DNA of 64,000 nucleotides from Natronorubrum tibetense GA33 (lineage in GTDB: Archaea; Halobacteriota; Halobacteria; Halobacteriales; Natrialbaceae): NCBI RefSeq assembly GCF_000383975.1, contig NZ_KB913017.1, forward strand, positions 2,841,527-2,905,526. The letters run 5' to 3'. Made by a program: the position numbers and the translations under genes. Position 1 is the first letter of the stretch, and every line of letters starts with the position of its first letter. Positions 1 to 64,000 of this stretch are shown here, piece by piece. Below the pieces are notes generated by a model. The model did no database searches, was not told where the DNA came from, and saw only the letters and a program-made list of their open reading frames with translations.

Positions 1-1557
1 CACCCGAAGAAGGTCATCTATCGCAAGGTCGACTGTACGGACGGCGTCGTCGACCTCGCGGTCGACCTCGAACCGCGGTTCGATTACGGACGCGCGGAGA
101 TGTCGATCGAGTCAGTCGAGAACGGGATTCTCGCCGAGGGCGGGGAGGAACGGACGCTGCTCGAGAGTCCAGTCGATCTCGCGATCGAAGACGGCCGGAT
201 CACCGGCGAGTTCTCGCTCGAGGCCGGCGAGACGGCCTGGTTCCTGCTCCGGTGTACGGGTGCCGAGGACGCGAATACGGATCCGGAGGCTGCGCTGGAA
301 GAGACGATCGAATACTGGACCGACTGGGCCCACACTTGCGATCCCGGGGACGACTGCGCGTTCGAGGGACCGTGGCACGATCACGTCGTCCGTTCCGAAC
401 TCGTCCTCAAACTCCTCACGCACGCCGAATCGGGGGCGATCGCCGCCGCACCGACCACCTCGCTGCCGGAGGATATCGGCGGCGTTCGAAACTGGGATTA
501 CCGGTTCAACTGGCTCCGGGACGCCGGCTTCACCGTGCAGGCCCTGATGAACCTCGGCACCGCCGAGGAGGCGAACGATTACGTCGATTGGTTCATGGAC
601 CTCTGTCAGGCGGACGACCCCGAAGCGATTCAACCGCTGTACGGCCTCCACGGCGAGTCCGACCTCAAGGAGCGGGAAATTGAGGGGTTCGAGGGCTATC
701 GCAGTTCCTCCCCGGTCCGAATCGGGAACGGCGCCGCGGACCAGCGACAGCTCGACATCTACGGCGAACTGCTGCTTGCCGTCGACGAGATGTGCCAGCA
801 CGGCCGGACGCTGGACGACGACGAGTGGGCGACGATCCGCGGTATCGTCGAGTACGTTCGCGAGGTCTGGGACGAACCGGACGCGGGTATCTGGGAAGTC
901 CGCGGCGGGGACGAACACTTCGTCTATTCGAAGGTGCTGTGCTGGGTCGCGCTGGACCGTGGCATCGCGATCGCGACCGACGGCGACCACGACGCGCCGC
1001 TGGAGGACTGGCAAGAAACCCGCGAACGGATTCGGGACAACGTCCTCGAGAACGGCTACGACGAAGACGTCGGTGCGTTCGTCCAGTCCTACGGGTCGGA
1101 CGCGCTCGACGCGACGGGACTGTTACTTCCCGTCGTCGGCTTTCTCCCGTTCGACGACGACCGCGTGCAGGGAACGATCGACGCGACCGAGCGGGAGCTA
1201 CTCGAGGACGACGTGTTCGTCAAGCGGTACGACGGCGACGACGGCCTCCCGGGAGACGAAGGGGCGTTCGTCCTCTGTTCGTGCTGGCTGATCGACGCGC
1301 TCGCGCTCTCCGGACGCGTCGAGGAAGCCGAGTCCCGATTCGAGACGCTACTCTCGTACCTGAATCCGCTGGGACTCGTCGCGGAAGAGATCGATACGGA
1401 AACCGGCGCTCACCTCGGGAACTTCCCGCAGGCGTTCAGTCACATCGGGATCGTCAACAGCGCGCTCTACCTCGGTTTCGCGCGGGGCCACGAGACGCGT
1501 GGACCACCGCCGATGGGGATTCGGCTCGGCGAGCCGGTGGTCTCGAGCGGCGAGTAA
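1..1557 (+). CDS. Glycoside hydrolase family 15 (glucoamylase/trehalase-like), 3' part
   Basis: The reading frame is open from the first base of the window, so the N-terminus lies outside. The first ATG at 100 is internal: codons 1-33 before it continue an acidic domain without a stop. The GH15 (alpha/alpha)6 barrel is clear. It contains RNWDYRFNWLRDAGF near 490-540, the segment YGLHGESDL followed by EGYRSSSPVRIGN near 640-730, and the C-terminal AEEIDTETGAHLGNFPQAFSH near 1380-1440, whose Glu matches the second catalytic acid of the family. Family members release glucose from alpha-glucans or split trehalose. Haloarchaeal copies are cytoplasmic and no export signal is visible in this part. 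Which substrate is used cannot be decided. The gene ends 26 bp before the convergent DsrE-like gene. Confidence 0.92.
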   Translation, partial: HPKKVIYRKVDCTDGVVDLAVDLEPRFDYGRAEMSIESVENGILAEGGEERTLLESPVDLAIEDGRITGEFSLEAGETAWFLLRCTGAEDANTDPEAALEETIEYWTDWAHTCDPGDDCAFEGPWHDHVVRSELVLKLLTHAESGAIAAAPTTSLPEDIGGVRNWDYRFNWLRDAGFTVQALMNLGTAEEANDYVDWFMDLCQADDPEAIQPLYGLHGESDLKEREIEGFEGYRSSSPVRIGNGAADQRQLDIYGELLLAVDEMCQHGRTLDDDEWATIRGIVEYVREVWDEPDAGIWEVRGGDEHFVYSKVLCWVALDRGIAIATDGDHDAPLEDWQETRERIRDNVLENGYDEDVGAFVQSYGSDALDATGLLLPVVGFLPFDDDRVQGTIDATERELLEDDVFVKRYDGDDGLPGDEGAFVLCSCWLIDALALSGRVEEAESRFETLLSYLNPLGLVAEEIDTETGAHLGNFPQAFSHIGIVNSALYLGFARGHETRGPPPMGIRLGEPVVSSGE

Positions 1558-1583
1558 TCGATCGAGGAGAACCCGACGGCGTC

Positions 1584-1940
1584 TCAGAACGTGATGATCT
1601 CGTAATCGTCGCTGACCAGCGACCGAATGCTGGGATGTCCATCGTTCTCGTCGATCTGGACGATCCCCGCATCCTCGACGGCAGCGTCGGCGTCGAACGC
1701 GCTGGCACAGTAGTCACAGACGGCCGCTTCATCCTTTACGGACCGGTAGAGGTCGTGATAGTCGTGGTCCTCGTCCTCGAGTTCTTCGATCCACTGCGTG
1801 CCGGCGCCGTCGAAGATGAGTTCCAGTTCGTCGTCTTCGTTCTCGGCGAACTCCCGCGCCGCCTCGAGACCGTTGACCAGCCGACCGGTGTCACTGTGCG
1901 ATTCGGTACCCGCCAGAACGACGATCGCTGCGTTTACCAT
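1584..1940 (-). CDS. DsrE/DsrF-like family protein
   Basis: A 118-residue acidic protein starting MVNAAIVVLAGTESHSDTGR. It has the short Rossmann-like fold pattern of the DsrE family: an initial hydrophobic strand, an amphipathic helix carrying GRLVNGLEAAREFAE, then a strand with LIFDGAGTQW. A CDYC pair near residues 75-78 sits where family members often carry a sulfur-handling cysteine. I chose the ATG at 1940 because the frame upstream (to 2306) has non-acidic, arginine-rich composition typical of non-coding shadow sequence. A second ATG five codons upstream (1955) is also possible. DsrE relatives act in sulfur relay or as small redox proteins, but the role here is unknown. It is convergent with the GH15 gene. 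Confidence 0.82.
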   Translation of the reverse strand: MVNAAIVVLAGTESHSDTGRLVNGLEAAREFAENEDDELELIFDGAGTQWIEELEDEDHDYHDLYRSVKDEAAVCDYCASAFDADAAVEDAGIVQIDENDGHPSIRSLVSDDYEIITF

Positions 1941-2017
1941 TACACTCGAGACCATGGCACGACGCCACAAAAGGGGACAGCGGGAGTGCGTGTGCGGTGC
2001 AAGAGCGATTTCCGGTC

Positions 2018-2224
2018 CTAGTGGCCGTGTCCGCCGCGGGAGAATCCGCCCGAGAACGCGCGCTGGACGACCTCTGAGAGCACCGGACGAATGTGAACCG
2101 CTCCGGATGTCCCGAACTGGAGGGCGACCGATTGGCCGCGCTGTGTGGCCACGTTCGCTACCCCCAACCCCGATCCGGATCCGATACCGAGAACGTCGTA
2201 CTCCTCGATGTGATGAGATGGCAC
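2018..2224 (-). pseudogene. Collapsed flavoprotein disulfide reductase (dihydrolipoamide dehydrogenase-like) remnant
   Basis: An intact 68-codon frame whose first half, EEYDVLGIGSGSGLGVANVA, is the FAD-binding beta-alpha-beta start of a dihydrolipoamide dehydrogenase or mycothione-reductase-like enzyme. Its second half, VHIRPVLSEVVQRAF, looks like the C-terminal dimer-interface segment (HPxLSEVV) of the same family. Everything between is missing: the CxxxxC active site, NADH domain and most of the interface domain. The simplest reading is an in-frame internal deletion of about 400 codons, leaving the two ends fused near residues 35-38. It could also be expressed as a micro-protein, but no folded domain remains. 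The next gene upstream on the same strand encodes a different flavoprotein reductase, so the remnant is not a duplicate end of that gene. Confidence 0.6.
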
Positions 2225-2382
2225 GCGAGTCGTACTGAAGGACAGGGTAGAACATCCAACGCTGGGGGGTCTCTCTCGAGCTATTGGACGGATCTCGGCG
2301 GTCCATCCTTCCGACCCTCCGCGCGACTGTGGTGGTCGGGAGTGTGACCGTCCGATCGAGACGTCTCGGTCGCGGGGTTCGA

Positions 2383-3465
2383 TCAGTCGCTTTCGGCGGG
2401 AGCGTGTTCGGTACCGTTCGCCTGTCGCCGCAGTTCGGCGTCGATAGCGGGTACGTCCTGCGGTTCGACCGCCCCTTCGGCCTCGAGTTCGGCGAGCGAC
2501 TTCGGGAACTCGCGGAGACTCTTGTGGAGGGCGATGCCCGCCTTAGCCCCCTGTCCCATCGCGACCGGAATCTGGTTGTGGCCGGGTGTCAGATCGCCGA
2601 CGGCGAACAGGCCATCGACGGACGTGCGGCCGTGATCGTCGACGGTGACCGTTCCGTCGTTCTCGAGTTCCGCGCCGAGCGACGCTGCCAGCTCGTTGTT
2701 GTACTCGGAGCCGTACATTGCGAAGCCGCCCGTGTACTCGCGGACGGTCTTGTCGCCGGACTCCGTCCGGTTGCCAGCGGGGCGTGGTCCCGCGTTGTCC
2801 TCGAACTCGAGGGCCTCGAGCCAGCCGTCCTCGTCGTTCCGGACGCCGGTGACGTCTTCGTGGACGATATCGACCGGGTGCTTCTCGAGCAGCGTTGCGG
2901 TTTCGTCGCTCCACGTGGGGTCGTCGCCCCGGAGCAGGAGGTCGACGTCGTCGGTGAAGTTGAGCATGAGCATGGCGACGAACGCGGCGCTGTCGCCGTG
3001 GCCCATCACGTACACCGGTTCGTCGACGAACATGTACGCGTCGCAGTGGAGACAGTAGTGGAGTCCGCGACCAGTCCGGGGTAACGGCGGGTCGGGACGG
3101 CCGTCGGAAAAGCCGGTCGCGAGCACGATGCGGTCGGCGACGGCGGGGCCATCGGTGGTGTCGAGCGCGAACGCGCCGCCGCGGCGCTCGATTCCGGTCA
3201 CGAACGACCGCCGATAGTCGGTCCCGTACGATCGAAGCTGTTCGACGGCCGTCTCGAGGAACTCGTTTCCGGAGACGGATTCCGGGACGCCGATGACGTT
3301 GTGGGTCTCTTGCATCATCGCGGCGCGGCCGCCGCCGCGGTCGAAGACCGCCGTTTTGTGGCCGAGTCGAGTCGCGTAGAGGGCCGCCGTCAGACCGGCC
3401 GGTCCGCCGCCAACGACGGCGACTTCGAACTGATCCTCGTCCGGAGCGGGAGTAGATGTCGTCAT
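2383..3465 (-). CDS. NAD(P)/FAD-dependent oxidoreductase, thioredoxin-reductase-like
   Basis: A 360-residue two-dinucleotide-domain flavoprotein. Residues 11-40 carry the FAD motif VVGGGPAGLTAALYATRLG. The redox pair CLHC is near residue 138, in the HYCLHCDAY context that corresponds to the CxxC of bacterial thioredoxin reductases. The C-terminal FAD-closing motif is GLFAVGDLTPGHNQIPVAMGQG. The family uses NAD(P)H to reduce a disulfide or peroxide-type substrate through the dithiol. The partner thioredoxin is not in this window. The C-terminal tail of about 50 residues is longer than in bacterial TrxB. It is divergent from an HxlR regulator 187 bp away, and the shared intergenic DNA carries repeated TTAC/GTAA sites, so it is probably that regulator's target. 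Confidence 0.88.
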   Translation of the reverse strand: MTTSTPAPDEDQFEVAVVGGGPAGLTAALYATRLGHKTAVFDRGGGRAAMMQETHNVIGVPESVSGNEFLETAVEQLRSYGTDYRRSFVTGIERRGGAFALDTTDGPAVADRIVLATGFSDGRPDPPLPRTGRGLHYCLHCDAYMFVDEPVYVMGHGDSAAFVAMLMLNFTDDVDLLLRGDDPTWSDETATLLEKHPVDIVHEDVTGVRNDEDGWLEALEFEDNAGPRPAGNRTESGDKTVREYTGGFAMYGSEYNNELAASLGAELENDGTVTVDDHGRTSVDGLFAVGDLTPGHNQIPVAMGQGAKAGIALHKSLREFPKSLAELEAEGAVEPQDVPAIDAELRRQANGTEHAPAESD

Positions 3466-3652
3466 GATGGGGTTACCTTCTGTTACCCACTCACTCCTGG
3501 TCAGTAATAAGCGCCGGCCAACCCGTCGCTCACCGGGTTACCGACCGGTAAGGGTGGTCAACCGGTCTGCGACTGGAAGACGCAACTTAGAAACCTACCG
3601 TAACCACCTTACGAAAGGTAACTATATTCGGACTCGCCACCACGGGTCGGCT
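3466..3652. promoter_or_regulatory. Divergent control region with repeated TTAC/GTAA operators
   Basis: The region between the flavoprotein reductase and hxlR contains several related elements. TTACC-N4-GGTAA is a perfect inverted repeat at 3538-3551. CGTAA-N5-TTACG lies at 3599-3613, and TTAC-N5-GTAA at 3609-3621. Half sites GGTTACC (3471-3477) and GTTACCC (3482-3488) lie on the reductase side. The last operator touches a likely TATA element AACTATATTC (3620-3629), 24-33 bp upstream of the hxlR ATG, so binding there should block transcription factor access. That hxlR would have a nearly leaderless transcript follows from this spacing. The assignment to HxlR itself is inference. Confidence 0.6.
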
Positions 3653-4027
3653 ATGAGCGACTCATCGCAGCAACTGGAAGTCTGGTGTGCGGGCGAGGAC
3701 TGGTGTCCGATCACGTCCACCGCGACGTTGATCGGGAAGAAATGGCACACCGTGATTCTCCACCGACTGCTCGCCAACGGCCCCCTCGGTTTCAACGCAT
3801 TACAGGAGGAGGTCGGCGGTATCTCGAGCAAGGTCCTCTCGGACGTGCTCGAAGACCTCGAGGAGAAGCAGCTACTCAACAGGGAGATCGTCAACGAGAA
3901 GCCGGTCCGCGTCGAGTACTCGCTGACCGAACTCGGGGAATCGCTCGAGCCGGTGGTCCAGGAGATGGCGAAGTGGGGGAAAGAACACCTGACTGCTGCG
4001 GGCGACGAAGCCGACTCCCTCGCGTGA
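3653..4027 (+). CDS. HxlR-family winged-helix transcriptional regulator
   Basis: A 124-residue protein with the HxlR/MarR-type DNA-binding domain. WCPITSTATLIGKKWHTVILHRL is the family's start, LGFNALQEEVGGISSKVLSDVLEDLEEKQLL is the helix-turn-helix and wing approach, and VEYSLTELGESL is the wing. Cysteines at residues 10 and 17 sit where redox-sensing HxlR regulators carry their reactive cysteine. Paired with a divergent dithiol flavoenzyme, this suggests control by oxidants or electrophiles. The ATG at 3653 is chosen over the longer frame (3464) because homology begins here and the TATA element lies at normal distance. Confidence 0.9.
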   Translation: MSDSSQQLEVWCAGEDWCPITSTATLIGKKWHTVILHRLLANGPLGFNALQEEVGGISSKVLSDVLEDLEEKQLLNREIVNEKPVRVEYSLTELGESLEPVVQEMAKWGKEHLTAAGDEADSLA

Positions 4028-4130
4028 CCGGCGTCGTCGGCCGAACGAACGGAACGGTCCATCCGAACCGATAGCGACCGCACTCCGCTCGTCGACCGCT
4101 CTCGACTGCGGGGGCCGAACGGCGGGCGGA

Positions 4131-4835
4131 TTAGAACAGGGCCGAGAGCGCGAGGATGACAGCCAGCCCGAGGACGGGGTAATCCAGTCGCGAAAACGAG
4201 AGGTGGGGAAGCGTTGGGTTCCAGGCGAAACAGCGCGCCTGCATGGCGAGCGCGAGTCGGTCCGCCCGGTCGAAGGCTCGCGTGAGGCCGAGCAATCCGA
4301 TCGTGCTCGCGCGGTCGACGACGCCGCGTTCGTCGCCGAGTCGGGCGGCCATCGCGTCCCGAATCGTCCGGATATCGGCCTGGAGCACGGGGAGAAACCG
4401 GAAGACGAGCGAGACGCCGACGCCGAGTAGCTGTCCGGGCTTGCCGGGGATCGTCCGCTGGATCGCGGCTCGAGACGCGCGAATCGGCGTCGAGCGGATG
4501 TACGCCGCGCTGACGAGCAGGACGAGCAGGACTCGGTAACTTGCGCGGGCGGAGGTTTCGGCATCCGAGAGGTCGAACCACGGCGAGCCGAGGGTCAGTC
4601 CGGCGAGCAGCGGCGCGAGCCCGAGAAAGACCAGTGCGAACCGGTAGGCGTAGAGCGCCCTGAGCACCGAGACGCGAGCGGCAAGCAGAATCAGCGCGGC
4701 CACGGCGGAGAGAATCAGCAGGGCGCGCGAACCGGTGTGGGCCAGCGCGGTCGCGGCGAACCCGATCTGGACGCCCAGCTTCGAGCGGGGATCGAGCCGG
4801 TGTGCGAGCGTGTCGTCGGGGTCGTAGGTGAGCAT
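4131..4835 (-). CDS. bioN: ECF transporter transmembrane subunit EcfT (BioN-type)
   Basis: A 234-residue membrane protein with about five to six hydrophobic segments. It has the EcfT architecture: an N-terminal LDPRSKLGVQIGFAAT motif, then helices, then a cytoplasmic coupling region with ADIRTIRDAMAARLG and RADRLALAMQARCF. The Ala-Arg-Gly-like coupling motif is modified to MQARCF. In energy-coupling-factor transporters this subunit links the ATPase to the substrate-binding S component. It is the last gene of the bioY-ecfA-ecfT operon, 36 bp after the ATPase gene. Because the S component is BioY, biotin is the expected substrate. Confidence 0.88.
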   Translation of the reverse strand: MLTYDPDDTLAHRLDPRSKLGVQIGFAATALAHTGSRALLILSAVAALILLAARVSVLRALYAYRFALVFLGLAPLLAGLTLGSPWFDLSDAETSARASYRVLLVLLVSAAYIRSTPIRASRAAIQRTIPGKPGQLLGVGVSLVFRFLPVLQADIRTIRDAMAARLGDERGVVDRASTIGLLGLTRAFDRADRLALAMQARCFAWNPTLPHLSFSRLDYPVLGLAVILALSALF

Positions 4836-4871
4836 CGTTGGGTGCGTGAGCGCTGTCGGGGACGCGTTCGA

Positions 4872-5576
4872 TCAGGTGTCGGGTACGCGAACCTCGAGTC
4901 TCGCGAGATCCTCGAGCGCGTCCTCGGGCGAATCGTCGACGACGACGCGGCCGTCCCGCATGGCGACGATGCGGTCGGCTATGCCGACGACATCCCGCAG
5001 ATCGTGGGTTGCGAGCAGAATACCGGTACCGTCGGCGGCGAGGGACTCGAGGCGCGAGAGGACGGACCGTCGCGCCGGATCGTCGAGCCCGGTGAAGGGT
5101 TCGTCGAGGACGAGGTGGGTTGGTTCCATCGCGAGCGCGCCCGCGATGGCCACGCGGGACTGTTCGCCGCCCGAGAGCTGGTCGATGCGCTCGTCATCGC
5201 GGCCGGCCATGTTGACCGCCTCGAGGGATTCGCCGACCCGTCGATCGATCTCCTCGCGCGCAAGGCCGAGGTTTTCGGGACCGAAGGCCACGTCAGCGCC
5301 GATCGTCGCGGCGACGAACTGGTCGCGCGGGTGCTGGAACACCATGCCAACGCTCGAGCGCGCGGCGATGAGGTCGTCCGAAACGGGCGTCTCGTTCACG
5401 AGAACGGTGCCCGAATCCGGCTCGAGGAGTCCATTGCAGTGTCGCAACAGCGTGGTCTTCCCGCTGCCGTTGGCACCCGCGAGGACGACGAACTCCCCGT
5501 CGGCGATGGCGAGCGAGACGTCCTCGAGGACGGAGATGTCATCGAAGGCGTACGAGACGGAGCGGAATTCGATCAT
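4872..5576 (-). CDS. bioM: ECF transporter ATP-binding subunit EcfA (BioM-type)
   Basis: A 234-residue ABC ATPase. Walker A is GANGSGKTT (about residues 34-42), the Q-loop is MVFQHPRDQF, the signature is LSGGEQSRVAIAGAL, Walker B is HLVLDEPFTGLD, and the switch His lies in LLATHDLRDV. It powers biotin uptake together with EcfT and BioY. A single ATPase gene suggests a homodimer, as in dedicated BioMNY systems, rather than the EcfA1/EcfA2 pair of group II ECF systems. It lies 15 bp downstream of bioY, consistent with one transcript. Confidence 0.92.
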   Translation of the reverse strand: MIEFRSVSYAFDDISVLEDVSLAIADGEFVVLAGANGSGKTTLLRHCNGLLEPDSGTVLVNETPVSDDLIAARSSVGMVFQHPRDQFVAATIGADVAFGPENLGLAREEIDRRVGESLEAVNMAGRDDERIDQLSGGEQSRVAIAGALAMEPTHLVLDEPFTGLDDPARRSVLSRLESLAADGTGILLATHDLRDVVGIADRIVAMRDGRVVVDDSPEDALEDLARLEVRVPDT

Positions 5577-5591
5577 TGGGTCCTCGTGTCG

Positions 5592-6179
5592 CTACGACTG
5601 GATCGGTTTGATCCGGCCGCTCTGGACTATGGCGATCGCGGCGGCCATCTTGAGCAGTTCGCCGGGGATAAACGGCAGCGCGAAGCCGGTGATCGCCTCC
5701 CAGGCCTCGAGTTCGAGCAGCCAGGCGGCGTAGGCCGTTCCCATGCCGTAGATGACGATCGTCCCCATTACGAGGGCTGTGACGACGATCGGCAGGGGGA
5801 CAGCGGCTGGATCGCGGAGATCAGTTCCGCGGTGAACGACGGACCCGATCAGCGCCGCGGCGATGGGATACGACCAGAGGTAGCCGCCCGTCGGGCCGAA
5901 CAGCGTTCCGAGACCGGCTTCCCATCCCGCGAAGACCGGAATGCCGATCGCACCGGCGGTGAGATAGAGCAGCATCGATACTGATCCCCAGACGGGCCCC
6001 AACACGAGACCAGCGAGAAAGACGAACAGTACCTGCAACGTGAGCGGTGCCGGCGACAGCGGGAGCGGTATCGCGACGGGCGCTACTGCCCCGAGTAGCG
6101 CCGCGAGCACCGCTGCCCGGGCGAACTGCCGGACGACGTCCCCATCCACGAGTTCCACCGAGCTCCCTTCGGTTTCCAT
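5592..6179 (-). CDS. bioY: Biotin transporter substrate-binding subunit BioY
   Basis: A 195-residue membrane protein with about six hydrophobic segments. It has the BioY hallmark stretches VAPVAIPLPLSPAPLTLQVLFVFLAGLVLGPVWG and IGIPVFAGWEAGLGTLFGPTGGYLWSYP, which line the biotin site in the family. It captures biotin with high affinity, and the downstream BioM and BioN genes supply energy. The ATG at 6179 (MetGluThr...) is preferred. An in-frame ATG at 6212 would add eleven residues. It is the first gene of the operon. Confidence 0.92.
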   Translation of the reverse strand: METEGSSVELVDGDVVRQFARAAVLAALLGAVAPVAIPLPLSPAPLTLQVLFVFLAGLVLGPVWGSVSMLLYLTAGAIGIPVFAGWEAGLGTLFGPTGGYLWSYPIAAALIGSVVHRGTDLRDPAAVPLPIVVTALVMGTIVIYGMGTAYAAWLLELEAWEAITGFALPFIPGELLKMAAAIAIVQSGRIKPIQS

Positions 6180-6212
6180 GGCACCGACTCTCTCGTAAAC
6201 CCTGTTCAACAC

Positions 6213-6736
6213 TTCGGTTTCCGAGATGTTCGACAGTTCGCCGTCATATCGGCCGTCTGGTAGCGATGCCGCCAGCGTGAGAACGGCACAAAACGGGGCG
6301 TTCCTGTCACGGACCCGAACTCCCGGACCCGCGAGCCGACGACAACCACAGCGGACCCATCGCAGTCCGTGCGCTCGGTCTTCTCCGCGAATTTGTCGGT
6401 CTCGAGGAACGTAATGGACGATTGTCTCTCGTTACTAACTGAAACAACCGGCGTAGCTTAAGCACTCGTTCGGCCTGATGGTTGAGAACTGATGCGATCT
6501 GTGAGTATGAGATTCGAGAGAGGACGCCGAGGGAAGAGCCGGGACCGACAGCCGACCTGCGGGTGCAGCGACGGTCGTCGATCGACTGTCGCCGTCAGGG
6601 GTATCGACCGCGGAGATGGTGGAGGGAGTCACCAGGACGGCGGAGAGCATCGATGGGACGACAGTGGGAGTCGATGTAACGGAACGCACGACCCGTGGCG
6701 GCGGTCCGCGACGGCTACTGATCGGGGAGTCGAGGC
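6213..6736. other. Intergenic region with no convincing gene
   Basis: About 520 bp between bioY and the large repeat protein. Open frames here are arginine-rich or proline/serine-rich and look like shadows. A TTAAG-containing stretch near 6455-6463 could be a weak promoter element, which would leave a 5' leader of roughly 250 nt for the downstream gene. That is long for a haloarchaeon, and I cannot place a TATA box with confidence. Confidence 0.5.
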
Positions 6737-9700
6737 ATGAACAAGGGACAGGCTGCAGTCGCTGCGACGCTCCTCGTCGCGTTCCTGATGGTGACGAGCG
6801 TGATGGCGTTGCCGCTGCTCGGCGGCAGTATCGCTCCGTTCGACGCCGGACAGGAGGGGGCAAGCGATTCGGACGACGAGACGACCGAGATCGACACCGG
6901 TGACGAGACCGTAACGAACGGTGCCTCTGACGTCGACGACAGCGAATCGAACGAGTCGCTCGAACTCGTCGCGATGGAGCCGACGACGGCGACCGCGGAC
7001 GCTGCCAGCACGGACACGGATAATCCGGACGGCGAGTCGGACGCCGCTGCCGGCGACGCTGCTGTCGGAGCCGTCGGCGAAGCGGACGGGCAGGCCACGC
7101 TCGCCCAAGCGCAAGCAGACGGCGTCGAAGCCGGCGTCGACGAGGGGATCGAACTGGCCCAATCCCAGGGCGTCAACGTCACTCAGGAGCAGCGAGCGGC
7201 GGCGATCGACGGGGCCAGCGAGTCGGTCACGCAGCACCAGGAAGCCGAGGTCGAGCAGATTCAGGAGGCGACGAAGGGCGCGGTCCACGGCTCGCTGATG
7301 CACTCACAGCAGGTCGAGGCCGAGCAGATCCAGTACGCCGTCGGCGGCGCGACCGACGGGGCGCTCGGCCAGTACCAGACGGTCGAGGCGAGCCAGATGC
7401 AGGGCGCGACGTGGGGCGCGACACACGGCGCGCTCGCACAGGAACAGCGCGTCGAGGTCGAACAGATCCAGGTCGCGGCGCAAGGTGCCGCTGCAGGCGC
7501 CGCGTTCGAGGCCGGCGCTCGAGATATCGACGAGATGCCGAAGATTCAGGAGGCGGCACAGGGTGCGGCCTACGGCGCCCTCGAGCAGTACCAGAAGATT
7601 ACCGTCGAACAGCGCCAGCAGGTCACGCTCGAGCACGTCCAGCACGCCGCGGCGGGCGCGTCGGCCGGCGCGCTCGAGGGATCGACGCAGGAAGCACTCG
7701 AGCAGACCCAAGACGTCGAGGTCGAGCAGTACCAGCGCGTCGACATCAAGCAGATCCAGAAGGCCGCGACGGGCGGCGCGAAGGGCGCGCTCGTCCAGCA
7801 ACAGGAGGTGACGGTCGAGCAGACCCAGTCCGCGGCGCGCGGGGCGAGCGCGGGAGCGCTGAAACAGGTCCAGACGGTCACCGTCGAACAGGTCCAGCGT
7901 ATCTCGATCACGCAGATTCAGGAGGCCTCCTTCGGTGCGGCGACGGGGGCAATTTCCCAGAGCCAGGAGGCGTCCGTCGAGCAGATCCAGGCTGCGGCTG
8001 ACGGTGCCGCGGGCGGCGTGCTCGTCCAGCAACAGGAGGTTTCGATCACGCAGATCCAGTACGCCGCGGTCGGCGCGGCGGAAGGCGCGGTCGAGGGCGC
8101 GATTCAAGAACAGGTCGTCGAGGTCGAGCAGATTCAGGCCGCCGCGTTCGGTGCCGGCGAGGGTGCCGTAATCCAGACGCAGACCGTCGACGTCACGCAG
8201 GTCCAGATCCTCGCGAGCGGGAGCGCGAGCGGCGTGTTGATGCAACACCAGGAGGCGACGGTCCAGCAGATCCAGTCCGCGGCCAGCGCCGCCTGCCAGC
8301 AGACGGCGCAGGTGGTCCAGTACCAGCAGATCAGCATCACGCAGCTGCAGATTCTGATCCAGGAGACCGCAAGTGACGCGACGGCGTACGCGGTCGCCGA
8401 GGGGATCGACGACCCGACCGAGATCAGTCAGTACGTCGAAATCGAGATCGAGCAGCGAATCGAGGCGGTCGACGAACTCGAAGGTGAGGCGTCGATCGTG
8501 TTCACCGACCAGGACAGCGACGGCGAGAGCGTCACCGTTGATAGCGTCGAGCTCTCCGAGGGCGGGTTCGTGGCGATCTACCCGGGCGACATCGCCGCCG
8601 ATCCGAACGGAGTGATCGGGGCTTCGAGCTACCTCGAGAGCGGCGAGCACGCAGACGTCGAGATCGATCTCGAGGAGCCGATCGAGGGTGAGCAGCCGCT
8701 CGTCGCGGTGGCCCACCACGATACGACCGACGACGAGTCGTTCCAGTACGCCGCATCCGACGGAGAGGAGGACGAGCCGTACGTTACCGAGGCCGGCGCA
8801 CCGGTGTTTGACACGGCAATCGTGACGGTCGACGATCCGGACGAGCCGGCCGATCCGGAAGCGACCCTCGCGGTCAGCGATCAGGAGGGTGACGGGGAGT
8901 CGCTCGTCGTGGACGAGGCCGGCGCGGATACCGACTTCACCGTCGCTGCAGCCTACGACGGCGAGCAGGTCGAGAGCGAGCAGTTCGAGGCGAACGAGAC
9001 GCAGACGGATCTCGAACTATCACTCGAGCCGCCAATCGAGGAATCCACGACCGTCGACGTGAGCGTCGTCGGCGATGACGACGCGGAACTCGCGGCCGAA
9101 TCGATCGACTACACGCTCGCGGACGAGCCACCGGCCCCGGAGCCCGAGGCGACGCTCAACGTGAGCGATCAGACGGGTGACGGCGAGACGCTGACCGTCG
9201 AGGAGGCGAGCGCCGATGTCGACTACCAACTCACCGTGACCGACGAAGACGGCGAACAGCTCGCGGCGAGCGAGACCTTCGAGGGCAACGAGACCGTCGA
9301 ACTCGAGTCGCTCGACCTCGAGCCGCCGCTCGAGGAGAACGCGACGCTCGAGGTAGCGGTCGAATCGGTCGGTGAGGAGACGGACGCCGAGGACGAGGCC
9401 GAAACTCCCGGTGACGATGCCGACACCGACGCAGACGGCGTCCTCGTGAGCGAAACGATCGAGTACACGGTCGACGACGGGGAGACGTTCGAGGCGACGT
9501 TCATCGACTGTTCCCAGGCCGAAGTGACGGGCTCGTTCGAGGACGGCGACACGATCATCGTCGCCACTGGATTCTACGAATCGGGCGGCTTCGGAAACAC
9601 GATGGGCGAGTACGCGATCACGGTCGGTGAGGACGTCGAGGCCCCGTTCGAGGGGTCGATCACCTACGAGACGGGCGAAGAGTTCACCGTCGAGGAGACG

Positions 9701-10837
9701 GCCGAGGGTGCGACCGTGACAGTCCCCGAAGGTGACTTCGGGACCGCAATCACCGGCTTTTCCTCGCCCGATGCGATTCCGGGCTCGATCGATCATCCGA
9801 ACCCCGATGCGAGCGAGTGTATCGAAGAGGTCCGACCCGACCTGCCCGATCTTTCGGTCGTGGAGACGGAACCGACCGACGACGGTATCGACGTCACGTT
9901 CGGCTACGAGAACCCGAACGACGCCGAACTGCTCGTCGGCAGCGAGTTCCTCGAGGGAACGACCGAGGACGAACCGGTCGACGAACTCGAGCCCGGAACG
10001 AACGAGTTTACCGTCCAGTGGATGCCCGAGACCGACGACGAGCGACTCGTCTGGGCGGTCGACATGAGTAGCTACGACTACGAGGCGGACGCGGTCGAAC
10101 CCGCCGCGACGGCGACCGCAGGCGAGATCGATCCGACGGAGGACGCCGAGTTCTCGGTCGCGATTACGGGAACGAACGAACCCGTCGAACAGGGTGAGAC
10201 GCTCGAGGTCGGTGCCGAACTCGAGAACGTCGGCGAGGCGGAAGACAGCCAGGTGATCGAACTGGCACTCGACGGCGAGACCGCCGATACGACGGAGGTG
10301 TCACTCGAGCCCGGTTCCGTCGAAGAGACGACGCTGACCGCTGAGACTGAAGATCTCGAGCCCGGCGAGTACACCGCTACAGTCTCGAGCGAGAACGAAA
10401 CCGCCGAGACGACAGTGACGATTGAGGCGGTCGACGAGACCGAACTCGAGGACGAAGCGCCCGATCCGACTGACGAGACAGCGGACGCGGAACCAGCGGA
10501 CGAGCCTGCTGACGATCCGGTAGAAGAAGATCCACTTGACGCACCTGCCGACGAAGAGCCAACCGACGGACCGGTCGACGACGAGACGCCGAGCGAGGAA
10601 CCGCCCACCGAAGCGGACGAGACACCCAGTGATGACCCACAGACCGAGGAACCGCCCACCGAAGCGGACGAAACGGACGGCTCAGGCGACGAGCCCGGTG
10701 CAGACATCCCTGAGACGGAAGACAACGGGGACGACGAACCGGCCGATCAACAGCCGCCCGAAGATCCAGAGACTCCCGAGGAGTCCGAGGGACCGGATCC
10801 GGGTTCGGGCGCGGAACCGGCGGAGGCTGCGGAGTAG
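6737..10837 (+). CDS. Giant exported protein with 23-residue Gln/Ala/Gly repeats, DUF7282-like and CARDB domains
   Basis: A 1366-residue, very acidic surface protein. Residues 1-30 form a hydrophobic export segment that begins MNKGQAAVAATLLVAFLMV. The Lys-Gly-Gln placed directly before the hydrophobic stretch resembles a prepilin-peptidase (class III) signal, although a normal Sec signal is also possible. Residues 36-125 are an Asp/Ser/Thr linker. Residues about 165-550 hold at least 13 units of an exact 23-residue repeat, AAxGAxxGALxQxQ plus xVxVEQIQ, sometimes with an extra 8-residue VxVxQxQ block. Then come a domain like the haloarchaeal DUF7282 (about 580-700) with two shortened relatives, a CARDB-type beta-sandwich (about 1135-1235), and a Glu/Asp/Pro/Thr tail. 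No C-terminal PGF sorting motif or membrane anchor is present. A cell-surface adhesin or fibre is the likely role. The repeat family itself I do not recognise. Confidence 0.8.
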   Translation: MNKGQAAVAATLLVAFLMVTSVMALPLLGGSIAPFDAGQEGASDSDDETTEIDTGDETVTNGASDVDDSESNESLELVAMEPTTATADAASTDTDNPDGESDAAAGDAAVGAVGEADGQATLAQAQADGVEAGVDEGIELAQSQGVNVTQEQRAAAIDGASESVTQHQEAEVEQIQEATKGAVHGSLMHSQQVEAEQIQYAVGGATDGALGQYQTVEASQMQGATWGATHGALAQEQRVEVEQIQVAAQGAAAGAAFEAGARDIDEMPKIQEAAQGAAYGALEQYQKITVEQRQQVTLEHVQHAAAGASAGALEGSTQEALEQTQDVEVEQYQRVDIKQIQKAATGGAKGALVQQQEVTVEQTQSAARGASAGALKQVQTVTVEQVQRISITQIQEASFGAATGAISQSQEASVEQIQAAADGAAGGVLVQQQEVSITQIQYAAVGAAEGAVEGAIQEQVVEVEQIQAAAFGAGEGAVIQTQTVDVTQVQILASGSASGVLMQHQEATVQQIQSAASAACQQTAQVVQYQQISITQLQILIQETASDATAYAVAEGIDDPTEISQYVEIEIEQRIEAVDELEGEASIVFTDQDSDGESVTVDSVELSEGGFVAIYPGDIAADPNGVIGASSYLESGEHADVEIDLEEPIEGEQPLVAVAHHDTTDDESFQYAASDGEEDEPYVTEAGAPVFDTAIVTVDDPDEPADPEATLAVSDQEGDGESLVVDEAGADTDFTVAAAYDGEQVESEQFEANETQTDLELSLEPPIEESTTVDVSVVGDDDAELAAESIDYTLADEPPAPEPEATLNVSDQTGDGETLTVEEASADVDYQLTVTDEDGEQLAASETFEGNETVELESLDLEPPLEENATLEVAVESVGEETDAEDEAETPGDDADTDADGVLVSETIEYTVDDGETFEATFIDCSQAEVTGSFEDGDTIIVATGFYESGGFGNTMGEYAITVGEDVEAPFEGSITYETGEEFTVEETAEGATVTVPEGDFGTAITGFSSPDAIPGSIDHPNPDASECIEEVRPDLPDLSVVETEPTDDGIDVTFGYENPNDAELLVGSEFLEGTTEDEPVDELEPGTNEFTVQWMPETDDERLVWAVDMSSYDYEADAVEPAATATAGEIDPTEDAEFSVAITGTNEPVEQGETLEVGAELENVGEAEDSQVIELALDGETADTTEVSLEPGSVEETTLTAETEDLEPGEYTATVSSENETAETTVTIEAVDETELEDEAPDPTDETADAEPADEPADDPVEEDPLDAPADEEPTDGPVDDETPSEEPPTEADETPSDDPQTEEPPTEADETDGSGDEPGADIPETEDNGDDEPADQQPPEDPETPEESEGPDPGSGAEPAEAAE

Positions 10838-10963
10838 CCGACGCTAACAACGGCGATTCCGTCTCGAGTACATCCTGGATCTGAAGAGGGACGACGCGCT
10901 ATCGGTTCGATCTATTTTCACAGAAACGATGTTCGCGTTCGGGTCCGCAGTTCGAACCGCGAC

Positions 10964-11254
10964 TCAGTGCTGGTGGCCGGTCGCTTCGCCGTAGGTCACG
11001 CCGAATCGCTCCTCGAACAGGTCCATGATACGGTCTTCCTGGGCCTCGAGTTCTTCGTCTGCGCCCTCTCCGTGGTGGACGATGTGGTGGGCACGGCTGG
11101 CGAAGGAGAGGAGAGTGATGTCGGCGATCGTCTCGGCGTCGGACTGGTCGCCCTCGGCGACGAGATCGACGAGTCCGGACGGGATGGTCACGTCGTCGGT
11201 GCTGTCGTCGTCGGCGGTAATCTCGAACGTCGTCGTCTCGATGTCGTCTGTCAT
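10964..11254 (-). CDS. Small conserved haloarchaeal protein (DUF7545-like)
   Basis: A 96-residue acidic protein ending in GHQH. The middle, ADITLLSFASRAHHIVHHGEGADEELEAQEDRIMDLFEERFG, is a long helical stretch with a His-rich ASRAHHIVHHG segment. I associate this with a small haloarchaeal family (DUF7545, from memory and not verified). The function is unknown. The His cluster could bind a metal. It is a single gene with its own short upstream region. Confidence 0.75.
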   Translation of the reverse strand: MTDDIETTTFEITADDDSTDDVTIPSGLVDLVAEGDQSDAETIADITLLSFASRAHHIVHHGEGADEELEAQEDRIMDLFEERFGVTYGEATGHQH

Positions 11255-11381
11255 ACCGCTACTGAAGCGAGGCGTCCGTAAAGGTGCTGTGGCTTGGCAT
11301 CGGCGCGTCGGATCGGGACGCCCGTGGGCTGTGTGCCAATAGTATTCGTCGACGCCTCCCCACCGAACGGTCGCTCAGTTT

Positions 11382-11846
11382 CTACTCCTCCGTCGCTGCA
11401 GCCTGTCGAACGGAGTCCCAGCGGCCGTTCGACTCGAGGTGTGACTGTAACTCGTCGGCGTACTCCTGCGTGAGTTGCTCGGCTGCACGCTCCTGTTCGG
11501 CGTGAGAGTCGCCGCTGTCGCCGCCACCCAATCCGAGCGCACCCTTGATCGAGCCGAGAACGCCGCCGCTCGAGGAGCCGCCCTGTTGGCCCTGTGGCTG
11601 CCCGCCCATTCCCATGCCGGTGCCGACGTTCTCGAGTTCGGGGATGATCTGCTCGACCTTTTCGGTGTTGGCGACGATTCGCGCCCGGTCGGGATCGTCG
11701 GGATGTTCGATCTCGAACTCCGTCGCGGTCATGATCAGACTCCACTGCTGGCTGGAAAACTGCGACTCCACGATCCGGGAGGTGAACTCCTGATCGACGG
11801 TCATTCGCGCGCCGACGATCCGGTCCGTCCACGGGCTGTCACTCAT
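11382..11846 (-). CDS. DUF5799 family haloarchaeal protein
   Basis: A 154-residue protein. It starts MSDSPWTDRIVGARMTVDQEF, followed by a conserved block QQWSLIMTATEFEIEHPDDPDRARIVANT, then a Gly/Gln/Ser-rich linker of about 35 residues and a C-terminal helix AEQLTQEYADELQSHLESNGRW. This layout matches the haloarchaea-restricted family DUF5799, of unknown function. The ATG at 11846 is preferred over the one at 11888, whose extra 14 residues (proline-rich, with Cys) do not look coding. Confidence 0.83.
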   Translation of the reverse strand: MSDSPWTDRIVGARMTVDQEFTSRIVESQFSSQQWSLIMTATEFEIEHPDDPDRARIVANTEKVEQIIPELENVGTGMGMGGQPQGQQGGSSSGGVLGSIKGALGLGGGDSGDSHAEQERAAEQLTQEYADELQSHLESNGRWDSVRQAAATEE

Positions 11847-11918
11847 ACACACTGGTTGGGACGGTGGTGGTATCAGGGTTTTCATCACTCGTGGATCGAA
11901 TCGGCCACGAGTTGAGGG

Positions 11919-12419
11919 TCAATCGAGTCGTACGGACGTCTCCGCGTACTTCTTCGAGAGTTCCACGTACCGGTCGGCCGTCCGCTCGAGTCGGGGATCG
12001 TCGATCTCGGTCTTCGGTTCGGCGGGCGCGCCGGCGACGAGGGTCGATGGCGGGATCTCGGTGTCTTCGGTGACGACGCTGCCGGCCGCGACGACTGCCC
12101 CGTCGCCGACGTGAGAGCCGTCGAGGACGACCGCGTTCATGCCGACCAACGCGCGCTCGCCAACGGTCGCGTCGTGGACGATGGCACTGTGACCCACCGT
12201 CGAGTAGGGCTCGAGTTCGGCGTCCTCGTGGAGAACGGCGTTGTCCTGGACGTTCGCGCCTTCGCCGACGACGATCTTGCCGTGGTCGCCCCGCAGCGTC
12301 GTGTTCGGCCAGACGCTCGCGTCTGCTTCGACGACGACGTTTCCGATGACGACTGCAGCCTCGTCAACGTACGCCGAGTCGGCGATCTGGGGTTTCATCC
12401 CGTCGAACGATCGTAGCAT
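11919..12419 (-). CDS. Gamma-class carbonic anhydrase-like hexapeptide-repeat protein
   Basis: A 166-residue left-handed beta-helix protein. Hexapeptide turns run from about residue 12 to 125. The three zinc-ligand histidines are in the expected spacing, in NAVLHED, TVGHSAIVHDATVG and the latter's second His. It carries the conserved NTTLRGDHGKI and NVQDNAVLH segments of the YrdA/CaiE/gamma-CA group. A C-terminal helix follows. The family hydrates CO2 or has related acyl-metabolism roles, and activity is not certain for the short YrdA-like members. I start at the ATG (MLRSFDGMKP) at 12419. The longer frame from 12458 is less likely. Confidence 0.87.
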   Translation of the reverse strand: MLRSFDGMKPQIADSAYVDEAAVVIGNVVVEADASVWPNTTLRGDHGKIVVGEGANVQDNAVLHEDAELEPYSTVGHSAIVHDATVGERALVGMNAVVLDGSHVGDGAVVAAGSVVTEDTEIPPSTLVAGAPAEPKTEIDDPRLERTADRYVELSKKYAETSVRLD

Positions 12420-12800
12420 GCCTGTGGCTGACGTGAGCAACGTCTTGAACCTGCCCATCGGTCTCGAGCGGACTCGTTCTCACATCCGAACGGGTCACGG
12501 ATCGCCAGCGTTCTGGCGTTCCATCCGATCGCCCCGGGTCGCCGGCCTTCTGCCGTTCCGCGCGACGGCACTACGGGTATCGTGACACTCTTTCACACCG
12601 GAGTTCCAACATAATTTGGCAGTACGGCTAATGCATCGTTCGTCAAAGTACCCGTTGACGGCGGACATCCGTCCCTCCGACTGGCGGCGATCCGTCGTCT
12701 GTGTCATCCCACGCACCCCGAACCACCAGTTGGGGTTTTCACCCCACCACCTTCCTTCCACCTCTCTTCGTACGCGCCGTCAGCGCAGCGACCGCGTCGG
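12420..12800. other. Intergenic region, no gene seen
   Basis: About 380 bp between the carbonic anhydrase gene start and the DUF3006 gene end. A more AT-rich stretch near 12600-12640 could be the carbonic anhydrase promoter region or part of an older element. A short hairpin GGGG-N6-CCCC at about 12733-12746 lies just past the 3' end of the leftward DUF3006 gene and could help end its transcript. Open frames here lack haloarchaeal amino acid bias. Confidence 0.4.
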
Positions 12801-13073
12801 TTACTCGTCGGGGAGTCGCTCAGAGAGGCGGTCGAATCGCTCCTGTGCGCTCTCTCGTCGCTCCCGTTCCACAGACGGCCGATAGGTTAGCTCCCGGAGT
12901 TCGTCGTCCTCGAACTCGACGTCGAAGACGGCCCCTTCGTGCTGACCGTCTTCTGGCAGCGATTCGACCGCCATCGTCCGCTCGTCGACGACGGTGTCGT
13001 CCGTCTCGAGCAGGAGCACGGCCGTCTTTCCGTCGACGATTCGATCGACGACCGCAGTGTCGGTCTCGGTCAT
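12801..13073 (-). CDS. DUF3006 family protein
   Basis: A 90-residue acidic protein. The sequence DRIVDGKTAVLLLETD, then ESLPEDGQHEGAVFDVEF, is the DUF3006 small beta-barrel pattern. Such genes commonly sit next to ComEC-type metallo-beta-lactamase genes. Here the start codon overlaps the stop of the upstream MBL lipoprotein gene by 4 bp (13070-13073), so the two are translationally coupled. The function is unknown, probably linked to the MBL protein. Confidence 0.85.
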   Translation of the reverse strand: MTETDTAVVDRIVDGKTAVLLLETDDTVVDERTMAVESLPEDGQHEGAVFDVEFEDDELRELTYRPSVERERRESAQERFDRLSERLPDE

Positions 13074-14128
13074 GGACTGACAGTAAGCGCGGGCGGCGTA
13101 TCAACTCCCGCCCCCGTCGACGGCCGTGGCGGATACAGTGACGCCGATTCGGATTCGGAGTCCGAATTGGCTTCGTGCTTTCGCTCGAGCAACGTCGCCG
13201 GATCCGTCGGCTCGTCGTATTCGGCCGTCACCGAGGCGTCGGTCCCGTCGGTCGTGAGCACGATATCGCCGTGGACGCCGGTCCAGTACGTCACGATATC
13301 GCGGTCGGCGAACGACTCGAGCACCTCGTCGTGTGGGTGTCCATACTGGGACTCGAGTGCGCTCGAGATGACGGCGACGTCCGGATCGACGCGGTCGAGG
13401 AACGGATCGGTAGAGGAGGTAGAGGAGCCGTGGTGTCCGGCCTGATAGGCGTCGGCCGCGAGGTCGTCGCTGTGTGCGTCGACCATCCGCTGTTCGGCGT
13501 CTCGCTCCGCGTCACCGGTCGTCAGGTACGTGAAATCGCCGAACGCGACGCTGAGCGTGACGCTGTTGTAGTGGAGTCCGTCCCCGCCGTCTTCCGGCGG
13601 ATTCCGCACGGTCGCCTCGACGGCGTCGTCCTCGAGGGGGAGCGTCGAGCCCTCGCTGACCTCGAAGAGCCTGATCTCGTACGCCTCGACGGCGTCGAGG
13701 TAGCGCTCGTACGTCTGGCTCGTGTGGGTGATACCAGAGTCGTAGGCCGCACCGACGCCCTCGCCGTGCTCCTCGAAGTGCTCGATGACGGCCGCGTGGC
13801 CGCCGATGTGGTCCGCGTGGGCGTGGGTCGCAACGAGATGATCGATCCGATCGATATTTTCGCTCTCGAGGTAGTCGATGACGCCCTGGCCGTCCTGTCG
13901 CCAGTCGCCCGTATCGATGAGAATCGTCTCGCCATCGGGCGTGACGATCAGCGTTGCATCGGCCTGTCCGACGTCGATATGGTGGACCTCGAGTTCGCCG
14001 TCGACATCGGTTTCGTCGCCGCTGTCGGCGTTTTCGGAGCCGTCACTCACGCCGAATCCGCCGATACAGCCGGAGAGGACGAGTAGTCCAGCAACCATCA
14101 CGACCGCCAACCCGCGTCGCCGTCGCAT
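13070..14128 (-). CDS. ComEC C-terminal-like metallo-beta-lactamase, lipoprotein
   Basis: A 352-residue protein. It starts with a lipoprotein signal (MRRRR, hydrophobic stretch, LSGC lipobox, Cys21), then an acidic linker. The MBL domain reads VHHIDVGQADATLIVTPDG, with metal site THAHADHIGGH, LTTGDAERDAE and YQAGHHGSST. This corresponds to the soluble hydrolase domain at the C-terminus of bacterial ComEC/Rec2. In bacteria that domain is linked to DNA uptake and can degrade DNA. Here it is exported without the ComEC channel. It lies upstream of, and overlaps, the DUF3006 gene. A surface nuclease or phosphodiesterase role is plausible. Confidence 0.87.
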   Translation of the reverse strand: MRRRRGLAVVMVAGLLVLSGCIGGFGVSDGSENADSGDETDVDGELEVHHIDVGQADATLIVTPDGETILIDTGDWRQDGQGVIDYLESENIDRIDHLVATHAHADHIGGHAAVIEHFEEHGEGVGAAYDSGITHTSQTYERYLDAVEAYEIRLFEVSEGSTLPLEDDAVEATVRNPPEDGGDGLHYNSVTLSVAFGDFTYLTTGDAERDAEQRMVDAHSDDLAADAYQAGHHGSSTSSTDPFLDRVDPDVAVISSALESQYGHPHDEVLESFADRDIVTYWTGVHGDIVLTTDGTDASVTAEYDEPTDPATLLERKHEANSDSESESASLYPPRPSTGAGVDTPPALTVSP

Positions 14129-14255
14129 ACGTCTCCCGACGATGTCACCGAATATGTGGGTTTGGACCGCCTAGAGCAGACAACTGTCGCGAAAATAAAC
14201 ACGTTCGCCGCCGGCCGTCGTCACGCCTCGATCGATCGCGATACCCGATCGACGC

Positions 14256-14651
14256 TCAGAACGCGCCGCCTTCGAAACTCGTCCCGGCGTGTAGCTCGGA
14301 CTTCAGCGCGTCGTGAACCTTACAGAGTTCGAACGCACGCTCGACGACCTTTTCGCCGGTTTCGTCGTCGACGTCGGCTTCCACGCGGATGTCGAAGGAT
14401 ACCGACTCGAGTTTGTCGTCGTCGTTGAGTTCGCCCGCCGACTCGATTTCGATCCGTCCGAGGTCGCCGGCACCCCGCTGTTCGCCGCCGACCCGCAGCG
14501 CGGGGACGTAACAGGAGGCGTAGGCGGCCAGCAGCGCCTCGAGCGTGTCGGGTGCTTCCTCGCCGGTCGCATCGATGGTCGTCTCGAACTCGCGGATCTC
14601 GTTTGTCGCGCTGTATCCCTCCTCGGAGACGGTGGTAACCTGTTTCGCCAT
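14256..14651 (-). CDS. OsmC/Ohr family peroxide-type redox protein
   Basis: A 131-residue protein with the OsmC fold. GYSATNEIREFETTIDATGEEAPDTLEALLAAYASCYVPALR carries the first conserved cysteine at the start of the long helix, and ERAFELCKVHDALKS carries the second. The family reduces organic hydroperoxides through these cysteines. The ATG at 14651 is chosen because the 18 residues before it are not conserved in character. It is a single gene, on the same strand as the MBL hydrolase upstream. Confidence 0.87.
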   Translation of the reverse strand: MAKQVTTVSEEGYSATNEIREFETTIDATGEEAPDTLEALLAAYASCYVPALRVGGEQRGAGDLGRIEIESAGELNDDDKLESVSFDIRVEADVDDETGEKVVERAFELCKVHDALKSELHAGTSFEGGAF

Positions 14652-14809
14652 AGCACTCGAGTCGTCCACAGCCTGCGGTGTAAACGTTGTTCTCCCGAAC
14701 GACACCGTCCGTTCGTCTGAGAGGAACCCGGCTGTTTGCGGGGCTGTGGTTTCTGACGACGCCGCTGGTTACGGCTCTTCGCGAACCGACTGCCTTCTCG
14801 AGTGAGCAG

Positions 14810-15538
14810 TCAGGGATCGATCTCGAACGGTTCGTCGGCCTCGAGCGCCACGACTTCGACGTCGCTCCCCGTCGCAGCGACCTCGCTCTCGAACTCCTCG
14901 GGGTCCTGTTCGATCGGCGGGAAGGTGTCGTAGTGCTGTGGGAATGCGTAATCGACGTCGAGCCAGTCGACGGCGATGGCGGCCTGCTGCGGTCCCATCG
15001 TGAAGTGGTCGCCGATCGGGACGATGGCCGCGTCGGGCTCGAGATAGGAGCCGATAACGTCACGCATCTCGGACATCAGCGAGGTGTCGCCAGCGTTGTA
15101 GATGGTGGTGGACTCTTCGTCTGCGACCTGCGTCGGCTTCGTATCCGAGATGACGAAGCCGGCCGGCATCCCGCCGCTTTTCGCGTTCTCGGTCATGATG
15201 CCGTTCGTGTGGTCGGCACGGACCATGGTGACGTACGCGTCGCCACACTCGACGGTACCGCCGAGGTTCATTCCCATGCCGCCGACGGCGTCCTCGAAGC
15301 CGAACTCCTCCTCGCAGTAGGAGACGAGCTCCGGCGTCGCGACCAGCGTCGCCTCGGCAAACTCGCCGGCGTGGGCGATGTGGTCGGCGTGGCCGTGGGT
15401 GAGCAACACATAGTCCGGCGTGTCGATATTCGACGGCTCGAGGTCCGTCTTCGGATTGTCGAAGAACGGGTCGATCAATAGCTCCGTCTCCCCTACAGTG
15501 ACGTGCCACGTCGAGTGGCCGTGCCAGGTGACCTGCAT
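14810..15538 (-). CDS. Metal-dependent hydrolase of the UPF0173 / MBL-fold family
   Basis: A 242-residue MBL-fold protein. It begins [25 protein letters not shown], and the metal site is [16 protein letters not shown]. Further features are [36 protein letters not shown] and [11 protein letters not shown]. This is the pattern of UPF0173 proteins such as YtkL and of related UlaG-like lactonases. The substrate is unknown. The start at 15538 begins exactly at the first beta-strand, while the 39 residues upstream in the same frame are basic and not typical. Confidence 0.88.
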
Positions 15539-15693
15539 AGCGTGCGATGGTTGGGGCGAATCGACCTTAAAGCTGGCCGAGCGGTCGTCCCGAACGTCGC
15601 CGGCGGTCGTCGAATCGCGACGGATACGAGACGCGCCGACGCGGAACGGCTGCAATGCCGTGTCGTTTTCTACCCCCGGTCCGTACGACGGGT

Positions 15694-15957
15694 ATGCTCA
15701 CGCTGAATCTCGACGAGTTCATGGTTGAGTTAAAAGAAGGGTCGATCAAGAACGTCGGCCCGACGAACAAGTCGGCGACGGTCAAGCTGTTCGAAGTCGA
15801 GGAGGCCGAGGCTCGAGCGTTCGGCGACAAACGCGTCAAACTCGTCTTCGAGGACGCGGACGGGAACGAGGTGCAGGTGTCGCTCTTTCCCGAGGACGTC
15901 CGCAAGATCGCGAGCGATATCGACGCTCTCGAGGACGATTCACCGGTTTTCGAGTAG
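15694..15957 (+). CDS. Small conserved haloarchaeal protein
   Basis: An 87-residue acidic protein starting [20 protein letters not shown]. It has mixed strand and helix ([44 protein letters not shown]), like a small beta-barrel with a C-terminal helix. I do not recognise the family. It lies between a divergent MBL gene and the downstream RecJ-like gene (91 bp away, same strand). The composition and third-position GC support it being a real gene. Confidence 0.7.
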
Positions 15958-16048
15958 AACGCCGGCTGCGCTCCCGGTCGGCGGCGGGGATGCACTTGCG
16001 AACACAATTCGACAACAGTTTTAGGACGAAACTGCTTGGTCCCAGTAG

Positions 16049-18259
16049 ATGGGTAACTGTATCATCTGTGGCAAGCCTGTCGACGGCTTGGTCTGTGAGA
16101 GCCACGAAGAGGACGTCGTGTTCACCTTTCGCGGCAACTCCGCCTCACAGCTGTCCCCCGACCGGTACTACCGGGGAACCGTCGACGGCTACGCCGACTT
16201 CGGTGTCTTCATCGACATCGGAGACCACGTCACTGGCCTGTTGCATAGAAGCGAACTAGACCAACGACTCGAGAGTCTCGACTGGGAACCCGGCGACGAT
16301 GTCTACGTCCAGGTCCTCAGCGTCCGAGACAACGGTAACGTCGATCTCGGCTGGTCGATTCGCCAGCGCGAACGCGAGTTCCGCGGCAAACTGATCGACA
16401 CCGGCGACGACGAGGTGCTCCCAGAGGACCTCGAGGACGATGGGAGCGAGTCGACCGACGATGGCGACTCGACCGACGACAGCAGGTCCGCAGCCGCGTC
16501 CGAGGAGGACGCCGCTGGGGCCAGCGAGTCACCCGACGAAGCCGACGTCGAGGCCGGCGACCTGCAGACGGCCGTCGACGACTCCGGAGCGAGCGACGAA
16601 TCCGGCGCACCGAATGCGTCCGAGACCGTCGCCACCGGCAGCAGTAGCGGCTCCGTCGCCACCGAGAGCGCGGCCGCGTCGACGCCGGCGACGGACGACG
16701 CCGCCGACGCCGAACCCGAGGCCGAACCGACGCTCAACCGAACGACCATCGACACCATCGACGAGCAGGTCGGGACCGTCGTCCGACTCGAGGGCGAGAT
16801 CACCGGTGTCCGCCAGACCAGCGGCCCGACCGTCTTCGAACTGCGCGACGAGACCGCGACGGTCGAGTGTGCGGCGTTCGAGGAGGCCGGCGTCCGCGCC
16901 TACCCCGCCGTCGAACTCGACGATGTCGTCGCCCTTGAGGGCGAGGTCGAACGACACCACGGCGACCTTCAGGTCGAAACCGAGACGCTCGAGATCCTCG
17001 ACGACGAGGACGGCGCGACCATCCGCGAGCGCCTCGAGGACGCCATCGAGTCCGAGGCACGCCCGGTCGACGTCTCCCTGCTGGCCGACCACGACGCCGT
17101 CTCGGCCGTCGAGGACAACCTCGTCGACGCCGCGACTGCGATCCGTCGAGCCGTCATGGAAGCCCGACCGATCGTCGTGCGCCACGGTGCGACCGCCGAC
17201 GGCTACGTCGCCGGTGCCGCCATCGAGCGCGCCGTGCTTCCGCTGATCCGCGAGAAACACACCCGCGAGGACGCGGAGTACCACTACTTCGAGCGCCGCC
17301 CGCTCGACGGCCGCGTTTACGACATGGACGCCGCCACCAACGACGTCACCTCGATGCTCGAGGCCCGCGACCGTCACGGCGAGCAACTGCCGCTCGTGCT
17401 CCTCGTCGACGCCGGCTCGACCGAGGAGTCCGTCGACGGCTACGATCTGCTCTCGCTGTACGATTCCGAGACGATCGTCATCGACGACAGTCGCGCCGAC
17501 GACGAGATCACCGACGCGGTCTCGATCGCCGTCGCGCCGTCGCTCGCCGGCGTCGACGTCGCCGACCTCACGTCGACCGCCCTCGCAGCGAACGTCGCCG
17601 CCCACGTCAACGACGACGTCCGCGACGACCTCGTCCATCTCCCCGCCGTCAGCTACTGGGAGGACACCCCCGAGGCGTACGTCGACCTCGCGACCGAGGC
17701 CGGCTACGACGAGACCGGCGTCTCCGAGCGCCGCGAAGCCGTCGCACTCGAGGCCTACTACCAGTCGTACAAGGACAAGCGCGAACTCGTGATCGACCTG
17801 CTGTTCGCGGACGGCGAGTCGACGCCACGAGACGGCGACCTCGCGGCTCACGTCTCCGAACAGTTCCGCGCGAAACTCGAGACCGAACTCGAGACGGCCC
17901 GGGAGAACCTGACCACCGAGACCGTCGACGGCGTCACCGTCGCCGTCCTCGACACGGACGCGTTCACCCACCGCTACAACTTCCCGACGACGACGCTGTT
18001 GCTCGATGCGCTCCACCGACGGCAGCGCGAGGAGCACGACGAACCGTTCGTCACCCTCGGCGTCGGCGACGACGAACTGCACGTTCGCGCGACCGAGTCG
18101 CTGAACGTCCGCGATCTCGGCGACGCAATCGCCGACGCAGCGCCGAACGCCGGCGTCAGCGTCGTCGGCGGTCAGGACGGCCACGTCGAGTTCTTGCCGG
18201 GCGAACGCAACGCCGTTCGCGACGCCGCACTCGAGGCACTCGGCGAGACCCTCGCGTAA
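16049..18259 (+). CDS. RecJ/DHH-superfamily protein with zinc-ribbon, S1 and OB domains; active site degenerate
   Basis: A 736-residue protein. Residues 1-20 form a small zinc motif (CIICGKPVDGLVCESH). Residues about 35-110 form an S1 RNA-binding domain (RYYRGTVDGYADFGVFIDIGDHVTG...). A Ser/Asp/Glu linker follows. An OB-fold occupies about 235-320 (GTVVRLEGEITGVRQTSGPTVFELRD). The DHH region is at about 370-600. The usual DHH motif I (HxDADG) appears as GATADG, and the DHH triad as DDS, in VIDDSRADDE. A DHHA1-like tail follows. Archaeal relatives include RecJ nucleases, GAN and Cdc45. The loss of most metal ligands suggests a structural or replication-scaffold role rather than a nuclease. It is transcribed alone. 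Confidence 0.82.
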   Translation: MGNCIICGKPVDGLVCESHEEDVVFTFRGNSASQLSPDRYYRGTVDGYADFGVFIDIGDHVTGLLHRSELDQRLESLDWEPGDDVYVQVLSVRDNGNVDLGWSIRQREREFRGKLIDTGDDEVLPEDLEDDGSESTDDGDSTDDSRSAAASEEDAAGASESPDEADVEAGDLQTAVDDSGASDESGAPNASETVATGSSSGSVATESAAASTPATDDAADAEPEAEPTLNRTTIDTIDEQVGTVVRLEGEITGVRQTSGPTVFELRDETATVECAAFEEAGVRAYPAVELDDVVALEGEVERHHGDLQVETETLEILDDEDGATIRERLEDAIESEARPVDVSLLADHDAVSAVEDNLVDAATAIRRAVMEARPIVVRHGATADGYVAGAAIERAVLPLIREKHTREDAEYHYFERRPLDGRVYDMDAATNDVTSMLEARDRHGEQLPLVLLVDAGSTEESVDGYDLLSLYDSETIVIDDSRADDEITDAVSIAVAPSLAGVDVADLTSTALAANVAAHVNDDVRDDLVHLPAVSYWEDTPEAYVDLATEAGYDETGVSERREAVALEAYYQSYKDKRELVIDLLFADGESTPRDGDLAAHVSEQFRAKLETELETARENLTTETVDGVTVAVLDTDAFTHRYNFPTTTLLLDALHRRQREEHDEPFVTLGVGDDELHVRATESLNVRDLGDAIADAAPNAGVSVVGGQDGHVEFLPGERNAVRDAALEALGETLA

Positions 18260-18370
18260 CCGACACACGCCGGACACGCGCCAGTCCCGCTCCTCCACAC
18301 CGCTCTACTCACCCAGTGGCGACGCCGTTCGGTGGAAACAGCTTTCGGCGCTACCGTCGTAGCCTCCGCC

Positions 18371-18862
18371 ATGAGCGACGATCCTGCGACTCGATTCCGT
18401 GAGAACGCCACGGAGATCACGACGATGATCGTCACCGGGCTGTGGCTCGCGCTCCTGTTTCTCCCGGGTGGAACACAACTCTGGCTCCCGGTTATGCTGA
18501 TCGGCTATATCATCGTTATTCCGCTCGTCGCCCTGTTGTACGGCGACAAGTCGGAACGCGAGGCGTGGTGGGGCAGCGAGTCTTGGGATGACTGGTGGGG
18601 AGACGGGAACGACCGGGACGAGTCGCCGAGCGCCAGTTCGAACCCGGAACGCGCCGACGAAACCACCCCCGGCGACGCCCTCGAGACGCTTCGCGAACGC
18701 TACGCGGCGGGCGAACTCACCGACGACCAGTTCGAGCAGAAGCTCGACCGACTCCTCGAGACGGAGACGCTCGAGGACGCCGATCGGCGACGACGCGGTC
18801 GGAAAGCGAACGTGCGTGATCGCGACCGGGACCGCGATCGGACTCCCGAATACGAGTCCTGA
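18371..18862 (+). CDS. SHOCT-domain membrane protein
   Basis: A 163-residue protein. Two adjacent hydrophobic segments (about residues 20-35 and 40-60) are followed by an acidic, Trp-rich linker. A C-terminal SHOCT motif, ALETLRERYAAGELTDDQFEQKLDRLLETE, is followed by a basic Arg/Asp tail. SHOCT domains are short oligomerisation or targeting segments at protein ends. The function is unknown. The ATG at 18371 is the first one giving a typical haloarchaeal N-terminus (MSDDPATRF). Confidence 0.85.
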   Translation: MSDDPATRFRENATEITTMIVTGLWLALLFLPGGTQLWLPVMLIGYIIVIPLVALLYGDKSEREAWWGSESWDDWWGDGNDRDESPSASSNPERADETTPGDALETLRERYAAGELTDDQFEQKLDRLLETETLEDADRRRRGRKANVRDRDRDRDRTPEYES

Positions 18863-18905
18863 TCCAACCGGGCGTCCTATTACGGTCGACTCGCTACAGT
18901 CGACT

Positions 18906-19400
18906 ATGACCATCACTCGCCGAACACTGTGTGCGTCGGGTGCGACGCTCGCGCTCGCCGGAATCGCCGGTTGCTTCGATCTCGGCGCCTCGAGCGACGT
19001 CGACGACTGGAACTGGTCCGGCTCGCTCCCCGTCGAGCGCGTCGTCCAGCACCACGACCCCTCGTGTGGCTGTTGCTCTGAGTACGTCGACTACCTCGAG
19101 ACGAACGGCATCGACGTCCGGGTCGCGGAAACAGCCGATCTCGAGGCGGTGAAACGCGATCTCGGCGTGCCGGCCGACGCGGAGAGCTGTCACACCCTCG
19201 AGTTCGGCGACTACCTCGTGGAGGGACACGTCCCACTCGAGGCGGTCGAGGAACTGTTCGAGAACGAACCCGACGTAGACGGGCTCACGGCGCCTGGGAT
19301 GCCCCAGCACTCGCCGGGCATGGGGCCGCCGGGCGACGAGCCGTTGCAGATCTACGCGTTCGACGACTCGGGAGCGGTATCTGAGTTCACGACGGTTTGA
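18906..19400 (+). CDS. DUF411 metal-binding lipoprotein
   Basis: A 164-residue exported protein. The N-terminus MTITRRTLCASGATLALAGIAGC has twin arginines and a lipobox with Cys23, so it is probably a Tat lipoprotein. The DUF411 domain carries HHDPSCGCCSEYVDYLE (the CGCC metal or thiol site), ADAESCHTLEFGDYLVEGHVP and a Met/His-rich segment GMPQHSPGMGPPG near residues 137-149. DUF411 proteins are linked to copper handling. The Met/His stretch here would suit Cu(I). It starts 43 bp after the SHOCT gene. Confidence 0.88.
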   Translation: MTITRRTLCASGATLALAGIAGCFDLGASSDVDDWNWSGSLPVERVVQHHDPSCGCCSEYVDYLETNGIDVRVAETADLEAVKRDLGVPADAESCHTLEFGDYLVEGHVPLEAVEELFENEPDVDGLTAPGMPQHSPGMGPPGDEPLQIYAFDDSGAVSEFTTV

Positions 19401-19450
19401 GGTGGGGTTGGTTGGTCCCGGTCGATCCTTGCCCTGTCGATCGTTCCCAG

Positions 19451-19885
19451 CTACGCGTCGTGTGGCTCCGTGTCCGATCCGTCCGCGTACGTGCGTTCGA
19501 CGAGATTCGCGATGGTCGTCTCGAGTTCGGTGGTGACCGTGCTGGCGCCGAGACGGTTCAAAACGAACGACCACCGCGAATCGAAGGAGTAGCGCGTCAC
19601 CGCCGTGACGCGCGTCTCCGCCCCGCCCTCGACGGTGAGTCTCGAGTAGCGCTCTTCGAACGTCCCCCCGCCGTCGACGAACGTGTACTCGTAGCCGTCC
19701 TCGAGTTCGGTGAACGCGACGGTCATCTCGTCTTCTTCTACCGAGACCGTAAACTCCGTCCCGTCGGCGCTCGCCTCGTGGATCTCGTATATTTCGGCGG
19801 ACTCGAGAATCGCCCGCGGCGACAGCTGTTCCAGCAATTCCTGTGCTGAGGGGAGTACAACGGACGAAACCTCGACCTCGTACAT
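19451..19885 (-). CDS. SRPBCC-like ligand-binding protein
   Basis: A 144-residue protein beginning MYEVEVSSVVLPSAQELLEQLSPRAILESAE. A series of beta-strands (TEFTVSVEEDEMTVAFTELEDGYEYTFVDGG..., ETRVTAVTRYSFDSRW) is closed by a long C-terminal helix (STVTTELETTIANLVERTY). This is the helix-grip layout of the SRPBCC/Bet v1/polyketide cyclase superfamily. The ligand is unknown. It is divergent from elp3. The start at 19885 is chosen because the first strand begins here. Confidence 0.72.
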   Translation of the reverse strand: MYEVEVSSVVLPSAQELLEQLSPRAILESAEIYEIHEASADGTEFTVSVEEDEMTVAFTELEDGYEYTFVDGGGTFEERYSRLTVEGGAETRVTAVTRYSFDSRWSFVLNRLGASTVTTELETTIANLVERTYADGSDTEPHDA

Positions 19886-20054
19886 CGGGCCGACGTAGGG
19901 AACGTGACGAAAAAACCGTATGCATTGTCGTTCGGGCTGAAACGGACTCCACCGATCACATCCGGGCATGCAGTCCCGTTCGAACCGTCGAAACCGTCGT
20001 GCGGGGGTCGCGACTCCGACACGCTTATTCGCCGCGACCGTCCAAATCCGTGTA

Positions 20055-21722
20055 GTGAGTACCGAAACGCCCGACTCCGATCCGACCGAGACCGACGCCT
20101 TCGAGCAGGTCTGTGCGACGCTCGTCGAGCGGATTCTCGCGGGCGAGATCGAACGCGAGGAGGTCGAAAAAGCCAAACTCGAGACCTGCTCGGAGTTCTC
20201 GGCACCGAAAGTGCCCAAGAACTCCGAGATTCTCGACTACGCGCCCCAGGAGCGCCGCGAGGAGCTCGAGGCGGTCCTCCAGCGCAAGCCGGTCCGGACG
20301 GCCTCCGGCGTCTCGCCGGTCGCGATCATGACCTCGCCCGAGCGCTGTCCCCACGGGAAGTGTCTCTACTGTCCCGGCGGCCCGGACTCGGAGTTCTCGA
20401 GTTCCCAGAGCTACACGGGCGACGAGCCCGCCGCCGCACGCGGGGTGCAGAACGACTACGACCCGTACGGGCAGGTGACGCTGCGACTCGAGCAACTGCG
20501 CGAGATCGGCCACCCAGTCGACAAGGTCGAACTCATCCTGATGGGCGGGACGATGACCGCCCGGAGCCACGACTACCAGGAGTGGTTCGTCAAGCGCGCG
20601 CTCGAGGCGATGAACGACTTCGACGTCGACAAGGAGCCCGAACCCGCCGAAGGTGTCAGCTTCGCACAGGACCCCGAGGAGTACGAGTGGAAGTATCTCG
20701 AGGACGTCATCGCCGAGAACGAGACGAACGATATCCGCAACATCGGGACGACGTTCGAGACCAAACCCGACTGGTGTGATCCGGAGCAGATCGATCGCAT
20801 GCTCGACCTCGGCGGGACGAAAGTCGAGGTGGGCGTCCAGACGACCTACGAGCGCATCAATCGGGAGATGCACCGCGGCCACGGCGCGCAGGCGTCGATC
20901 GAGGCCAACCAGCGCCTGCGGGACTCGGCGTTCAAGGTCGGTTTCCACATGATGCCCGGCCAGCCCGGCATGTCGAAGGAGATGTGTCTCGAGGACTTCC
21001 GGCGGATCTTCGAGCAGGAACAGTGGAAGCCGGACTTCCTGAAGATCTATCCGACGCTCATCGTCCGCGGCACCGCGACCTACGACTGGTGGCACAAAGG
21101 GGAGTACGACCCGCTCGACAACGAGGAGGCCGCCGAGCTGGTCGCCGAGATCAAGGACATGATTCCGCGGTACACGCGGCTCCAGCGCGTCCAGCGGGAC
21201 ATCCCGGCGGACTACATCGACGCCGGCGTCTGGAAGTCCAATCTTCGACAGCTCGCCCGCAAACGGATGGACGAGCACGGCTGGTCGTGTGACTGCATTC
21301 GCTGTCGCGAGGCCGGGATGAACGATAAAGAACCCGACGAGATCGAGCTCGACGTGATGACCTACGACGCCTGCGGCGGCACGGAGCACTTCATCTCGTT
21401 CGAGGACTTCGAAAACGACCTGTTGATTGGCTTCTGCCGGCTGCGGTTCCCGAATAACCCCGTTCGATCGGAACTCGAGAACGCCGCGCTCGTCCGCGAA
21501 CTCCACGTCTACGGCACCGAAGTCGCCATGGGCGAGGAGGGAGAGACGGACCAGCACCAACACCGCGGCTACGGCCGACGCCTCATGGCCCGCGCCGAGG
21601 AGCTCGCCGCCGACGCCGGCTACGATAAAGTCAGCGTCATCTCCGGCATCGGTGCGCGGGAGTACTACCGGGAGAAACTCGGCTACTATCAGGACGGCCC
21701 GTACGTCAGCAAGCGGCTCTGA
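20055..21722 (+). CDS. elp3: Elp3 tRNA uridine-34 acetyltransferase (radical SAM/GNAT)
   Basis: A 555-residue protein with a GTG start at 20055 (VSTETPDSDP; the family in haloarchaea begins at about this point). The radical SAM motif is CPHGKCLYC (Cys98, 103, 106), followed by MGGTMTARSHDYQEWFV and GTTFETKPDW. The lysine-acetyltransferase (GNAT) domain at the C-terminus has LRFPNNPVRSELENAALVRELHVYG, HQHRGYGRRLMARAEELA and SVISGIGAREYYREKLGY. It makes the 5-carboxymethyl modification at wobble uridine. The longer ATG start at 19968 would add 29 basic residues that do not fit. Confidence 0.95.
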   Translation: MSTETPDSDPTETDAFEQVCATLVERILAGEIEREEVEKAKLETCSEFSAPKVPKNSEILDYAPQERREELEAVLQRKPVRTASGVSPVAIMTSPERCPHGKCLYCPGGPDSEFSSSQSYTGDEPAAARGVQNDYDPYGQVTLRLEQLREIGHPVDKVELILMGGTMTARSHDYQEWFVKRALEAMNDFDVDKEPEPAEGVSFAQDPEEYEWKYLEDVIAENETNDIRNIGTTFETKPDWCDPEQIDRMLDLGGTKVEVGVQTTYERINREMHRGHGAQASIEANQRLRDSAFKVGFHMMPGQPGMSKEMCLEDFRRIFEQEQWKPDFLKIYPTLIVRGTATYDWWHKGEYDPLDNEEAAELVAEIKDMIPRYTRLQRVQRDIPADYIDAGVWKSNLRQLARKRMDEHGWSCDCIRCREAGMNDKEPDEIELDVMTYDACGGTEHFISFEDFENDLLIGFCRLRFPNNPVRSELENAALVRELHVYGTEVAMGEEGETDQHQHRGYGRRLMARAEELAADAGYDKVSVISGIGAREYYREKLGYYQDGPYVSKRL

Positions 21723-22244
21723 GCGGCCCTTACGCGTCGCAAACCGTTTCGAGATCGTGCTCATTCCGCAGCTTCGCCGCTCGAGGGGACGGGGTCTGGC
21801 TGTTCGGCGTCGCTTCGAGCCTCGCCGATTACGCTCGCCGCGAGGTACCCGTGCGTAATCTCCTAAATATTATCACTAATGGAGAAAATTTATAATCGAT
21901 GGACGATGTTCATCGAACGCCGACGATCGTCGGCACCGTTGTCTGACTCCCCAGACCGACAACGGCACACCGAGTTGCCTCTTGCACGCCGGTATTTGCT
22001 CCCGAATCGTTCGCCCCCACCGAACGAAGCCAACGGCGTGTCTCTCTCTTTCCCACAACGAAATACAGGGCCAATCACATCATCCGGTAGCTGGGGATCA
22101 CGCGTCCGCATCGTCGGTGACATCGAATCGTTTGCTGAACGGTGATACCAATGGCATCAATCCATACTATCCATAATATTTAACCTTCTACTCGTTGCCA
22201 TAGTCGTTATCGCGTGATGGACTACCATTGCGCACACAGTACAT
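21723..22244. other. AT-rich intergenic region with halolysin promoter
   Basis: About 520 bp without a convincing gene. Two notably AT-rich stretches occur, near 21865-21900 and 22160-22190. The second contains CCATAATATTTAACC (22171-22185), a good TATA-like element about 60 bp before the halolysin ATG. The first may be a second promoter or a degraded element. Short open frames here lack acidic bias. Confidence 0.5.
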
Positions 22245-23543
22245 ATGATGAAACGAAGATCGTTCATTCGACGAATGACAGCAGGAACGGTAGCGCTCGG
22301 TGCCGTCGGAACAGTCACGGCATCAGACGACGGAACCTATCTGGTCGCCGCCAGTGAAGCCGGCGTCCGCCAACGACTGGAGCAGGCCGGCTACGATATC
22401 AAGAACGAAATCGTTGATGAGCGGGTATTCTCCGTAGTCGGCGGCGACGGTAGCGACCTCGAGACGATTGCAGGCGTCGATCACAGCGTTCCGAACGCCA
22501 AGATAGCGTTCGAGGAGCCCGCGCTCGGCCAATCGAAGAGCGAAGCGGATCTACCGGAGCTCTACGGGCTCCAGTGGGACAAGCACGTCACCGACGCTGT
22601 CCCCGCACACGACTACGCGACCGGATCCGGAAGCCGCATCGCAATCATCGATACGGGAATCGACGACGGCCATCCGGATCTCGGCAACGTCAACACCGAC
22701 GCGAGCGCGAAGTTCATGGGTGGGGAGATTCTCGAACACGACGGAGACCCCCACGGCCACGGGACCCACGTCGCCGGCACTGCGGCAGCGACGGGTGAGG
22801 AGGGCGTTATCGGGACTGCTCCCGACGCCGAGCTCGTCTCGTTGCAGGTCTTCTACTTCGTCGAACCCGACGATCCCGACGAGGATCCAGTGCTCACGAC
22901 CACGACCGAGGACATCCTGAACGCGGTCACCTACGCCGCAGATATCGGTGCCGACGTGGGCAACCTGAGCCTCGGGACGCCGCCGCTCCCACCCCAGTAC
23001 AACGAAGGCGGCTACCGTGGTGTGCTGACACCGGTGTACCAGAACGCTGCCGCGAGCGGGACGGTTCTCACCGCCAGCGCCGGGAACGACGCGTTTGACC
23101 TGCAGGGTGGACACTTCTCGACGCCGAACGGTATCCCGGGAACGATGAGCATCAGCGCGACGGGACCGAACGACGAGTTGTCGTTCTACTCGAACTACGG
23201 AAGGGGCCAGGTCGATGTCGGTGCTCCCGGCGGCGGCTACGAGACCCAGGAGAAGACTCTCGCCGAAGACGGCGTCGAGTGGCCGAATCCGACGAACCTC
23301 GTGCTCTCGTCGGTCCCAGCGGACGTGTACGGTACAAAATACGCCTACTTCGCCGGGACCTCGATGGCTGCGCCACAGGTAGCCGGACTCGTCGCACTCG
23401 TGCGTGAACTGGCACCCGACACGACCTCGAAACGGGTCGAATCTGCGATCAAAGACGGTGCCGAGGGGGCCAGCGGACAGAGCGATTCCGAACTCGGGGC
23501 CGGTCGGATCAACGCGCTCGAGACGGTCGACGGGCTCGAGTAG
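22245..23543 (+). CDS. Tat-exported subtilisin-like serine protease (halolysin-like)
   Basis: A 432-residue S8 peptidase. The Tat signal MMKRRSFIRRMTAGTVALGAVG is followed by an inhibitor-like propeptide (about residues 28-95). The catalytic domain has Asp136 in IIDTGIDDGHPDL, His172 in HGHGTHVAGT and Ser373 in AGTSMAAPQVAG. Maturation probably cuts near residue 100. Unlike classical halolysins, which carry a C-terminal extension of about 120 residues, it ends shortly after the catalytic domain, so it is a short form. It degrades proteins outside the cell and depends on folding before export. It has its own AT-rich promoter. Confidence 0.93.
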   Translation: MMKRRSFIRRMTAGTVALGAVGTVTASDDGTYLVAASEAGVRQRLEQAGYDIKNEIVDERVFSVVGGDGSDLETIAGVDHSVPNAKIAFEEPALGQSKSEADLPELYGLQWDKHVTDAVPAHDYATGSGSRIAIIDTGIDDGHPDLGNVNTDASAKFMGGEILEHDGDPHGHGTHVAGTAAATGEEGVIGTAPDAELVSLQVFYFVEPDDPDEDPVLTTTTEDILNAVTYAADIGADVGNLSLGTPPLPPQYNEGGYRGVLTPVYQNAAASGTVLTASAGNDAFDLQGGHFSTPNGIPGTMSISATGPNDELSFYSNYGRGQVDVGAPGGGYETQEKTLAEDGVEWPNPTNLVLSSVPADVYGTKYAYFAGTSMAAPQVAGLVALVRELAPDTTSKRVESAIKDGAEGASGQSDSELGAGRINALETVDGLE

Positions 23544-23657
23544 TCTCGCTAGAGAGCCCGCCGATTTTGACCGGGAGATACCGTGAACGAGTGTTGACGC
23601 TCGAATAACCAGATTATACCACTTGATTATAAGTTGTGAGGCCCGTACTAGCAGCCG

Positions 23658-24317
23658 ATGACGTTCAGCGATCAGCTTCTCGAGGACGGCGACCACATCT
23701 GGGCGGCACAGAAAGACCACCCCTTCGTCCGCGAACTCGCGGCCGGAACGGTAGACGAGGCGGCGTTTCGCCACTGGGTGAAACAGGACTATCGCTACCT
23801 GCTCGATTACGCGCGGCTGTTTTCGATCGCGGGCTCGAAAGCCCGCGACGAGGAGACGATGACCCACCTGCTGGGCGTCGCCCACGAGGTACTCGACCAC
23901 GAGATGGATCTCCACCGGGAGTTCGCGAGGGATTTCGGGATCTGCCGGGAAGAACTCGAGTCCGTCGAGAAAGCGCCGACCTGCGTCGCTTATACGAACT
24001 TCCTCGTGCGAACCGCGTACGAAGGGTCGATCGCCGAAATCGCGGCGGCGCTTTTCCCCTGCATGCAGGGCTATCTCGATGTCGGCGAGCACATGGCGGA
24101 ACTGGCCGTCGAAGAGCACCAGTACACGCCCTTCATCGAGATGTACACGGGCGAGGAGTTCCGTGAGGCGACGGCATGGTGTCGGGAGTTCGTCGATCAC
24201 TGCGGCGAGGCCTACCCCGGCGAACACGACGCCATGCGCGAGGCGTTTCTGACGAGCGCCAAACTCGAGTACCGGTTCTGGGAGATGGCGTACACGCTCG
24301 AAGGGTGGGAGCTATGA
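23658..24317 (+). CDS. tenA: TenA-family thiaminase II / aminopyrimidine aminohydrolase, cysteine type
   Basis: A 219-residue all-helical protein. The active-site cysteine is Cys135 in ALFPCMQGYLDVGE, matching Cys135 of Bacillus TenA. The conserved Asp is in VKQDYRYLLDYARLF, and the C-terminal glutamate is in KLEYRFWEMAY. It hydrolyses aminomethyl-pyrimidine from degraded thiamine to HMP, for re-use in thiamine synthesis. Its stop overlaps the ATG of a second TenA gene. A strongly AT-rich stretch at 23609-23635 upstream is the probable promoter. Confidence 0.92.
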   Translation: MTFSDQLLEDGDHIWAAQKDHPFVRELAAGTVDEAAFRHWVKQDYRYLLDYARLFSIAGSKARDEETMTHLLGVAHEVLDHEMDLHREFARDFGICREELESVEKAPTCVAYTNFLVRTAYEGSIAEIAAALFPCMQGYLDVGEHMAELAVEEHQYTPFIEMYTGEEFREATAWCREFVDHCGEAYPGEHDAMREAFLTSAKLEYRFWEMAYTLEGWEL

Positions 24318-25072
24318 CTGGGACGATCGAGACGTACGCGGAGTACGCAGCCAGCGCCGACGAAATCGACGAGCACCGGTTCACCGATTGGCTTCGCGAA
24401 CGCGCGGAACCTACGTGGACCGACGCGGTCGAACACCCGTTTACGGACGAGCTTGGTGCCGGGACGCTGTCGACGGACGCTTTCGCCGACTATCTCGTTC
24501 AGGACTACGCCTTCGTCAACGACCTCGTTAGCGTCTTCGGCTATGCAGTCGGGCAGGCCCCCGACATGGCCGCGAAACGACCGCTCGTCGAGTTCCTCGA
24601 CACGATCACCGACGACGAGGACGACTACTTCGTGCGCTCGTTCGACGCGCTCGAGGTGCCCGACTCGCGCCGAACCGATCCGGAGCTGGCCGAACCCACC
24701 GCGGCGTTTATCGATCTGCTCGGCCGGGCGTCCCGCGAGGGCGGCTACGCGGAGACGCTCGCCGTACTGGTTCCCGCCGAGTGGATCTACGAGCAGTGGG
24801 CGACGGCGGCCGTCGAGAGGTATGCGGATCCCGACGCCGATGGCCCGCTGACTGCGGGTGCCGACCTCCCCTTTTACTACGCCGAGTGGATCGACCTCCA
24901 CGCGACCGCGGGCTTTCGCGAGTTCGTCGACTGGCTCCGCGGCCAACTCGACGCCGCCGGCCCCGAGCTATCGCCGCGACGGCAGGCGCGAGTCGAGTCG
25001 CTGTTCCGGCGAACGGTCGACCTCGAGGTCGCGTTCTTCGATGCGGCGTACGATGGAGTGGACGACGACTGA
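24314..25072 (+). CDS. Second TenA-family protein, lacking the active-site cysteine (TenA_E-like)
   Basis: A 252-residue protein of the same fold as the preceding gene. It has HPFTDELGAGTLSTDAFADYLVQDYAFVNDLVSVFGYA and the C-terminal TVDLEVAFFDAAY glutamate, but the cysteine is replaced by Ala155 in VLVPAEWIYEQWA. Cysteine-free TenA proteins in plants and bacteria hydrolyse N-formyl-aminopyrimidine as well as aminopyrimidine. The ATGA overlap (24314-24317) with the Cys-type gene makes the two translationally coupled, so together they probably salvage oxidised or hydrolysed thiamine. Confidence 0.88.
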   Translation: MTGTIETYAEYAASADEIDEHRFTDWLRERAEPTWTDAVEHPFTDELGAGTLSTDAFADYLVQDYAFVNDLVSVFGYAVGQAPDMAAKRPLVEFLDTITDDEDDYFVRSFDALEVPDSRRTDPELAEPTAAFIDLLGRASREGGYAETLAVLVPAEWIYEQWATAAVERYADPDADGPLTAGADLPFYYAEWIDLHATAGFREFVDWLRGQLDAAGPELSPRRQARVESLFRRTVDLEVAFFDAAYDGVDDD

Positions 25073-25132
25073 GTGTCGACGGAACGACGCCACTACCCAT
25101 GTTATTCGCGGAGGACGTATCGCGAACTGACC

Positions 25133-25465
25133 ATGCCCCAACGAGAGACCGTCTCCGAGGTCATCGCGGCGGCGACGCTGTGCGTCGCGGTTCCCGTCGA
25201 CCGCGGCGGCGAGCTGGCCGCGGGCGCACAGGAGGTTCTCGAGTCGCTCCCGATCGTCCGCTACGCGGACGTCAGAGAGATCGTCGAGGTCGATGCGGAC
25301 GACGACGGACTGGCCGCCACGATCGACTGTCGCCTCACGCTTCACGTCGACGCCCCCTCCGCGGACGGGGCGACTGTTCGGGAAGTCCTCCGCGAGACGG
25401 CCCTCGTTCGCGATGTCGATCGGTTCGCGGTCGTCGACGGCCCGTACCGCATCGAACGGTGGTGA
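25133..25465 (+). CDS. Small conserved haloarchaeal protein of unknown function
   Basis: A 110-residue acidic protein from MPQRETVSEVIAAATLCVAVPVDRGG. It contains an alternating strand-helix pattern (LPIVRYADVREIVEVDADDDGLAATIDCRLTLHVDA, then ATVREVLRETALVRDVDRFAVVDG). I do not recognise the family. It follows the TenA pair by 60 bp on the same strand and could be in the same transcript. The frame extends upstream to a GTG at 25073, but the ATG at 25133 gives the expected composition. Confidence 0.68.
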   Translation: MPQRETVSEVIAAATLCVAVPVDRGGELAAGAQEVLESLPIVRYADVREIVEVDADDDGLAATIDCRLTLHVDAPSADGATVREVLRETALVRDVDRFAVVDGPYRIERW

Positions 25466-25565
25466 GGAGTCGACGACGCCGTCACCGTCTACTTTCGGCT
25501 GCGGACTCGAGCACCGGATTCCGGTGTGACAATACTGATATCCCTGCGGCCGACAGGCACAGGGT

Positions 25566-25988
25566 ATGGACGTCTTCTTCAGCGGCTCTATTCGCGGCGG
25601 ACGGTCCGATGTCGGCCTGTACGCGGAGCTGGTCGAGATCATCGAACGACACGGTACGGTCCTCACCGAACACGTCGGGGTGGAGGATATCGAGGCGAAA
25701 GAGGAGGCGGAGGGGCTTTCCGACGCCGACATCCACGATCAGGACGTCGCCTGGCTCCGACAGGCCGACTGTCTCGTAGCCGAGGTGTCGACGCCCAGTC
25801 TGGGCGTCGGCTACGAAATCGCCAGAGCGGTTGAGGGGGAAACGCCCGTACTCTGTCTGTACCGTCCCGCGGCGGATCACGACCTCTCCGCGATGATCCG
25901 CGGCAGCGACGCCATCAGCGTCCTCGAGTACGAGACGCCCGCGGACGTCGAGTCGGAACTCGAGGCGTTCGTTCAGCGGCACCGCTGA
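25566..25988 (+). CDS. Nucleoside 2-deoxyribosyltransferase-fold / DNPH1-like N-glycosidase
   Basis: A 140-residue protein. It has MDVFFSGSIRGGRSDVGLYAELVEIIERHG, IHDQDVAWLRQADCLVAEVSTPSLGVGYEIARAVE (with the catalytic Glu in VGYEIA), and CLYRP. This matches the DNPH1/Rcl group, which hydrolyses the glycosidic bond of deoxynucleoside monophosphates, notably 5-hydroxymethyl-dUMP, to keep damaged nucleotides out of DNA. Substrate preference cannot be read from sequence. It is a single gene, about 100 bp after the previous one. Confidence 0.87.
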   Translation: MDVFFSGSIRGGRSDVGLYAELVEIIERHGTVLTEHVGVEDIEAKEEAEGLSDADIHDQDVAWLRQADCLVAEVSTPSLGVGYEIARAVEGETPVLCLYRPAADHDLSAMIRGSDAISVLEYETPADVESELEAFVQRHR

Positions 25989-26056
25989 TCGGTACACCCG
26001 GTGTGAATACCTGGGACCGCATACCGATCGAGAGTCGAAAATTCGAATCGGACCGA

Positions 26057-26695
26057 TCAGTCGATCGTAACCTCGACCTCGAGGATCCCGAGGTACGGCG
26101 GTGCGTTGCCGCCGCTCTGGCGCAACTCGGTCGCGCTCGAGCCGATGTAGTCGTAGAACTCCGAGGGACTTTGCGGGATCACCGGCGTCCCGTCGTCGCG
26201 CTTGAGGTACGCCGGGGCGTCGGTTCGCTCGATACGGTCGACGCGCTCCTCCCAGTCGCTGCCGGCGTAGAGGAAGACGCCGAAGGAGAAGCGACCCGCG
26301 GCGAGCGCGTCGTGTTTCGTTTCGAACATCGTCGCCTCCTCGGTCTTGTACTCCTCGTCGCTCACCCACGCGAGCGCCGCCACGCCGTCGGCCTGCAAGA
26401 GGTAGAGATCCCAGCCGAGTTGGGCGTCGAACACGGCCCAGGTGTTTCGCGGACCGATCGTGTCGACTTCGACGCTAAACGCGGGGCGACTCCGCGACGG
26501 CTCGTGGATGAAGGTCGCGTCGTACCCCGGCGCGCGGATGCCCCGGTCGTGATAGACGACGCCGTCAACGGGGATGTCCACGTCGAGATTTTCCACGATC
26601 TCTCTGACGGAGAACGCGCCCTCGTCCTCTAAGTGGTCGACGAACGTGGGGAACCGGGAGACCGTCTTCCACGGTCGGTCGTCGGGTTGGCTCAT
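26057..26695 (-). CDS. Conserved haloarchaeal protein of unknown function
   Basis: A 212-residue protein from MSQPDDRPWKTVSRFPTFVDHLEDEGAFSVREIVENLD. It is rich in aromatics and has a beta-rich middle (GYDATFIHEPSRSRPAFSVEVDTIGPRNTWAVFDAQLGWDLYLLQADGVAALAW). It has no signal peptide, no membrane segments and no motif I recognise. It is divergent from the rqcH gene, with the 186 bp between them shared. Codon bias and acidic composition support a real gene. Confidence 0.72.
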   Translation of the reverse strand: MSQPDDRPWKTVSRFPTFVDHLEDEGAFSVREIVENLDVDIPVDGVVYHDRGIRAPGYDATFIHEPSRSRPAFSVEVDTIGPRNTWAVFDAQLGWDLYLLQADGVAALAWVSDEEYKTEEATMFETKHDALAAGRFSFGVFLYAGSDWEERVDRIERTDAPAYLKRDDGTPVIPQSPSEFYDYIGSSATELRQSGGNAPPYLGILEVEVTID

Positions 26696-26881
26696 GGCTG
26701 GCGGCCTCCGGTGACCCGTTCGCACCGCTGGACGCGGCAGCCCTCCCGCTTCCGTCCGGTGTCGGCAGTGTCGCTCATACGGTCACGAAGGAGGGCAGCG
26801 CGGATTAGTGTTTTCGACTGTAGCTCCAGCCCGCTGCAGCCAGGCCGGAGCGACACGCCTTTTTGACAGCGCCGGGCAGGT

Positions 26882-29068
26882 ATGAACATGGATCCAAAGC
26901 GGGAGCTTACGAGCGTCGACCTCGCTGCCCTCGTCGGGGAGTTCGGTGCCTACGAGGGGGCCAAGGTCGACAAGGCCTACCTCTACGGCGACGATCTCGT
27001 CCGACTCAAGATGCGGGACTTCGATCGGGGTCGTCTCGAACTCATCATCGAGGTGGGCGAGGTCAAACGCGCCCACACGGTTGCCCCCGAGCGAGTGCCG
27101 GACGCCCCGGGCCGACCGCCGCAGTTCGCGATGATGCTTCGGAATCGTCTGTCTGGGGCCGACTTCGCCGGCGTCGAGCAGTTCGAGTTCGACCGCATCC
27201 TCGAGTTCACGTTCGAGCGCGAGGACGGCACCACCCGGATCATCGTCGAACTGTTTGGACAGGGGAACGTCGCCGTCACCGACGGCGAGTACGAGGTGAT
27301 CGACTGCCTCGAGACCGTTCGCCTGAAGTCGAGGACGGTCGTTCCGGGGTCGCGCTACGAGTTCCCCGACAGCCGGACGAACCCGTTGACGGTCTCCCGC
27401 GAGGTGTTCGATCACGAGATGGAGGAGTCGGACACCGACGTCGTCCGTACGCTTGCGACCCAACTCAACTTCGGCGGCCTCTACGCCGAGGAGATCTGCA
27501 CCCGCGCGGGCGTCGAGAAGGCGATGGACATCAGCGACGCCGGCGAGGACGTCTACGACCGACTCTACGAGGCGATCGAACGGCTGGCGCTCGATCTGCG
27601 AAACAGTAATTTCGATCCGCGACTCTACTTCGCGGACGAGGGCGAGGACGGCGATGACAGCGAGGATGGCGGAGAGAACGAAACGGGAGACAACGGCGAC
27701 TCGAGTCCGGAGCGCGTCGTCGACGCGACGCCGTTCCCGCTCGAGGAACACGTCGAACTGCCCTCGGAGCCGTACGACACCTATCTGAGCGCGCTCGACG
27801 ACTATTTCTTCCGGCTCGAACTCGAGGAGGAAGGCGAACCGGACCCGACCGACCAGCGCCCCGACTTCGAGGAGGAGATCGCCAAACAGGAACGCATCAT
27901 CGAGCAACAGCAGGGGGCGATCGAGGGCTTCGAGCAGGAGGCCGACATGCTGCGCGAGCAGGCGGAGTCGCTGTACGCCGAGTACGGCCTGGTCGACGAC
28001 ATCCTCTCGACGATTCAGGAGGCGCGCGCCCAGGACCGGCCCTGGGACGAGATCGAGGAGCGCTTCGAGGCCGGCGCGGAACAGGGGATTGAGGCCGCCG
28101 AGGCGGTCATCGACGTCGACGGTAGCGAGGGCGTCGTGACCGTCGACGTCGACGGCGAGTACATCGATCTCGAGACCACACAGGGCGTCGAGCAGAACGC
28201 CGACCGACTCTACACCGAGGCCAAAGCCGTCGAGGATAAAAAGGAGGGGGCGCTTTCGGCCATCGAAAACACCCGGAAGGATCTCCAGGAAGCCAAGCGT
28301 CGTCGCGACCAGTGGGAGGCCGACGATGGCGAGGACGAGGGAGACGACGCGGACGAGGAGGAGCGCGAGGATCGAGATTGGCTCTCGATGCCCTCCGTTC
28401 CGGTCCGCGAGAACGAGCCCTGGTACGACCGGTTCCGCTGGTTCTACACCAGCGACGGCTACCTCGTGATCGGTGGACGCAACGCCGACCAGAACGAGGA
28501 GTTGGTGAAAAAGTACCTCGAGCCCGGCGACAAAGTGCTCCACACGCAGGCCCACGGCGGCCCCGTCACCGTCCTAAAGGCGACCGATCCGAGTGAGGCG
28601 TCCTCCTCGGACATCGAACTGCCCGAAACGAGCATCGAGGAGGCCGCCCAGTTCGCCGTCTCCTACGCGTCGGTCTGGAAGGACGGCCGCTACGCGGGCG
28701 ACGTCTACGCGGTCGACTCCGACCAGGTCACGAAGACGCCCGAGAGCGGGGAGTACCTCGAAAAAGGTGGCTTTGCGATCCGCGGCGACCGAACCTACTA
28801 CGACGACACGCCCGTCGGAGTCGCGGTCGGCATCCAGTGTGAACCATATACGCGCGTTATCGGCGGGCCGCCGTCGGCCATCGTGGATCAGGCGGCGACG
28901 ACGATCGAACTCGAGCCCGGTCGCTATGCGCAGGCCGACGCGGCCAAACGGATTTATCGACGGTTCCGCGAGCAGTTCGAGGACGAGTCGTTCGTCCGCA
29001 AGATCGCCAGCCCGGATCGCATTCAACACTTCATGCCACCGGGCGGGAGTCGGATCGCTGAGGAGTGA
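26882..29068 (+). CDS. rqcH: Ribosome rescue factor RqcH/NEMF (NFACT protein)
   Basis: A 728-residue protein. It starts (M)NMDPKRELTSVDLAALVGEFGAYEGAKVDKAYLY with the NFACT-N domain (to about 200), then tandem helix-hairpin-helix, an acidic insert and a coiled coil (about 330-490, RQEREI-type heptads). The NFACT-R domain around 505-640 contains WYDRFRWFYTSDGYLVIGGRNADQNEELVKKYL and THAQAHGGPV-like sequence. NEMF/Rqc2 family proteins bind the stalled large subunit and add C-terminal tails (alanine in bacteria and archaea). A second ATG two codons inside is possible. It is not adjacent to pelota, which lies about 10 kb away. Confidence 0.93.
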   Translation: MNMDPKRELTSVDLAALVGEFGAYEGAKVDKAYLYGDDLVRLKMRDFDRGRLELIIEVGEVKRAHTVAPERVPDAPGRPPQFAMMLRNRLSGADFAGVEQFEFDRILEFTFEREDGTTRIIVELFGQGNVAVTDGEYEVIDCLETVRLKSRTVVPGSRYEFPDSRTNPLTVSREVFDHEMEESDTDVVRTLATQLNFGGLYAEEICTRAGVEKAMDISDAGEDVYDRLYEAIERLALDLRNSNFDPRLYFADEGEDGDDSEDGGENETGDNGDSSPERVVDATPFPLEEHVELPSEPYDTYLSALDDYFFRLELEEEGEPDPTDQRPDFEEEIAKQERIIEQQQGAIEGFEQEADMLREQAESLYAEYGLVDDILSTIQEARAQDRPWDEIEERFEAGAEQGIEAAEAVIDVDGSEGVVTVDVDGEYIDLETTQGVEQNADRLYTEAKAVEDKKEGALSAIENTRKDLQEAKRRRDQWEADDGEDEGDDADEEEREDRDWLSMPSVPVRENEPWYDRFRWFYTSDGYLVIGGRNADQNEELVKKYLEPGDKVLHTQAHGGPVTVLKATDPSEASSSDIELPETSIEEAAQFAVSYASVWKDGRYAGDVYAVDSDQVTKTPESGEYLEKGGFAIRGDRTYYDDTPVGVAVGIQCEPYTRVIGGPPSAIVDQAATTIELEPGRYAQADAAKRIYRRFREQFEDESFVRKIASPDRIQHFMPPGGSRIAEE

Positions 29069-29157
29069 CTGGTCGGTGAGCCAGCAGTCCGGCGCGAAAG
29101 CAGCTATCGAACCGGGCTTAATGTTGTTATCTTGAGGGACTGTCGATCGTCCCGGTC

Positions 29158-29195
29158 CGAGACGCGGTCGGTTCGCCCGACCAAATCGCGTCTCG
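29158..29195. other. Two-tier hairpin between rqcH and the cDPG operon
   Basis: A 9-bp perfect stem (arms at 29158-29166 and 29187-29195) encloses an inner GTCGG/CCGAC stem (29167-29171 and 29177-29181) with a short loop. It lies 89 bp past the rqcH stop and upstream of the likely TATA element of the next gene (about 29245-29251). It is therefore more likely a 3' end or processing structure of the rqcH transcript, or a binding site, than a 5' leader element of cpgS. Confidence 0.4.
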
Positions 29196-29302
29196 AGGAT
29201 ACGATCTTCGCTGCGGGAATGTCACCGCTACACCTCTAGGCGGTGTTATAGCATGGCTAGTGTTTTTTCTCGACAAGGGTGGGGAGAATGGTACCGAAGC
29301 TC

Positions 29303-30733
29303 ATGAGTGAGACATCAACTAATGCGAAAATGCCCCTTCACCTGTCCGACGCCGCCCTCGACCGACTCGATGGGGACGACGCCATCTGCCTGGTCGACGG
29401 GGAGCATTATCCGCCAGTAACGACGGCAACGCTCGAGGCACTCGAAGCGAACGACGCGGTTGTCTCCGGACTCGTCTTTCTGGGTGGGACCGAAAAAATC
29501 GAAGACCCGACGGAGGCGTTAGCAGCAACCGGAACTGCCGCCGAAATCTATACCCCGGACGGTGACGTTCTCGACGCGATCGAACGGGCGATTCTCGAAC
29601 AGGACCCGTCGCTCGTCGTCGACCTGTCGGACGAACCGGTCGTGACCTACGAGGATCGATTCGAGATCGCATCGATGATCTTAACCCACGGCGTCGACTA
29701 CATCGGTGCGGATTTCGTCTTCGAGAGCCCGGAGGCGAACGACGTGCTCGAACAGCCGAGTCTCTCAATCATCGGGACGGGAAAACGGATCGGAAAGACC
29801 GCTGTGAGCGTCTCGATCGCCCGGACGATGGACGAGGAGGGATACGATCCGACGATTGTTTGCATGGGCCGTGGTGGGCCGCCCGACCCGGTCGTCGTCG
29901 ACACGAGCGAGCGAACGATCGACGCGGATGCGCTCATCGAACTGGCGGAACGCGGGGAACACGCCGCGTCGGACTACCTGGAGGATGCGCTGCTCGCCGA
30001 CGTGCCCACCGTCGGCTGCAGGCGGTGTGGTGGCGGAATGGCGGGCAATCCCGTCGCCTCGAACGTGGTCGCTGGAGCCGAGCGGACGGCCGACCTCGCC
30101 GACGGCTTCGTCATCATGGAAGGGTCGGGTGCGACGATGCCCCCGGTCGAGACGGACGCGAGGATCGCCCTCATCGGGGCGGCCCAGCCGCTCGAGCACA
30201 TTCTACAGTACTTCGGGCAGTATCGCGTGCAAACGTCGGATCTGGCGGTGGTGACGATGTGCGAGGAACCGCTTGCAAGCGACGAGAAGGTACGACGAAT
30301 CGAGGAGGGGATCACCAGTATCGCCCCGGATATCGAGTATCTACTGACGACGTTCAGACCGGAGCCTGACGAGGACATCGCCGGACGATCGGTCTTCGTC
30401 GCCACGACCGCACCGGAGTCGATCGCACCCACTATCGAAACGACTCTCGAGGAGGAGCACGGCTGCGACGTCGTCGGCCTCAGTACCAACCTCTCGAACC
30501 GGCCCAAACTCCGGACAGATCTGGACGACGGAATTGGCGATGCCGACGTGTTGCTCACCGAGATCAAAGCCGCCTCGATCGACGTCGCCGGGCGATACGC
30601 GAAGGAGAACGGACTGGAAATCGTGTTCATGCACAACGAAGCGACGCCGATCCGCGGGAGCGTCGACAGCTTGGATTCGGGGGTGGTCTCGCTCTGTGAA
30701 CGAACGCTTGCCGACCACAGCCCGAACGAATGA
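29303..30733 (+). CDS. cpgS: Cyclic 2,3-diphosphoglycerate synthetase
   Basis: A 476-residue protein. The N-terminal ICLVDGEHYPPVTTATLEAL is typical of the family, followed by GVDYIGADFVFESP. A P-loop-type segment IIGTGKRIGKTAVSVSIAR precedes MGRGGPPDP. Then come CRRCGGGMAGNP, MEGSGATMPPVETDA and LTEIKAASIDVAGRYAKENGLE. The enzyme uses ATP to close 2,3-diphosphoglycerate into the cyclic pyrophosphate. Starts at 29288 and 29279 (GTG) are also possible, and I chose MSETST. The last bases overlap the downstream 2-phosphoglycerate kinase gene (ATGA), which would make the substrate. Likely TATA near 29245-29251. Confidence 0.9.
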   Translation: MSETSTNAKMPLHLSDAALDRLDGDDAICLVDGEHYPPVTTATLEALEANDAVVSGLVFLGGTEKIEDPTEALAATGTAAEIYTPDGDVLDAIERAILEQDPSLVVDLSDEPVVTYEDRFEIASMILTHGVDYIGADFVFESPEANDVLEQPSLSIIGTGKRIGKTAVSVSIARTMDEEGYDPTIVCMGRGGPPDPVVVDTSERTIDADALIELAERGEHAASDYLEDALLADVPTVGCRRCGGGMAGNPVASNVVAGAERTADLADGFVIMEGSGATMPPVETDARIALIGAAQPLEHILQYFGQYRVQTSDLAVVTMCEEPLASDEKVRRIEEGITSIAPDIEYLLTTFRPEPDEDIAGRSVFVATTAPESIAPTIETTLEEEHGCDVVGLSTNLSNRPKLRTDLDDGIGDADVLLTEIKAASIDVAGRYAKENGLEIVFMHNEATPIRGSVDSLDSGVVSLCERTLADHSPNE

Positions 30734-31611
30734 CGGACGTACTCAAAGACGGGAACAAACATCCGTTCTCGAAGGGACTGCTTGCCACCTCGCTGGCGAT
30801 CACCGGATTACCACTGGAGGAACGATACGAGATCGTCAGGGAGATCGATTGCGAACTCGATCGGGTCGAGGTCGTCCACTCGAGGGAGATCCAACAGCTG
30901 GTGCAACGGAAACTGCAAGAGAGAGGATTGCAAAGAGAGGAGAAATTTTACAGGGTAACCAGACAGCTGTCGGAGCTGGAGAAACCGCTGTTTATCCTGC
31001 TGGGCGGCACCGCAGGGATCGGCAAGTCGACGCTCGCCATCGAACTCGCTCACCGACTCGACATCAATAGGATCATCGAAACCGACACTGTCCGCGAGAT
31101 CATGCGAAATATGGTATCGACGGAACTGGTCCCGTCCCTGTACCGGTCCAGTTTCAACGCCGACGAAACGGTGAAAGCCGACCTGGTGGATGACCCCCTC
31201 ATCTACGGGTTCAATCAGCAGGTCAACGTCGTGAGTACAGGGGTCAAGCCGGTCATCGATAGGGGCATCGAAGAGGGCGTGAACTCGATCGTCGACGGCG
31301 TCCACGTCGTGCCGGGATATCTGGGGATGAGGGATCGGGACGACTGTCATACCTTTCGGTACGTTCTCGAGGTGCCGGATGAAGGGGAACACGGCAGACG
31401 GTTTCAGACCAGAGCGAACACGAGCAACAGGAACGCCGGACGGTACCTCGAGAACATCGAGGACATCCGGACGCTTCAGGAGTACATCGTCGAGGAAGGG
31501 AGACGGAACGGAGCGACGATTATCACCAACGAGAATATGGAACAGACGATCGAGGAGATCATAGACGACGTGACGACCGAACTGGAGCCGCTAGTGGCAT
31601 CTTCAGCTTGA
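30730..31611 (+). CDS. 2-phosphoglycerate kinase
   Basis: A 293-residue protein. An ATP-cone-like N-terminus (SKGLLATSLAITGLPLEERYEI VREI region) is followed by a P-loop kinase domain: Walker A is LLGGTAGIGKSTLAIELA (about residue 95), then RIIETDTVREIMRNM, SSFNADETVKADLVDDPLIYGFNQQ and VDGVHVVPGYL. This is the 2-phosphoglycerate kinase of cDPG-making methanogens, which forms 2,3-diphosphoglycerate for the upstream cpgS product. It overlaps cpgS by 4 bp. Thirteen of 26 arginine codons are AGA or AGG, unlike the neighbouring core genes, which use CGN almost exclusively. That bias suggests acquisition from a non-haloarchaeal source. Confidence 0.9.
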   Translation: MTDVLKDGNKHPFSKGLLATSLAITGLPLEERYEIVREIDCELDRVEVVHSREIQQLVQRKLQERGLQREEKFYRVTRQLSELEKPLFILLGGTAGIGKSTLAIELAHRLDINRIIETDTVREIMRNMVSTELVPSLYRSSFNADETVKADLVDDPLIYGFNQQVNVVSTGVKPVIDRGIEEGVNSIVDGVHVVPGYLGMRDRDDCHTFRYVLEVPDEGEHGRRFQTRANTSNRNAGRYLENIEDIRTLQEYIVEEGRRNGATIITNENMEQTIEEIIDDVTTELEPLVASSA

Positions 31612-31788
31612 CATGGAGCGTCGAATCCAGTCGTGGCGGTTGGTTCGGCCCTGCAGTCACCGACTGAGAAGCGACGAATCGACTCGGGGGATCTTCCAAA
31701 TGCCGCCGACGGCGACGAAGAGACGAACGACACCTACGGACGATGCACGTCCGCTCGCACGATCGCACACTGACAATTCACAGCAGGA

Positions 31789-32568
31789 ATGGTAGTTGCA
31801 GATCTCCACGTACACACGACGAACTCGGATGGAACCCTAACGCTTTCGACGCTTCCCGAAGCCGCTGAACGGGCTGGCGTCGAGGCAGTTGCAGTCACCG
31901 ATCACGATCGGGTCCATCCCGATCTGGATCGTCCGCTGACCAGTTGTGACGGAATCGAAATCGTCCACGGCATCGAACTGGGCGTGACAACCGGAACGCT
32001 GCGCGTCGACCTGCTCGGCTACGGCGTCCGGCGATCGGAGCGTCTGCAGGAACTCCTCGAGACGGTACAAGCGAACCGGGTCGAGCGCGCACGACAGATT
32101 GTGGCCGGCGTCGAGGACAGACTCGGCGTCGAGTTAGATATCGACGTCGAACCCGGAATCCATCGGACGCACATCGCCCACGCGATCGACCGCAGCGACG
32201 CGCCGTACGATTACCGACGCGCCAGAGACGAACTCATCGGAGACGGCTGTCCGTGCCACGTCTCGCGGACGGTTCCCGGATTCGATCGCGGACGACGCGT
32301 GCTCTCGGAGGCCTGTGCACTGGTCGGACTCGCACACCCGCTGCGGTACCCCGATCCGGAGCGCGCACTGGCGCTATCCGCGGACCTCGACGCCGTCGAA
32401 CTCGCCTATCCTTACGACCGGGCCGTCGACGTCGAACCCGTCGTGGCGGCGATCGACGACCACGACCTGGTGCCGACGGGTGGGAGTGACGCCCACGACG
32501 ACCGACTCGGACTTGCTGGGGTGGACCGAGCAACCTACGATCGTGTTCGATCGAGAATACTGGATTGA
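31789..32568 (+). CDS. PHP-domain phosphoesterase
   Basis: A 259-residue protein with the PHP metal-binding motifs in order: ADLHVHTTNSDGTLTLSTL, AVTDHDRVHPD, GIELG, GLAHPLRYP and TGGSDAHDDRLG. These are the signature histidines and aspartates of the family, which hydrolyses phosphoester bonds (histidinol phosphatase, RNase AM/YciV-type nucleases). The length suits a stand-alone nucleotide phosphatase. It follows the cDPG operon by 177 bp. Whether it belongs to the same pathway, for example opening or dephosphorylating cDPG, is speculation. Confidence 0.87.
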   Translation: MVVADLHVHTTNSDGTLTLSTLPEAAERAGVEAVAVTDHDRVHPDLDRPLTSCDGIEIVHGIELGVTTGTLRVDLLGYGVRRSERLQELLETVQANRVERARQIVAGVEDRLGVELDIDVEPGIHRTHIAHAIDRSDAPYDYRRARDELIGDGCPCHVSRTVPGFDRGRRVLSEACALVGLAHPLRYPDPERALALSADLDAVELAYPYDRAVDVEPVVAAIDDHDLVPTGGSDAHDDRLGLAGVDRATYDRVRSRILD

Positions 32569-33068
32569 GGCGGTCTGGGTAACAGACCGAGCAACCCCGA
32601 TACGGGTCGCGGTCGCCCCGGTCGTGGCGTACTGCAGTCAGGCGTTGCTTCCCCGCGTTAGTCATACAGTTAGTTATTATCGCTCACGGCTGCTACTGGA
32701 GCGCAGTGGAGGTCTATATACTCCTCCCTTTGACTCATATACAGCGTTATCTACTCCCGTTGTTTTCTGAAACGTGTGGCGAAGGCCGTGGTTGATCGGT
32801 GGAACGAACAGTCGCCGATTGTAGCGGAGCCCCAACACTCGAGAGGCGTCCGAACTGAGACGGATAGACCAGCCGAATCGGGCTGTCAGTGCTGGCTACC
32901 GATGTTACACCACTGCAAAAAGCGTGGACGATCGAACGTCGAGAGTCATCCGTCCTCAGTGACGATCCATACAGCAACCGCCGCATCGGTCCGGGCCGGC
33001 GTCGAACCCCCACAACCCACACAAAAATGAGGAATACTCGCTCACGAGCCAGCCGATCGCCAGTCGTA
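32569..33068. other. Intergenic region between the two PHP genes
   Basis: About 500 bp. It holds the TATA palindrome at 32708-32727 and otherwise sequence of mixed composition. An 84-codon frame (32776-33030) starts with GTG about 50 bp past the palindrome. It is basic and Cys/His-containing, overlaps another weak frame, and does not show haloarchaeal acidity, so I do not call it a gene. Confidence 0.45.
32708..32727. promoter_or_regulatory. Inverted repeat enclosing a TATA-like core
   Basis: GGAGG (32708-32712) and CCTCC (32723-32727) flank a central TATATA (32715-32720), a palindrome whose centre is a TATA box. This looks like an operator built over a promoter. The first credible gene downstream, the second PHP protein, starts more than 300 bp away, so either it has a long leader or a small unrecognised gene lies between. 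Confidence 0.4.
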
Positions 33069-34097
33069 ATGAATCCCTACGCTGCCGTCGACTGGGAGAC
33101 CACCGACCAGTGTCTCTCCCAGTTTCACCTCCACGAGCCGCGAAACTGGATCGATCCGGAGTCGGCCACTCACGACCCAGCCGGCGAGATAGCCGACGGC
33201 GGGGATCAAGAGCGATCCTCGCCCGGGGATCTCATCGACAAGTACCAGTTCGCCGGCTACAGTGCCCTCGCCGTGACCGAACACGAGTACTACGTCGACG
33301 GGACCAAGCACAAAGGCGAGCCCTTCTTCGAGGACCTCGACGTGACCAGCTGGCCGTGGTCGCAGTGGGAGCGAAACGGAGGGACAGGCGACATGATTCC
33401 GATACAGGGTGCCGAGCTGCGCGGAACCGTCGAGGGTATCGACGAGCGCCACGATATCGTGAGTCTCGGAACCGATCTCGGACACGGTCGCGGACAATCC
33501 CTCCTGCAAGTCGCCACCGAAATCGATGAGCGTGGTGGCGTCTCGTTTCTCCCACACCCGGGGCGATACCCCCAGCCCGAAGGTCTCGAAGCCTACGTGG
33601 AGTTGTTCGAGCGGGTCGAAACCGTACTTGGTGTCGAGGCGTTCAACGCGCGAGACCGGTATCCAGGTTGCCGGAACATCTGGGACGAGCTACTCGTCGA
33701 GTTCGGATCTCGACGACCGATTTGGGCGTTCGCAAACGACGATTATCACGCCAGGCCACGGTCGCCGGAAAACGAGCGATTCGATCGCTCTCGAACCGTA
33801 CTGTTACTCGAGGAACGATCGCCGGCGGGCGTCATCGACGCGTTGCGGGCTGGCCGAACTTACGTTCAGTACAACGGAGACAGTATCGCCCCGGCAATCG
33901 ACTCGATCACCGTCGACGACGGTCGCGCTCGCGTCGCGTCGCCGGAGGCGACGTCGGTTCGGTGGATCGGTGACGGCGACCCAATTGACACCGGAACCAC
34001 CCTCTCGCTGAGGGACGTGTCGAGCACGTACGTTCGCGCTGAAGCGTCCGTGCCGGGTGGCGCGGTAAGCTGCACACAACCACTGTTTCTCTCCTGA
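33069..34097 (+). CDS. PHP-superfamily protein with C-terminal beta domain
   Basis: A 342-residue protein from MNPYAAVDWETTDQCLSQFHLHEPRNW. The PHP fold is visible but variant: QFHLHEP in place of HxHxxxSDG, GYSALAVTEHEYYVDG, IQGAELRG, VSFLPHPGRYPQPEG and WAFANDDYHARPRS. After residue about 270 comes an extra beta-rich domain (SITVDDGRARVASPEATSVRWIGDGDPIDTGTTL), seen in several PHP proteins of secreted or carbohydrate contexts. No signal peptide is clear. An ATG at 33027 would add 14 basic residues. The function is not known, and a phosphodiesterase is likely. Confidence 0.8.
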   Translation: MNPYAAVDWETTDQCLSQFHLHEPRNWIDPESATHDPAGEIADGGDQERSSPGDLIDKYQFAGYSALAVTEHEYYVDGTKHKGEPFFEDLDVTSWPWSQWERNGGTGDMIPIQGAELRGTVEGIDERHDIVSLGTDLGHGRGQSLLQVATEIDERGGVSFLPHPGRYPQPEGLEAYVELFERVETVLGVEAFNARDRYPGCRNIWDELLVEFGSRRPIWAFANDDYHARPRSPENERFDRSRTVLLLEERSPAGVIDALRAGRTYVQYNGDSIAPAIDSITVDDGRARVASPEATSVRWIGDGDPIDTGTTLSLRDVSSTYVRAEASVPGGAVSCTQPLFLS

Positions 34098-34172
34098 GAC
34101 GGTCTATTCTGGATAGTCTGGCTGATCCCTTCGCCAGGCCGTTGGAACGGCGTTTGTGCGATCGCTGTCGAC

Positions 34173-34466
34173 TCAGTCCGACTCCCCGTCGCCGGCTGCC
34201 TCGACGCGATCGGCGTGCTTCTCGAGGTCGGCCGCGAGCGTTCGGGCCTGCTCGGGGGTCAACTCGAGTTCCTCCATGTGTGCAGGGAGGTGTTCTTCGG
34301 TCATGTTGTCGAGTTCGAACTGCAGTCGAACGCAGTCGGGAACTTTTCTATCTGAAGTTGCGTTCGCGACGGCGAACGCCTCGGTTTCGAACTCTTGGCC
34401 CTTGGCAACGGCGTCGACGAGGTCGAGCGTCGTGTACGCGTTGACCTTCATCAGTCGGTCGGTCAT
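34173..34466 (-). CDS. DUF6360 family protein, downstream of nitrite/sulfite reductase
   Basis: A 97-residue acidic protein: MTDRLMKVNAYTTLDLVDAVAKGQEFETEAFAVANATSDR, followed by helices (MTEEHLPAHMEELELTPEQARTLAADLEKHADRVEAAG). It matches the haloarchaeal DUF6360 family as I remember it. It is located 81 bp after the nitrite/sulfite reductase gene on the same strand. A linked role, such as electron transfer or assembly, is possible but not shown by the sequence. Confidence 0.75.
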   Translation of the reverse strand: MTDRLMKVNAYTTLDLVDAVAKGQEFETEAFAVANATSDRKVPDCVRLQFELDNMTEEHLPAHMEELELTPEQARTLAADLEKHADRVEAAGDGESD

Positions 34467-34547
34467 ACTGGAACGGAGTGGACGAACGCACTTAGACGAC
34501 TCGAGACCGGCACCGCCGAAGCAATCAGTAACCCGGTTCGGCGTTGC

Positions 34548-36365
34548 TCAGTCATCCGACGGAATCGGCGTTCCGTCGCCGCGAGCGGGCGCGGGACTCT
34601 CGTCTAAGCTGTCCTCCTCGGCGTAGGGGTACCACGTTCGCTTCGTGTTGTGCATGAACGGATCCTCGTAGTCCGTCTCCTCGGGTTCGATCAGTTCGGC
34701 GAGTTCCTCGTCGTCGCGGTCGGCGACGAACTCACGGAAGCTCTCGGTCCCGTCTCGAGCCTCGGCGAAGTTCTCGAGCAGGTTCGCGATCGCACCGGGG
34801 ACCTCGTCCGCCGGGACCCGTTCGGTGACCCACGAGGCGAACTGGGGCTCCTCGCCGAGGCCGCCGCCGAGGCCGATGTCGAGTGCCTCGACCGGTTCGC
34901 CGTTCTTGCGCGTCTTCATGCCGCGCAGCGAGACGTCGGCGATCTGGGGCTGGGCGCAGGAGGCCGTACAGCCCGACAGGTGGATGTGGAAGTTCTCGAC
35001 GCCGTCGGGGAGGCTGACGTTCTCGGTCAGCCAGCGGCCAAAGCGGACCTGCCGATTTTTCGTCTCGACGATCGAGAGCGAGCAGAACTCGGTACCCGTA
35101 CAGGCGATGGAGCCGCGCTGGAAGGGGTGGGGGTCTGGACTGTAGTCCTCGAGCACCGGCACCTCGCGCAGGTCGTCGACGCTCTCCGTGGGGACGTCGG
35201 TAAGGATGATGTTCTGGCGCTGGGTGAGTCGAACCTCGCCCGAACCGTGTTCCTCGGCTGCGTCCGCGAGCGCGTAGCCGTCGTCGACGCCGATCCGGCC
35301 GACGAGGACGTTCAGTCCGACGTAGTAGTTGCCGTCGACCTGCTCGTGGACGCCGACGTGGTCGTGTTTGCCGTCGGCCTCGCCCGCGTTGTAGGAGTAG
35401 GAGTCCCGGAGGTCTTCGCCCGCGGTCTCGAGTTCGAAGTCGATGTACTCCTCCTGGAGCGTCTCGCGAAGCTTCTCCGGCCCCCACTCGTCGACGAGGA
35501 ACTTGATTCGCGCGTTGTATCGGTTCTCGCGGTCGCCGTGATCGCGGAACAGCGCCGAGATGCCGCCCGCGACCTCGACGGCCTGTTCCGGCGTAGCGAA
35601 GACGTCGATGTTCCGAGCGAAGCGCGGCTCGTTGCGCGAGAGGCCGCCGCCGACGCGGACGTTGTAGCCGGTTACCGACTCGCCACCGTCGGACTCGTCC
35701 GACGAGCCTCCGGCTTCGCCGGAGACATCGATCTCCTTTTCGGCGGGCTCGAACGCCAGATCGTTGATGTCGCCCTGTCCGCAGCCCTCGTCACAGCCCG
35801 TTACCGAGACCTTCCACTTGCGCGGCAGGTTCGAGTGCGCCTCGTTCTCCTTGAACGTGTCGTGCAGTTCGGTCGCGAGCGCGTCGGCGTCGACGTGCTC
35901 GTGTTTGTCCTTGCCGGCGACCGGACAGCCGACGATGTTCCGCCAGGAGTCACCGCAGGCTTGGACCGTCGAGAGGCCGACATCCTCGAGTTGGTCGAAG
36001 ATTTCCGGGACGTCCTCGAGACGGATCCAGTGCAGTTGAATCGCTTGTCGGGTCGTCACGTCGAGCCAGCCGTTGCCGAACTCGGGGTTTGCGGCGGGCC
36101 CGCGGGAGAACTCGTCCGCGATTTCGACGAGACGTCGGAACTGTCCAGGCTCGAGGACGCCCCCCGGCGGACCGATCCGCATCATGAAGTACGACTCCTG
36201 GCCGGCTCGCTGGTGGTACAGCCCGTACCACTTGAACCGCTCGAACCAGGCGTCCTGTTCGTCGTCCGGGATCGACTCCCACCCTTCCTCGGCGAAGTGC
36301 TCGATTTCGGCGCGGATGTCGGTCCCGTAGAGTTCGTCCTTCCACTGCTCGACGTCGGTAGGCAT
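34548..36365 (-). CDS. Ferredoxin-dependent assimilatory nitrite/sulfite reductase
   Basis: A 605-residue protein with two repeated siroheme/ferredoxin-type halves. The four [4Fe-4S]-siroheme cysteines are present: CTGTEFCSLSIVETKNR (C-x5-C) and SGCTASCAQPQ (C-x3-C), near residues 420-470. The first half has the related LHWIRLEDVPEIF and GDSWRNIVGCPVAGKD blocks. It carries out the six-electron reduction of nitrite to ammonia or of sulfite to sulfide. Sequence alone does not separate the two for haloarchaeal members. A TATA-like element (complement of GTATAAG at 36389-36395) lies 24-30 bp upstream of the ATG, so the transcript is probably leaderless. Confidence 0.9.
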   Translation of the reverse strand: MPTDVEQWKDELYGTDIRAEIEHFAEEGWESIPDDEQDAWFERFKWYGLYHQRAGQESYFMMRIGPPGGVLEPGQFRRLVEIADEFSRGPAANPEFGNGWLDVTTRQAIQLHWIRLEDVPEIFDQLEDVGLSTVQACGDSWRNIVGCPVAGKDKHEHVDADALATELHDTFKENEAHSNLPRKWKVSVTGCDEGCGQGDINDLAFEPAEKEIDVSGEAGGSSDESDGGESVTGYNVRVGGGLSRNEPRFARNIDVFATPEQAVEVAGGISALFRDHGDRENRYNARIKFLVDEWGPEKLRETLQEEYIDFELETAGEDLRDSYSYNAGEADGKHDHVGVHEQVDGNYYVGLNVLVGRIGVDDGYALADAAEEHGSGEVRLTQRQNIILTDVPTESVDDLREVPVLEDYSPDPHPFQRGSIACTGTEFCSLSIVETKNRQVRFGRWLTENVSLPDGVENFHIHLSGCTASCAQPQIADVSLRGMKTRKNGEPVEALDIGLGGGLGEEPQFASWVTERVPADEVPGAIANLLENFAEARDGTESFREFVADRDDEELAELIEPEETDYEDPFMHNTKRTWYPYAEEDSLDESPAPARGDGTPIPSDD

Positions 36366-36470
36366 TGGATCCGTTATATGGTGGGGTCGTATAAGCCCCT
36401 CCGCCTGTCGTCAGTTTACCCCGGCTCTCACCGGTTCCGGACGCCTTTGCCAGTATCGGTCAGCACCGTC

Positions 36471-36785
36471 TTAGCGCTCGGGCTCTACGAGTGACTGGAC
36501 GCCTTCGGGGCCGTACGGTTCGAACTCGCCGCCGACGATGCGTCCGATGGGCAACCGATCGATCGAATCGCGAGTGCCGCAGTCGAGACACTGTCCGACG
36601 GCGTCCGCGGTCACGATCGAGCCGTCGACGCCGACATCGACGAAGCCTTCCAGGAGAATGTACGCGGGTTCGCAGTCACAAAAAACGCCTCGAGAGAGGG
36701 TCCAGACGTCGCTCACGCTCACCTGGCGACTGTCGTTGACGCTGATCCACGCGCCGTCGTCGAGCGTTCGCAATGCGATCGTCAT
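36471..36785 (-). CDS. Small haloarchaeal protein with a Cys pair motif
   Basis: A 104-residue protein: MTIALRTLDDGAWISVNDSRQVSVSDVWTLSRGVFCDCEP, then ADAVGQCLDCGTRDSIDRLPIGRI. The two pairs CDC and CLDC, about 35 residues apart, could bind zinc or an Fe-S cluster. I do not recognise the family. It lies 105 bp upstream of the nitrite/sulfite reductase gene on the same strand, which might hint at a related function. The ATG at 36785 is preferred over the longer, basic frame from 36902. Confidence 0.68.
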   Translation of the reverse strand: MTIALRTLDDGAWISVNDSRQVSVSDVWTLSRGVFCDCEPAYILLEGFVDVGVDGSIVTADAVGQCLDCGTRDSIDRLPIGRIVGGEFEPYGPEGVQSLVEPER

Positions 36786-37173
36786 ACGACCGGTTGGGCC
36801 GCGACGGGTCTCCATCCGTCGACCAGGGCAATGCTTACCGACTCGAGGACGCAAGTGTAGCCGAAAATGGCACGAGGGCGGTCGGTTCATTGACGACTGC
36901 ACGAACCGAGATAGCGGATAGTATTTCCGATATGTCTGACCGGTTGGTTCGAGATGGTGCAGTTCGTCGCCGGCACGAGCACGAATTCGTCGGGGAGGAG
37001 GGTCTCGTCGATTTCTGGACGAGAATCCGTTTGGCTACACCTCACGTTGTGCCGTAACGGCACCTGCAAGGGAGTCGCGAGAGACGCTACTCGAGAGAAG
37101 CGAGGGACGCCCCTCGAGTCAGGCTGCACGTGCCGGGCCCAGGTCTACACCGCCGACGGTAGACGCGTCGAGC
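36786..37173. other. Intergenic region with a palindrome
   Basis: About 390 bp without a gene I can support. GTGCCGTAACGGCAC (37049-37063) is a perfect 15-bp palindrome, 110 bp upstream of the next gene start, and is a candidate operator. Confidence 0.4.
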
Positions 37174-37467
37174 ATGGTCGAACTGGACACCGACACCGAG
37201 ACCGATCTCGAACTGGGCAAGGCTACGATCGTCTACGAGACCGCGACCGGCGATCTCGAGCGAGCCACCGTCGACAACGACCACATCGCCTACTTCCAGG
37301 GCCACTGGCTGTTCGCCTACGGCACCGATGAGGACGGCAACGACGTGGTGCGGCGCGTACCGAAAGAGCGCGTTCGGCTCGTTGAACGCTCCGTCGAGGA
37401 GATCGAGGAGACGTTCGAGACGGCCGTGGACAAGACGAAAGGAAAACTCGAGGATCTCGTCGACTGA
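37174..37467 (+). CDS. Small conserved haloarchaeal protein
   Basis: A 97-residue protein: MVELDTDTETDLELGKATIVYETATGDLERATVDNDHIAYFQGHWLFAYGTDEDGNDVVRRVPKERVRLVERSVEEIEETFET, ending in a charged helix. The N-terminal half looks like a small beta-barrel. The family and function are not known to me. Composition is fully typical of the host. Confidence 0.72.
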   Translation: MVELDTDTETDLELGKATIVYETATGDLERATVDNDHIAYFQGHWLFAYGTDEDGNDVVRRVPKERVRLVERSVEEIEETFETAVDKTKGKLEDLVD

Positions 37468-37561
37468 ACGGATCGCACGGCTTCGAAGCACTGCTGTCGG
37501 CGAACTCGCATTTTACGGCTGTTCGTCGATTCTTCCACGCCGACGACTGCCGTTCTCGCGG

Positions 37562-38110
37562 TTAGTTGTCGATCTCGCCGCCGTCGGCCTCCGCGTTCGC
37601 GTCGATTCGGTCGGCCCAGCGTTGCTGGCTCTCGTCGTAGGACGCACCCACTGCGATCAGGAAGCCGATGATTGCCGTGACGACGGCAATGGCGCCGACG
37701 GCGACGATCGCGATCGGGAGGACCGCCCCCTCGAGGACCTGTGCGGAGGTTAGCAGCGAGACCGCCGTCACGGCCGCGATGAGGGCGAGCAGGCGGCCGA
37801 AGCGGCCGGTGTCGAATCCGGACCCGGATGTGTCAGTGTCGGTATCGGTACTCGTGTCGCGGTCCAACAACTCGTTCAGGATCCCGTCGTACTCGTCATC
37901 GCTCGAGACGTTGCCCAGCGAGTGAATCGAGTGGGAGACCCACAGTCCCGCGGTGAAGTTGAGCAGGGCGACGAACGAGATGAGGCCGATCTCTCCCTGA
38001 ATAAACAGTCCCGCGAGGACTGCGTTGACGAACGCGAGGACCATGACCGCGTGAACCGCAAGCGAGCGCGTGCCGAAGTCTTCGAAGAGCTGGACGTGTG
38101 CGAGTTTCAT
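37562..38110 (-). CDS. Haloarchaeal membrane protein with four predicted segments
   Basis: A 182-residue protein. Hydrophobic segments lie at about residues 20-40 and 43-60, followed by an acidic, Thr/Asp-repeat linker (STDTDTDTSGSG). Two further segments lie at about 107-128 and 130-155, and the C-terminus is charged. No recognised domain is present, and it may be a small membrane regulator. The start at 38110 (MKLAHVQLFEDFG) is chosen because the upstream 20 codons are not typical. Confidence 0.7.
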   Translation of the reverse strand: MKLAHVQLFEDFGTRSLAVHAVMVLAFVNAVLAGLFIQGEIGLISFVALLNFTAGLWVSHSIHSLGNVSSDDEYDGILNELLDRDTSTDTDTDTSGSGFDTGRFGRLLALIAAVTAVSLLTSAQVLEGAVLPIAIVAVGAIAVVTAIIGFLIAVGASYDESQQRWADRIDANAEADGGEIDN

Positions 38111-38359
38111 ACATTCTATTGGCTCCCCAGGGTCATAGCGTGCGTCCCTAACTATGCCACTCAGTACCAATCGTGACTGTAGCGGAGTCCGATACGAACT
38201 GCAGTCGGGCCTCCTGCGAGATAGACTGGTGCCGTCTAGATCGCTTGAGGGACCGACTCGAGCTTGTTGCTAGCTTCTCTGATTTAATACAATTGGCCTA
38301 GCATACTAGTTACGGTACTAGAGGCTGCTGTTATTACACGGGTCGTAGCATGCGGTGCC

Positions 38360-39325
38360 ATGTGTCTTGACTGCGCTGGACGTGACACAGCTGCGTCGAA
38401 CGGGCACCGAAACGATCGCTCCGAAACGGCACGGACGGACGACGACGGACGGTGGAAACGACGGCGGTTCCTGCAGGCAACCGGTGTTGCCGCGGGAACC
38501 GGAACCCTTCTCGGCACCCAGTCCGGCCGAGTAACGGCATCACACACCGAGTGTGACGCCGCGGACAGATGGGTCGAAGCGGCGAATCACAGTGCGCGGG
38601 ACCACGGCATCGACTGGATCGTCATCCACGTGACCGCGGGCGCCTATCAGGGCGCGCTGAACACGCTGACCAGTTCGGATTCGGGTGTGAGCTCTCACTA
38701 CCTCGTGAAGAACTACGACTGGACCGAGGGACCGTCGGCGGGCCACGTCGATCAACTCGTCCACCACGATCGCGCGGCCTGGCACGCTCGATACATCGCC
38801 AACCACCGATCGATCGGGATCGAACACGAGTGGTTCGACGACAACGGCATCACCGACGCGTGCTACGAGTCATCCGCGGATCTCGTCCGCTGTATCGCCG
38901 ACATGCACGACATTCCCCTCGAGTTCTACACGAGTAAGACGTGCATTCAGAACGAACCCGGCGGCATCATCGGCCACACGCACGTCCCGGACGGTGACTG
39001 CAACACCTTCGATCACGGCGGCCGAACCTGTCCGTACCCCGATTGGGATATGGATCACTTCGCAGACCTCGTCCGCGACAGCGACGGTGGTGGCGGTGGT
39101 GGCGACACGTTCGAGATGGGCGACGACGTCGTCACGACGACCGACCTCAACGGTCGCGAGCAGCCGTGTCTCAACGACGACGTCGTGCTGACGCTCTCGG
39201 AGGGGACCCAGGCCGAGGTGATGAACGGTCCCGAACAGTGTGACGACATCACCTGGTGGGGGCTGTACGTGCCGTCGGCCAACGAGTGGGTCTGGTGCTC
39301 CGAAAATTACCTCGCGCACGCCTGA
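38360..39325 (+). CDS. Tat-exported N-acetylmuramoyl-L-alanine amidase with SH3-like domain
   Basis: A 321-residue protein. A long polar N-region (residues 1-31) precedes a Tat motif [17 protein letters not shown]. The Amidase_2 (T7-lysozyme-like) domain at about 75-235 has [59 protein letters not shown] and the zinc-site segment [26 protein letters not shown] Gly linker then leads to a bacterial-type SH3 domain (about 265-321, [25 protein letters not shown]...). Amidases of this type cut the bond between muramic acid and L-alanine in peptidoglycan, which archaea lack. Many cysteines suggest external disulfides. An AT-rich TATA (GATTTAATAC, 38281-38290) lies upstream. Confidence 0.86.
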
Positions 39326-39428
39326 GGACTCCTCCACTCGCGGGTCAGCTTTCGAGTTGCGATTCGAAGACGCTAGCGCTACCGTCGGATTCGTCACGCA
39401 CTTACCGACCCCTCGAGAAGGGCCGGGT

Positions 39429-40496
39429 ATGCAGATCAAAGACCGGGAGCAGGTCGAGGGCGGCCGCGAACGGGTCACCGTCGTCCCCGAGAGCGTCGAC
39501 GACCTCTGGCACCTGCAGTACGTCCTCGAGCCCGGCGACCGCGTCGCGGGCGACACGACCCGGCGGATTCAGCGCAACGACGACCAGATGCGCGATACGG
39601 GCGGCGAGCGCGAACCGATGTGGGTCGCCATCGCCGTCGACGATATCGAGTTTCACAAGTTCGCAAACCGGTTGCGCGTGGGCGGCGAAATCGTCGCCTG
39701 CTCGCGCGAGGACCAGTTAGGGTTTCACCACACGCTGAACGTCGAGGAGCGCGAGGAGCTTTCGATCGAGAAGTACTTCAAGCCGGACCAGGAGGCCCGA
39801 CTCGAGGAGGCTGAGGAGGCCACCGAGAACCCCGACGTCGCCATTGCGACCGTCGAGGAGGGACAGGCCCACGTCCACACGGTCGCCCAATACGGCACCG
39901 AGGAGCGGGCGACGATCACCGGGACGACCGGGAAGGGGGAGTACTCTCGCGGGCGCTCGGAGCTGTTCTCGGAGCTCGCGGACGTCCTCAAACGCCAGGA
40001 CGTCGACGCGATCATCCTCGCCGGCCCCGGCTTTACGAAACAGGACGCCCGGAAGTACATCGAGAACAACGAGCCCGAGGTCGCCGAGAGAATTACGATG
40101 GTCGACACGGCCAGCGTCGGCGACCGTGGCGTCCACGAGGTGCTCAAACGCGGCGCCGTCGCGGACGTCCAACAGGAGACTCGAATCGAGAGCGAAGCCG
40201 AATACATCGACGAACTCACGCGACGCATGGCCGAGGGCGCGAAAGCCGCCTACGGCCCCGAACAGGTAAAGCAGGCCGCCGAGTTCGGCGCGATCGAACG
40301 CCTGCTCGTCCTCGACGATCGACTGCAGAAAGAGCGCGGTCCCGACGGCGAGTGGGCTATCAGCGTCGACGAGATCGTTCGCACGACCGAACAGAAAGGC
40401 GGCGACGTGACGGTGTTCTCGAGCGAGTTCCCGCCGGGCCAGCAGCTGTCGAATCTCGGTGGGATCGCGGCGCTGTTGCGATATCGACTCGAGTAA
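39429..40496 (+). CDS. pelA: mRNA surveillance protein pelota
   Basis: A 355-residue protein: [41 protein letters not shown] is the pelota N-terminal Sm-like domain. Further features are [30 protein letters not shown], the central eRF1-like domain with [64 protein letters not shown], and the C-terminal [12 protein letters not shown]. It splits stalled ribosomes together with aEF1A/ABCE1. The first ATG after the amidase gene's stop (39429) is used. It complements RqcH, encoded earlier in the window. Confidence 0.95.
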
Positions 40497-40524
40497 CGGC
40501 GACAAATTGACGGCCGGTTCTCCG

Positions 40525-41286
40525 TCAGTCCGATTCGGGCCGCAACTGGTCGCTCGCTTCGATCAGCTGGATCAACACGGACGCGAACAGCGAGTCGGAA
40601 CTCCAGATCGCGGTCTCGCTCCCGTCGTCGTCGACCACGCTCAGCAGAATGCTCTCCCCGTCGACGACGACGACCCGTCCGGATCGCTGGTCGCCCTCGC
40701 GGAAGTCTGGCGGCGTCTCGGTCGTGATGCCATCGATCGCGTCGAACTGGTCTCGGATCTCGTCAGTCCGACTGATGACGAGGACAGAGACGCCGTCGGC
40801 CGCACGCTCTCGGATGGTTCGTTCGATGGACTCCGTGACGAACGTCGGCAGTCGCGTCCCGAAGATGATCCGATTTTCGGCCTGTGAGAGGAGATCGACG
40901 ACGCGGCTGTCGACTCGGTCGCGGCTGCGGACGGTCCAGAGGTCCTCCTGGGTCTCTTCCGTCGACGACTCCTCTTTGACCCCCTCGACGTAGTCGAACG
41001 CCCGTTCACGTTCGCGTTCGAACCGCTGTTCGAGCGTGTTTCGGGCCTCCTCGATGCTGACCGGTCGGTACCGGATCGGACTCGACTGCTGGACCTCGAG
41101 CAAGCTTCGTTCCTCGAGACTCTCGGCGACGCTGTACACCTGCGAGCGAGGCACGTCGGTGACGTTGGCGACGTCCCGTGCGGTTCCGGACCCCAGTCGA
41201 TGTAAGGCGATGAACACCTTCGCCTCGTAGCTGGTGAGTCCGAGTCGTTCGAACGCGTCGACGGCCTCACTCTCGTCGTCAGTCAC
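40525..41286 (-). CDS. TrmB-family transcriptional regulator
   Basis: A 253-residue protein. Residues about 10-75 form the TrmB winged helix (AFERLGLTSYEAKVFIALHRLGSGTARDVANVTDVPRSQVYSVAESLEERSLLEV). A C-terminal PLD-like/TrmB sensor region of about 140 residues follows (VDSRVVDLLSQAENRIIFGTRLPTFVTESIERTIRERAADGVSVLVISR). It begins 6 bp after the stop of the RND exporter gene on the same strand and is most likely its regulator. The ligand is not known. Confidence 0.88.
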   Translation of the reverse strand: MTDDESEAVDAFERLGLTSYEAKVFIALHRLGSGTARDVANVTDVPRSQVYSVAESLEERSLLEVQQSSPIRYRPVSIEEARNTLEQRFERERERAFDYVEGVKEESSTEETQEDLWTVRSRDRVDSRVVDLLSQAENRIIFGTRLPTFVTESIERTIRERAADGVSVLVISRTDEIRDQFDAIDGITTETPPDFREGDQRSGRVVVVDGESILLSVVDDDGSETAIWSSDSLFASVLIQLIEASDQLRPESD

Positions 41287-41292
41287 GGCTGG

Positions 41293-44214
41293 TCACTCCT
41301 CATCGTCTCTCGCGTCGTTCGGTATTTCGGTTTCGGTCTGTCTCTCGGTGCCCCCGTCGCTCGCGGTCGGCGTTCCGGCAACCGACCCCGAGGTCTCGAA
41401 GGAAACGTCCGGACCGAAGTACCGCGTCCAGAGCACCAGCAGCGTCGGGAGGACGATCACGCTTGCGAGGAACGAGTACGCGATCGTCAGCCCGGTGATA
41501 ATCCCGAACTGCCGGAGCACGGGGAGGATGGCGAAGGCGAGCGTCCCGAAGCCGCCGATAGTCGTCGCCGCACTGCCGAGCAGCGCACCGCCGGTCCCCG
41601 TCACGGTCGTGTGCATCGCGTCCCAAACGTTGCCCTGTCGCTCGAGTTCGAGCGTGTAGCGAGCACTGACGTGGATACTGTAGGCGACGCCGAGCCCGAT
41701 CGTGAGGCTCGTGATCATCCCCGTCAACACGTTGAACGGCATGTCCAGCAGGTGCATCGTCCCCAGGATCCAGCTAACCGCGAACGCGACCGGCAGTAGG
41801 GTTACCGTGCCGAGCGTCGCGCTGTTGCCGGTCAGCCAGTAGGCCGCCGTCAGGAAGCCGAAGACGGCGACGAGCGTGATCATCAGGCTCTGCAAGACGG
41901 TGTCGAGCAGGTCCTGTTCGACGATGTAGCTGACAATCGGATCGCCCGTCGCGATGGCGTTGAGTTCGCCGTCGCCGGCGTTGAGGTTCCGCTGGTCGCC
42001 CGTGCCGTCGACGTCGATAGTACCCGCGATGGCTCGCATCTCGTCGGTCGTGTCGGCGAAGCTGGCGTCACCCTGCGTCGAGATGAGCAGTCGGGCCGAC
42101 TCGTAGTCGCCGTCGTCGGTACGGTGGAGGACAGTACTCGCAGCGTCCTCATTGGCTTCGAACAGTTCGTCGTACAGTTCCGCGAGGTTCTCGTTGGGGA
42201 CGCCGTCGCCGTCGGTCGCGGCCTGATACGACTCGTTGAACGACTCGTTCTGTGCGGCCGTCTCCTCCATCACCGAAATCGGCCCCTGCACGTCCGCTTC
42301 GCCGTTTGGAAGCGTGTAGACGGTACTGCTCTCCGCAGCTTCGTCCTGGGCGTCCGATAACTGCCGCAACGCGTCGTCGTCGGTTATATCACCTTCGACG
42401 AGTATCTGGGCCTGCGTGTCCTCCCGCTGGAAGTTCTCGTTGACGAACTCGAGGTCGTCTGCGGCCTGATACTCTCCGGGGGCCATCCCAGCCGGCAGGT
42501 GTTCGGTCCAGGCCGGCGGGCTCTCCGCGAGGAAGTCCTCTTCGTCGAAGCTCGTGTCGACCTGCGTCGCACCGTAGACGCCGCCGGCGGTGAGCAACAG
42601 CGCGGCGATCAGGACGATGACCGGAATCTTTCGCGCCGCGGTCGATCCCAGCGTGAGGACGTTGGTGAACCCCCCCTCGCCGGTCCCGAACGCGCGCTTT
42701 CGGCGACTCATTCCGCGCGACTCGAGGAAGGAATCGATCTCGACTTTGAGGGCCGGGATCAACGCGCCGAAGATGATCAGCGCGGCGAGGATTCCGAACG
42801 AACTGATGACGCCGAACTCCCGAATGGGGCCGATGGGACTGACCAGGTTCGCGAGGAACCCGATCGCGGTCGTCGCCGTCACCCAGACGAGGGCGACGCC
42901 GACGCCTGCCAGCGCAATCGTCATCGAACCGCGGACGGTGCTCGAGACACCGTCGGCCTCACGTTGCTCGCGATGGCGCATGAAGACGTGTATCGCGTAG
43001 TCGATAGAGAGCCCGATTAGCAACACGGGCACCGCGATCATCATCTGGTTGAACGCGATGCCGGTCCAGCCCATGAAGCCGAACGTCCACACTAACACGG
43101 CACCGATTCCAGCGACCCCCAACGCGATGTCGAGTGGGTCCCGGTAGGCGACGACCAGCGCGACGACGACGAACAACAGCGCGAGCGGGCCGACGATGGC
43201 GAGGCTGTCGCCCATCGAACGGTCGATCTCGTCGGTAATAATGCCGATTCCGAAGACCATGTACTCCTGGTCTTGCTGGTTGGCAAGCTCACGGAGGTCG
43301 AGTTGGCTCTCGAGGGCCCGATCGCTTTCGCCGCCCATCTCCATCTGGCTAGCAGTCGTCTCCTGCGTGACCATCGTCATGCGGGCGTCGGCCTGGGTTG
43401 ATCCGGGGTCGTACGAGGACGCCATGAAGCCGAGCGCCGCGGCGTCGTTGTCTCCATCGTCCGACAGCGTGTCGGTCAGGAGTTCCTCGAACTCCTCATC
43501 GTCGAGTTCTTCGAGGGCCTCGATCTGTTCGTCGAGCGACGGCTGCTCGCCGTCACCTTCTTGCAGCGCCTGTTGCTCTTCTTCGAACGCCTCGGAATCT
43601 TCCTCGAGTTGTTGGGAGTCTTCCTCGAGTTGTTCCTCGCGTTCTTCGAGCTCTTCGCTTCGTACCTCGAGTTCTTCGGGCGACGGCGCATCGGGATCGC
43701 CGGCCTCAAGTGCGGCTTGATCCGCTTCGAGTTCCGCGTAGTCTTCTTCGAGCGCCGCGCTTCGTTGTTCGAGTGCTTCACTTCGCTCCTCGAGTTCGGC
43801 GCCCTGTGCTTCGAGTTCAGCGGCCTGTTCCTGACTGATGGCCGTGATCGCGAGGATGTTTTCGACGCCGGTGATCGAGTCGTTCTCGACGAGCGTCTCG
43901 TTGACTGATTCGTTCGCGTGAATCACCTGTTGGAACTCGAGCGAATTGATCACTGACTCCTGCGTGAGGACGTTATCGCCACGTGCTATCACCTGAACCG
44001 ACGTGGTGTTTTCGTCACCTTCAGACTCGAACCGCTCGTTGATATCCTCGAGCGCCTGCGCTTCGTCCGACTCGCTCTCGAACTGATCGAGCGAGGAGTC
44101 GTCGTCGACCATCGGCATTCCCGCACCGACGAGTGCCGTCGTCAGTAACAGGGCGAGAATGACGATCTTGGAGTGAGTCGTCACGATATCCGCGAGTCGA
44201 TTCGGGAGACTCAT
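41293..44214 (-). CDS. RND/MMPL-family exporter with a large coiled-coil outer domain
   Basis: A 973-residue protein with the two repeated halves of RND pumps. TM1 is near residues 18-35, a first external domain spans about 36-330, and TM2-TM6 are near 335-510 (with IDYAIHVFMRHREQREADG and RGSMTIALAGVGVALVWVTATTAIGF). TM7 follows near 530, then a second external domain, then TM8-12. The first external domain contains a Glu/Ala-rich coiled coil (about residues 128-250, GAELEERSEALEQRSAALEEDYAELE and onward), unusual for the class. It exports lipids or hydrophobic compounds in MMPL/HpnN-like relatives. The promoter region (44215-44360) carries a TTCTT-N4-AAGAA repeat at 44329-44342. It is the first gene of the transcript with trmB. 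Confidence 0.88.
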   Translation of the reverse strand: MSLPNRLADIVTTHSKIVILALLLTTALVGAGMPMVDDDSSLDQFESESDEAQALEDINERFESEGDENTTSVQVIARGDNVLTQESVINSLEFQQVIHANESVNETLVENDSITGVENILAITAISQEQAAELEAQGAELEERSEALEQRSAALEEDYAELEADQAALEAGDPDAPSPEELEVRSEELEEREEQLEEDSQQLEEDSEAFEEEQQALQEGDGEQPSLDEQIEALEELDDEEFEELLTDTLSDDGDNDAAALGFMASSYDPGSTQADARMTMVTQETTASQMEMGGESDRALESQLDLRELANQQDQEYMVFGIGIITDEIDRSMGDSLAIVGPLALLFVVVALVVAYRDPLDIALGVAGIGAVLVWTFGFMGWTGIAFNQMMIAVPVLLIGLSIDYAIHVFMRHREQREADGVSSTVRGSMTIALAGVGVALVWVTATTAIGFLANLVSPIGPIREFGVISSFGILAALIIFGALIPALKVEIDSFLESRGMSRRKRAFGTGEGGFTNVLTLGSTAARKIPVIVLIAALLLTAGGVYGATQVDTSFDEEDFLAESPPAWTEHLPAGMAPGEYQAADDLEFVNENFQREDTQAQILVEGDITDDDALRQLSDAQDEAAESSTVYTLPNGEADVQGPISVMEETAAQNESFNESYQAATDGDGVPNENLAELYDELFEANEDAASTVLHRTDDGDYESARLLISTQGDASFADTTDEMRAIAGTIDVDGTGDQRNLNAGDGELNAIATGDPIVSYIVEQDLLDTVLQSLMITLVAVFGFLTAAYWLTGNSATLGTVTLLPVAFAVSWILGTMHLLDMPFNVLTGMITSLTIGLGVAYSIHVSARYTLELERQGNVWDAMHTTVTGTGGALLGSAATTIGGFGTLAFAILPVLRQFGIITGLTIAYSFLASVIVLPTLLVLWTRYFGPDVSFETSGSVAGTPTASDGGTERQTETEIPNDARDDEE

Positions 44215-44431
44215 CCGCTCACCTCTTCGAAATACGCCAACTGTGCATAGGGGACCATTCTGTTGTTATGATCCTACAAACTCGTGCTATATACCTGTTC
44301 GGATATGGGTGTCAGCGTGTATGTTATTCTTAGAAAAGAACACTTATGAGTGACCGTTCGTCGTGTCCGAAATAGCGAAGGATAGTGCTGAACGCGTCCG
44401 GATTCGTATTCGTATGCCAATTGTCACCTCG

Positions 44432-45166
44432 TTACTCGACCGAGATCGTCGTGAGATCCTCGGCGAACCGAACGTCCCCGTCGTAGTGAGCGGCGATCGA
44501 TTCGAGCATCTCGTCGTGACGACCGTCGGTGTGGGGATAGAGGTGGGTCAGGTAGACGCGGCCGATCTCCCGGCCGGCCAACTCCTTGCCGAGGGTCTCC
44601 GGCGTGGGGTGGTTCGAGACGTCGACATCGTCGGGAAACGAACAGTCGTGGGCCAGAATCGCCGACCCTTCGGCGAAGTTTGCCAGCCCGGCGAAGGCCT
44701 CGCTGTCGCCGCTGAAGGTGAACAGATCGCCGAATCGGTAGGCCAGACACGGCAGCGAGTGGCGGGTCTCGTAGGCCGAGACGTCGAACCCCGCCACGGA
44801 GAACTCGCCGGGGACGACCTCGCGTACCTGCAGGTCGAGTTTCCCCTGCATGTACTCGTGGACCTCGAGTAAGTCGTCAAGCAGAGATTTCGTTCCCTGC
44901 GGGCCGACGATCTCGAGGTGTTCCTCGCCGGCGAGCCAGCGGGCTTTCATCAGCGGGAGCAGGTCGGCGACGTGATCCAGGTGGTGGTGCGTGAGCAGCA
45001 CGGTCGAGACGTTCTCGTAGCCCACGCCGGACTGCTGGAGCCGGTGGAGAACTCCCGACCCGCAGTCGACGAGCAGGGTCCGGCCGCTCTCCTGGACGAG
45101 AATTCCCGTCTGGAATCGTTCCCCCGTCGGCATCGCGCTGCCGCTTCCGAGAAAGGTGACACGCAT
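44432..45166 (-). CDS. RNase Z / metallo-beta-lactamase-fold hydrolase
   Basis: A 244-residue protein: MRVTFLGSGSAMPTGERFQTGILVQESGRTLLVDCGSG, with metal site LLTHHHLDHVADLLPL, then YETRHSLPCLAYRF, FTFSGDSEAF, ILAHDCSFPDD and YLTHLYPHTDG. This is the tRNase Z-like subgroup of MBL hydrolases. It lacks the long flexible arm of canonical RNase Z, so a tRNA processing role is not certain. It is divergent from the alcohol dehydrogenase gene, 115 bp apart. The ATG at 45166 is preferred to the GTG at 45175. Confidence 0.87.
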   Translation of the reverse strand: MRVTFLGSGSAMPTGERFQTGILVQESGRTLLVDCGSGVLHRLQQSGVGYENVSTVLLTHHHLDHVADLLPLMKARWLAGEEHLEIVGPQGTKSLLDDLLEVHEYMQGKLDLQVREVVPGEFSVAGFDVSAYETRHSLPCLAYRFGDLFTFSGDSEAFAGLANFAEGSAILAHDCSFPDDVDVSNHPTPETLGKELAGREIGRVYLTHLYPHTDGRHDEMLESIAAHYDGDVRFAEDLTTISVE

Positions 45167-45281
45167 ACCGGACACTCACACGCCCTGGCCGATAATACTA
45201 CCCTCTTCGAAGCGAAGCGAACACCGATTCGGTCGCCCGATTGTCGGAGACGTTACCACGTCGGCGCTCGACGGTTACGGT

Positions 45282-46358
45282 ATGCGCGCTGCAGTACTCG
45301 AGGCCTATGGCGAACCGCTGTCGATCGAGTCCGTCGATCCGCCCGACCTGGCCCCCCACGGGGTCGTCGTCGATGTCGACGCTTGCGGCATCTGTCGGAG
45401 CGACTGGCACGCCTGGCAGGGCCACGGCGAGTGGGCCGACGATCAGGTGCCGCTGGGGCAGATTCTCGGCCACGAGCCGGCGGGACGGGTCGCTCGAGTC
45501 GGTGAGCAAGTCGATACGCTCGAGGAAGGCGACCGCGTCGCGGTGCCGTTCAATCTGGGCGAGGGCTCGTGCTATCAGTGCCGGAACGGTCACGGAAACG
45601 TTTGCGAGGACGGTTACGCGCTGGGGTTCGAATCGAGCGTTCCCGGCGCGTTCGCCGAGCAGGTCCACGTCCCCCACGCCGATTTCAACGCCGTGGCGCT
45701 CCCCGAGGACGTCTCGGCGGAGGCCGTCGCCGCGCTCGGCTGTCGGTACGTGACCGCGTTCCACGCGCTCGCCCACCGGGCCAATGTCGACGCCGGCGAC
45801 TGGATCGCCGTCCACGGCTGTGGCGGCCTGGGGCTGGCGGCCGTCCAGATCGCGAGCGCACTCGGTGCGCGCGTGATCGCGGTCGACGTCCGCGACGAAC
45901 CGCTCGCGATGGCGACCGATCTCGGGGCCGAGGAGACGGTAAACGGAGCGAAACGCGAAGAAACCGGCGAGTCCGACGTCCCGGTCCTAATCGAGTCGAT
46001 CACCGATGGGGGAGCTCACGTTTCCGTCGACGCACTCGGGCGCGCCGAAACCTGCCGCAACAGCGTGGACTGTCTCCGCATCCGCGGCACCCACGTCCAG
46101 ATCGGGCTGACGACGGCCGCCGAAAAAGGCGAGGTGTCGCTGCCGATCGACGAGCTGACACGCTGGGACGTTACCGTCGTCGGCTCTCGAGGCATGCCGC
46201 CGTCGCGGTACGACGAACTGCTGCGGATGATCGACTCCGGCGCGCTCGAGCCCGAACGGCTGGTCACGAATCGCGTCTCGCTCGCGGACGTTTCCGACCG
46301 ACTCGCGGCGATGAGCGAGTACGACACGCGCGGCGTCGAGGTCGTGACGGAGCTGTGA
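45282..46358 (+). CDS. Zinc-dependent medium-chain alcohol dehydrogenase
   Basis: A 358-residue MDR enzyme. Catalytic zinc ligands are in ACGICRSDWHAW and ILGHEPAGRV. The structural zinc lobe GSCYQCRNGHGNVCEDG shows three of the usual four cysteines. The NAD(P) site is VHGCGGLGLAAVQIA, followed by VIAVDVRDEPLAMA. It oxidises an alcohol or polyol using NAD(P)+, and substrate specificity cannot be read from the sequence. The start is at 45282 (MRAAVLEAYGEPLS), matching family N-termini. The longer frame adds 42 non-typical residues. Confidence 0.9.
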   Translation: MRAAVLEAYGEPLSIESVDPPDLAPHGVVVDVDACGICRSDWHAWQGHGEWADDQVPLGQILGHEPAGRVARVGEQVDTLEEGDRVAVPFNLGEGSCYQCRNGHGNVCEDGYALGFESSVPGAFAEQVHVPHADFNAVALPEDVSAEAVAALGCRYVTAFHALAHRANVDAGDWIAVHGCGGLGLAAVQIASALGARVIAVDVRDEPLAMATDLGAEETVNGAKREETGESDVPVLIESITDGGAHVSVDALGRAETCRNSVDCLRIRGTHVQIGLTTAAEKGEVSLPIDELTRWDVTVVGSRGMPPSRYDELLRMIDSGALEPERLVTNRVSLADVSDRLAAMSEYDTRGVEVVTEL

Positions 46359-46365
46359 CGGCGAG

Positions 46366-47289
46366 CTAGCGGTCCTGATCCGCTCTCATCCGAGTGCTGA
46401 CGGCTCGGTCCGTCTGATCGAACAGGAACCGATCGTACGTCCCTTCGTACGATCCCAGCAGCGGTTCGTCGCTGGTCGTATCGATGCCGACGGTCCGCGA
46501 GTCGCTTCTGTCCGCGTACTCGGCGGCGGCATCGTTCGGATCGTACGCGGCGAACGTTACCTTGGTCTCGCTCACGTCGTAATCATAGAGGAGCACGTAG
46601 TGGGCCTCGAGTACGTTCTCGCCGGAGATCGTCACGCCCGCCGAGCCGAACTCGTCGATCGCCTCGCGAATCTCGTCGGCCTGCGATCGGTAGTCGATCC
46701 ACTCGGGCCGAAGCAGCACACGCCGTCGGATCCACGACTCGAGGTCGGTGAACTGGCTCCGATGAAATCGCTCGACATCGTCGCGCACGGGCGACGAGTC
46801 TCGATCCTCGAGCGGATCGTTAACGTGTTCGATCTCGCTGGTCGACTTGCGGTCGACGGGACGGGCGGTCGGCTCCTCGAAATACCACTGCGCGGCCATC
46901 GCCATCCCGTAGCAGTATCCCTTCGTTCCGAACAGTCGGTTGGCGTTCGCGTAGAGCCGTTCGGCAACCGTTCGAATCTGCGTATCGGGAGCCACGCCCG
47001 TGGCGAACGACAGCTGATCGCCGAACGTTTCCTCCCAGGAGTCCGTCAGGGAGTCTTGAAGCTCGCTCTCCGAGACGAATGCACCCGGATCGGGGGCCGC
47101 GGGCGGCGTGGAATAGTTTTCGAATCCAAAGGCGTCGGTCGCCGGATCGAACGCGGCGTCGTCTCCGCTCGAGTTCGAATCCGAACGTGAAGCAAACGGT
47201 CGATTCTTCCGCGCGCCGACGGAGAGAACCCCCGCGGCGGCCGAGAGCGAAATTCCACAGAGTAGCGTGCGACGTGTCAATCGAGTCAT
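46366..47289 (-). CDS. Tat-exported papain/C39-like cysteine-peptidase-fold protein
   Basis: A 307-residue protein. The signal MTRLTRRTLLCGISLSAAAG has a twin-arginine motif. After an Asp/Ser linker a globular domain contains GTKGYCYGMAMAAQWYFEEP (Cys126, a candidate nucleophile with the following helix), and later NVLEAHYVLLYDYDVSETKVTFAAYDPND (His230 and Asp251, candidate catalytic His and Asn/Asp). That order (Cys at a helix start, then His-strand, then YDPN) is typical of papain-like and C39 peptidase folds. Family assignment is inference from motif order. The only cysteine outside the signal is the candidate nucleophile. It is divergent from the Lhr helicase. Confidence 0.62.
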   Translation of the reverse strand: MTRLTRRTLLCGISLSAAAGVLSVGARKNRPFASRSDSNSSGDDAAFDPATDAFGFENYSTPPAAPDPGAFVSESELQDSLTDSWEETFGDQLSFATGVAPDTQIRTVAERLYANANRLFGTKGYCYGMAMAAQWYFEEPTARPVDRKSTSEIEHVNDPLEDRDSSPVRDDVERFHRSQFTDLESWIRRRVLLRPEWIDYRSQADEIREAIDEFGSAGVTISGENVLEAHYVLLYDYDVSETKVTFAAYDPNDAAAEYADRSDSRTVGIDTTSDEPLLGSYEGTYDRFLFDQTDRAVSTRMRADQDR

Positions 47290-47517
47290 TTGGTAGTCGA
47301 CGACGCGGCTCGGTGGCCGACCGGCCTCGCCGCGAGTCGTGTGCCGAACGCTCGCGTCGTCCTCCGCTTCGCTTCGTTGATACTCGACAATATACACGAC
47401 CGGCTTGCGGATGCAGGGACGGCTCCCCCGTCGCTGGAACCCGATCGGCCGATCCCGGCGTTCACTTTCACTCCGGTGGGCAAACCCTCTTCCCTCCCGC
47501 CCTCCGAGTCGACCACA

Positions 47518-50349
47518 ATGAGCGGGAACGACGGCCTCGAGTTGCCCGTCGCCGACGACGATCTTCCCTTCGATCCGGCGTCTATCACCATCGAGGACCG
47601 AGACGTTTTCGACCTCTTGGAGCCCGCGGTCCAGGAGTGGTGGCTCGAGGAGTTCGGCGAGTTCGTTCCCGAGAACGAGGGCTTTTTTACACCGCCACAG
47701 CGGGGCGCGATCCCGAAAATCCACGACGGGACGAACACGTTAGTCTGTGCGCCGACCGGGTCGGGGAAAACGCTCAGTTCCTTCTGTGCGATCATCAACG
47801 AACTCTACAGACGGACCCGCGAGTCTCCCGATGTCGACGAACGAGAGCCGTCTGCCCGGGAGCAAGACGCTTCCGATGATCTCGAGAACTCCGTCTACTG
47901 CCTCTACGTCTCCCCCCTCAAGTCGCTCGCCAACGACATCCACCGCAATCTCGAGGTGCCGCTCGAGGGCATCGAGGAGATCGTCGCCGATCGCAACGAC
48001 GACACGGAGATGGGCGAAATCCGCCACGCCATCCGCCACGGCGACACCTCCTCGTACGACCGCCAGAAGATGCTCGAGGAGACGCCTCACATCCTCAACA
48101 CGACCCCCGAGACGCTCGCGATCTTGCTCAACTCCCCGAAGTTCCGCGAGAAGCTACGGACGGTGGAGTACGTCATCGTCGACGAGATCCACTCGCTGGC
48201 GGCGGGCAAACGCGGCACGCACCTCTCGGTGAGCCTCGAACGACTCGAGGCGCTGTCCGAGGGTGACATCACCCGGATCGGCTGTTCGGCGACAATCGAA
48301 CCGCTCTCGGAAGTTGCGGAGTTTTTAGTCGGCCAGGAAGAGACAGGCGGCGATCACCGCCCATACGACATCGTCGACGCCCGCTTCGCTCGCGAGTTCG
48401 ACATGCGACTCGAGTGTCCCACCGACGATCTGATCAACACGTCCCGCGAGGTCGTCCAGCAGCGGTTCTATCGGATGCTCCACGAGCACATCCAGGACCA
48501 CACGAATACGATCGTCTTCACGAACACGCGCTCCGGCGCGGAGCGAGTCCTGCACAACCTCCGCGAGGAGTTCGACGCCTACGACGAGGGGAACTCCGGC
48601 TGTCACCACGGCAGCCTCTCAAAGGAGGTCCGACAGGATATCGAGGGCCGATTGAAAGGCGGCGATCTCGACGTGGTGACGACCTCGACGAGCCTCGAGT
48701 TGGGGATCGACATGCCCCACGTCGATCTCGTGGTTCAGGTCGGTTCGCCCAAATCGGTCGCCTCCCTTCTCCAGCGCGTCGGGCGAGCGGGCCACCGCGT
48801 CGGTCAGACGGTGACGGGCCGCGTCATCGCGCTGGATCGGGACGAACTGCTCGAGTGTGCGGTGATGCTCAAAAAGGCCGAAGAGGGGTTCGTCGACTCC
48901 GTCTCGATCCCCGAGAACGCCCAGGATGTCGCCGCCCAGCACGTCTACGGGATGGCCATCGCGGATATCCGTCCCGAGTCCGATCTGAAGGCCATCCTGC
49001 GCCGTGCCTACCCCTACTGGAACTACACCGACGAGGAGTACGAGTCACTGATGCGGTACCTCACCGCGGAGTACGCCGGCCTCGAGGATCGCAACGTCTA
49101 CGCGAAGGTCTGGCGCGACGCGAACGACCCGCCCGACGGTGAACACCACTACGAGGAGTACCCCGTCGGCGAGACGCTGATCGGCAAACGGGGCCGACTG
49201 GCCCGGGTCATCTACATGACCAACATCGGAACGATTCCGGACTCCTTTACCTGCGACGTCTCCACGCGCGGGAGCAACGAGTGGGTCGGCCAACTGGACG
49301 AGAGCTACCTCGACACGCTCGAGAAGGGCGACGTCTTCGTCCTCGGCGGCGACCACTTCGAGTACCGTTACCGTCGCGGCTCGAAGGTGTACGTCGATCG
49401 CACGAGCGCGCGGCCGACCGTCCCCTCCTGGTACTCCGAACGGCTGCCGTTGTCGTACGATCTCGGACGCGAAATCCTCGAATTCCAGGGCGAACTCCTC
49501 GGTCACTTCGAGGACGGCGGTCCGCCGCGGGTCCGGGCGTGGCTCCGGGAGTTCCCGCTTGACGACAACAGCGTGCGGGCGATCGCGCGGCTGTTCGAAC
49601 ACCAGTTCCGCTATGCTGGCTCGGAGAGCGTCAGCACCGACGAGCGACTCGCCATCGAGGTCGTCCGTGACCGCGACGAGTACGAACGCCACTACTACGT
49701 TCACTCCCTGTACGGCCGGCAGTTCAACGACGGGCTCTCGCGGCTGCTGGCCTATCGCTGCGCCCAGGAGGCGACCGCCAACGTTCGCGTCGCCGTCGCC
49801 GACAACGGCTTCGTCCTCTCGATGCCGCTGAATCGGAAAGTCGACATCGAGGGGATCGTCGAGGACCTCGGGCCCGAACAAGTGCGCGAGGATCTCCGGG
49901 CCGCGCTTTCGGGCACCGACCTCCTCCAGCGGTACTTCCGGATCAACGCGACGCGGTCGCTGATGATTCTCAAACGCTACAAGGGCTACGAGAAGTCCGC
50001 GAGCCAGCAGCAGGTCTCGAGCGAGATGCTGCTCGGCTTCGCCGAGGACTTAGAGAACTTCGCGGTCATCGAAGAGACCTATCGGGAGATCCTCGAGGAC
50101 AAACTCGACGTCGGGGAGATTGAGGACTTCGTCGGCGCGCTCGACACGGGCGACATCGCGCTCGAGCGCCAACTGCTGGACTCGCCGACGCCGCGGGCGT
50201 TCGGCCTGGCCACCCTCTCGGCCAGCGATGTCGTTCTCGCGGAAGACGAGAGCGCCGCCCTACAGGCGTTCCACGAGCACGTCCTCGACGAAATCGGCGA
50301 GGAGTCACTGCGCGGACTCTCTTCGGAGTCGGATTCCTCCCACGACTAA
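47518..50349 (+). CDS. lhr: Lhr-type ATP-dependent DNA/RNA helicase
   Basis: A 943-residue superfamily 2 helicase. Motif Q region, motif I CAPTGSGKT (about residue 80), motif II VDEIH, motif III SATIEP, motif IV/V IVFTNTRSGAERVL and TTSTSLELGIDMPHVDL, and motif VI QRVGRAGHRVG are all present. A winged helix and the Lhr-core C-terminal domain follow (DSFTCDVSTRGSNEWVGQLDESY..., LGGDHFEYRYRRGSKVYV). Lhr helicases unwind branched DNA and RNA:DNA hybrids in repair. The stop codon lies inside a palindrome that resembles an IS end. The start at 47518 is preferred; the frame is open upstream but not acidic. Confidence 0.92.
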   Translation: MSGNDGLELPVADDDLPFDPASITIEDRDVFDLLEPAVQEWWLEEFGEFVPENEGFFTPPQRGAIPKIHDGTNTLVCAPTGSGKTLSSFCAIINELYRRTRESPDVDEREPSAREQDASDDLENSVYCLYVSPLKSLANDIHRNLEVPLEGIEEIVADRNDDTEMGEIRHAIRHGDTSSYDRQKMLEETPHILNTTPETLAILLNSPKFREKLRTVEYVIVDEIHSLAAGKRGTHLSVSLERLEALSEGDITRIGCSATIEPLSEVAEFLVGQEETGGDHRPYDIVDARFAREFDMRLECPTDDLINTSREVVQQRFYRMLHEHIQDHTNTIVFTNTRSGAERVLHNLREEFDAYDEGNSGCHHGSLSKEVRQDIEGRLKGGDLDVVTTSTSLELGIDMPHVDLVVQVGSPKSVASLLQRVGRAGHRVGQTVTGRVIALDRDELLECAVMLKKAEEGFVDSVSIPENAQDVAAQHVYGMAIADIRPESDLKAILRRAYPYWNYTDEEYESLMRYLTAEYAGLEDRNVYAKVWRDANDPPDGEHHYEEYPVGETLIGKRGRLARVIYMTNIGTIPDSFTCDVSTRGSNEWVGQLDESYLDTLEKGDVFVLGGDHFEYRYRRGSKVYVDRTSARPTVPSWYSERLPLSYDLGREILEFQGELLGHFEDGGPPRVRAWLREFPLDDNSVRAIARLFEHQFRYAGSESVSTDERLAIEVVRDRDEYERHYYVHSLYGRQFNDGLSRLLAYRCAQEATANVRVAVADNGFVLSMPLNRKVDIEGIVEDLGPEQVREDLRAALSGTDLLQRYFRINATRSLMILKRYKGYEKSASQQQVSSEMLLGFAEDLENFAVIEETYREILEDKLDVGEIEDFVGALDTGDIALERQLLDSPTPRAFGLATLSASDVVLAEDESAALQAFHEHVLDEIGEESLRGLSSESDSSHD

Positions 50350-50358
50350 AGTCGTGGG
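50339..50358. repeat. IS200/IS605-like terminal palindrome at the 3' end of lhr
   Basis: CCCACGACT (50339-50347) and AGTCGTGGG (50350-50358) form a perfect stem with a 2-nt loop. The last codons of lhr (Ser-His-Asp-stop) are within it. On the opposite strand it reads CCCACGACTTTAGTCGTGGG, the type of hairpin seen at ends of IS200/IS605 (IS1341-type) elements in haloarchaea. It could also simply act as a transcript terminator. Confidence 0.55.
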
Positions 50359-50994
50359 TTTCCTCCTTGCATTTCTGTGAAGAGAGCGGCTCGAGTCAGT
50401 TGCCGTCCGCGCTGACCGGTATCGGCGGCCGCCAGAATGGTCCCTATTGATTCTACGCGCAGTCGTTCGACGGCGACCGTCCGTACGTGGTCGACGAACG
50501 GATACCGCGGTCCGGTCGTCCCGTCGAGCAGTTCACAGTGACAGTTTGGCGTACCGTGAAGAGCAGCGCGGTACCGCACTCATTGGGAATGATATGACGG
50601 CATAAAATGAATCAAAATAAGACTACATGTGTGTAATCTGTCCAATAGCTCAGGATAGTCTCTTAACAGCCGATATAGTGCTAAAAAGGACCGCTATGCG
50701 CTTTATTTGTGTCTTTCAGGTGTTCGATTTGACCCCTGGAAGAATAACTCGGAAAATTCCCTAAAACACTCTAACACCGCTTTTAGGGGAGTTTCAGATC
50801 GCAGATTCGAAAATAGCAGCAGTGTTCTATAAATACCTACTATTTGGTAGTTATGAGGAATAATAAGGAATATGATTGTTATGGAACTGTCGCCTAACTG
50901 TTCCCGAACCCGTGATCGACAGTTGCGAATCAGTGCGAGTGAAACTGCGGTCGACGGACGAAAATACATATAGCATCATCACATCGCTCGTAGT
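50350..50994. other. AT-rich intergenic region, possible remnant of an inserted element
   Basis: About 645 bp with markedly lower GC than all surroundings from about 50590 onward. It holds an inverted repeat CCCTAAAA (50759-50766) / TTTTAGGG (50781-50788) and a TATA-like TACATATAGC near 50966-50975, about 20-30 bp before the amidohydrolase ATG. No tRNA or credible open frame is seen. Together with the palindrome at 50339-50358, this could mark a decayed mobile element at the edge of the 51-64 kb region. Confidence 0.45.
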
Positions 50995-51864
50995 ATGGGT
51001 GCACCTACGGTACTCGACGAGCCGCGCGCAATCGACATGCACGCCCACCAGCCGACGAGCGAGTTCCTCCACGACGCGGGCGGGCAGATGATGAAAGACG
51101 CGGCCGACCGGTTCGGTGCCGATCTCGAGCCGGACACGTACGAGCACATGCTCGAGGAGTATCGAGAGGCCGGCGTCGGCCGCGCCGTCTTGCTCGGCTG
51201 GGACGCGGAAACGAACACCGGAAATCCGCCCGTTCCGAACGACTACGTCGCCGAGGTTCGTGACGAGTACGCCGATTTCTTCATCGGCTTCGGCTCCGTC
51301 GATCCGCTCAAAGACGACTGCGTCGAAGAGGCGATTCGCTGCGTGGAAGACCTGGATCTCTCCGGGTTCAAGTTCCAGCAGATCGCCCAGGGGTTCGACC
51401 CGTCCGATCCCGAACACGAAGAGCTCTGGGCGACGATCGAGGATCTCGGCGTTCCTGTCGTCTTCCATGGCGGCAACTCGACGCTCGGGGCCTGTTCGCC
51501 AGGTGGTCGCGGATTGAAGATCAAGTACGGGAATCCGATGCTGATCGACGACGTGGCGGCCGACTACCCCGACCTGCAGATCCTCATCGCCCATCCCGCT
51601 TACCCCTGGGAGAAAGAACAGCTCGCGATCTGCCAGCAGAAGGGCAACGTCTACATGGATCTCTCCGGGTGGATGCCGAGATATATTGACGATCAGGTGC
51701 TGGAGTACGCCCAATCCCTCCTCTCGGACAAGGTCATGTTCGGAACTGACTACCCCATGCTCGAGCCCGAGCCGTGGCTCGAGCAGTTCGCCGAACTCGA
51801 GTTCGACGAGTCGGTCCAGCGCAAGATCCTCTGGGAGACTGCCGAGGAGTTCCTCGGGTTGTAA
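50995..51864 (+). CDS. Amidohydrolase-related TIM-barrel protein (ACMSD-like)
   Basis: A 289-residue protein with the amidohydrolase_2 metal sites in order: IDMHAHQPTSEF (HxH), GFKFQQIAQGF, VVFHGGNS, LIAHPAYPWEKEQ and MFGTDYPM. The group includes aminocarboxymuconate-semialdehyde decarboxylase, gamma-resorcylate decarboxylase and related non-oxidative decarboxylases or hydrolases acting on ring-derived acids. A TATA about 20-30 bp upstream suggests a leaderless transcript. It faces the IclR regulator across 351 bp of DNA that carries TTCGAA-type sites. Confidence 0.87.
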   Translation: MGAPTVLDEPRAIDMHAHQPTSEFLHDAGGQMMKDAADRFGADLEPDTYEHMLEEYREAGVGRAVLLGWDAETNTGNPPVPNDYVAEVRDEYADFFIGFGSVDPLKDDCVEEAIRCVEDLDLSGFKFQQIAQGFDPSDPEHEELWATIEDLGVPVVFHGGNSTLGACSPGGRGLKIKYGNPMLIDDVAADYPDLQILIAHPAYPWEKEQLAICQQKGNVYMDLSGWMPRYIDDQVLEYAQSLLSDKVMFGTDYPMLEPEPWLEQFAELEFDESVQRKILWETAEEFLGL

Positions 51865-52215
51865 GTCATCGAGCAGTCGCTCGGACTCGACCGTCCGTCA
51901 CGCACCGTTCGAGTTATGCGAACGGAGCGAACCGATAGACGCTACAGTTTCCAACACTATCGATCATGATTGATCTACCTTCTCTCAACAGATGTAAGTT
52001 AATTACAGGCGTACGTTTGTAAAGTATCGGCAGGGTAGTTCCGAGTCACTCCTACATCGCTCGCAGCTCCCGATAGCGTTTATTCGATCGGTTTGCGGGT
52101 TCCCGAACGCTCACAGCCCGCTATTCGAATCGAATCAGCGCTGCAATAGAAAGGCGGTATCGTCGGTGTTCGAATAGTTCGAACGAGGGGAGACATCGTC
52201 AGTGCTCGGGCGGGT
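51865..52215. promoter_or_regulatory. Region with TTCGAA-type repeats between convergent genes
   Basis: About 350 bp, between the ends of the amidohydrolase and IclR genes. CCCGCTATTCGAATCG lies at 52117-52132 and GTTCGAATAGTTCGAAC at 52168-52184. The first is nearly identical to a site in the IclR promoter (53020-53034). No gene is seen. Because both flanking genes end here, a promoter role is uncertain. The sites could belong to an antisense transcript or be copies of a spreading binding site. Confidence 0.45.
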
Positions 52216-52983
52216 TCAAGAGTGCGCGAGATTGACTTCGACTTCGTTCGTCGCGCCGAGCAGCAGATCGGGGAGTTCCTCGATCATCAGGTCGCCACGC
52301 AGCCGATTTGCGGGGCCGGCGACGCTGATCGCGCCGATTGCAGTGCCCGACTCGTTTCTGATCGGCGCACCGACGGCGTGGACGCCGATGACCGACTCCT
52401 CGCGGTTGAACGCGTATCCTCGCTCGCGGATCGTCTCGAGGTGGTCGCGGAGTTCGTCACCGTCGGTGATCGTTCGATCCGTCTGTGCGGAGAGTCCGTA
52501 GTCGTCGAGAATCTCCTCGATCCGTTCGTCGGGGAGGTGTGCGAGAATCGCTTTTCCCGCAGCGAACTGGTGGAGGTGCGTCCGCTGGCCGATCCGAGCG
52601 TGGGTTTTCACGGAGTGTCGTCCCTGGGCCCCGTAGATGTGGACGCCGACGCCGTGCTCTTCGATCACGCACCAGACCTTTTCGTCGGTTTCGGCCGCGA
52701 GCTCGTCGACTTTCGGCCTGGCGACGTCGTACAGTCGGTGACGGTTGCGGACGTGAATCCCGTAATCGAGAAACCACGTGCTGATGCGGTAGGTGTCGCC
52801 CTCCTGGACGAGCAGTCCCCGCGACTCGAGAGTCTTTACGTGGCGGTGAACCGTACTCTTCGCGAGTTCGAGTTCGGCGGCGATCTGGGTGATCCCCGCA
52901 CCGTCGGCGTCTTTGACCACGTCGACGATGTCGAAGGCGGTTTCGACGGTTTCGACCGGCCTGTGTCGCGAGTCGCTTGCCAT
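52216..52983 (-). CDS. IclR-family transcriptional regulator
   Basis: A 255-residue protein. It has the N-terminal winged helix (VETAFDIVDVVKDADGAGITQIAAELELAKSTVHRHVKTLESRGLLVQEGDTYRIS) and the IclR effector domain (DEKVWCVIEEHGVGVHIYGAQGRHSVKTHARIGQRTHLHQFAAGKAILAHLP, GVHAVGAPIRNESGTAIGAISVAGP). IclR proteins sense small acids or aromatic breakdown products and control catabolic genes. This one fits the neighbouring amidohydrolase, EthD, TPP-enzyme and amine oxidase genes. The promoter to its right (52984-53101) carries repeated TTCGAA-type sites. Confidence 0.92.
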   Translation of the reverse strand: MASDSRHRPVETVETAFDIVDVVKDADGAGITQIAAELELAKSTVHRHVKTLESRGLLVQEGDTYRISTWFLDYGIHVRNRHRLYDVARPKVDELAAETDEKVWCVIEEHGVGVHIYGAQGRHSVKTHARIGQRTHLHQFAAGKAILAHLPDERIEEILDDYGLSAQTDRTITDGDELRDHLETIRERGYAFNREESVIGVHAVGAPIRNESGTAIGAISVAGPANRLRGDLMIEELPDLLLGATNEVEVNLAHS

Positions 52984-53101
52984 GTGCGTACATTTGCGGA
53001 GAACTGACAAAAACCTGTTCCCGCTATTCGAACGATCGGCGGTTTCGTTCGTATCGTTCGAACCCGGTATTAGAGTTTGGAGTCGTCTCTTGGCCAACCG
53101 G
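52984..53101. promoter_or_regulatory. IclR promoter with candidate auto-operator sites
   Basis: CCCGCTATTCGAACGATCG (53020-53038) and CGTTCGTATCGTTCGAAC (53046-53063) sit 37-80 bp upstream of the iclR start, where an activator or autorepressor would bind. The shared CCCGCTATTCGAA core also occurs at 52117-52129, 890 bp away. Confidence 0.5.
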
Positions 53102-53701
53102 CTACGAGGTCTGGGAGTACTCCTCGACCCACTCCTGTAGCGTGATCCCCATCGTCGCCTGCGTGATGGCGTTCGACGAGGCGGAGTTCGCGCTCTTGAC
53201 GAGTTCGGCCTCGAGCGTCCGTTTCGGTACCTCACCGAGGAAGTGCGGAATCGCGCGCTGGACGGAAAGCGGACAGCCGACCTCGTGGGCGAGCGCGTAG
53301 CCGGAGATGGAGTGGGGGATCTCCTCGCTGACGTATCTCGGGTCGGGCGCTGCGAGCAGTTCGTCGTCCACGAAGGCCGGGTACTCGTAGCACTTGCCCA
53401 CGTCGTGGAGGAGACACGCGGCGACGATCGTGTCGATGTCCGGGTCGGCGCCGTGAAACTCCCGCTGCTCGCGAGCGGACTCGAGTGCGATGCGCGTAAC
53501 GCCGCGGACGTGCTCGACGTTCGTGACCTCGTGGATGTTCCAGGCGTAGGGGATGTCTTCGACGTCCCGCCAGCCGCCGCGCGTTAAGCCGAGCGTCCAC
53601 GCCTCGACGACGCGGTCGCGAAGGTCGTCGTCCGCGATTTCCTCGAGTTCCGGAAACGCCTCGCGGACCTGGTCGTCGAAATCGAAATCTGGCTCCGACA
53701 T
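53102..53701 (-). CDS. HD-domain phosphohydrolase-like protein
   Basis: A 199-residue protein with HD-superfamily ligands: WNIHEVTNVEHVRGVTRIA, IVAACLLHDVGKCYEY (the HD pair) and IPHSISGYALAHEVG, with another His in AIPHFLGEVPKRT. The family hydrolyses phosphate esters of nucleotides or small molecules, or acts on other substrates using two metals. It ends 118 bp upstream of iclR. It starts 5 bp after the stop of the double-EthD gene, so these are probably one transcript. Confidence 0.85.
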   Translation of the reverse strand: MSEPDFDFDDQVREAFPELEEIADDDLRDRVVEAWTLGLTRGGWRDVEDIPYAWNIHEVTNVEHVRGVTRIALESAREQREFHGADPDIDTIVAACLLHDVGKCYEYPAFVDDELLAAPDPRYVSEEIPHSISGYALAHEVGCPLSVQRAIPHFLGEVPKRTLEAELVKSANSASSNAITQATMGITLQEWVEEYSQTS

Positions 53702-53706
53702 GACGA

Positions 53707-54423
53707 TCAGTGCTCGTCCGTGACGAGGCGTTCCCGGCCGATGAGTCGGGGCCGTTCGTCGATCGCGAGGAAGTTGTCGACGTCCTCGCGGGCCTCCTTC
53801 GCCTTCCCTCTCTCGGGGTCGTAGTCCCGGGAGCCTTCGCCGCCGAGCGCGTCGTACAGCTTCTCGAGATCCTCGAAGTAGAGTTCGGCGACGCCGTCGA
53901 ACTCCGCGTGTTCGGGATCGGTCGGCAGGACCGTATTGTACTTGACGACGCCCTCGATCTCGCGGGCGATCGGCGTGTGCTCGGTCTGCCAGTAGTCGAC
54001 GAACTCTTGGTGACTCATCCCCTCCTTTCGGACGAGAAACGCCGAATGCTTGTAGAGGCCGTCCGTGTCGCCGTCGACCTCGTCCTTCTGGACGATCTCC
54101 TCGCCGATAAACCGGGGTCGCTCCTCGACCGCGAGGAAGTTGTCGACGTCCTCGCGAGCTTCCTTGGCTTTCCCCTTCTCGGGGTCGTAGTCCCGCGAAC
54201 CTTCGCTGCCGAGCGCGTCGTGGAGGGCCTCGAGGTCCTCGAAGTAGAGCTCCGCGATCCCGTCGAACTCGGCGTGATCCGGTTCGGTCGGTAGTACCTG
54301 TTGATAGCGAACGACGCCCTCGATCTCACGGGCGATCGGCGTGTGTTCGGTCTGCCAGTGCTCGACAAACTCCTCGTGAGACAGGCCGTCCTGACGGACC
54401 AGTAGGGCCACGTGTTTGTACAT
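53707..54423 (-). CDS. Tandem EthD-domain protein
   Basis: A 238-residue protein made of two nearly identical EthD (dimeric ferredoxin-like) domains: residues 1-107 (YKHVALLVRQDGLSHEEFVEHWQTEHTPIAREIEGVVRYQQV) and about 128-238 (YKHSAFLVRKEGMSHQEFVDYWQTEHTPIAREIEGVVKYNTV). The conserved HWQTEHTPIAREIEG block is in both. EthD domains bind or process small hydrophobic or quinone-like molecules, as in ETBE and polyketide degradation. Normally two chains pair, so the fusion gives a one-chain dimer. The ATG at 54423 is used. Confidence 0.87.
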   Translation of the reverse strand: MYKHVALLVRQDGLSHEEFVEHWQTEHTPIAREIEGVVRYQQVLPTEPDHAEFDGIAELYFEDLEALHDALGSEGSRDYDPEKGKAKEAREDVDNFLAVEERPRFIGEEIVQKDEVDGDTDGLYKHSAFLVRKEGMSHQEFVDYWQTEHTPIAREIEGVVKYNTVLPTDPEHAEFDGVAELYFEDLEKLYDALGGEGSRDYDPERGKAKEAREDVDNFLAIDERPRLIGRERLVTDEH

Positions 54424-54531
54424 CACGAGCGTGTTTTTCACACAGGACAATAAATGATGAGGACGGTGGTCACACGACAGGCAACTACTGCGCTCTCGAT
54501 GCTGGATACGACGAGACCGTTACAGTGTCCG

Positions 54532-55005
54532 TCAGAGTGGCTCGTCCCGTACGAACAGCCGTTTTCCGGCCTCGCGGTGCTCCGCGTAGCCGTCGTCGTA
54601 CTCCATCAACTGGAGCAACGCGCCCGTTGGGTTCGACGGCGGGACGAACGCCTCTCCCCAGTGCTCGAACTCGGCGTAGTCGGCGACGGGAACATCGTGC
54701 GCTTCCAGTACGTCGACCGCTCGCTCGAGGTCGCGGACCTCGAGCGTGACGTGGTGGAGCCCGGGGCCCTGCCGCTCGAGGAAGTCCGTCAGGAACGACT
54801 CCGTGCCGGGGTCGGGGGCGATGAGTTCGAGTCTCGAGGCGTCCCCGAGGACGTACGTCGCCCAGGTGAACTGGCCGTACTCGCTGGCCTCCTCGTGGAT
54901 CTTCTCGCAGCCGAGGACGAACAGCAACACCTCGGCCTCCTCGATCGATTCGACGGCGATGCCGACGTGATCGACGCGCATCGCAGGCATCTCGGGCACG
55001 GACAT
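54532..55005 (-). CDS. VOC (glyoxalase/methylmalonyl-CoA epimerase-like) protein
   Basis: A 157-residue protein with two vicinal-oxygen-chelate modules: MRVDHVGIAVESIEEAEVLLFVLGCEKIHEE, and PGLHHVTLEVRDLERAVDVLEAHDVPV, with LLQLMEYDDG closing the second. The metal ligands would be His, Glu, His and Glu in these segments. The pattern best fits epimerase-like members such as methylmalonyl-CoA epimerase, but ring-cleaving dioxygenase and glyoxalase functions are possible. It begins 118 bp from the divergent EthD gene. Confidence 0.82.
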   Translation of the reverse strand: MSVPEMPAMRVDHVGIAVESIEEAEVLLFVLGCEKIHEEASEYGQFTWATYVLGDASRLELIAPDPGTESFLTDFLERQGPGLHHVTLEVRDLERAVDVLEAHDVPVADYAEFEHWGEAFVPPSNPTGALLQLMEYDDGYAEHREAGKRLFVRDEPL

Positions 55006-55123
55006 ACCGCAGACACCTCGATCCGCGCATATAGCTGTTTGGTACGAATACACAACCACCGCGCCTGCTGTGGACACACCACACCGATAGAACAAAGTCG
55101 GCGGATGGCAACAGTGACGATGT

Positions 55124-55444
55124 ATGATAACACTGGTCGAGTTTCTCGTCCGAGACGACGAGTACAGCCACGAGGAGTTCGCCGAGCGGTGGCAGGGCGA
55201 TCACGCCGATATCGCCCGCGACCTGCCCGGCCTGAAACGGTACAGCACGTCGGTGCCGGTGAACCCCGACGACGCCGAGTACGACGGCGTGCTCGAGCTC
55301 ACGTTCGAGGACGGACGGGCGCTGAACGACGCGTTCGAGTCCGACGTGGGCCAGGAGGTCATGGACGACGCAGCCGAGTTCACCGATCCCGGTGCCGGGC
55401 CGCGGATGGTCGTCGAGGAGACGGTCCACGTAGACGAGACATGA
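55124..55444 (+). CDS. Single EthD-domain protein
   Basis: A 106-residue protein: MITLVEFLVRDDEYSHEEFAERWQGDHADIARDLPGLKRYSTSVPVNPDDAEYDGVLELTFED. It is a single, normal EthD domain, related to but diverged from the double gene on the other strand. It overlaps the start of the thiamine-diphosphate enzyme gene by 4 bp (ATGA at 55441-55444). The overlap suggests fixed-ratio expression and a shared reaction, perhaps binding or delivering that enzyme's substrate. Confidence 0.85.
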   Translation: MITLVEFLVRDDEYSHEEFAERWQGDHADIARDLPGLKRYSTSVPVNPDDAEYDGVLELTFEDGRALNDAFESDVGQEVMDDAAEFTDPGAGPRMVVEETVHVDET

Positions 55445-57138
55445 CGACCACCGCGTCCGCACTCGTCGACACGCTCGAGGATCTGGGCGTCGAATACGTC
55501 TTCGGCTACCCGGGCGGTCGAGTGATCGAACTGCTCGAGGACCTCCCCGATTCGGCAGTGACGCTCGTCCGGCCGCGCGACGAACGCGAGGCGAGCGTCA
55601 TGGCCGAGATGCACGGTCGGTTGACGGGGAAACCGGGGGTTCTCACCGGTCAGGGACCGTGGATCGGCAGCCTCGGAATGATCGGTCAGATGGAAGCGCG
55701 GCTGTCATCGTCGCCGATGGTCGTCCTCACGGAGGCCTCCGAGCGTGGCGAGTACTCGACGCTGGCACCATACCAGCAGGCCAGAGGCGATTACGGCGGG
55801 TTCAGCCTTCCCTCGATCCTCGACGGCGTCTCCAAGGAGTGGTGGTTCCCGCGCACGCCGGTCGAAACACTTCGATCGACGCAACTGGCGTTCAAACACG
55901 CCGTCGCCGGCCGTCCCGGCCCGACGGCGATCATCCTCGACGGGGGCGCGATCACGGACGACGTTCCCGACGATCCGACGCCACCCGCGTGGGACGCACG
56001 CGAACAGACGCGAACGTGGGACGCCGCGCCGACCGCGGCGGACGTCGCGACGGCCGCCGAGGCGCTCGAGGCCGCCGAACGCCCGGTAATCATTTCGGGG
56101 AACGGCGTCCATGCTGCACAGGCGTACGACGAACTCGAGGCGGTCGCCGACGCCTACGACTGCGCCGTCGTAACGTCGTACCTCGGCAAATCCACGTATC
56201 CCGAGACGGACGACCGAGCCGCCGGCGTCATGGGCTCGTTCGGCCACGAGGGGGCGAACCAGGTCGTCAGCGAGGCCGATACGCTGCTCGTCGTCGGCTG
56301 CCGGTTGAATCCGATGGATACCAACTGGCAAGCGCCCGAGTTCATTCGGCCCGAGGAGCAGACGATTATCCACGCGGATATCGACACGCGCAACGCCGGC
56401 TGGGTCTACCCCGCCGACGTGGGTCTCATCGGCGACGCGACGGAGAGCCTGGCCGCGCTCGCCGACGCTGGCGAGGAGTCAAACGACTGGGCGAGAGAGC
56501 GGGCGGCGAAAGCCCGGGAGTGGTTCGACGCACCCGAGTGCGCGGACGATTCGGCCCCGATCAAACCCCAGCGCGCGGCGAAGGCAATCCAGTCGGTCGT
56601 CGACGAGGAGACGATCGTCACCGCCGACTCCGGAAACAATCGGTTCTGGCTACTGTACTATCTCCAGACGCCGGCCGTCCGAACCTACTTCGGAAGCGGT
56701 GGCGTCGGCGGGATGGGGTGGGCGAATCCGGCGGCAGTATCGGCGGCGTTGACCACCGACAAGGACGTGATCGCGGTCGCCGGCGACGGCGGGTTCTCGA
56801 TGACGATGAACAGCGTCGAGACCGCTGTCGAGTACGGTGTCGCGCCGACGTTCGTCGTGTTAAACGACACCAGCCTCGGGATGGTCCGGCAGATGCAACA
56901 CGAGGACGGCGATATCGCCGGCGTCGAGTTTCACGACACGGACTTCGTCAAAATCGCCGAGGCCTTCGGTGCCGTCGGCACGCGCGTGACCAGAACCGAC
57001 GAGTTCGTCGAGGCGCTCGAGGACGGCAAGGGAACCGACGTGCCTCACGTGATCGACGTCCGGATCGATCGCGAGGAGGATATGGCAGCCACGCTAGCCT
57101 CCTCGTTCTACGAATCGATCGGTGGACTGCATGAGTAA
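55441..57138 (+). CDS. Thiamine-diphosphate enzyme, acetolactate synthase/benzoylformate decarboxylase type
   Basis: A 565-residue protein with the three TPP-enzyme domains. The first is ALVDTLEDLGVEYVFGYPGGRVIELLEDL with a catalytic Glu (in RDEREASVMAEMHGRLTGKPGV). The middle domain has ERPVIISGNGVHAAQAYDEL. The last carries GDGGFSMTMNSVETAVEYGVAPTFVVLNDTSLGM (the GDG-N Mg-TPP site). It has no acetolactate-synthase small subunit next to it. The substrate is a 2-oxoacid or similar compound, and the exact reaction is unknown. Overlap with an EthD gene is unusual for this family. Confidence 0.88.
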   Translation: MTTTASALVDTLEDLGVEYVFGYPGGRVIELLEDLPDSAVTLVRPRDEREASVMAEMHGRLTGKPGVLTGQGPWIGSLGMIGQMEARLSSSPMVVLTEASERGEYSTLAPYQQARGDYGGFSLPSILDGVSKEWWFPRTPVETLRSTQLAFKHAVAGRPGPTAIILDGGAITDDVPDDPTPPAWDAREQTRTWDAAPTAADVATAAEALEAAERPVIISGNGVHAAQAYDELEAVADAYDCAVVTSYLGKSTYPETDDRAAGVMGSFGHEGANQVVSEADTLLVVGCRLNPMDTNWQAPEFIRPEEQTIIHADIDTRNAGWVYPADVGLIGDATESLAALADAGEESNDWARERAAKAREWFDAPECADDSAPIKPQRAAKAIQSVVDEETIVTADSGNNRFWLLYYLQTPAVRTYFGSGGVGGMGWANPAAVSAALTTDKDVIAVAGDGGFSMTMNSVETAVEYGVAPTFVVLNDTSLGMVRQMQHEDGDIAGVEFHDTDFVKIAEAFGAVGTRVTRTDEFVEALEDGKGTDVPHVIDVRIDREEDMAATLASSFYESIGGLHE

Positions 57139-57204
57139 CGAGCGGCAACGGACGGCCCCAACGATCACCAACATATACGTCAATCAGCAACACATCACTA
57201 ACAC

Positions 57205-58170
57205 ATGAACGACAATGCGACGGTACTGGTAACTGGCGGAACTGGCTTCATCGGCTCCTACGTGGTACAGGATCTGCTCGAACACGGCCACGACGTCGTG
57301 GCGTACGACCTCTCGACGGACACGGAGATTCTCGAGAAACTCGGCGTCGCCGACGAGACTGTGGTACGACGCGGCGACGTCTCCGAGCCGACCGACGTGA
57401 TTCGGGCGGTCAAGGAGACGGGGACGACGCACATCGTCCACCTCGCGGCACTGTTGACGACGACCGCGCGCGAGAACCCGCGTGCGGCGGCCGACGTGAA
57501 CATTTTGGGGACGAACAACGTCTTCGAGGCCGCACGCACGCTCGATGATCAGGTCGAGCGGGTCGCGTGGGCGTCCTCGGCGGCGGCCTACGCGCCACCG
57601 CACAACTACGACGCGGAGTGGGTCGACGAAGACGAGCTCGTCTACCCCGATACGCTCTACGGCGCGACGAAGGAGTACAACGAGCATCAGGCGCGGGTCT
57701 ACCACGAGGACTACGGCCTCGACCACGTCGCACTGCGACCGACGGTGGCCTACGGCCCCTATCGCGAGACTGGCGGCTCGGCGTTTCTGGCGAACATCAT
57801 CGAGAAGCCCGCCCTCGGAGAGTCCTACAGCGTCGAGTACGGCGATCAGGCGATCGACTGGCAACACGTCGAGGACATCGCACAGGCGTTCCGGAAAGCG
57901 GCGTTCACGCCCGAATCGGACCTGACCCAGCGCGTCTACAACGTCCGCGGCGTGCTCGCGACCGTCCGCGAGGCCGCGGAGGCCGTCGAAAGCGTACTGC
58001 CCGACGCCGAGATCGACGTCTCCGACGAGGGGGAACTCCCCTGGACCCAGAACCTCGACATGACGAAGGCCCAGGACGATCTGGGCTACGAGGTCCAGTA
58101 CGACCTCGAGTCCGGCTTCCGGAAGTACATCAACGTGTTGCGCGAGGAGGCGGGACTCGAGCCGGTGTAG
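57205..58170 (+). CDS. NAD-dependent epimerase/dehydratase (extended SDR)
   Basis: A 321-residue protein. The Rossmann motif TGGTGFIGSYVVQDLLEHG, the strand-end AYDL, HLAALLTTTA, and the YxxxK pair in LYGATKEYNEHQARVYHE are all in place. Further features are LRPTVAYGPYRETG and WQHVEDIAQAF. Extended SDRs act on nucleotide sugars or hydroxy-acid/keto compounds. It is 66 bp after the TPP enzyme, same direction. Whether it belongs to the same pathway is inference. Confidence 0.9.
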   Translation: MNDNATVLVTGGTGFIGSYVVQDLLEHGHDVVAYDLSTDTEILEKLGVADETVVRRGDVSEPTDVIRAVKETGTTHIVHLAALLTTTARENPRAAADVNILGTNNVFEAARTLDDQVERVAWASSAAAYAPPHNYDAEWVDEDELVYPDTLYGATKEYNEHQARVYHEDYGLDHVALRPTVAYGPYRETGGSAFLANIIEKPALGESYSVEYGDQAIDWQHVEDIAQAFRKAAFTPESDLTQRVYNVRGVLATVREAAEAVESVLPDAEIDVSDEGELPWTQNLDMTKAQDDLGYEVQYDLESGFRKYINVLREEAGLEPV

Positions 58171-58208
58171 CGCCTCGTCCGCCATCAGTCCCGGTCGGTA
58201 CCGCGGCC

Positions 58209-58298
58209 AATCAGACGGATCACGCTGATTAGACGGATCGGACCGATCGGGCGGATCAGGGCGACCGAACCGTCCGGGTCAATCGGGTCGATTGAACT
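58209..58298. repeat. Five degenerate 18-bp tandem repeats upstream of the amine oxidase gene
   Basis: Copies start at 58209, 58227, 58245, 58263 and 58281. The first three are close: AATCAGACGGATC, GATTAGACGGATC and GATCGGGCGGATC, each followed by five variable bases. The last two are decayed. The period is exactly 18 bp, almost two turns of the helix, so identical faces would be presented to a protein. The repeats lie 68 to 157 bp before the amine oxidase start. Confidence 0.55.
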
Positions 58299-58337
58299 GA
58301 ACGGCGGGCTCGAGCAACTGGTATCGCCGGGAAGTTT

Positions 58338-58343
58338 CTTATA
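58338..58343 (+). promoter_or_regulatory. TATA-like element of the amine oxidase gene
   Basis: CTTATA (58338-58343), preceded by AAGTTT, is 23-28 bp upstream of the ATG at 58366, so transcription should start at or just before the start codon (leaderless). Confidence 0.45.
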
Positions 58344-58365
58344 CCAGACCGTGCAGCAGTGTACC

Positions 58366-60396
58366 ATGGCAACCGAAACCATTCCCGAGGCCGACCACCC
58401 GCTCGATCCGCTCGATCCCAAAGCGATCGAGAGGGCCTACGAGATACTGACCGACGAACGCGACGTGGGTGCGGAGAGTCTCTGCATCAAAATCGAACTA
58501 GCCGAACCCTCGAAGGAGGCCCTCGAAGCGTACGACGAGGGTGGTGACGTTCCCGACCGGCGAGCCCGAATCGTCATCAGAAACGGGAGCGACCGAAAGA
58601 CGATCGAGGCGGTCGTCTCGCTCGAGGCGGAGTCGGTCGTTTCGTGGGAGCACGTCGAGGGCGCACAGCCGTCGATCGCCATCGAGGAGTTCATCGCCTG
58701 CGAGGAGACGGTGAAGGCCAACGCGGAGTGGCAGGAAGCGGTCGAGCGACGCGGGGTCGAAAACACCGATCGGGCGATGGTCGACCCGTGGTCGGTCGGC
58801 CACGAGTTCGTCCCAGAGGACGTAGACCGGTCGAAGCGGCTGGCTCACGGCCTGTCCTTCCTCCGCCCGAGCGAGGAGGCCGGCGACGAGGGGTACGCGA
58901 AGCCGCTGACGGGTATCCACACGTTCGTCGACCTCGACCGAATGGAGGTCGTGAAGGTCCTCGACTACGGCCCGCCGGACGAGGACGAGCCGCTTCCACC
59001 GACGGGGATGGCCTATCGCGAGGACGACGTCGACCTTCGCGACGACCTGACGCCGTACAACGTGGATCAGCCCGACGGGCCGAGCTGGAGCGTCGACGGC
59101 CGGAAACTCGAGTGGCAGGGCTGGCACATGCGCGTGGGCTGGACCCAGCGCGAGGGGCTCGTCCTCTACGATGTCGGCTACGAGGACGACGGCGAGGTCC
59201 GCTCGATCATCGATCGGGCTTCCTGCGCCGAGATGTCGGTCCCCTACGGCACGACCGATATCAACGATCGGTTCAAGAACGCGATGGACGTCGGCGAGTA
59301 CAATATCGGTCGGCTCGCGAAATCGCTGACCAACGGCTGTGATTGTCTCGGCTACATGCACTACTGGGACGCCGTGATGAACACCGCCGAGGGAGAGCCG
59401 AACGTCCTCGAGAACGCCATCTGCCTCCACGAGGAGGACAACGGCACGCTCTGGGAGCGCAGCGACTGGCGGACGGGGAGCGACGAGGTCCGTCGTCGAC
59501 GCCGACTCGTCGTCTCGTTCGTCGCCGCCGTGGGCAACTACGACTACATCTTCAACTGGTACTTCTACCAGGACGCCTCGATCGAAGTCGAGGTTCGCCT
59601 GACGGGGATCGACAGCGTCTCCGCGGTCGGTCCCGACGAAGATCCGTCGGGGTACGGGGAACTCGTCGCCCCGCAGCTTACGGGGCCGATCCACCAGCAC
59701 TTCTTCAACTTCCGGCTCGACCTGAACGTCGACGGCGGCCCAAACACATTGTACCGCGTCGAAAATCAGCAGGTACCGTCGGGTCCGGACGGACTCGATC
59801 CGATGGGCGAGGCGGACGGTCGAACGCACAATCCCGGCGGCAACGCCTTCTACGCGAAGCGCGAGAAACTGACGAGCGAGGAGCAGGCGAAGGACCTGAT
59901 CGACTCGCTCAAGGGTCGATACTGGCAGATCGAGAACCCGACCGCGGAAAACGGCCTCGGGAAACCGACTGGGTATCGGCTCGTGCCCGGCGACAACGTC
60001 GAGGCGGCGATGCAGTCCGACTCGAGCGTGATGAAACGCTCCGGCTTTATCGAGTACCACCTGTGGGCGACGCCGTTCCGCGAGGACGAACGGTACCCGT
60101 CGGGGCGGTATCCGAACCAACACCCCGGCGGTGCGGGGCTGCCGAAATGGACCGAAGCCGATCGGAACCTCGAGGAGGAAGATCTGGTCTGCTGGTACAC
60201 GCTCGGCGTCAATCACGTGACTCGGCCCGAGGACTGGCCGATCCTCCCGGTGCAGGTCTACAGCTTCAAACTCCAGCCGTCGAATTTCTTCGACGAGAGT
60301 CCGGCGATCGACGTCCCGCCCCAGCACGCGATCGAGGGCCAGGACGTGCCCGGTCACGGCCACGGCGGCTGCGAGGCGGACGCGGACGACGACTGA
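58366..60396 (+). CDS. Copper amine oxidase (primary-amine oxidase)
   Basis: A 676-residue protein, close to the usual family length. The TPQ-forming tyrosine is Tyr392 in VGNYDYIFNW. The catalytic base is Asp308 in AMDVGEYNIG, 84 residues earlier, the same spacing as in Arthrobacter AGAO. Copper ligands are His443 and His445 in PIHQHFFNF and His565 in EYHLWATPF. RASCAEMSVPYG is the family's active-site entry. It converts primary amines to aldehydes with ammonia and peroxide as products. No signal peptide is seen, so it acts inside the cell. Eukaryotic and actinobacterial homologues share this arrangement. It is uncommon in archaea. Confidence 0.93.
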   Translation: MATETIPEADHPLDPLDPKAIERAYEILTDERDVGAESLCIKIELAEPSKEALEAYDEGGDVPDRRARIVIRNGSDRKTIEAVVSLEAESVVSWEHVEGAQPSIAIEEFIACEETVKANAEWQEAVERRGVENTDRAMVDPWSVGHEFVPEDVDRSKRLAHGLSFLRPSEEAGDEGYAKPLTGIHTFVDLDRMEVVKVLDYGPPDEDEPLPPTGMAYREDDVDLRDDLTPYNVDQPDGPSWSVDGRKLEWQGWHMRVGWTQREGLVLYDVGYEDDGEVRSIIDRASCAEMSVPYGTTDINDRFKNAMDVGEYNIGRLAKSLTNGCDCLGYMHYWDAVMNTAEGEPNVLENAICLHEEDNGTLWERSDWRTGSDEVRRRRRLVVSFVAAVGNYDYIFNWYFYQDASIEVEVRLTGIDSVSAVGPDEDPSGYGELVAPQLTGPIHQHFFNFRLDLNVDGGPNTLYRVENQQVPSGPDGLDPMGEADGRTHNPGGNAFYAKREKLTSEEQAKDLIDSLKGRYWQIENPTAENGLGKPTGYRLVPGDNVEAAMQSDSSVMKRSGFIEYHLWATPFREDERYPSGRYPNQHPGGAGLPKWTEADRNLEEEDLVCWYTLGVNHVTRPEDWPILPVQVYSFKLQPSNFFDESPAIDVPPQHAIEGQDVPGHGHGGCEADADDD

Positions 60397-60561
60397 TCGT
60401 CGGCGAATCGCTCGTTCTCGGCGCGATTTCGTTTCTCGTGGTGGCGCGCGTTGGACCGTGGTGAGTAAGTAGCGAACCACGCTCGACAGCGCGCGAAGAA
60501 TGAGTGAGCGAGCGCAGCGAGCGATCCGCTCGCGTTCGTACCGCAGCAGGCAGAGACGCTA

Positions 60562-60744
60562 CTAGCGATCGAGAATTCCTTCGATCTCGTCCCCATCGAG
60601 GAAGTCGATCAGGTTCGCGTCGCCGTCGCGGTAGGCCTCGAGTTCCGACTCGGTCAATCGATTCTCGATCTCCTCATCGTCCAGGCGCGACTCGAGCTGT
60701 TCGTCGATGTCTTCGGGATCGTAGCCGGGGATTGGCATGTGCAT
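60562..60744 (-). CDS. Small acidic protein of unknown function
   Basis: A 60-residue protein: MHMPIPGYDPEDIDEQLESRLDDEEIENRLTESELEAYRDGDANLIDFLDGDEIEGILDR, acidic and probably helical. I do not recognise it. A start two codons inside (60738) is possible. It lies divergent from the M24 hydrolase gene, with a compact intergenic region. Composition supports it being expressed, but the short length keeps confidence low. Confidence 0.5.
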   Translation of the reverse strand: MHMPIPGYDPEDIDEQLESRLDDEEIENRLTESELEAYRDGDANLIDFLDGDEIEGILDR

Positions 60745-60834
60745 TAGTAGCACACCATCCGGCTTATAGTTCGGTGTCCGTCGCCGGTCGCCGCCAGCGG
60801 TACGATTTAGTGGGTCGCAATGATACGTCACCGT

Positions 60835-62109
60835 ATGACGTTCTACGAGCGAGAGTTCATGGAAGGCACGCGCGGCACGCAGGCCGTCGATTGGGAGCAG
60901 CGGATCGACACGCAGCGGCTTCGTGAGGAACGAACGGAGAAAGCTCTCGAGCGCCTGCAGGAGACGGAACTCGGCGCGATGCTTCTCGTTTCGGATCCCA
61001 ACATTCGCTACGTAACGGGGCTGGCGATGACCGGCGGCAGCGGCGCGGACCATTACACCCTCCTGACCGAAACGGGCGACATCGTCCATTGGGACACCGC
61101 CGATCACGCGAGCAACCAGCGGTTCAACTGCCCCTGGTTGCACGACATCCGCTACGCCTGTCCCGGTCTCGGAAACGTTCCGCGGGCGTCCGGCCGCGAC
61201 TCGGCCCGCGACTTCCTGCTTTCGACGATGGCCGAGGGCGTCGCCGAGGCGATGGACGACTACGGCGTTGGCGACGAGACACTCGGCGTCGACATCGGTA
61301 ACCGGGGGCTGCTCGCCGCGCTCGAGGATCAGGGCCTCGAGACCGACGTGGAGACCTGCAACGCGGTCATGGAGGACGCTCGCAAGATCAAGACCGACGA
61401 CGAAATCGAGTGTCTGCGGATGGTCGCGTCGATCTGCGAGGCGGGCTTCCAGACGATCAAAGACGCCGCGAAGCCGGGAATGCGCGAGACGGAGGTCTGG
61501 GGCGAAGCCGTCCGCGAACTGTGGCGCCACGGCGCGTTCGTCGGCGGCGGCTACCTCACCGCCGGGCCGAACACGTGGCCCAAACACCAGGCCAACACCA
61601 CCGATCGGGCGATCCGGCCGGGGGATCTGGTCTACGCCGACTTCTACAACATCGGCTACCTCGGCTACCGATCGTGTTATTACCGTACGTTCTCGATGGG
61701 CGAGCCGACCGACGAGCAGCGGGAAGCGTACGAGACGGCTCGAGACAATCTTTACGATGTCCTCGAGCGCATCGAGCCCGGCGTGACGACTGACGAAATC
61801 GCCCAGGGGTTCCCGGATATGGAGGGTGAACACGCCGACTATTACGACGCCGACGAACACTGGCAGATGACGACGAATCACTGGGCCCACGGCCTCGGGC
61901 TCCAGCTGTACGAGGTGCCCCTGATCTGGCGCGGTCTCTCGCCCGATCACCCCATCGAGATCGAGGAGGGGATGACGATGGCCGTCGAGACCCAGGAGCC
62001 CGCGGGCCGGCAGGGCGTCCGCGTCGAGGAGATGGTCGTCGTCCGCGAGAACGGCGTCGAAATCCTCAGCCAGTGGCCCGTCGAGGAAATTACGGTTATC
62101 GACCACTGA
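60835..62109 (+). CDS. M24-family (Xaa-Pro peptidase/creatinase-fold) hydrolase with altered metal site
   Basis: A 424-residue protein with the two-domain creatinase/prolidase layout (N-terminal domain to about residue 170). In the pita-bread domain the first metal Asp is kept (VYADFYNIGYLGY), but the second, normally in SDxTRT, is Cys in YRSCYYRTF. The His is in AHGLGLQLYEVP and the two Glu in MAVETQEP and VEEMVVV. With one carboxylate ligand missing, it is unlikely to be a normal dinuclear peptidase. Creatinase and other non-peptidase relatives also lack ligands. The substrate is unknown. The ATG at 60835 is used. Confidence 0.82.
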   Translation: MTFYEREFMEGTRGTQAVDWEQRIDTQRLREERTEKALERLQETELGAMLLVSDPNIRYVTGLAMTGGSGADHYTLLTETGDIVHWDTADHASNQRFNCPWLHDIRYACPGLGNVPRASGRDSARDFLLSTMAEGVAEAMDDYGVGDETLGVDIGNRGLLAALEDQGLETDVETCNAVMEDARKIKTDDEIECLRMVASICEAGFQTIKDAAKPGMRETEVWGEAVRELWRHGAFVGGGYLTAGPNTWPKHQANTTDRAIRPGDLVYADFYNIGYLGYRSCYYRTFSMGEPTDEQREAYETARDNLYDVLERIEPGVTTDEIAQGFPDMEGEHADYYDADEHWQMTTNHWAHGLGLQLYEVPLIWRGLSPDHPIEIEEGMTMAVETQEPAGRQGVRVEEMVVVRENGVEILSQWPVEEITVIDH

Positions 62110-62188
62110 CCGCCTTGGAACGGGTGTTTCCGTCGATTTTCGTGAGTGGGGTGTGAGCTATTTCGGCGACGAATCGCTCGAGACCACC

Positions 62189-62288
62189 ACGAAAGCCCCT
62201 GGCACGTCCGGGAAGACAGACGATGGAAGCACGCGACCGAAGGGAGCGCGCAGCGAGTCCATCGACCGGACGTGCCAGGGGCTTTCGT
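62189..62288. repeat. Long inverted repeat with 23-bp perfect arms
   Basis: Arms at 62189-62211 and 62266-62288 are perfect reverse complements (left arm begins ACGAAAGCCCC) and extend a few more bases outward with mismatches. The 54-bp interior includes purine-rich runs. A transcript would form a 23-bp hairpin. A small non-coding RNA, a MITE-like element or a strong terminator for the M24 gene (80 bp upstream) are all possible. No open frame is credible here. Confidence 0.55.
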
Positions 62289-62386
62289 AGTGTTCCGGAT
62301 CACTCCGGAGAACACGACACCGAACTCGAGCCCGACGACTAGCCGGGTCACCAACAATTAAGCCGAACGCGCGTGATATCGAGTAT

Positions 62387-63403
62387 ATGAAACTCGGGAC
62401 AGGCCTGTTCACTGCCCAACAGCGACCCGACGACGATCGCGAGGCAAGCGAACTGTACGACGAGATACTGACGCTGACCCGTGAGATCGAGGCCGCGGGC
62501 CTCGACAGCGCGTGGGTGTCCGAACACCACTTCGCCGACGACGGCTATCTCTCCGCGACGATGCCGACGTTGGGGGCGATGGCTGCCGAAACGAGCAACC
62601 TCGAGATCGGCAGCTGCGTCGCCCTCGGCCCGCTGTACGAACCGATTCGGCTCGCGGAGGACGCGGCGAGCGTCGACCTGCTTGCCGACGGCCGACTGAC
62701 GCTCGGGCTGGCGATCGGCTCGAATCCGCGCGAGTTCGACGTCTTCGGCGTTCCGCGGGACGAACGAGCCGACCGCCTCGAGGATCTCGTCTCCTTCCTC
62801 CAGGCCGGCTGGAACGAGGGGGACCTCAACTACGAGTCGTCGTTTCACGATGTCCCCTCGGATGTCTCGATCACGCCGAAACCAACCGACGAGTCGGTGC
62901 CAATCATGCTCGGCGGCGGCGCGAAACCCGCCGTCCGACGCGCCGCACGAACGGCTGACGGCTGGTGTGCTCCCTCGTCGCTCTCGATCGAGGGCGTCCG
63001 AAAGCGCGTCGAAGATATCCGGCACGTCCGCGAGGAGGAAGGGCTCACCGACGGCGACGACGACTTTACGATCTACGTCCTCCAGCACGGCTGGGTGGGT
63101 GATTCCCGCGAGGACGCCTGGGAGACGATGCGGGACGGCTACCTCTATATCCAGCGACGCTACGCGGAGATTTTCTCGGGCGAGTCCGTCGACGAACTCG
63201 AGGCCGAACGCAAGGCGGAACTCAAAGAACAGGCCATTTTCGGCACACCAGACCAGGTTGTCGACGAACTCGAGCGCTATCGCGACGCGCTCGGCGACGA
63301 TATCCACTTCATCTTCCGGACGTATCATCCGGGCGTCGGCACCGACGAGATGATCGACTGCGTCCATCGGCTCGGAAGCGAGGTCGCTCCGCAGCTTCGG
63401 TGA
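62387..63403 (+). CDS. LLM-class flavin-dependent oxidoreductase (luciferase-like)
   Basis: A 338-residue TIM-barrel protein: MKLGTGLFTAQQRPDDDREASELYDEILTLTREIEAAGLDSAWVSEHHFADDGYLSATM, with PTLGAMAAETSNLEIGSCVALGPLYEPIRLAEDAASVDLLADGRLTLGLAIGS and IMLGGGAKPAVRRAARTADGWCAPSS. Members use FMNH2 or F420 to oxygenate or reduce small molecules. F420 is plausible in haloarchaea. A partner flavin reductase is not in the window. It shares the direction of the M24 gene and is separated from it by the inverted repeat. Confidence 0.9.
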   Translation: MKLGTGLFTAQQRPDDDREASELYDEILTLTREIEAAGLDSAWVSEHHFADDGYLSATMPTLGAMAAETSNLEIGSCVALGPLYEPIRLAEDAASVDLLADGRLTLGLAIGSNPREFDVFGVPRDERADRLEDLVSFLQAGWNEGDLNYESSFHDVPSDVSITPKPTDESVPIMLGGGAKPAVRRAARTADGWCAPSSLSIEGVRKRVEDIRHVREEEGLTDGDDDFTIYVLQHGWVGDSREDAWETMRDGYLYIQRRYAEIFSGESVDELEAERKAELKEQAIFGTPDQVVDELERYRDALGDDIHFIFRTYHPGVGTDEMIDCVHRLGSEVAPQLR

Positions 63404-63478
63404 GGAGGGGGACTCGAGGCGTTTCGGGTGACGTGCGGGGACTCGCCGTTTCCGGTGGCGGGACTGCAACTCGAGCCG

Positions 63479-64000
63479 TCAGAACTCGACGGTCTCGAGT
63501 ATCTGATCCTGAATGCGGACGGCTTGTGGAAGGTAGTAGTCCTCCAGCGCGTGCAGCGGCATCGGCGCGTCGAAGCCGGCGACGCGCTCGATCGGTGCCT
63601 CTTGATAGAGCACCGCGTTCTCCTGGATAGTCGTCGCCACTTCGGCACCGAGCCCGGCGGTCTTCGGGGCCTCGTGGACGATCACGGCCCGGCCGGTCTT
63701 TTGGAACGAGTCGACGATCGTCTCGACGTCCAGCGGCGACAGCGTCCGTAGGTCGACGACCTCGACGTCGACGCCGTACTCCTCGGCGACGTTGTCGGCG
63801 GCGATGAGGGTCGGTCTGGTCATCGCGCCCCACGCGTACACCGTGACGTCGCTGCCCTCTCGTCTGATCGCGGCGTCGCTCAGCGGGACCTCGTAGGATC
63901 CCGTCGGAACGGCCTCCCGAAACGCGCGGTAGATCAGCTTGGGCTCGAGGAAGACGACCGGATCGGGATCCCGGATCGCGGCGATGAGCAGTCCCTTCGC
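63479..64000 (-). CDS. 2-oxoacid dehydrogenase E1-beta subunit, 3' part
   Basis: 174 codons in view; the start lies past the right edge. The frame is open to the edge. KGLLIAAIRDPDPVVFLEPKLIYR, then VPTGSYEVPLSDAAIRREGSDVTVYAWGAM, VEVVDLRTLSPLDVETIVDSFQKTGRAVIVHEAPKTAGLGAEVA and YYLPQAVRIQDQILETVEF form the C-terminal half of the transketolase-like E1-beta of pyruvate/acetoin/branched-chain 2-oxoacid dehydrogenases. The specific substrate is not evident. It is convergent with the LLM oxidoreductase gene. Confidence 0.92.
   Translation of the reverse strand, partial: AKGLLIAAIRDPDPVVFLEPKLIYRAFREAVPTGSYEVPLSDAAIRREGSDVTVYAWGAMTRPTLIAADNVAEEYGVDVEVVDLRTLSPLDVETIVDSFQKTGRAVIVHEAPKTAGLGAEVATTIQENAVLYQEAPIERVAGFDAPMPLHALEDYYLPQAVRIQDQILETVEF

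Follow-up and report, generated by a model that had tools for sequence, protein, structure and literature searches.

Cyclic 2,3-diphosphoglycerate (cDPG) has been described as exclusive to hyperthermophilic methanogens (PMC10690619), and in one of these, Methanothermus fervidus, the pathway consists of 2-phosphoglycerate kinase (2PGK) and cDPG synthetase (cDPGS). The original prediction for the locus discussed here likewise named only thermophilic methanogens as established cDPG producers. Such a view is already too narrow, because the gut methanogen Methanobrevibacter smithii is listed as accumulating cDPG in the passages of PMC1224877 drawn on here, and because the synthetase gene has been inferred in an ancestor of the ammonia-oxidising archaea, which later lost it. 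According to the same passages, Methanothermobacter hydrolyses cDPG with a membrane-bound activity (PMC1224877, citing van Alebeek 1994), and its cDPG turns over quickly, varies only slightly with salt and behaves like a reserve of carbon and phosphate (PMC1224877). Haloalkaliphilic relatives of the organism considered here accumulate another anionic solute, sulfotrehalose, at amounts comparable to K+.

The window, that is, the whole stretch of 64,000 nucleotides of Natronorubrum tibetense GA33 that was analysed, contains full-length homologues of both genes of the M. fervidus pathway, with a synthetase that is 47% identical to the M. fervidus enzyme (8ORK) across 447 aligned residues and keeps its catalytic and substrate residues. 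In contrast to the hyperthermophilic methanogen, the host is an aerobic haloalkaliphile, the genes overlap in an operon, two PHP phosphoesterases are added, the synthetase is strongly acidic and the whole forms a mobile, sporadic cassette (Table 1). Taken whole, with synthesis, recycling, reserve role and transfer, the locus is best explained as a four-gene cassette for cDPG metabolism that was acquired horizontally, a reading that we consider reasonably probable. The two overlapping genes of the original prediction lie exactly at the coordinates given for them, both intact and sharing 4 bp (ATGA, 30730-30733), and the finding lies well outside what chance would give. They had been taken for a complete two-gene operon; both are there, but the unit goes on to 34097 with two genes for PHP-type phosphoesterases.

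Table 1. Features of the cassette, its surroundings and its relic (positions in the window unless a contig is named)
Feature	Position	Strand	Remarks
rqcH-like gene	26882..29068	+	left flank of variable site
Cassette extent	29192..34103		blastn block 88.6% identical to N. thiooxidans, versus 80.7% in the upstream rqcH block
cpgS homologue, cDPG synthetase-like (cDPGS)	29303..30733	+	476 aa; phmmer to 8ORK, E 1.8e-126
Walker A / P-loop GTGKRIGKT of cDPGS	29774..29800	+	residues 158-166, equal to M. fervidus 142-150; 9/9 residues identical to 8ORK
2-phosphoglycerate kinase (2PGK) homologue	30730..31611	+	293 aa; ATP-cone-like N-terminus and P-loop kinase; PRK04220, E 4.1e-87
P-loop GGTAGIGKST of 2PGK homologue	31003..31032	+	residues 92-101, from alignment
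PHP1, PHP-domain phosphoesterase	31789..32568	+	259 aa; PF02811, 34.7 bits versus cut-off 26.4
PHP2, second PHP-type metallohydrolase	33027..34097	+	356 aa; start placed by comparison with relatives, reading frame open from 32889
Right flank in the window's genome	34173..34466	-	common to cassette-free sister G116
Relic ORF of N. bangense	L075:9997-10550		cpgS codons 1-127 fused to PHP2 3' end

The similarity of the synthetase-like protein to the M. fervidus enzyme is near full-length, residues 27-474 aligning with residues 7-458 of 8ORK/8ORU, and includes the N-terminal domain that is unique to cDPG synthetase. The gene is intact and present once in the genome, and on strong homology it can be inferred to encode a cDPG synthetase, which would cyclise 2,3-diphosphoglycerate (2,3-DPG) with ATP; the full-length cpgS with its family motifs was thus rightly recognised from the start. 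A third solved cDPGS, 9SXB, is also matched (phmmer, E 8e-101); this protein of 436 residues is less close to the window's cDPGS than 8ORK. Haloarchaeal cDPGS is acidic, with a pI of 4.1 and 1.7% lysine versus a pI of 5.3 and 10.9% lysine in the Thermoplasmata relative, and this acidity fits the expectation for function in molar KCl.

The second gene of the pair, also intact and single-copy, encodes a homologue of 2PGK, most likely with 2PGK function. Its best NCBIfam match is PRK04220 (292 bits, residues 7-286), which leads the next match by 63 bits. In Pfam an N-terminal ATP-cone, under its cut-off, and an AAA-type P-loop are recognised, and the predicted model (pLDDT 87) has a P-loop kinase fold of the nucleoside-monophosphate-kinase type; among solved structures no sequence relative was found. 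The identity originally proposed for this protein is upheld by the full-length best match to the 2PGK model and weakened by a score under the equivalog cut-off of 343 bits, which is an annotation threshold and no biochemical trait, and which only one of the scored relatives passes (G573, 366 bits). In sequence and profile searches, the best matches of the two proteins are cDPGS and 2PGK, respectively.

The two remaining genes are of a different kind. PHP1 is a divergent extra copy of a PHP family that is common in the class (290 of 292 haloarchaeal genomes). Its nearest characterised relatives are the 3',5'-nucleoside bisphosphate phosphatase (2YB1 family; best NCBIfam model, E 2.9e-21) and phosphoribosyl 1,2-cyclic phosphate diphosphodiesterase (E 8e-11), and RNase RNM is also among the nearest named models; PHP1 differs from all three in scoring far under the equivalog cut-offs. 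The substrates of these phosphatases are bisphosphates and cyclic phosphates, whose bonds are similar in kind to those of 2,3-DPG and cDPG. PHP2 has no Pfam match and a weak NCBIfam match to a CehA/McbA-like model (E 1.5e-9, under cut-off). Its metal-ligand motifs (HxH, E, H, DxH) are conserved, with H34/H36, E130, H177 and H241 invariant, and its predicted model, built from 10 sequences with a pLDDT of 81, matches the PHP structures 3e38 (Z 16.8) and 2anu (Z 16.0). A second PHP2 copy with 57% identity lies elsewhere in the window's genome (G000:C1:2099562-2100602), beside peptide ABC transporter genes. Other haloarchaeal PHP2 relatives (L122-L124) are found beside or near inositol-monophosphatase-like genes, which suggests a small-molecule phosphatase setting.

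The gene order cDPGS-2PGK-PHP1-PHP2 is common to the window, N. thiooxidans (L074) and two contigs of metagenome-assembled genomes (MAGs; L005 and L009), and it recurs in a third MAG contig (L004) with ABC transporter genes inserted between PHP1 and PHP2. The MAG cassettes sit amid other flanking genes than the window's, and in them PHP1 begins 1 base past the 2PGK stop codon, versus a gap of 177 bp in the window. The upstream DNA is conserved only in the window, N. thiooxidans, N. bangense and, partly, L004; no clear common promoter was found in it, and a bacterial-type promoter and terminator scan of the window, a scan type ill-suited to archaea, gave nothing convincing.

In the proposed module, the kinase would phosphorylate 2-phosphoglycerate to 2,3-DPG, and cDPGS would close the latter with ATP to cDPG. 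This route agrees with the original prediction, and synthesis of cDPG by the pair can be inferred from full-length homology, ligand residues and gene partnership. We hypothesise, from gene linkage and the chemistry of the family, that PHP1 and PHP2 form the recycling half of the module and probably convert cDPG or 2,3-DPG back to phosphoglycerate, the step that the membrane-bound hydrolase of Methanothermobacter, as it is described in the passages cited above, would perform. The trivalent cDPG anion may store phosphate and energy and balance the charge of K+ without being the main osmolyte; this is the weakest step of the scheme, and the sporadic occurrence of the cassette argues against an essential osmolyte. 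Among the roles originally proposed, those of stabiliser, store and K+ counter-anion, sequence favours none. In the literature no gene named for a cDPG hydrolase or a 2,3-DPG phosphatase was found, nor any paper on cDPG in Natronorubrum, Methanonatronarchaeum or halophiles, a phrase search that may fail on the comma in the compound's name.

The recycling hypothesis follows from the presence of phosphoesterases of two unrelated folds, PHP and calcineurin-type, next to the pair. The closest relatives outside the haloarchaea, two loci in Thermoplasmata MAGs (L070 and L071; cDPGS 55-60% and 2PGK 52-57% identical), share the adjacent pair followed by a phosphoesterase in the layout cDPGS-2PGK-CBS-metallophosphoesterase. 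Unlike the window, they have a duplicated calcineurin-type enzyme instead of PHP proteins, and their proteins are not strongly acidic. The mcr-bearing genomes of another group (f35) have a single-domain calcineurin-type relative downstream of 2PGK, with 35% identity to the Thermoplasmata enzyme, so that in these two groups the phosphoesterase gene follows 2PGK directly or past a CBS gene. The enzyme at L070:12682-14196 corresponds to the single-domain enzyme encoded beside 2PGK in G573 and G565, duplicated in tandem. It is possible that cDPG metabolism travels as a self-contained, transferable make-and-break cassette, in which the PHP and calcineurin-type enzymes would act as cDPG hydrolase or 2,3-DPG phosphatase, and that haloarchaea importing it gain a switchable store of a trivalent organic anion and of phosphate.

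It is also possible, rather than probable, that the pair makes cDPG and that the PHP genes are unrelated passengers, for example nucleotide or RNA-end phosphatases. Relatives of PHP1 and PHP2 occur widely or sporadically in genomes without cDPGS, and the tie of the two proteins to cDPG is therefore by position only; the near-universal family of PHP1 and the inositol-monophosphatase-like and ABC transporter genes that adjoin PHP2 relatives elsewhere are what such passengers would lead one to expect. However, the four-gene order is kept in at least four haloarchaeal contigs with differing surroundings in the MAGs, synonymous divergence is equally low in all four genes, and an unrelated phosphoesterase lies downstream of the kinase in two other archaeal groups. 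These points speak against the passenger reading.

An unlikely alternative is that the enzymes have drifted to another substrate, such as another phosphorylated hydroxy-acid, and that no cDPG is made here. The sub-threshold score of the kinase homologue, the long branch on which one haloarchaeal clade sits and the membership of mevalonate-3-phosphate 5-kinase in the kinase superfamily would be in keeping with such a drift. The ligand residues of cDPGS speak against it. Twelve residues are given in PMC10690619 as contacts of ADP, Mg or 2,3-DPG in the M. fervidus enzyme, and 11 of these are identical in the window's protein (E45, K46, K145, R146, K149, T150, D208, E305, T353, E404 and K406 in M. 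fervidus numbering); the twelfth, P335, was left unscored, as the 8ORK crystal chain and the window's cDPGS both have F there. The conserved set includes the 2,3-DPG contacts, namely the P-loop pair K145 and R146 and, from the partner subunit, E45 (PMC10690619). Furthermore, cpgS and the 2PGK gene travel together, and an identity of the kinase as mevalonate-3-phosphate 5-kinase was rejected on score (73 bits, versus 292 for the 2PGK model).

A search for the pair across haloarchaeal genomes, which had been proposed as a check, shows that the cDPG pair is a rare, horizontally moving cassette and no general haloarchaeal trait. Among 391 haloarchaeal genomes of 86 genera, the window's genome and one congener carry it, the remaining three cDPGS matches and three kinase matches being short P-loop matches. 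Of the 10 genomes sampled in the genus, two carry the genes intact and a third only a remnant; by coordinates and contigs, the intact congener copy belongs to Natronorubrum thiooxidans (L003/L074) and the remnant to N. bangense (L011/L075). Further haloarchaeal carriers are a few MAGs. The named relatives beyond the genus are MAGs as well, placed by their record names in Natrialbaceae, Haloferacaceae and Thermoplasmata, and presumably come from soda-lake brines and sediments.

Both tree and synonymous divergence show that the cassette moved horizontally. In the cDPGS tree the haloarchaeal proteins form a 100/100 clade beside a Thermoplasmata sequence (L007; 98/96), thereby answering the original call for a phylogeny, and haloarchaea and L007 join L008 and the mcr-bearing archaeon G408 in a wider clade (100/100) that is separate from M. 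fervidus and 9SXB. Branches are long in the 2PGK tree, which agrees on the haloarchaeal clade and its L007 neighbour; in both trees root and transfer direction are not fixed. Between the window and N. thiooxidans, dS is 0.22-0.32 in all four cassette genes, versus 0.53-0.89 in sense-strand flanking genes (rows u20025, d39717 and d39725 are antisense frames and were disregarded; row u18588, a partial 66% match with a dS of 0.79, is uninformative in both directions). The cassette therefore postdates the divergence of the two species, and its vertical inheritance from the ancestor of the genus was rejected on this contrast. Haloarchaea may have received the genes from other archaea that inhabit hypersaline lakes, and later handed them on to one another. 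Carriage on plasmids was rejected, as cDPGS had no match in 72,556 plasmids, and so was tRNA-linked integration, as no tRNA lies within the 64-kb window.

The site after rqcH (window 29069-34172; L074-L076) is variable in the genus and holds the cassette, a remnant of it or a methyltransferase-like gene. The latter lies between rqcH and the right flank in the closest sister (G116; flank dS about 0.28), which is without the cassette. N. bangense lost most of the cassette through one deletion of about 4.3 kb, which occurred at short direct repeats, and the fused relic ORF indicates that site and cassette were formerly present there. Absence in the closest sister and deletion in N. bangense make the cassette dispensable. 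That it is a transient genomic passenger of no physiological use in haloarchaea is nevertheless quite improbable, since against its absence from 389 of 391 genomes, the closest sister included, and the deletion at direct repeats stand four genes intact in several genomes, a salt-adapted composition and dN/dS values of 0.11-0.20 versus relatives for cDPGS, 2PGK and PHP1, which indicate purifying selection on these three.

If the cassette is functional in these aerobic, salt-in haloarchaea, cDPG would be uncoupled from both heat and methanogenesis, and a solute pathway would have passed from one archaeon of hypersaline lakes to another. Such a cassette would also offer salt-tolerant enzymes for making the extremolyte cDPG and name candidate genes for its breakdown. 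Natural comparison strains are the cultured N. thiooxidans with its intact cassette, the sister species without it and N. bangense, which lost it.

Elsewhere in the phylum, true cDPGS relatives are encoded by six genomes: G408 (53%), three of family f18, all of one genus (46-48%), and two of f35 (43-46%). An mcrA-type gene is present in all five of these six that were tested, and none was found in the Thermoplasmata MAG genomes carrying cDPGS. G408 could belong to halophilic methanogens of the Methanonatronarchaeia kind, and f18 and f35 would appear to be Methanoliparia-like and alkane-oxidiser-like, respectively. Among 243 sampled Thermoplasmatota genomes, a full cDPGS match occurs only in L007's own genome. 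Genomes with a full-length cDPGS nearly all have 2PGK, mostly adjacent, and N. bangense lost both. In G408, a stand-alone ATP-cone-like protein that resembles the N-terminal part of 2PGK is encoded shortly upstream of cpgS (L064:8695-9150).
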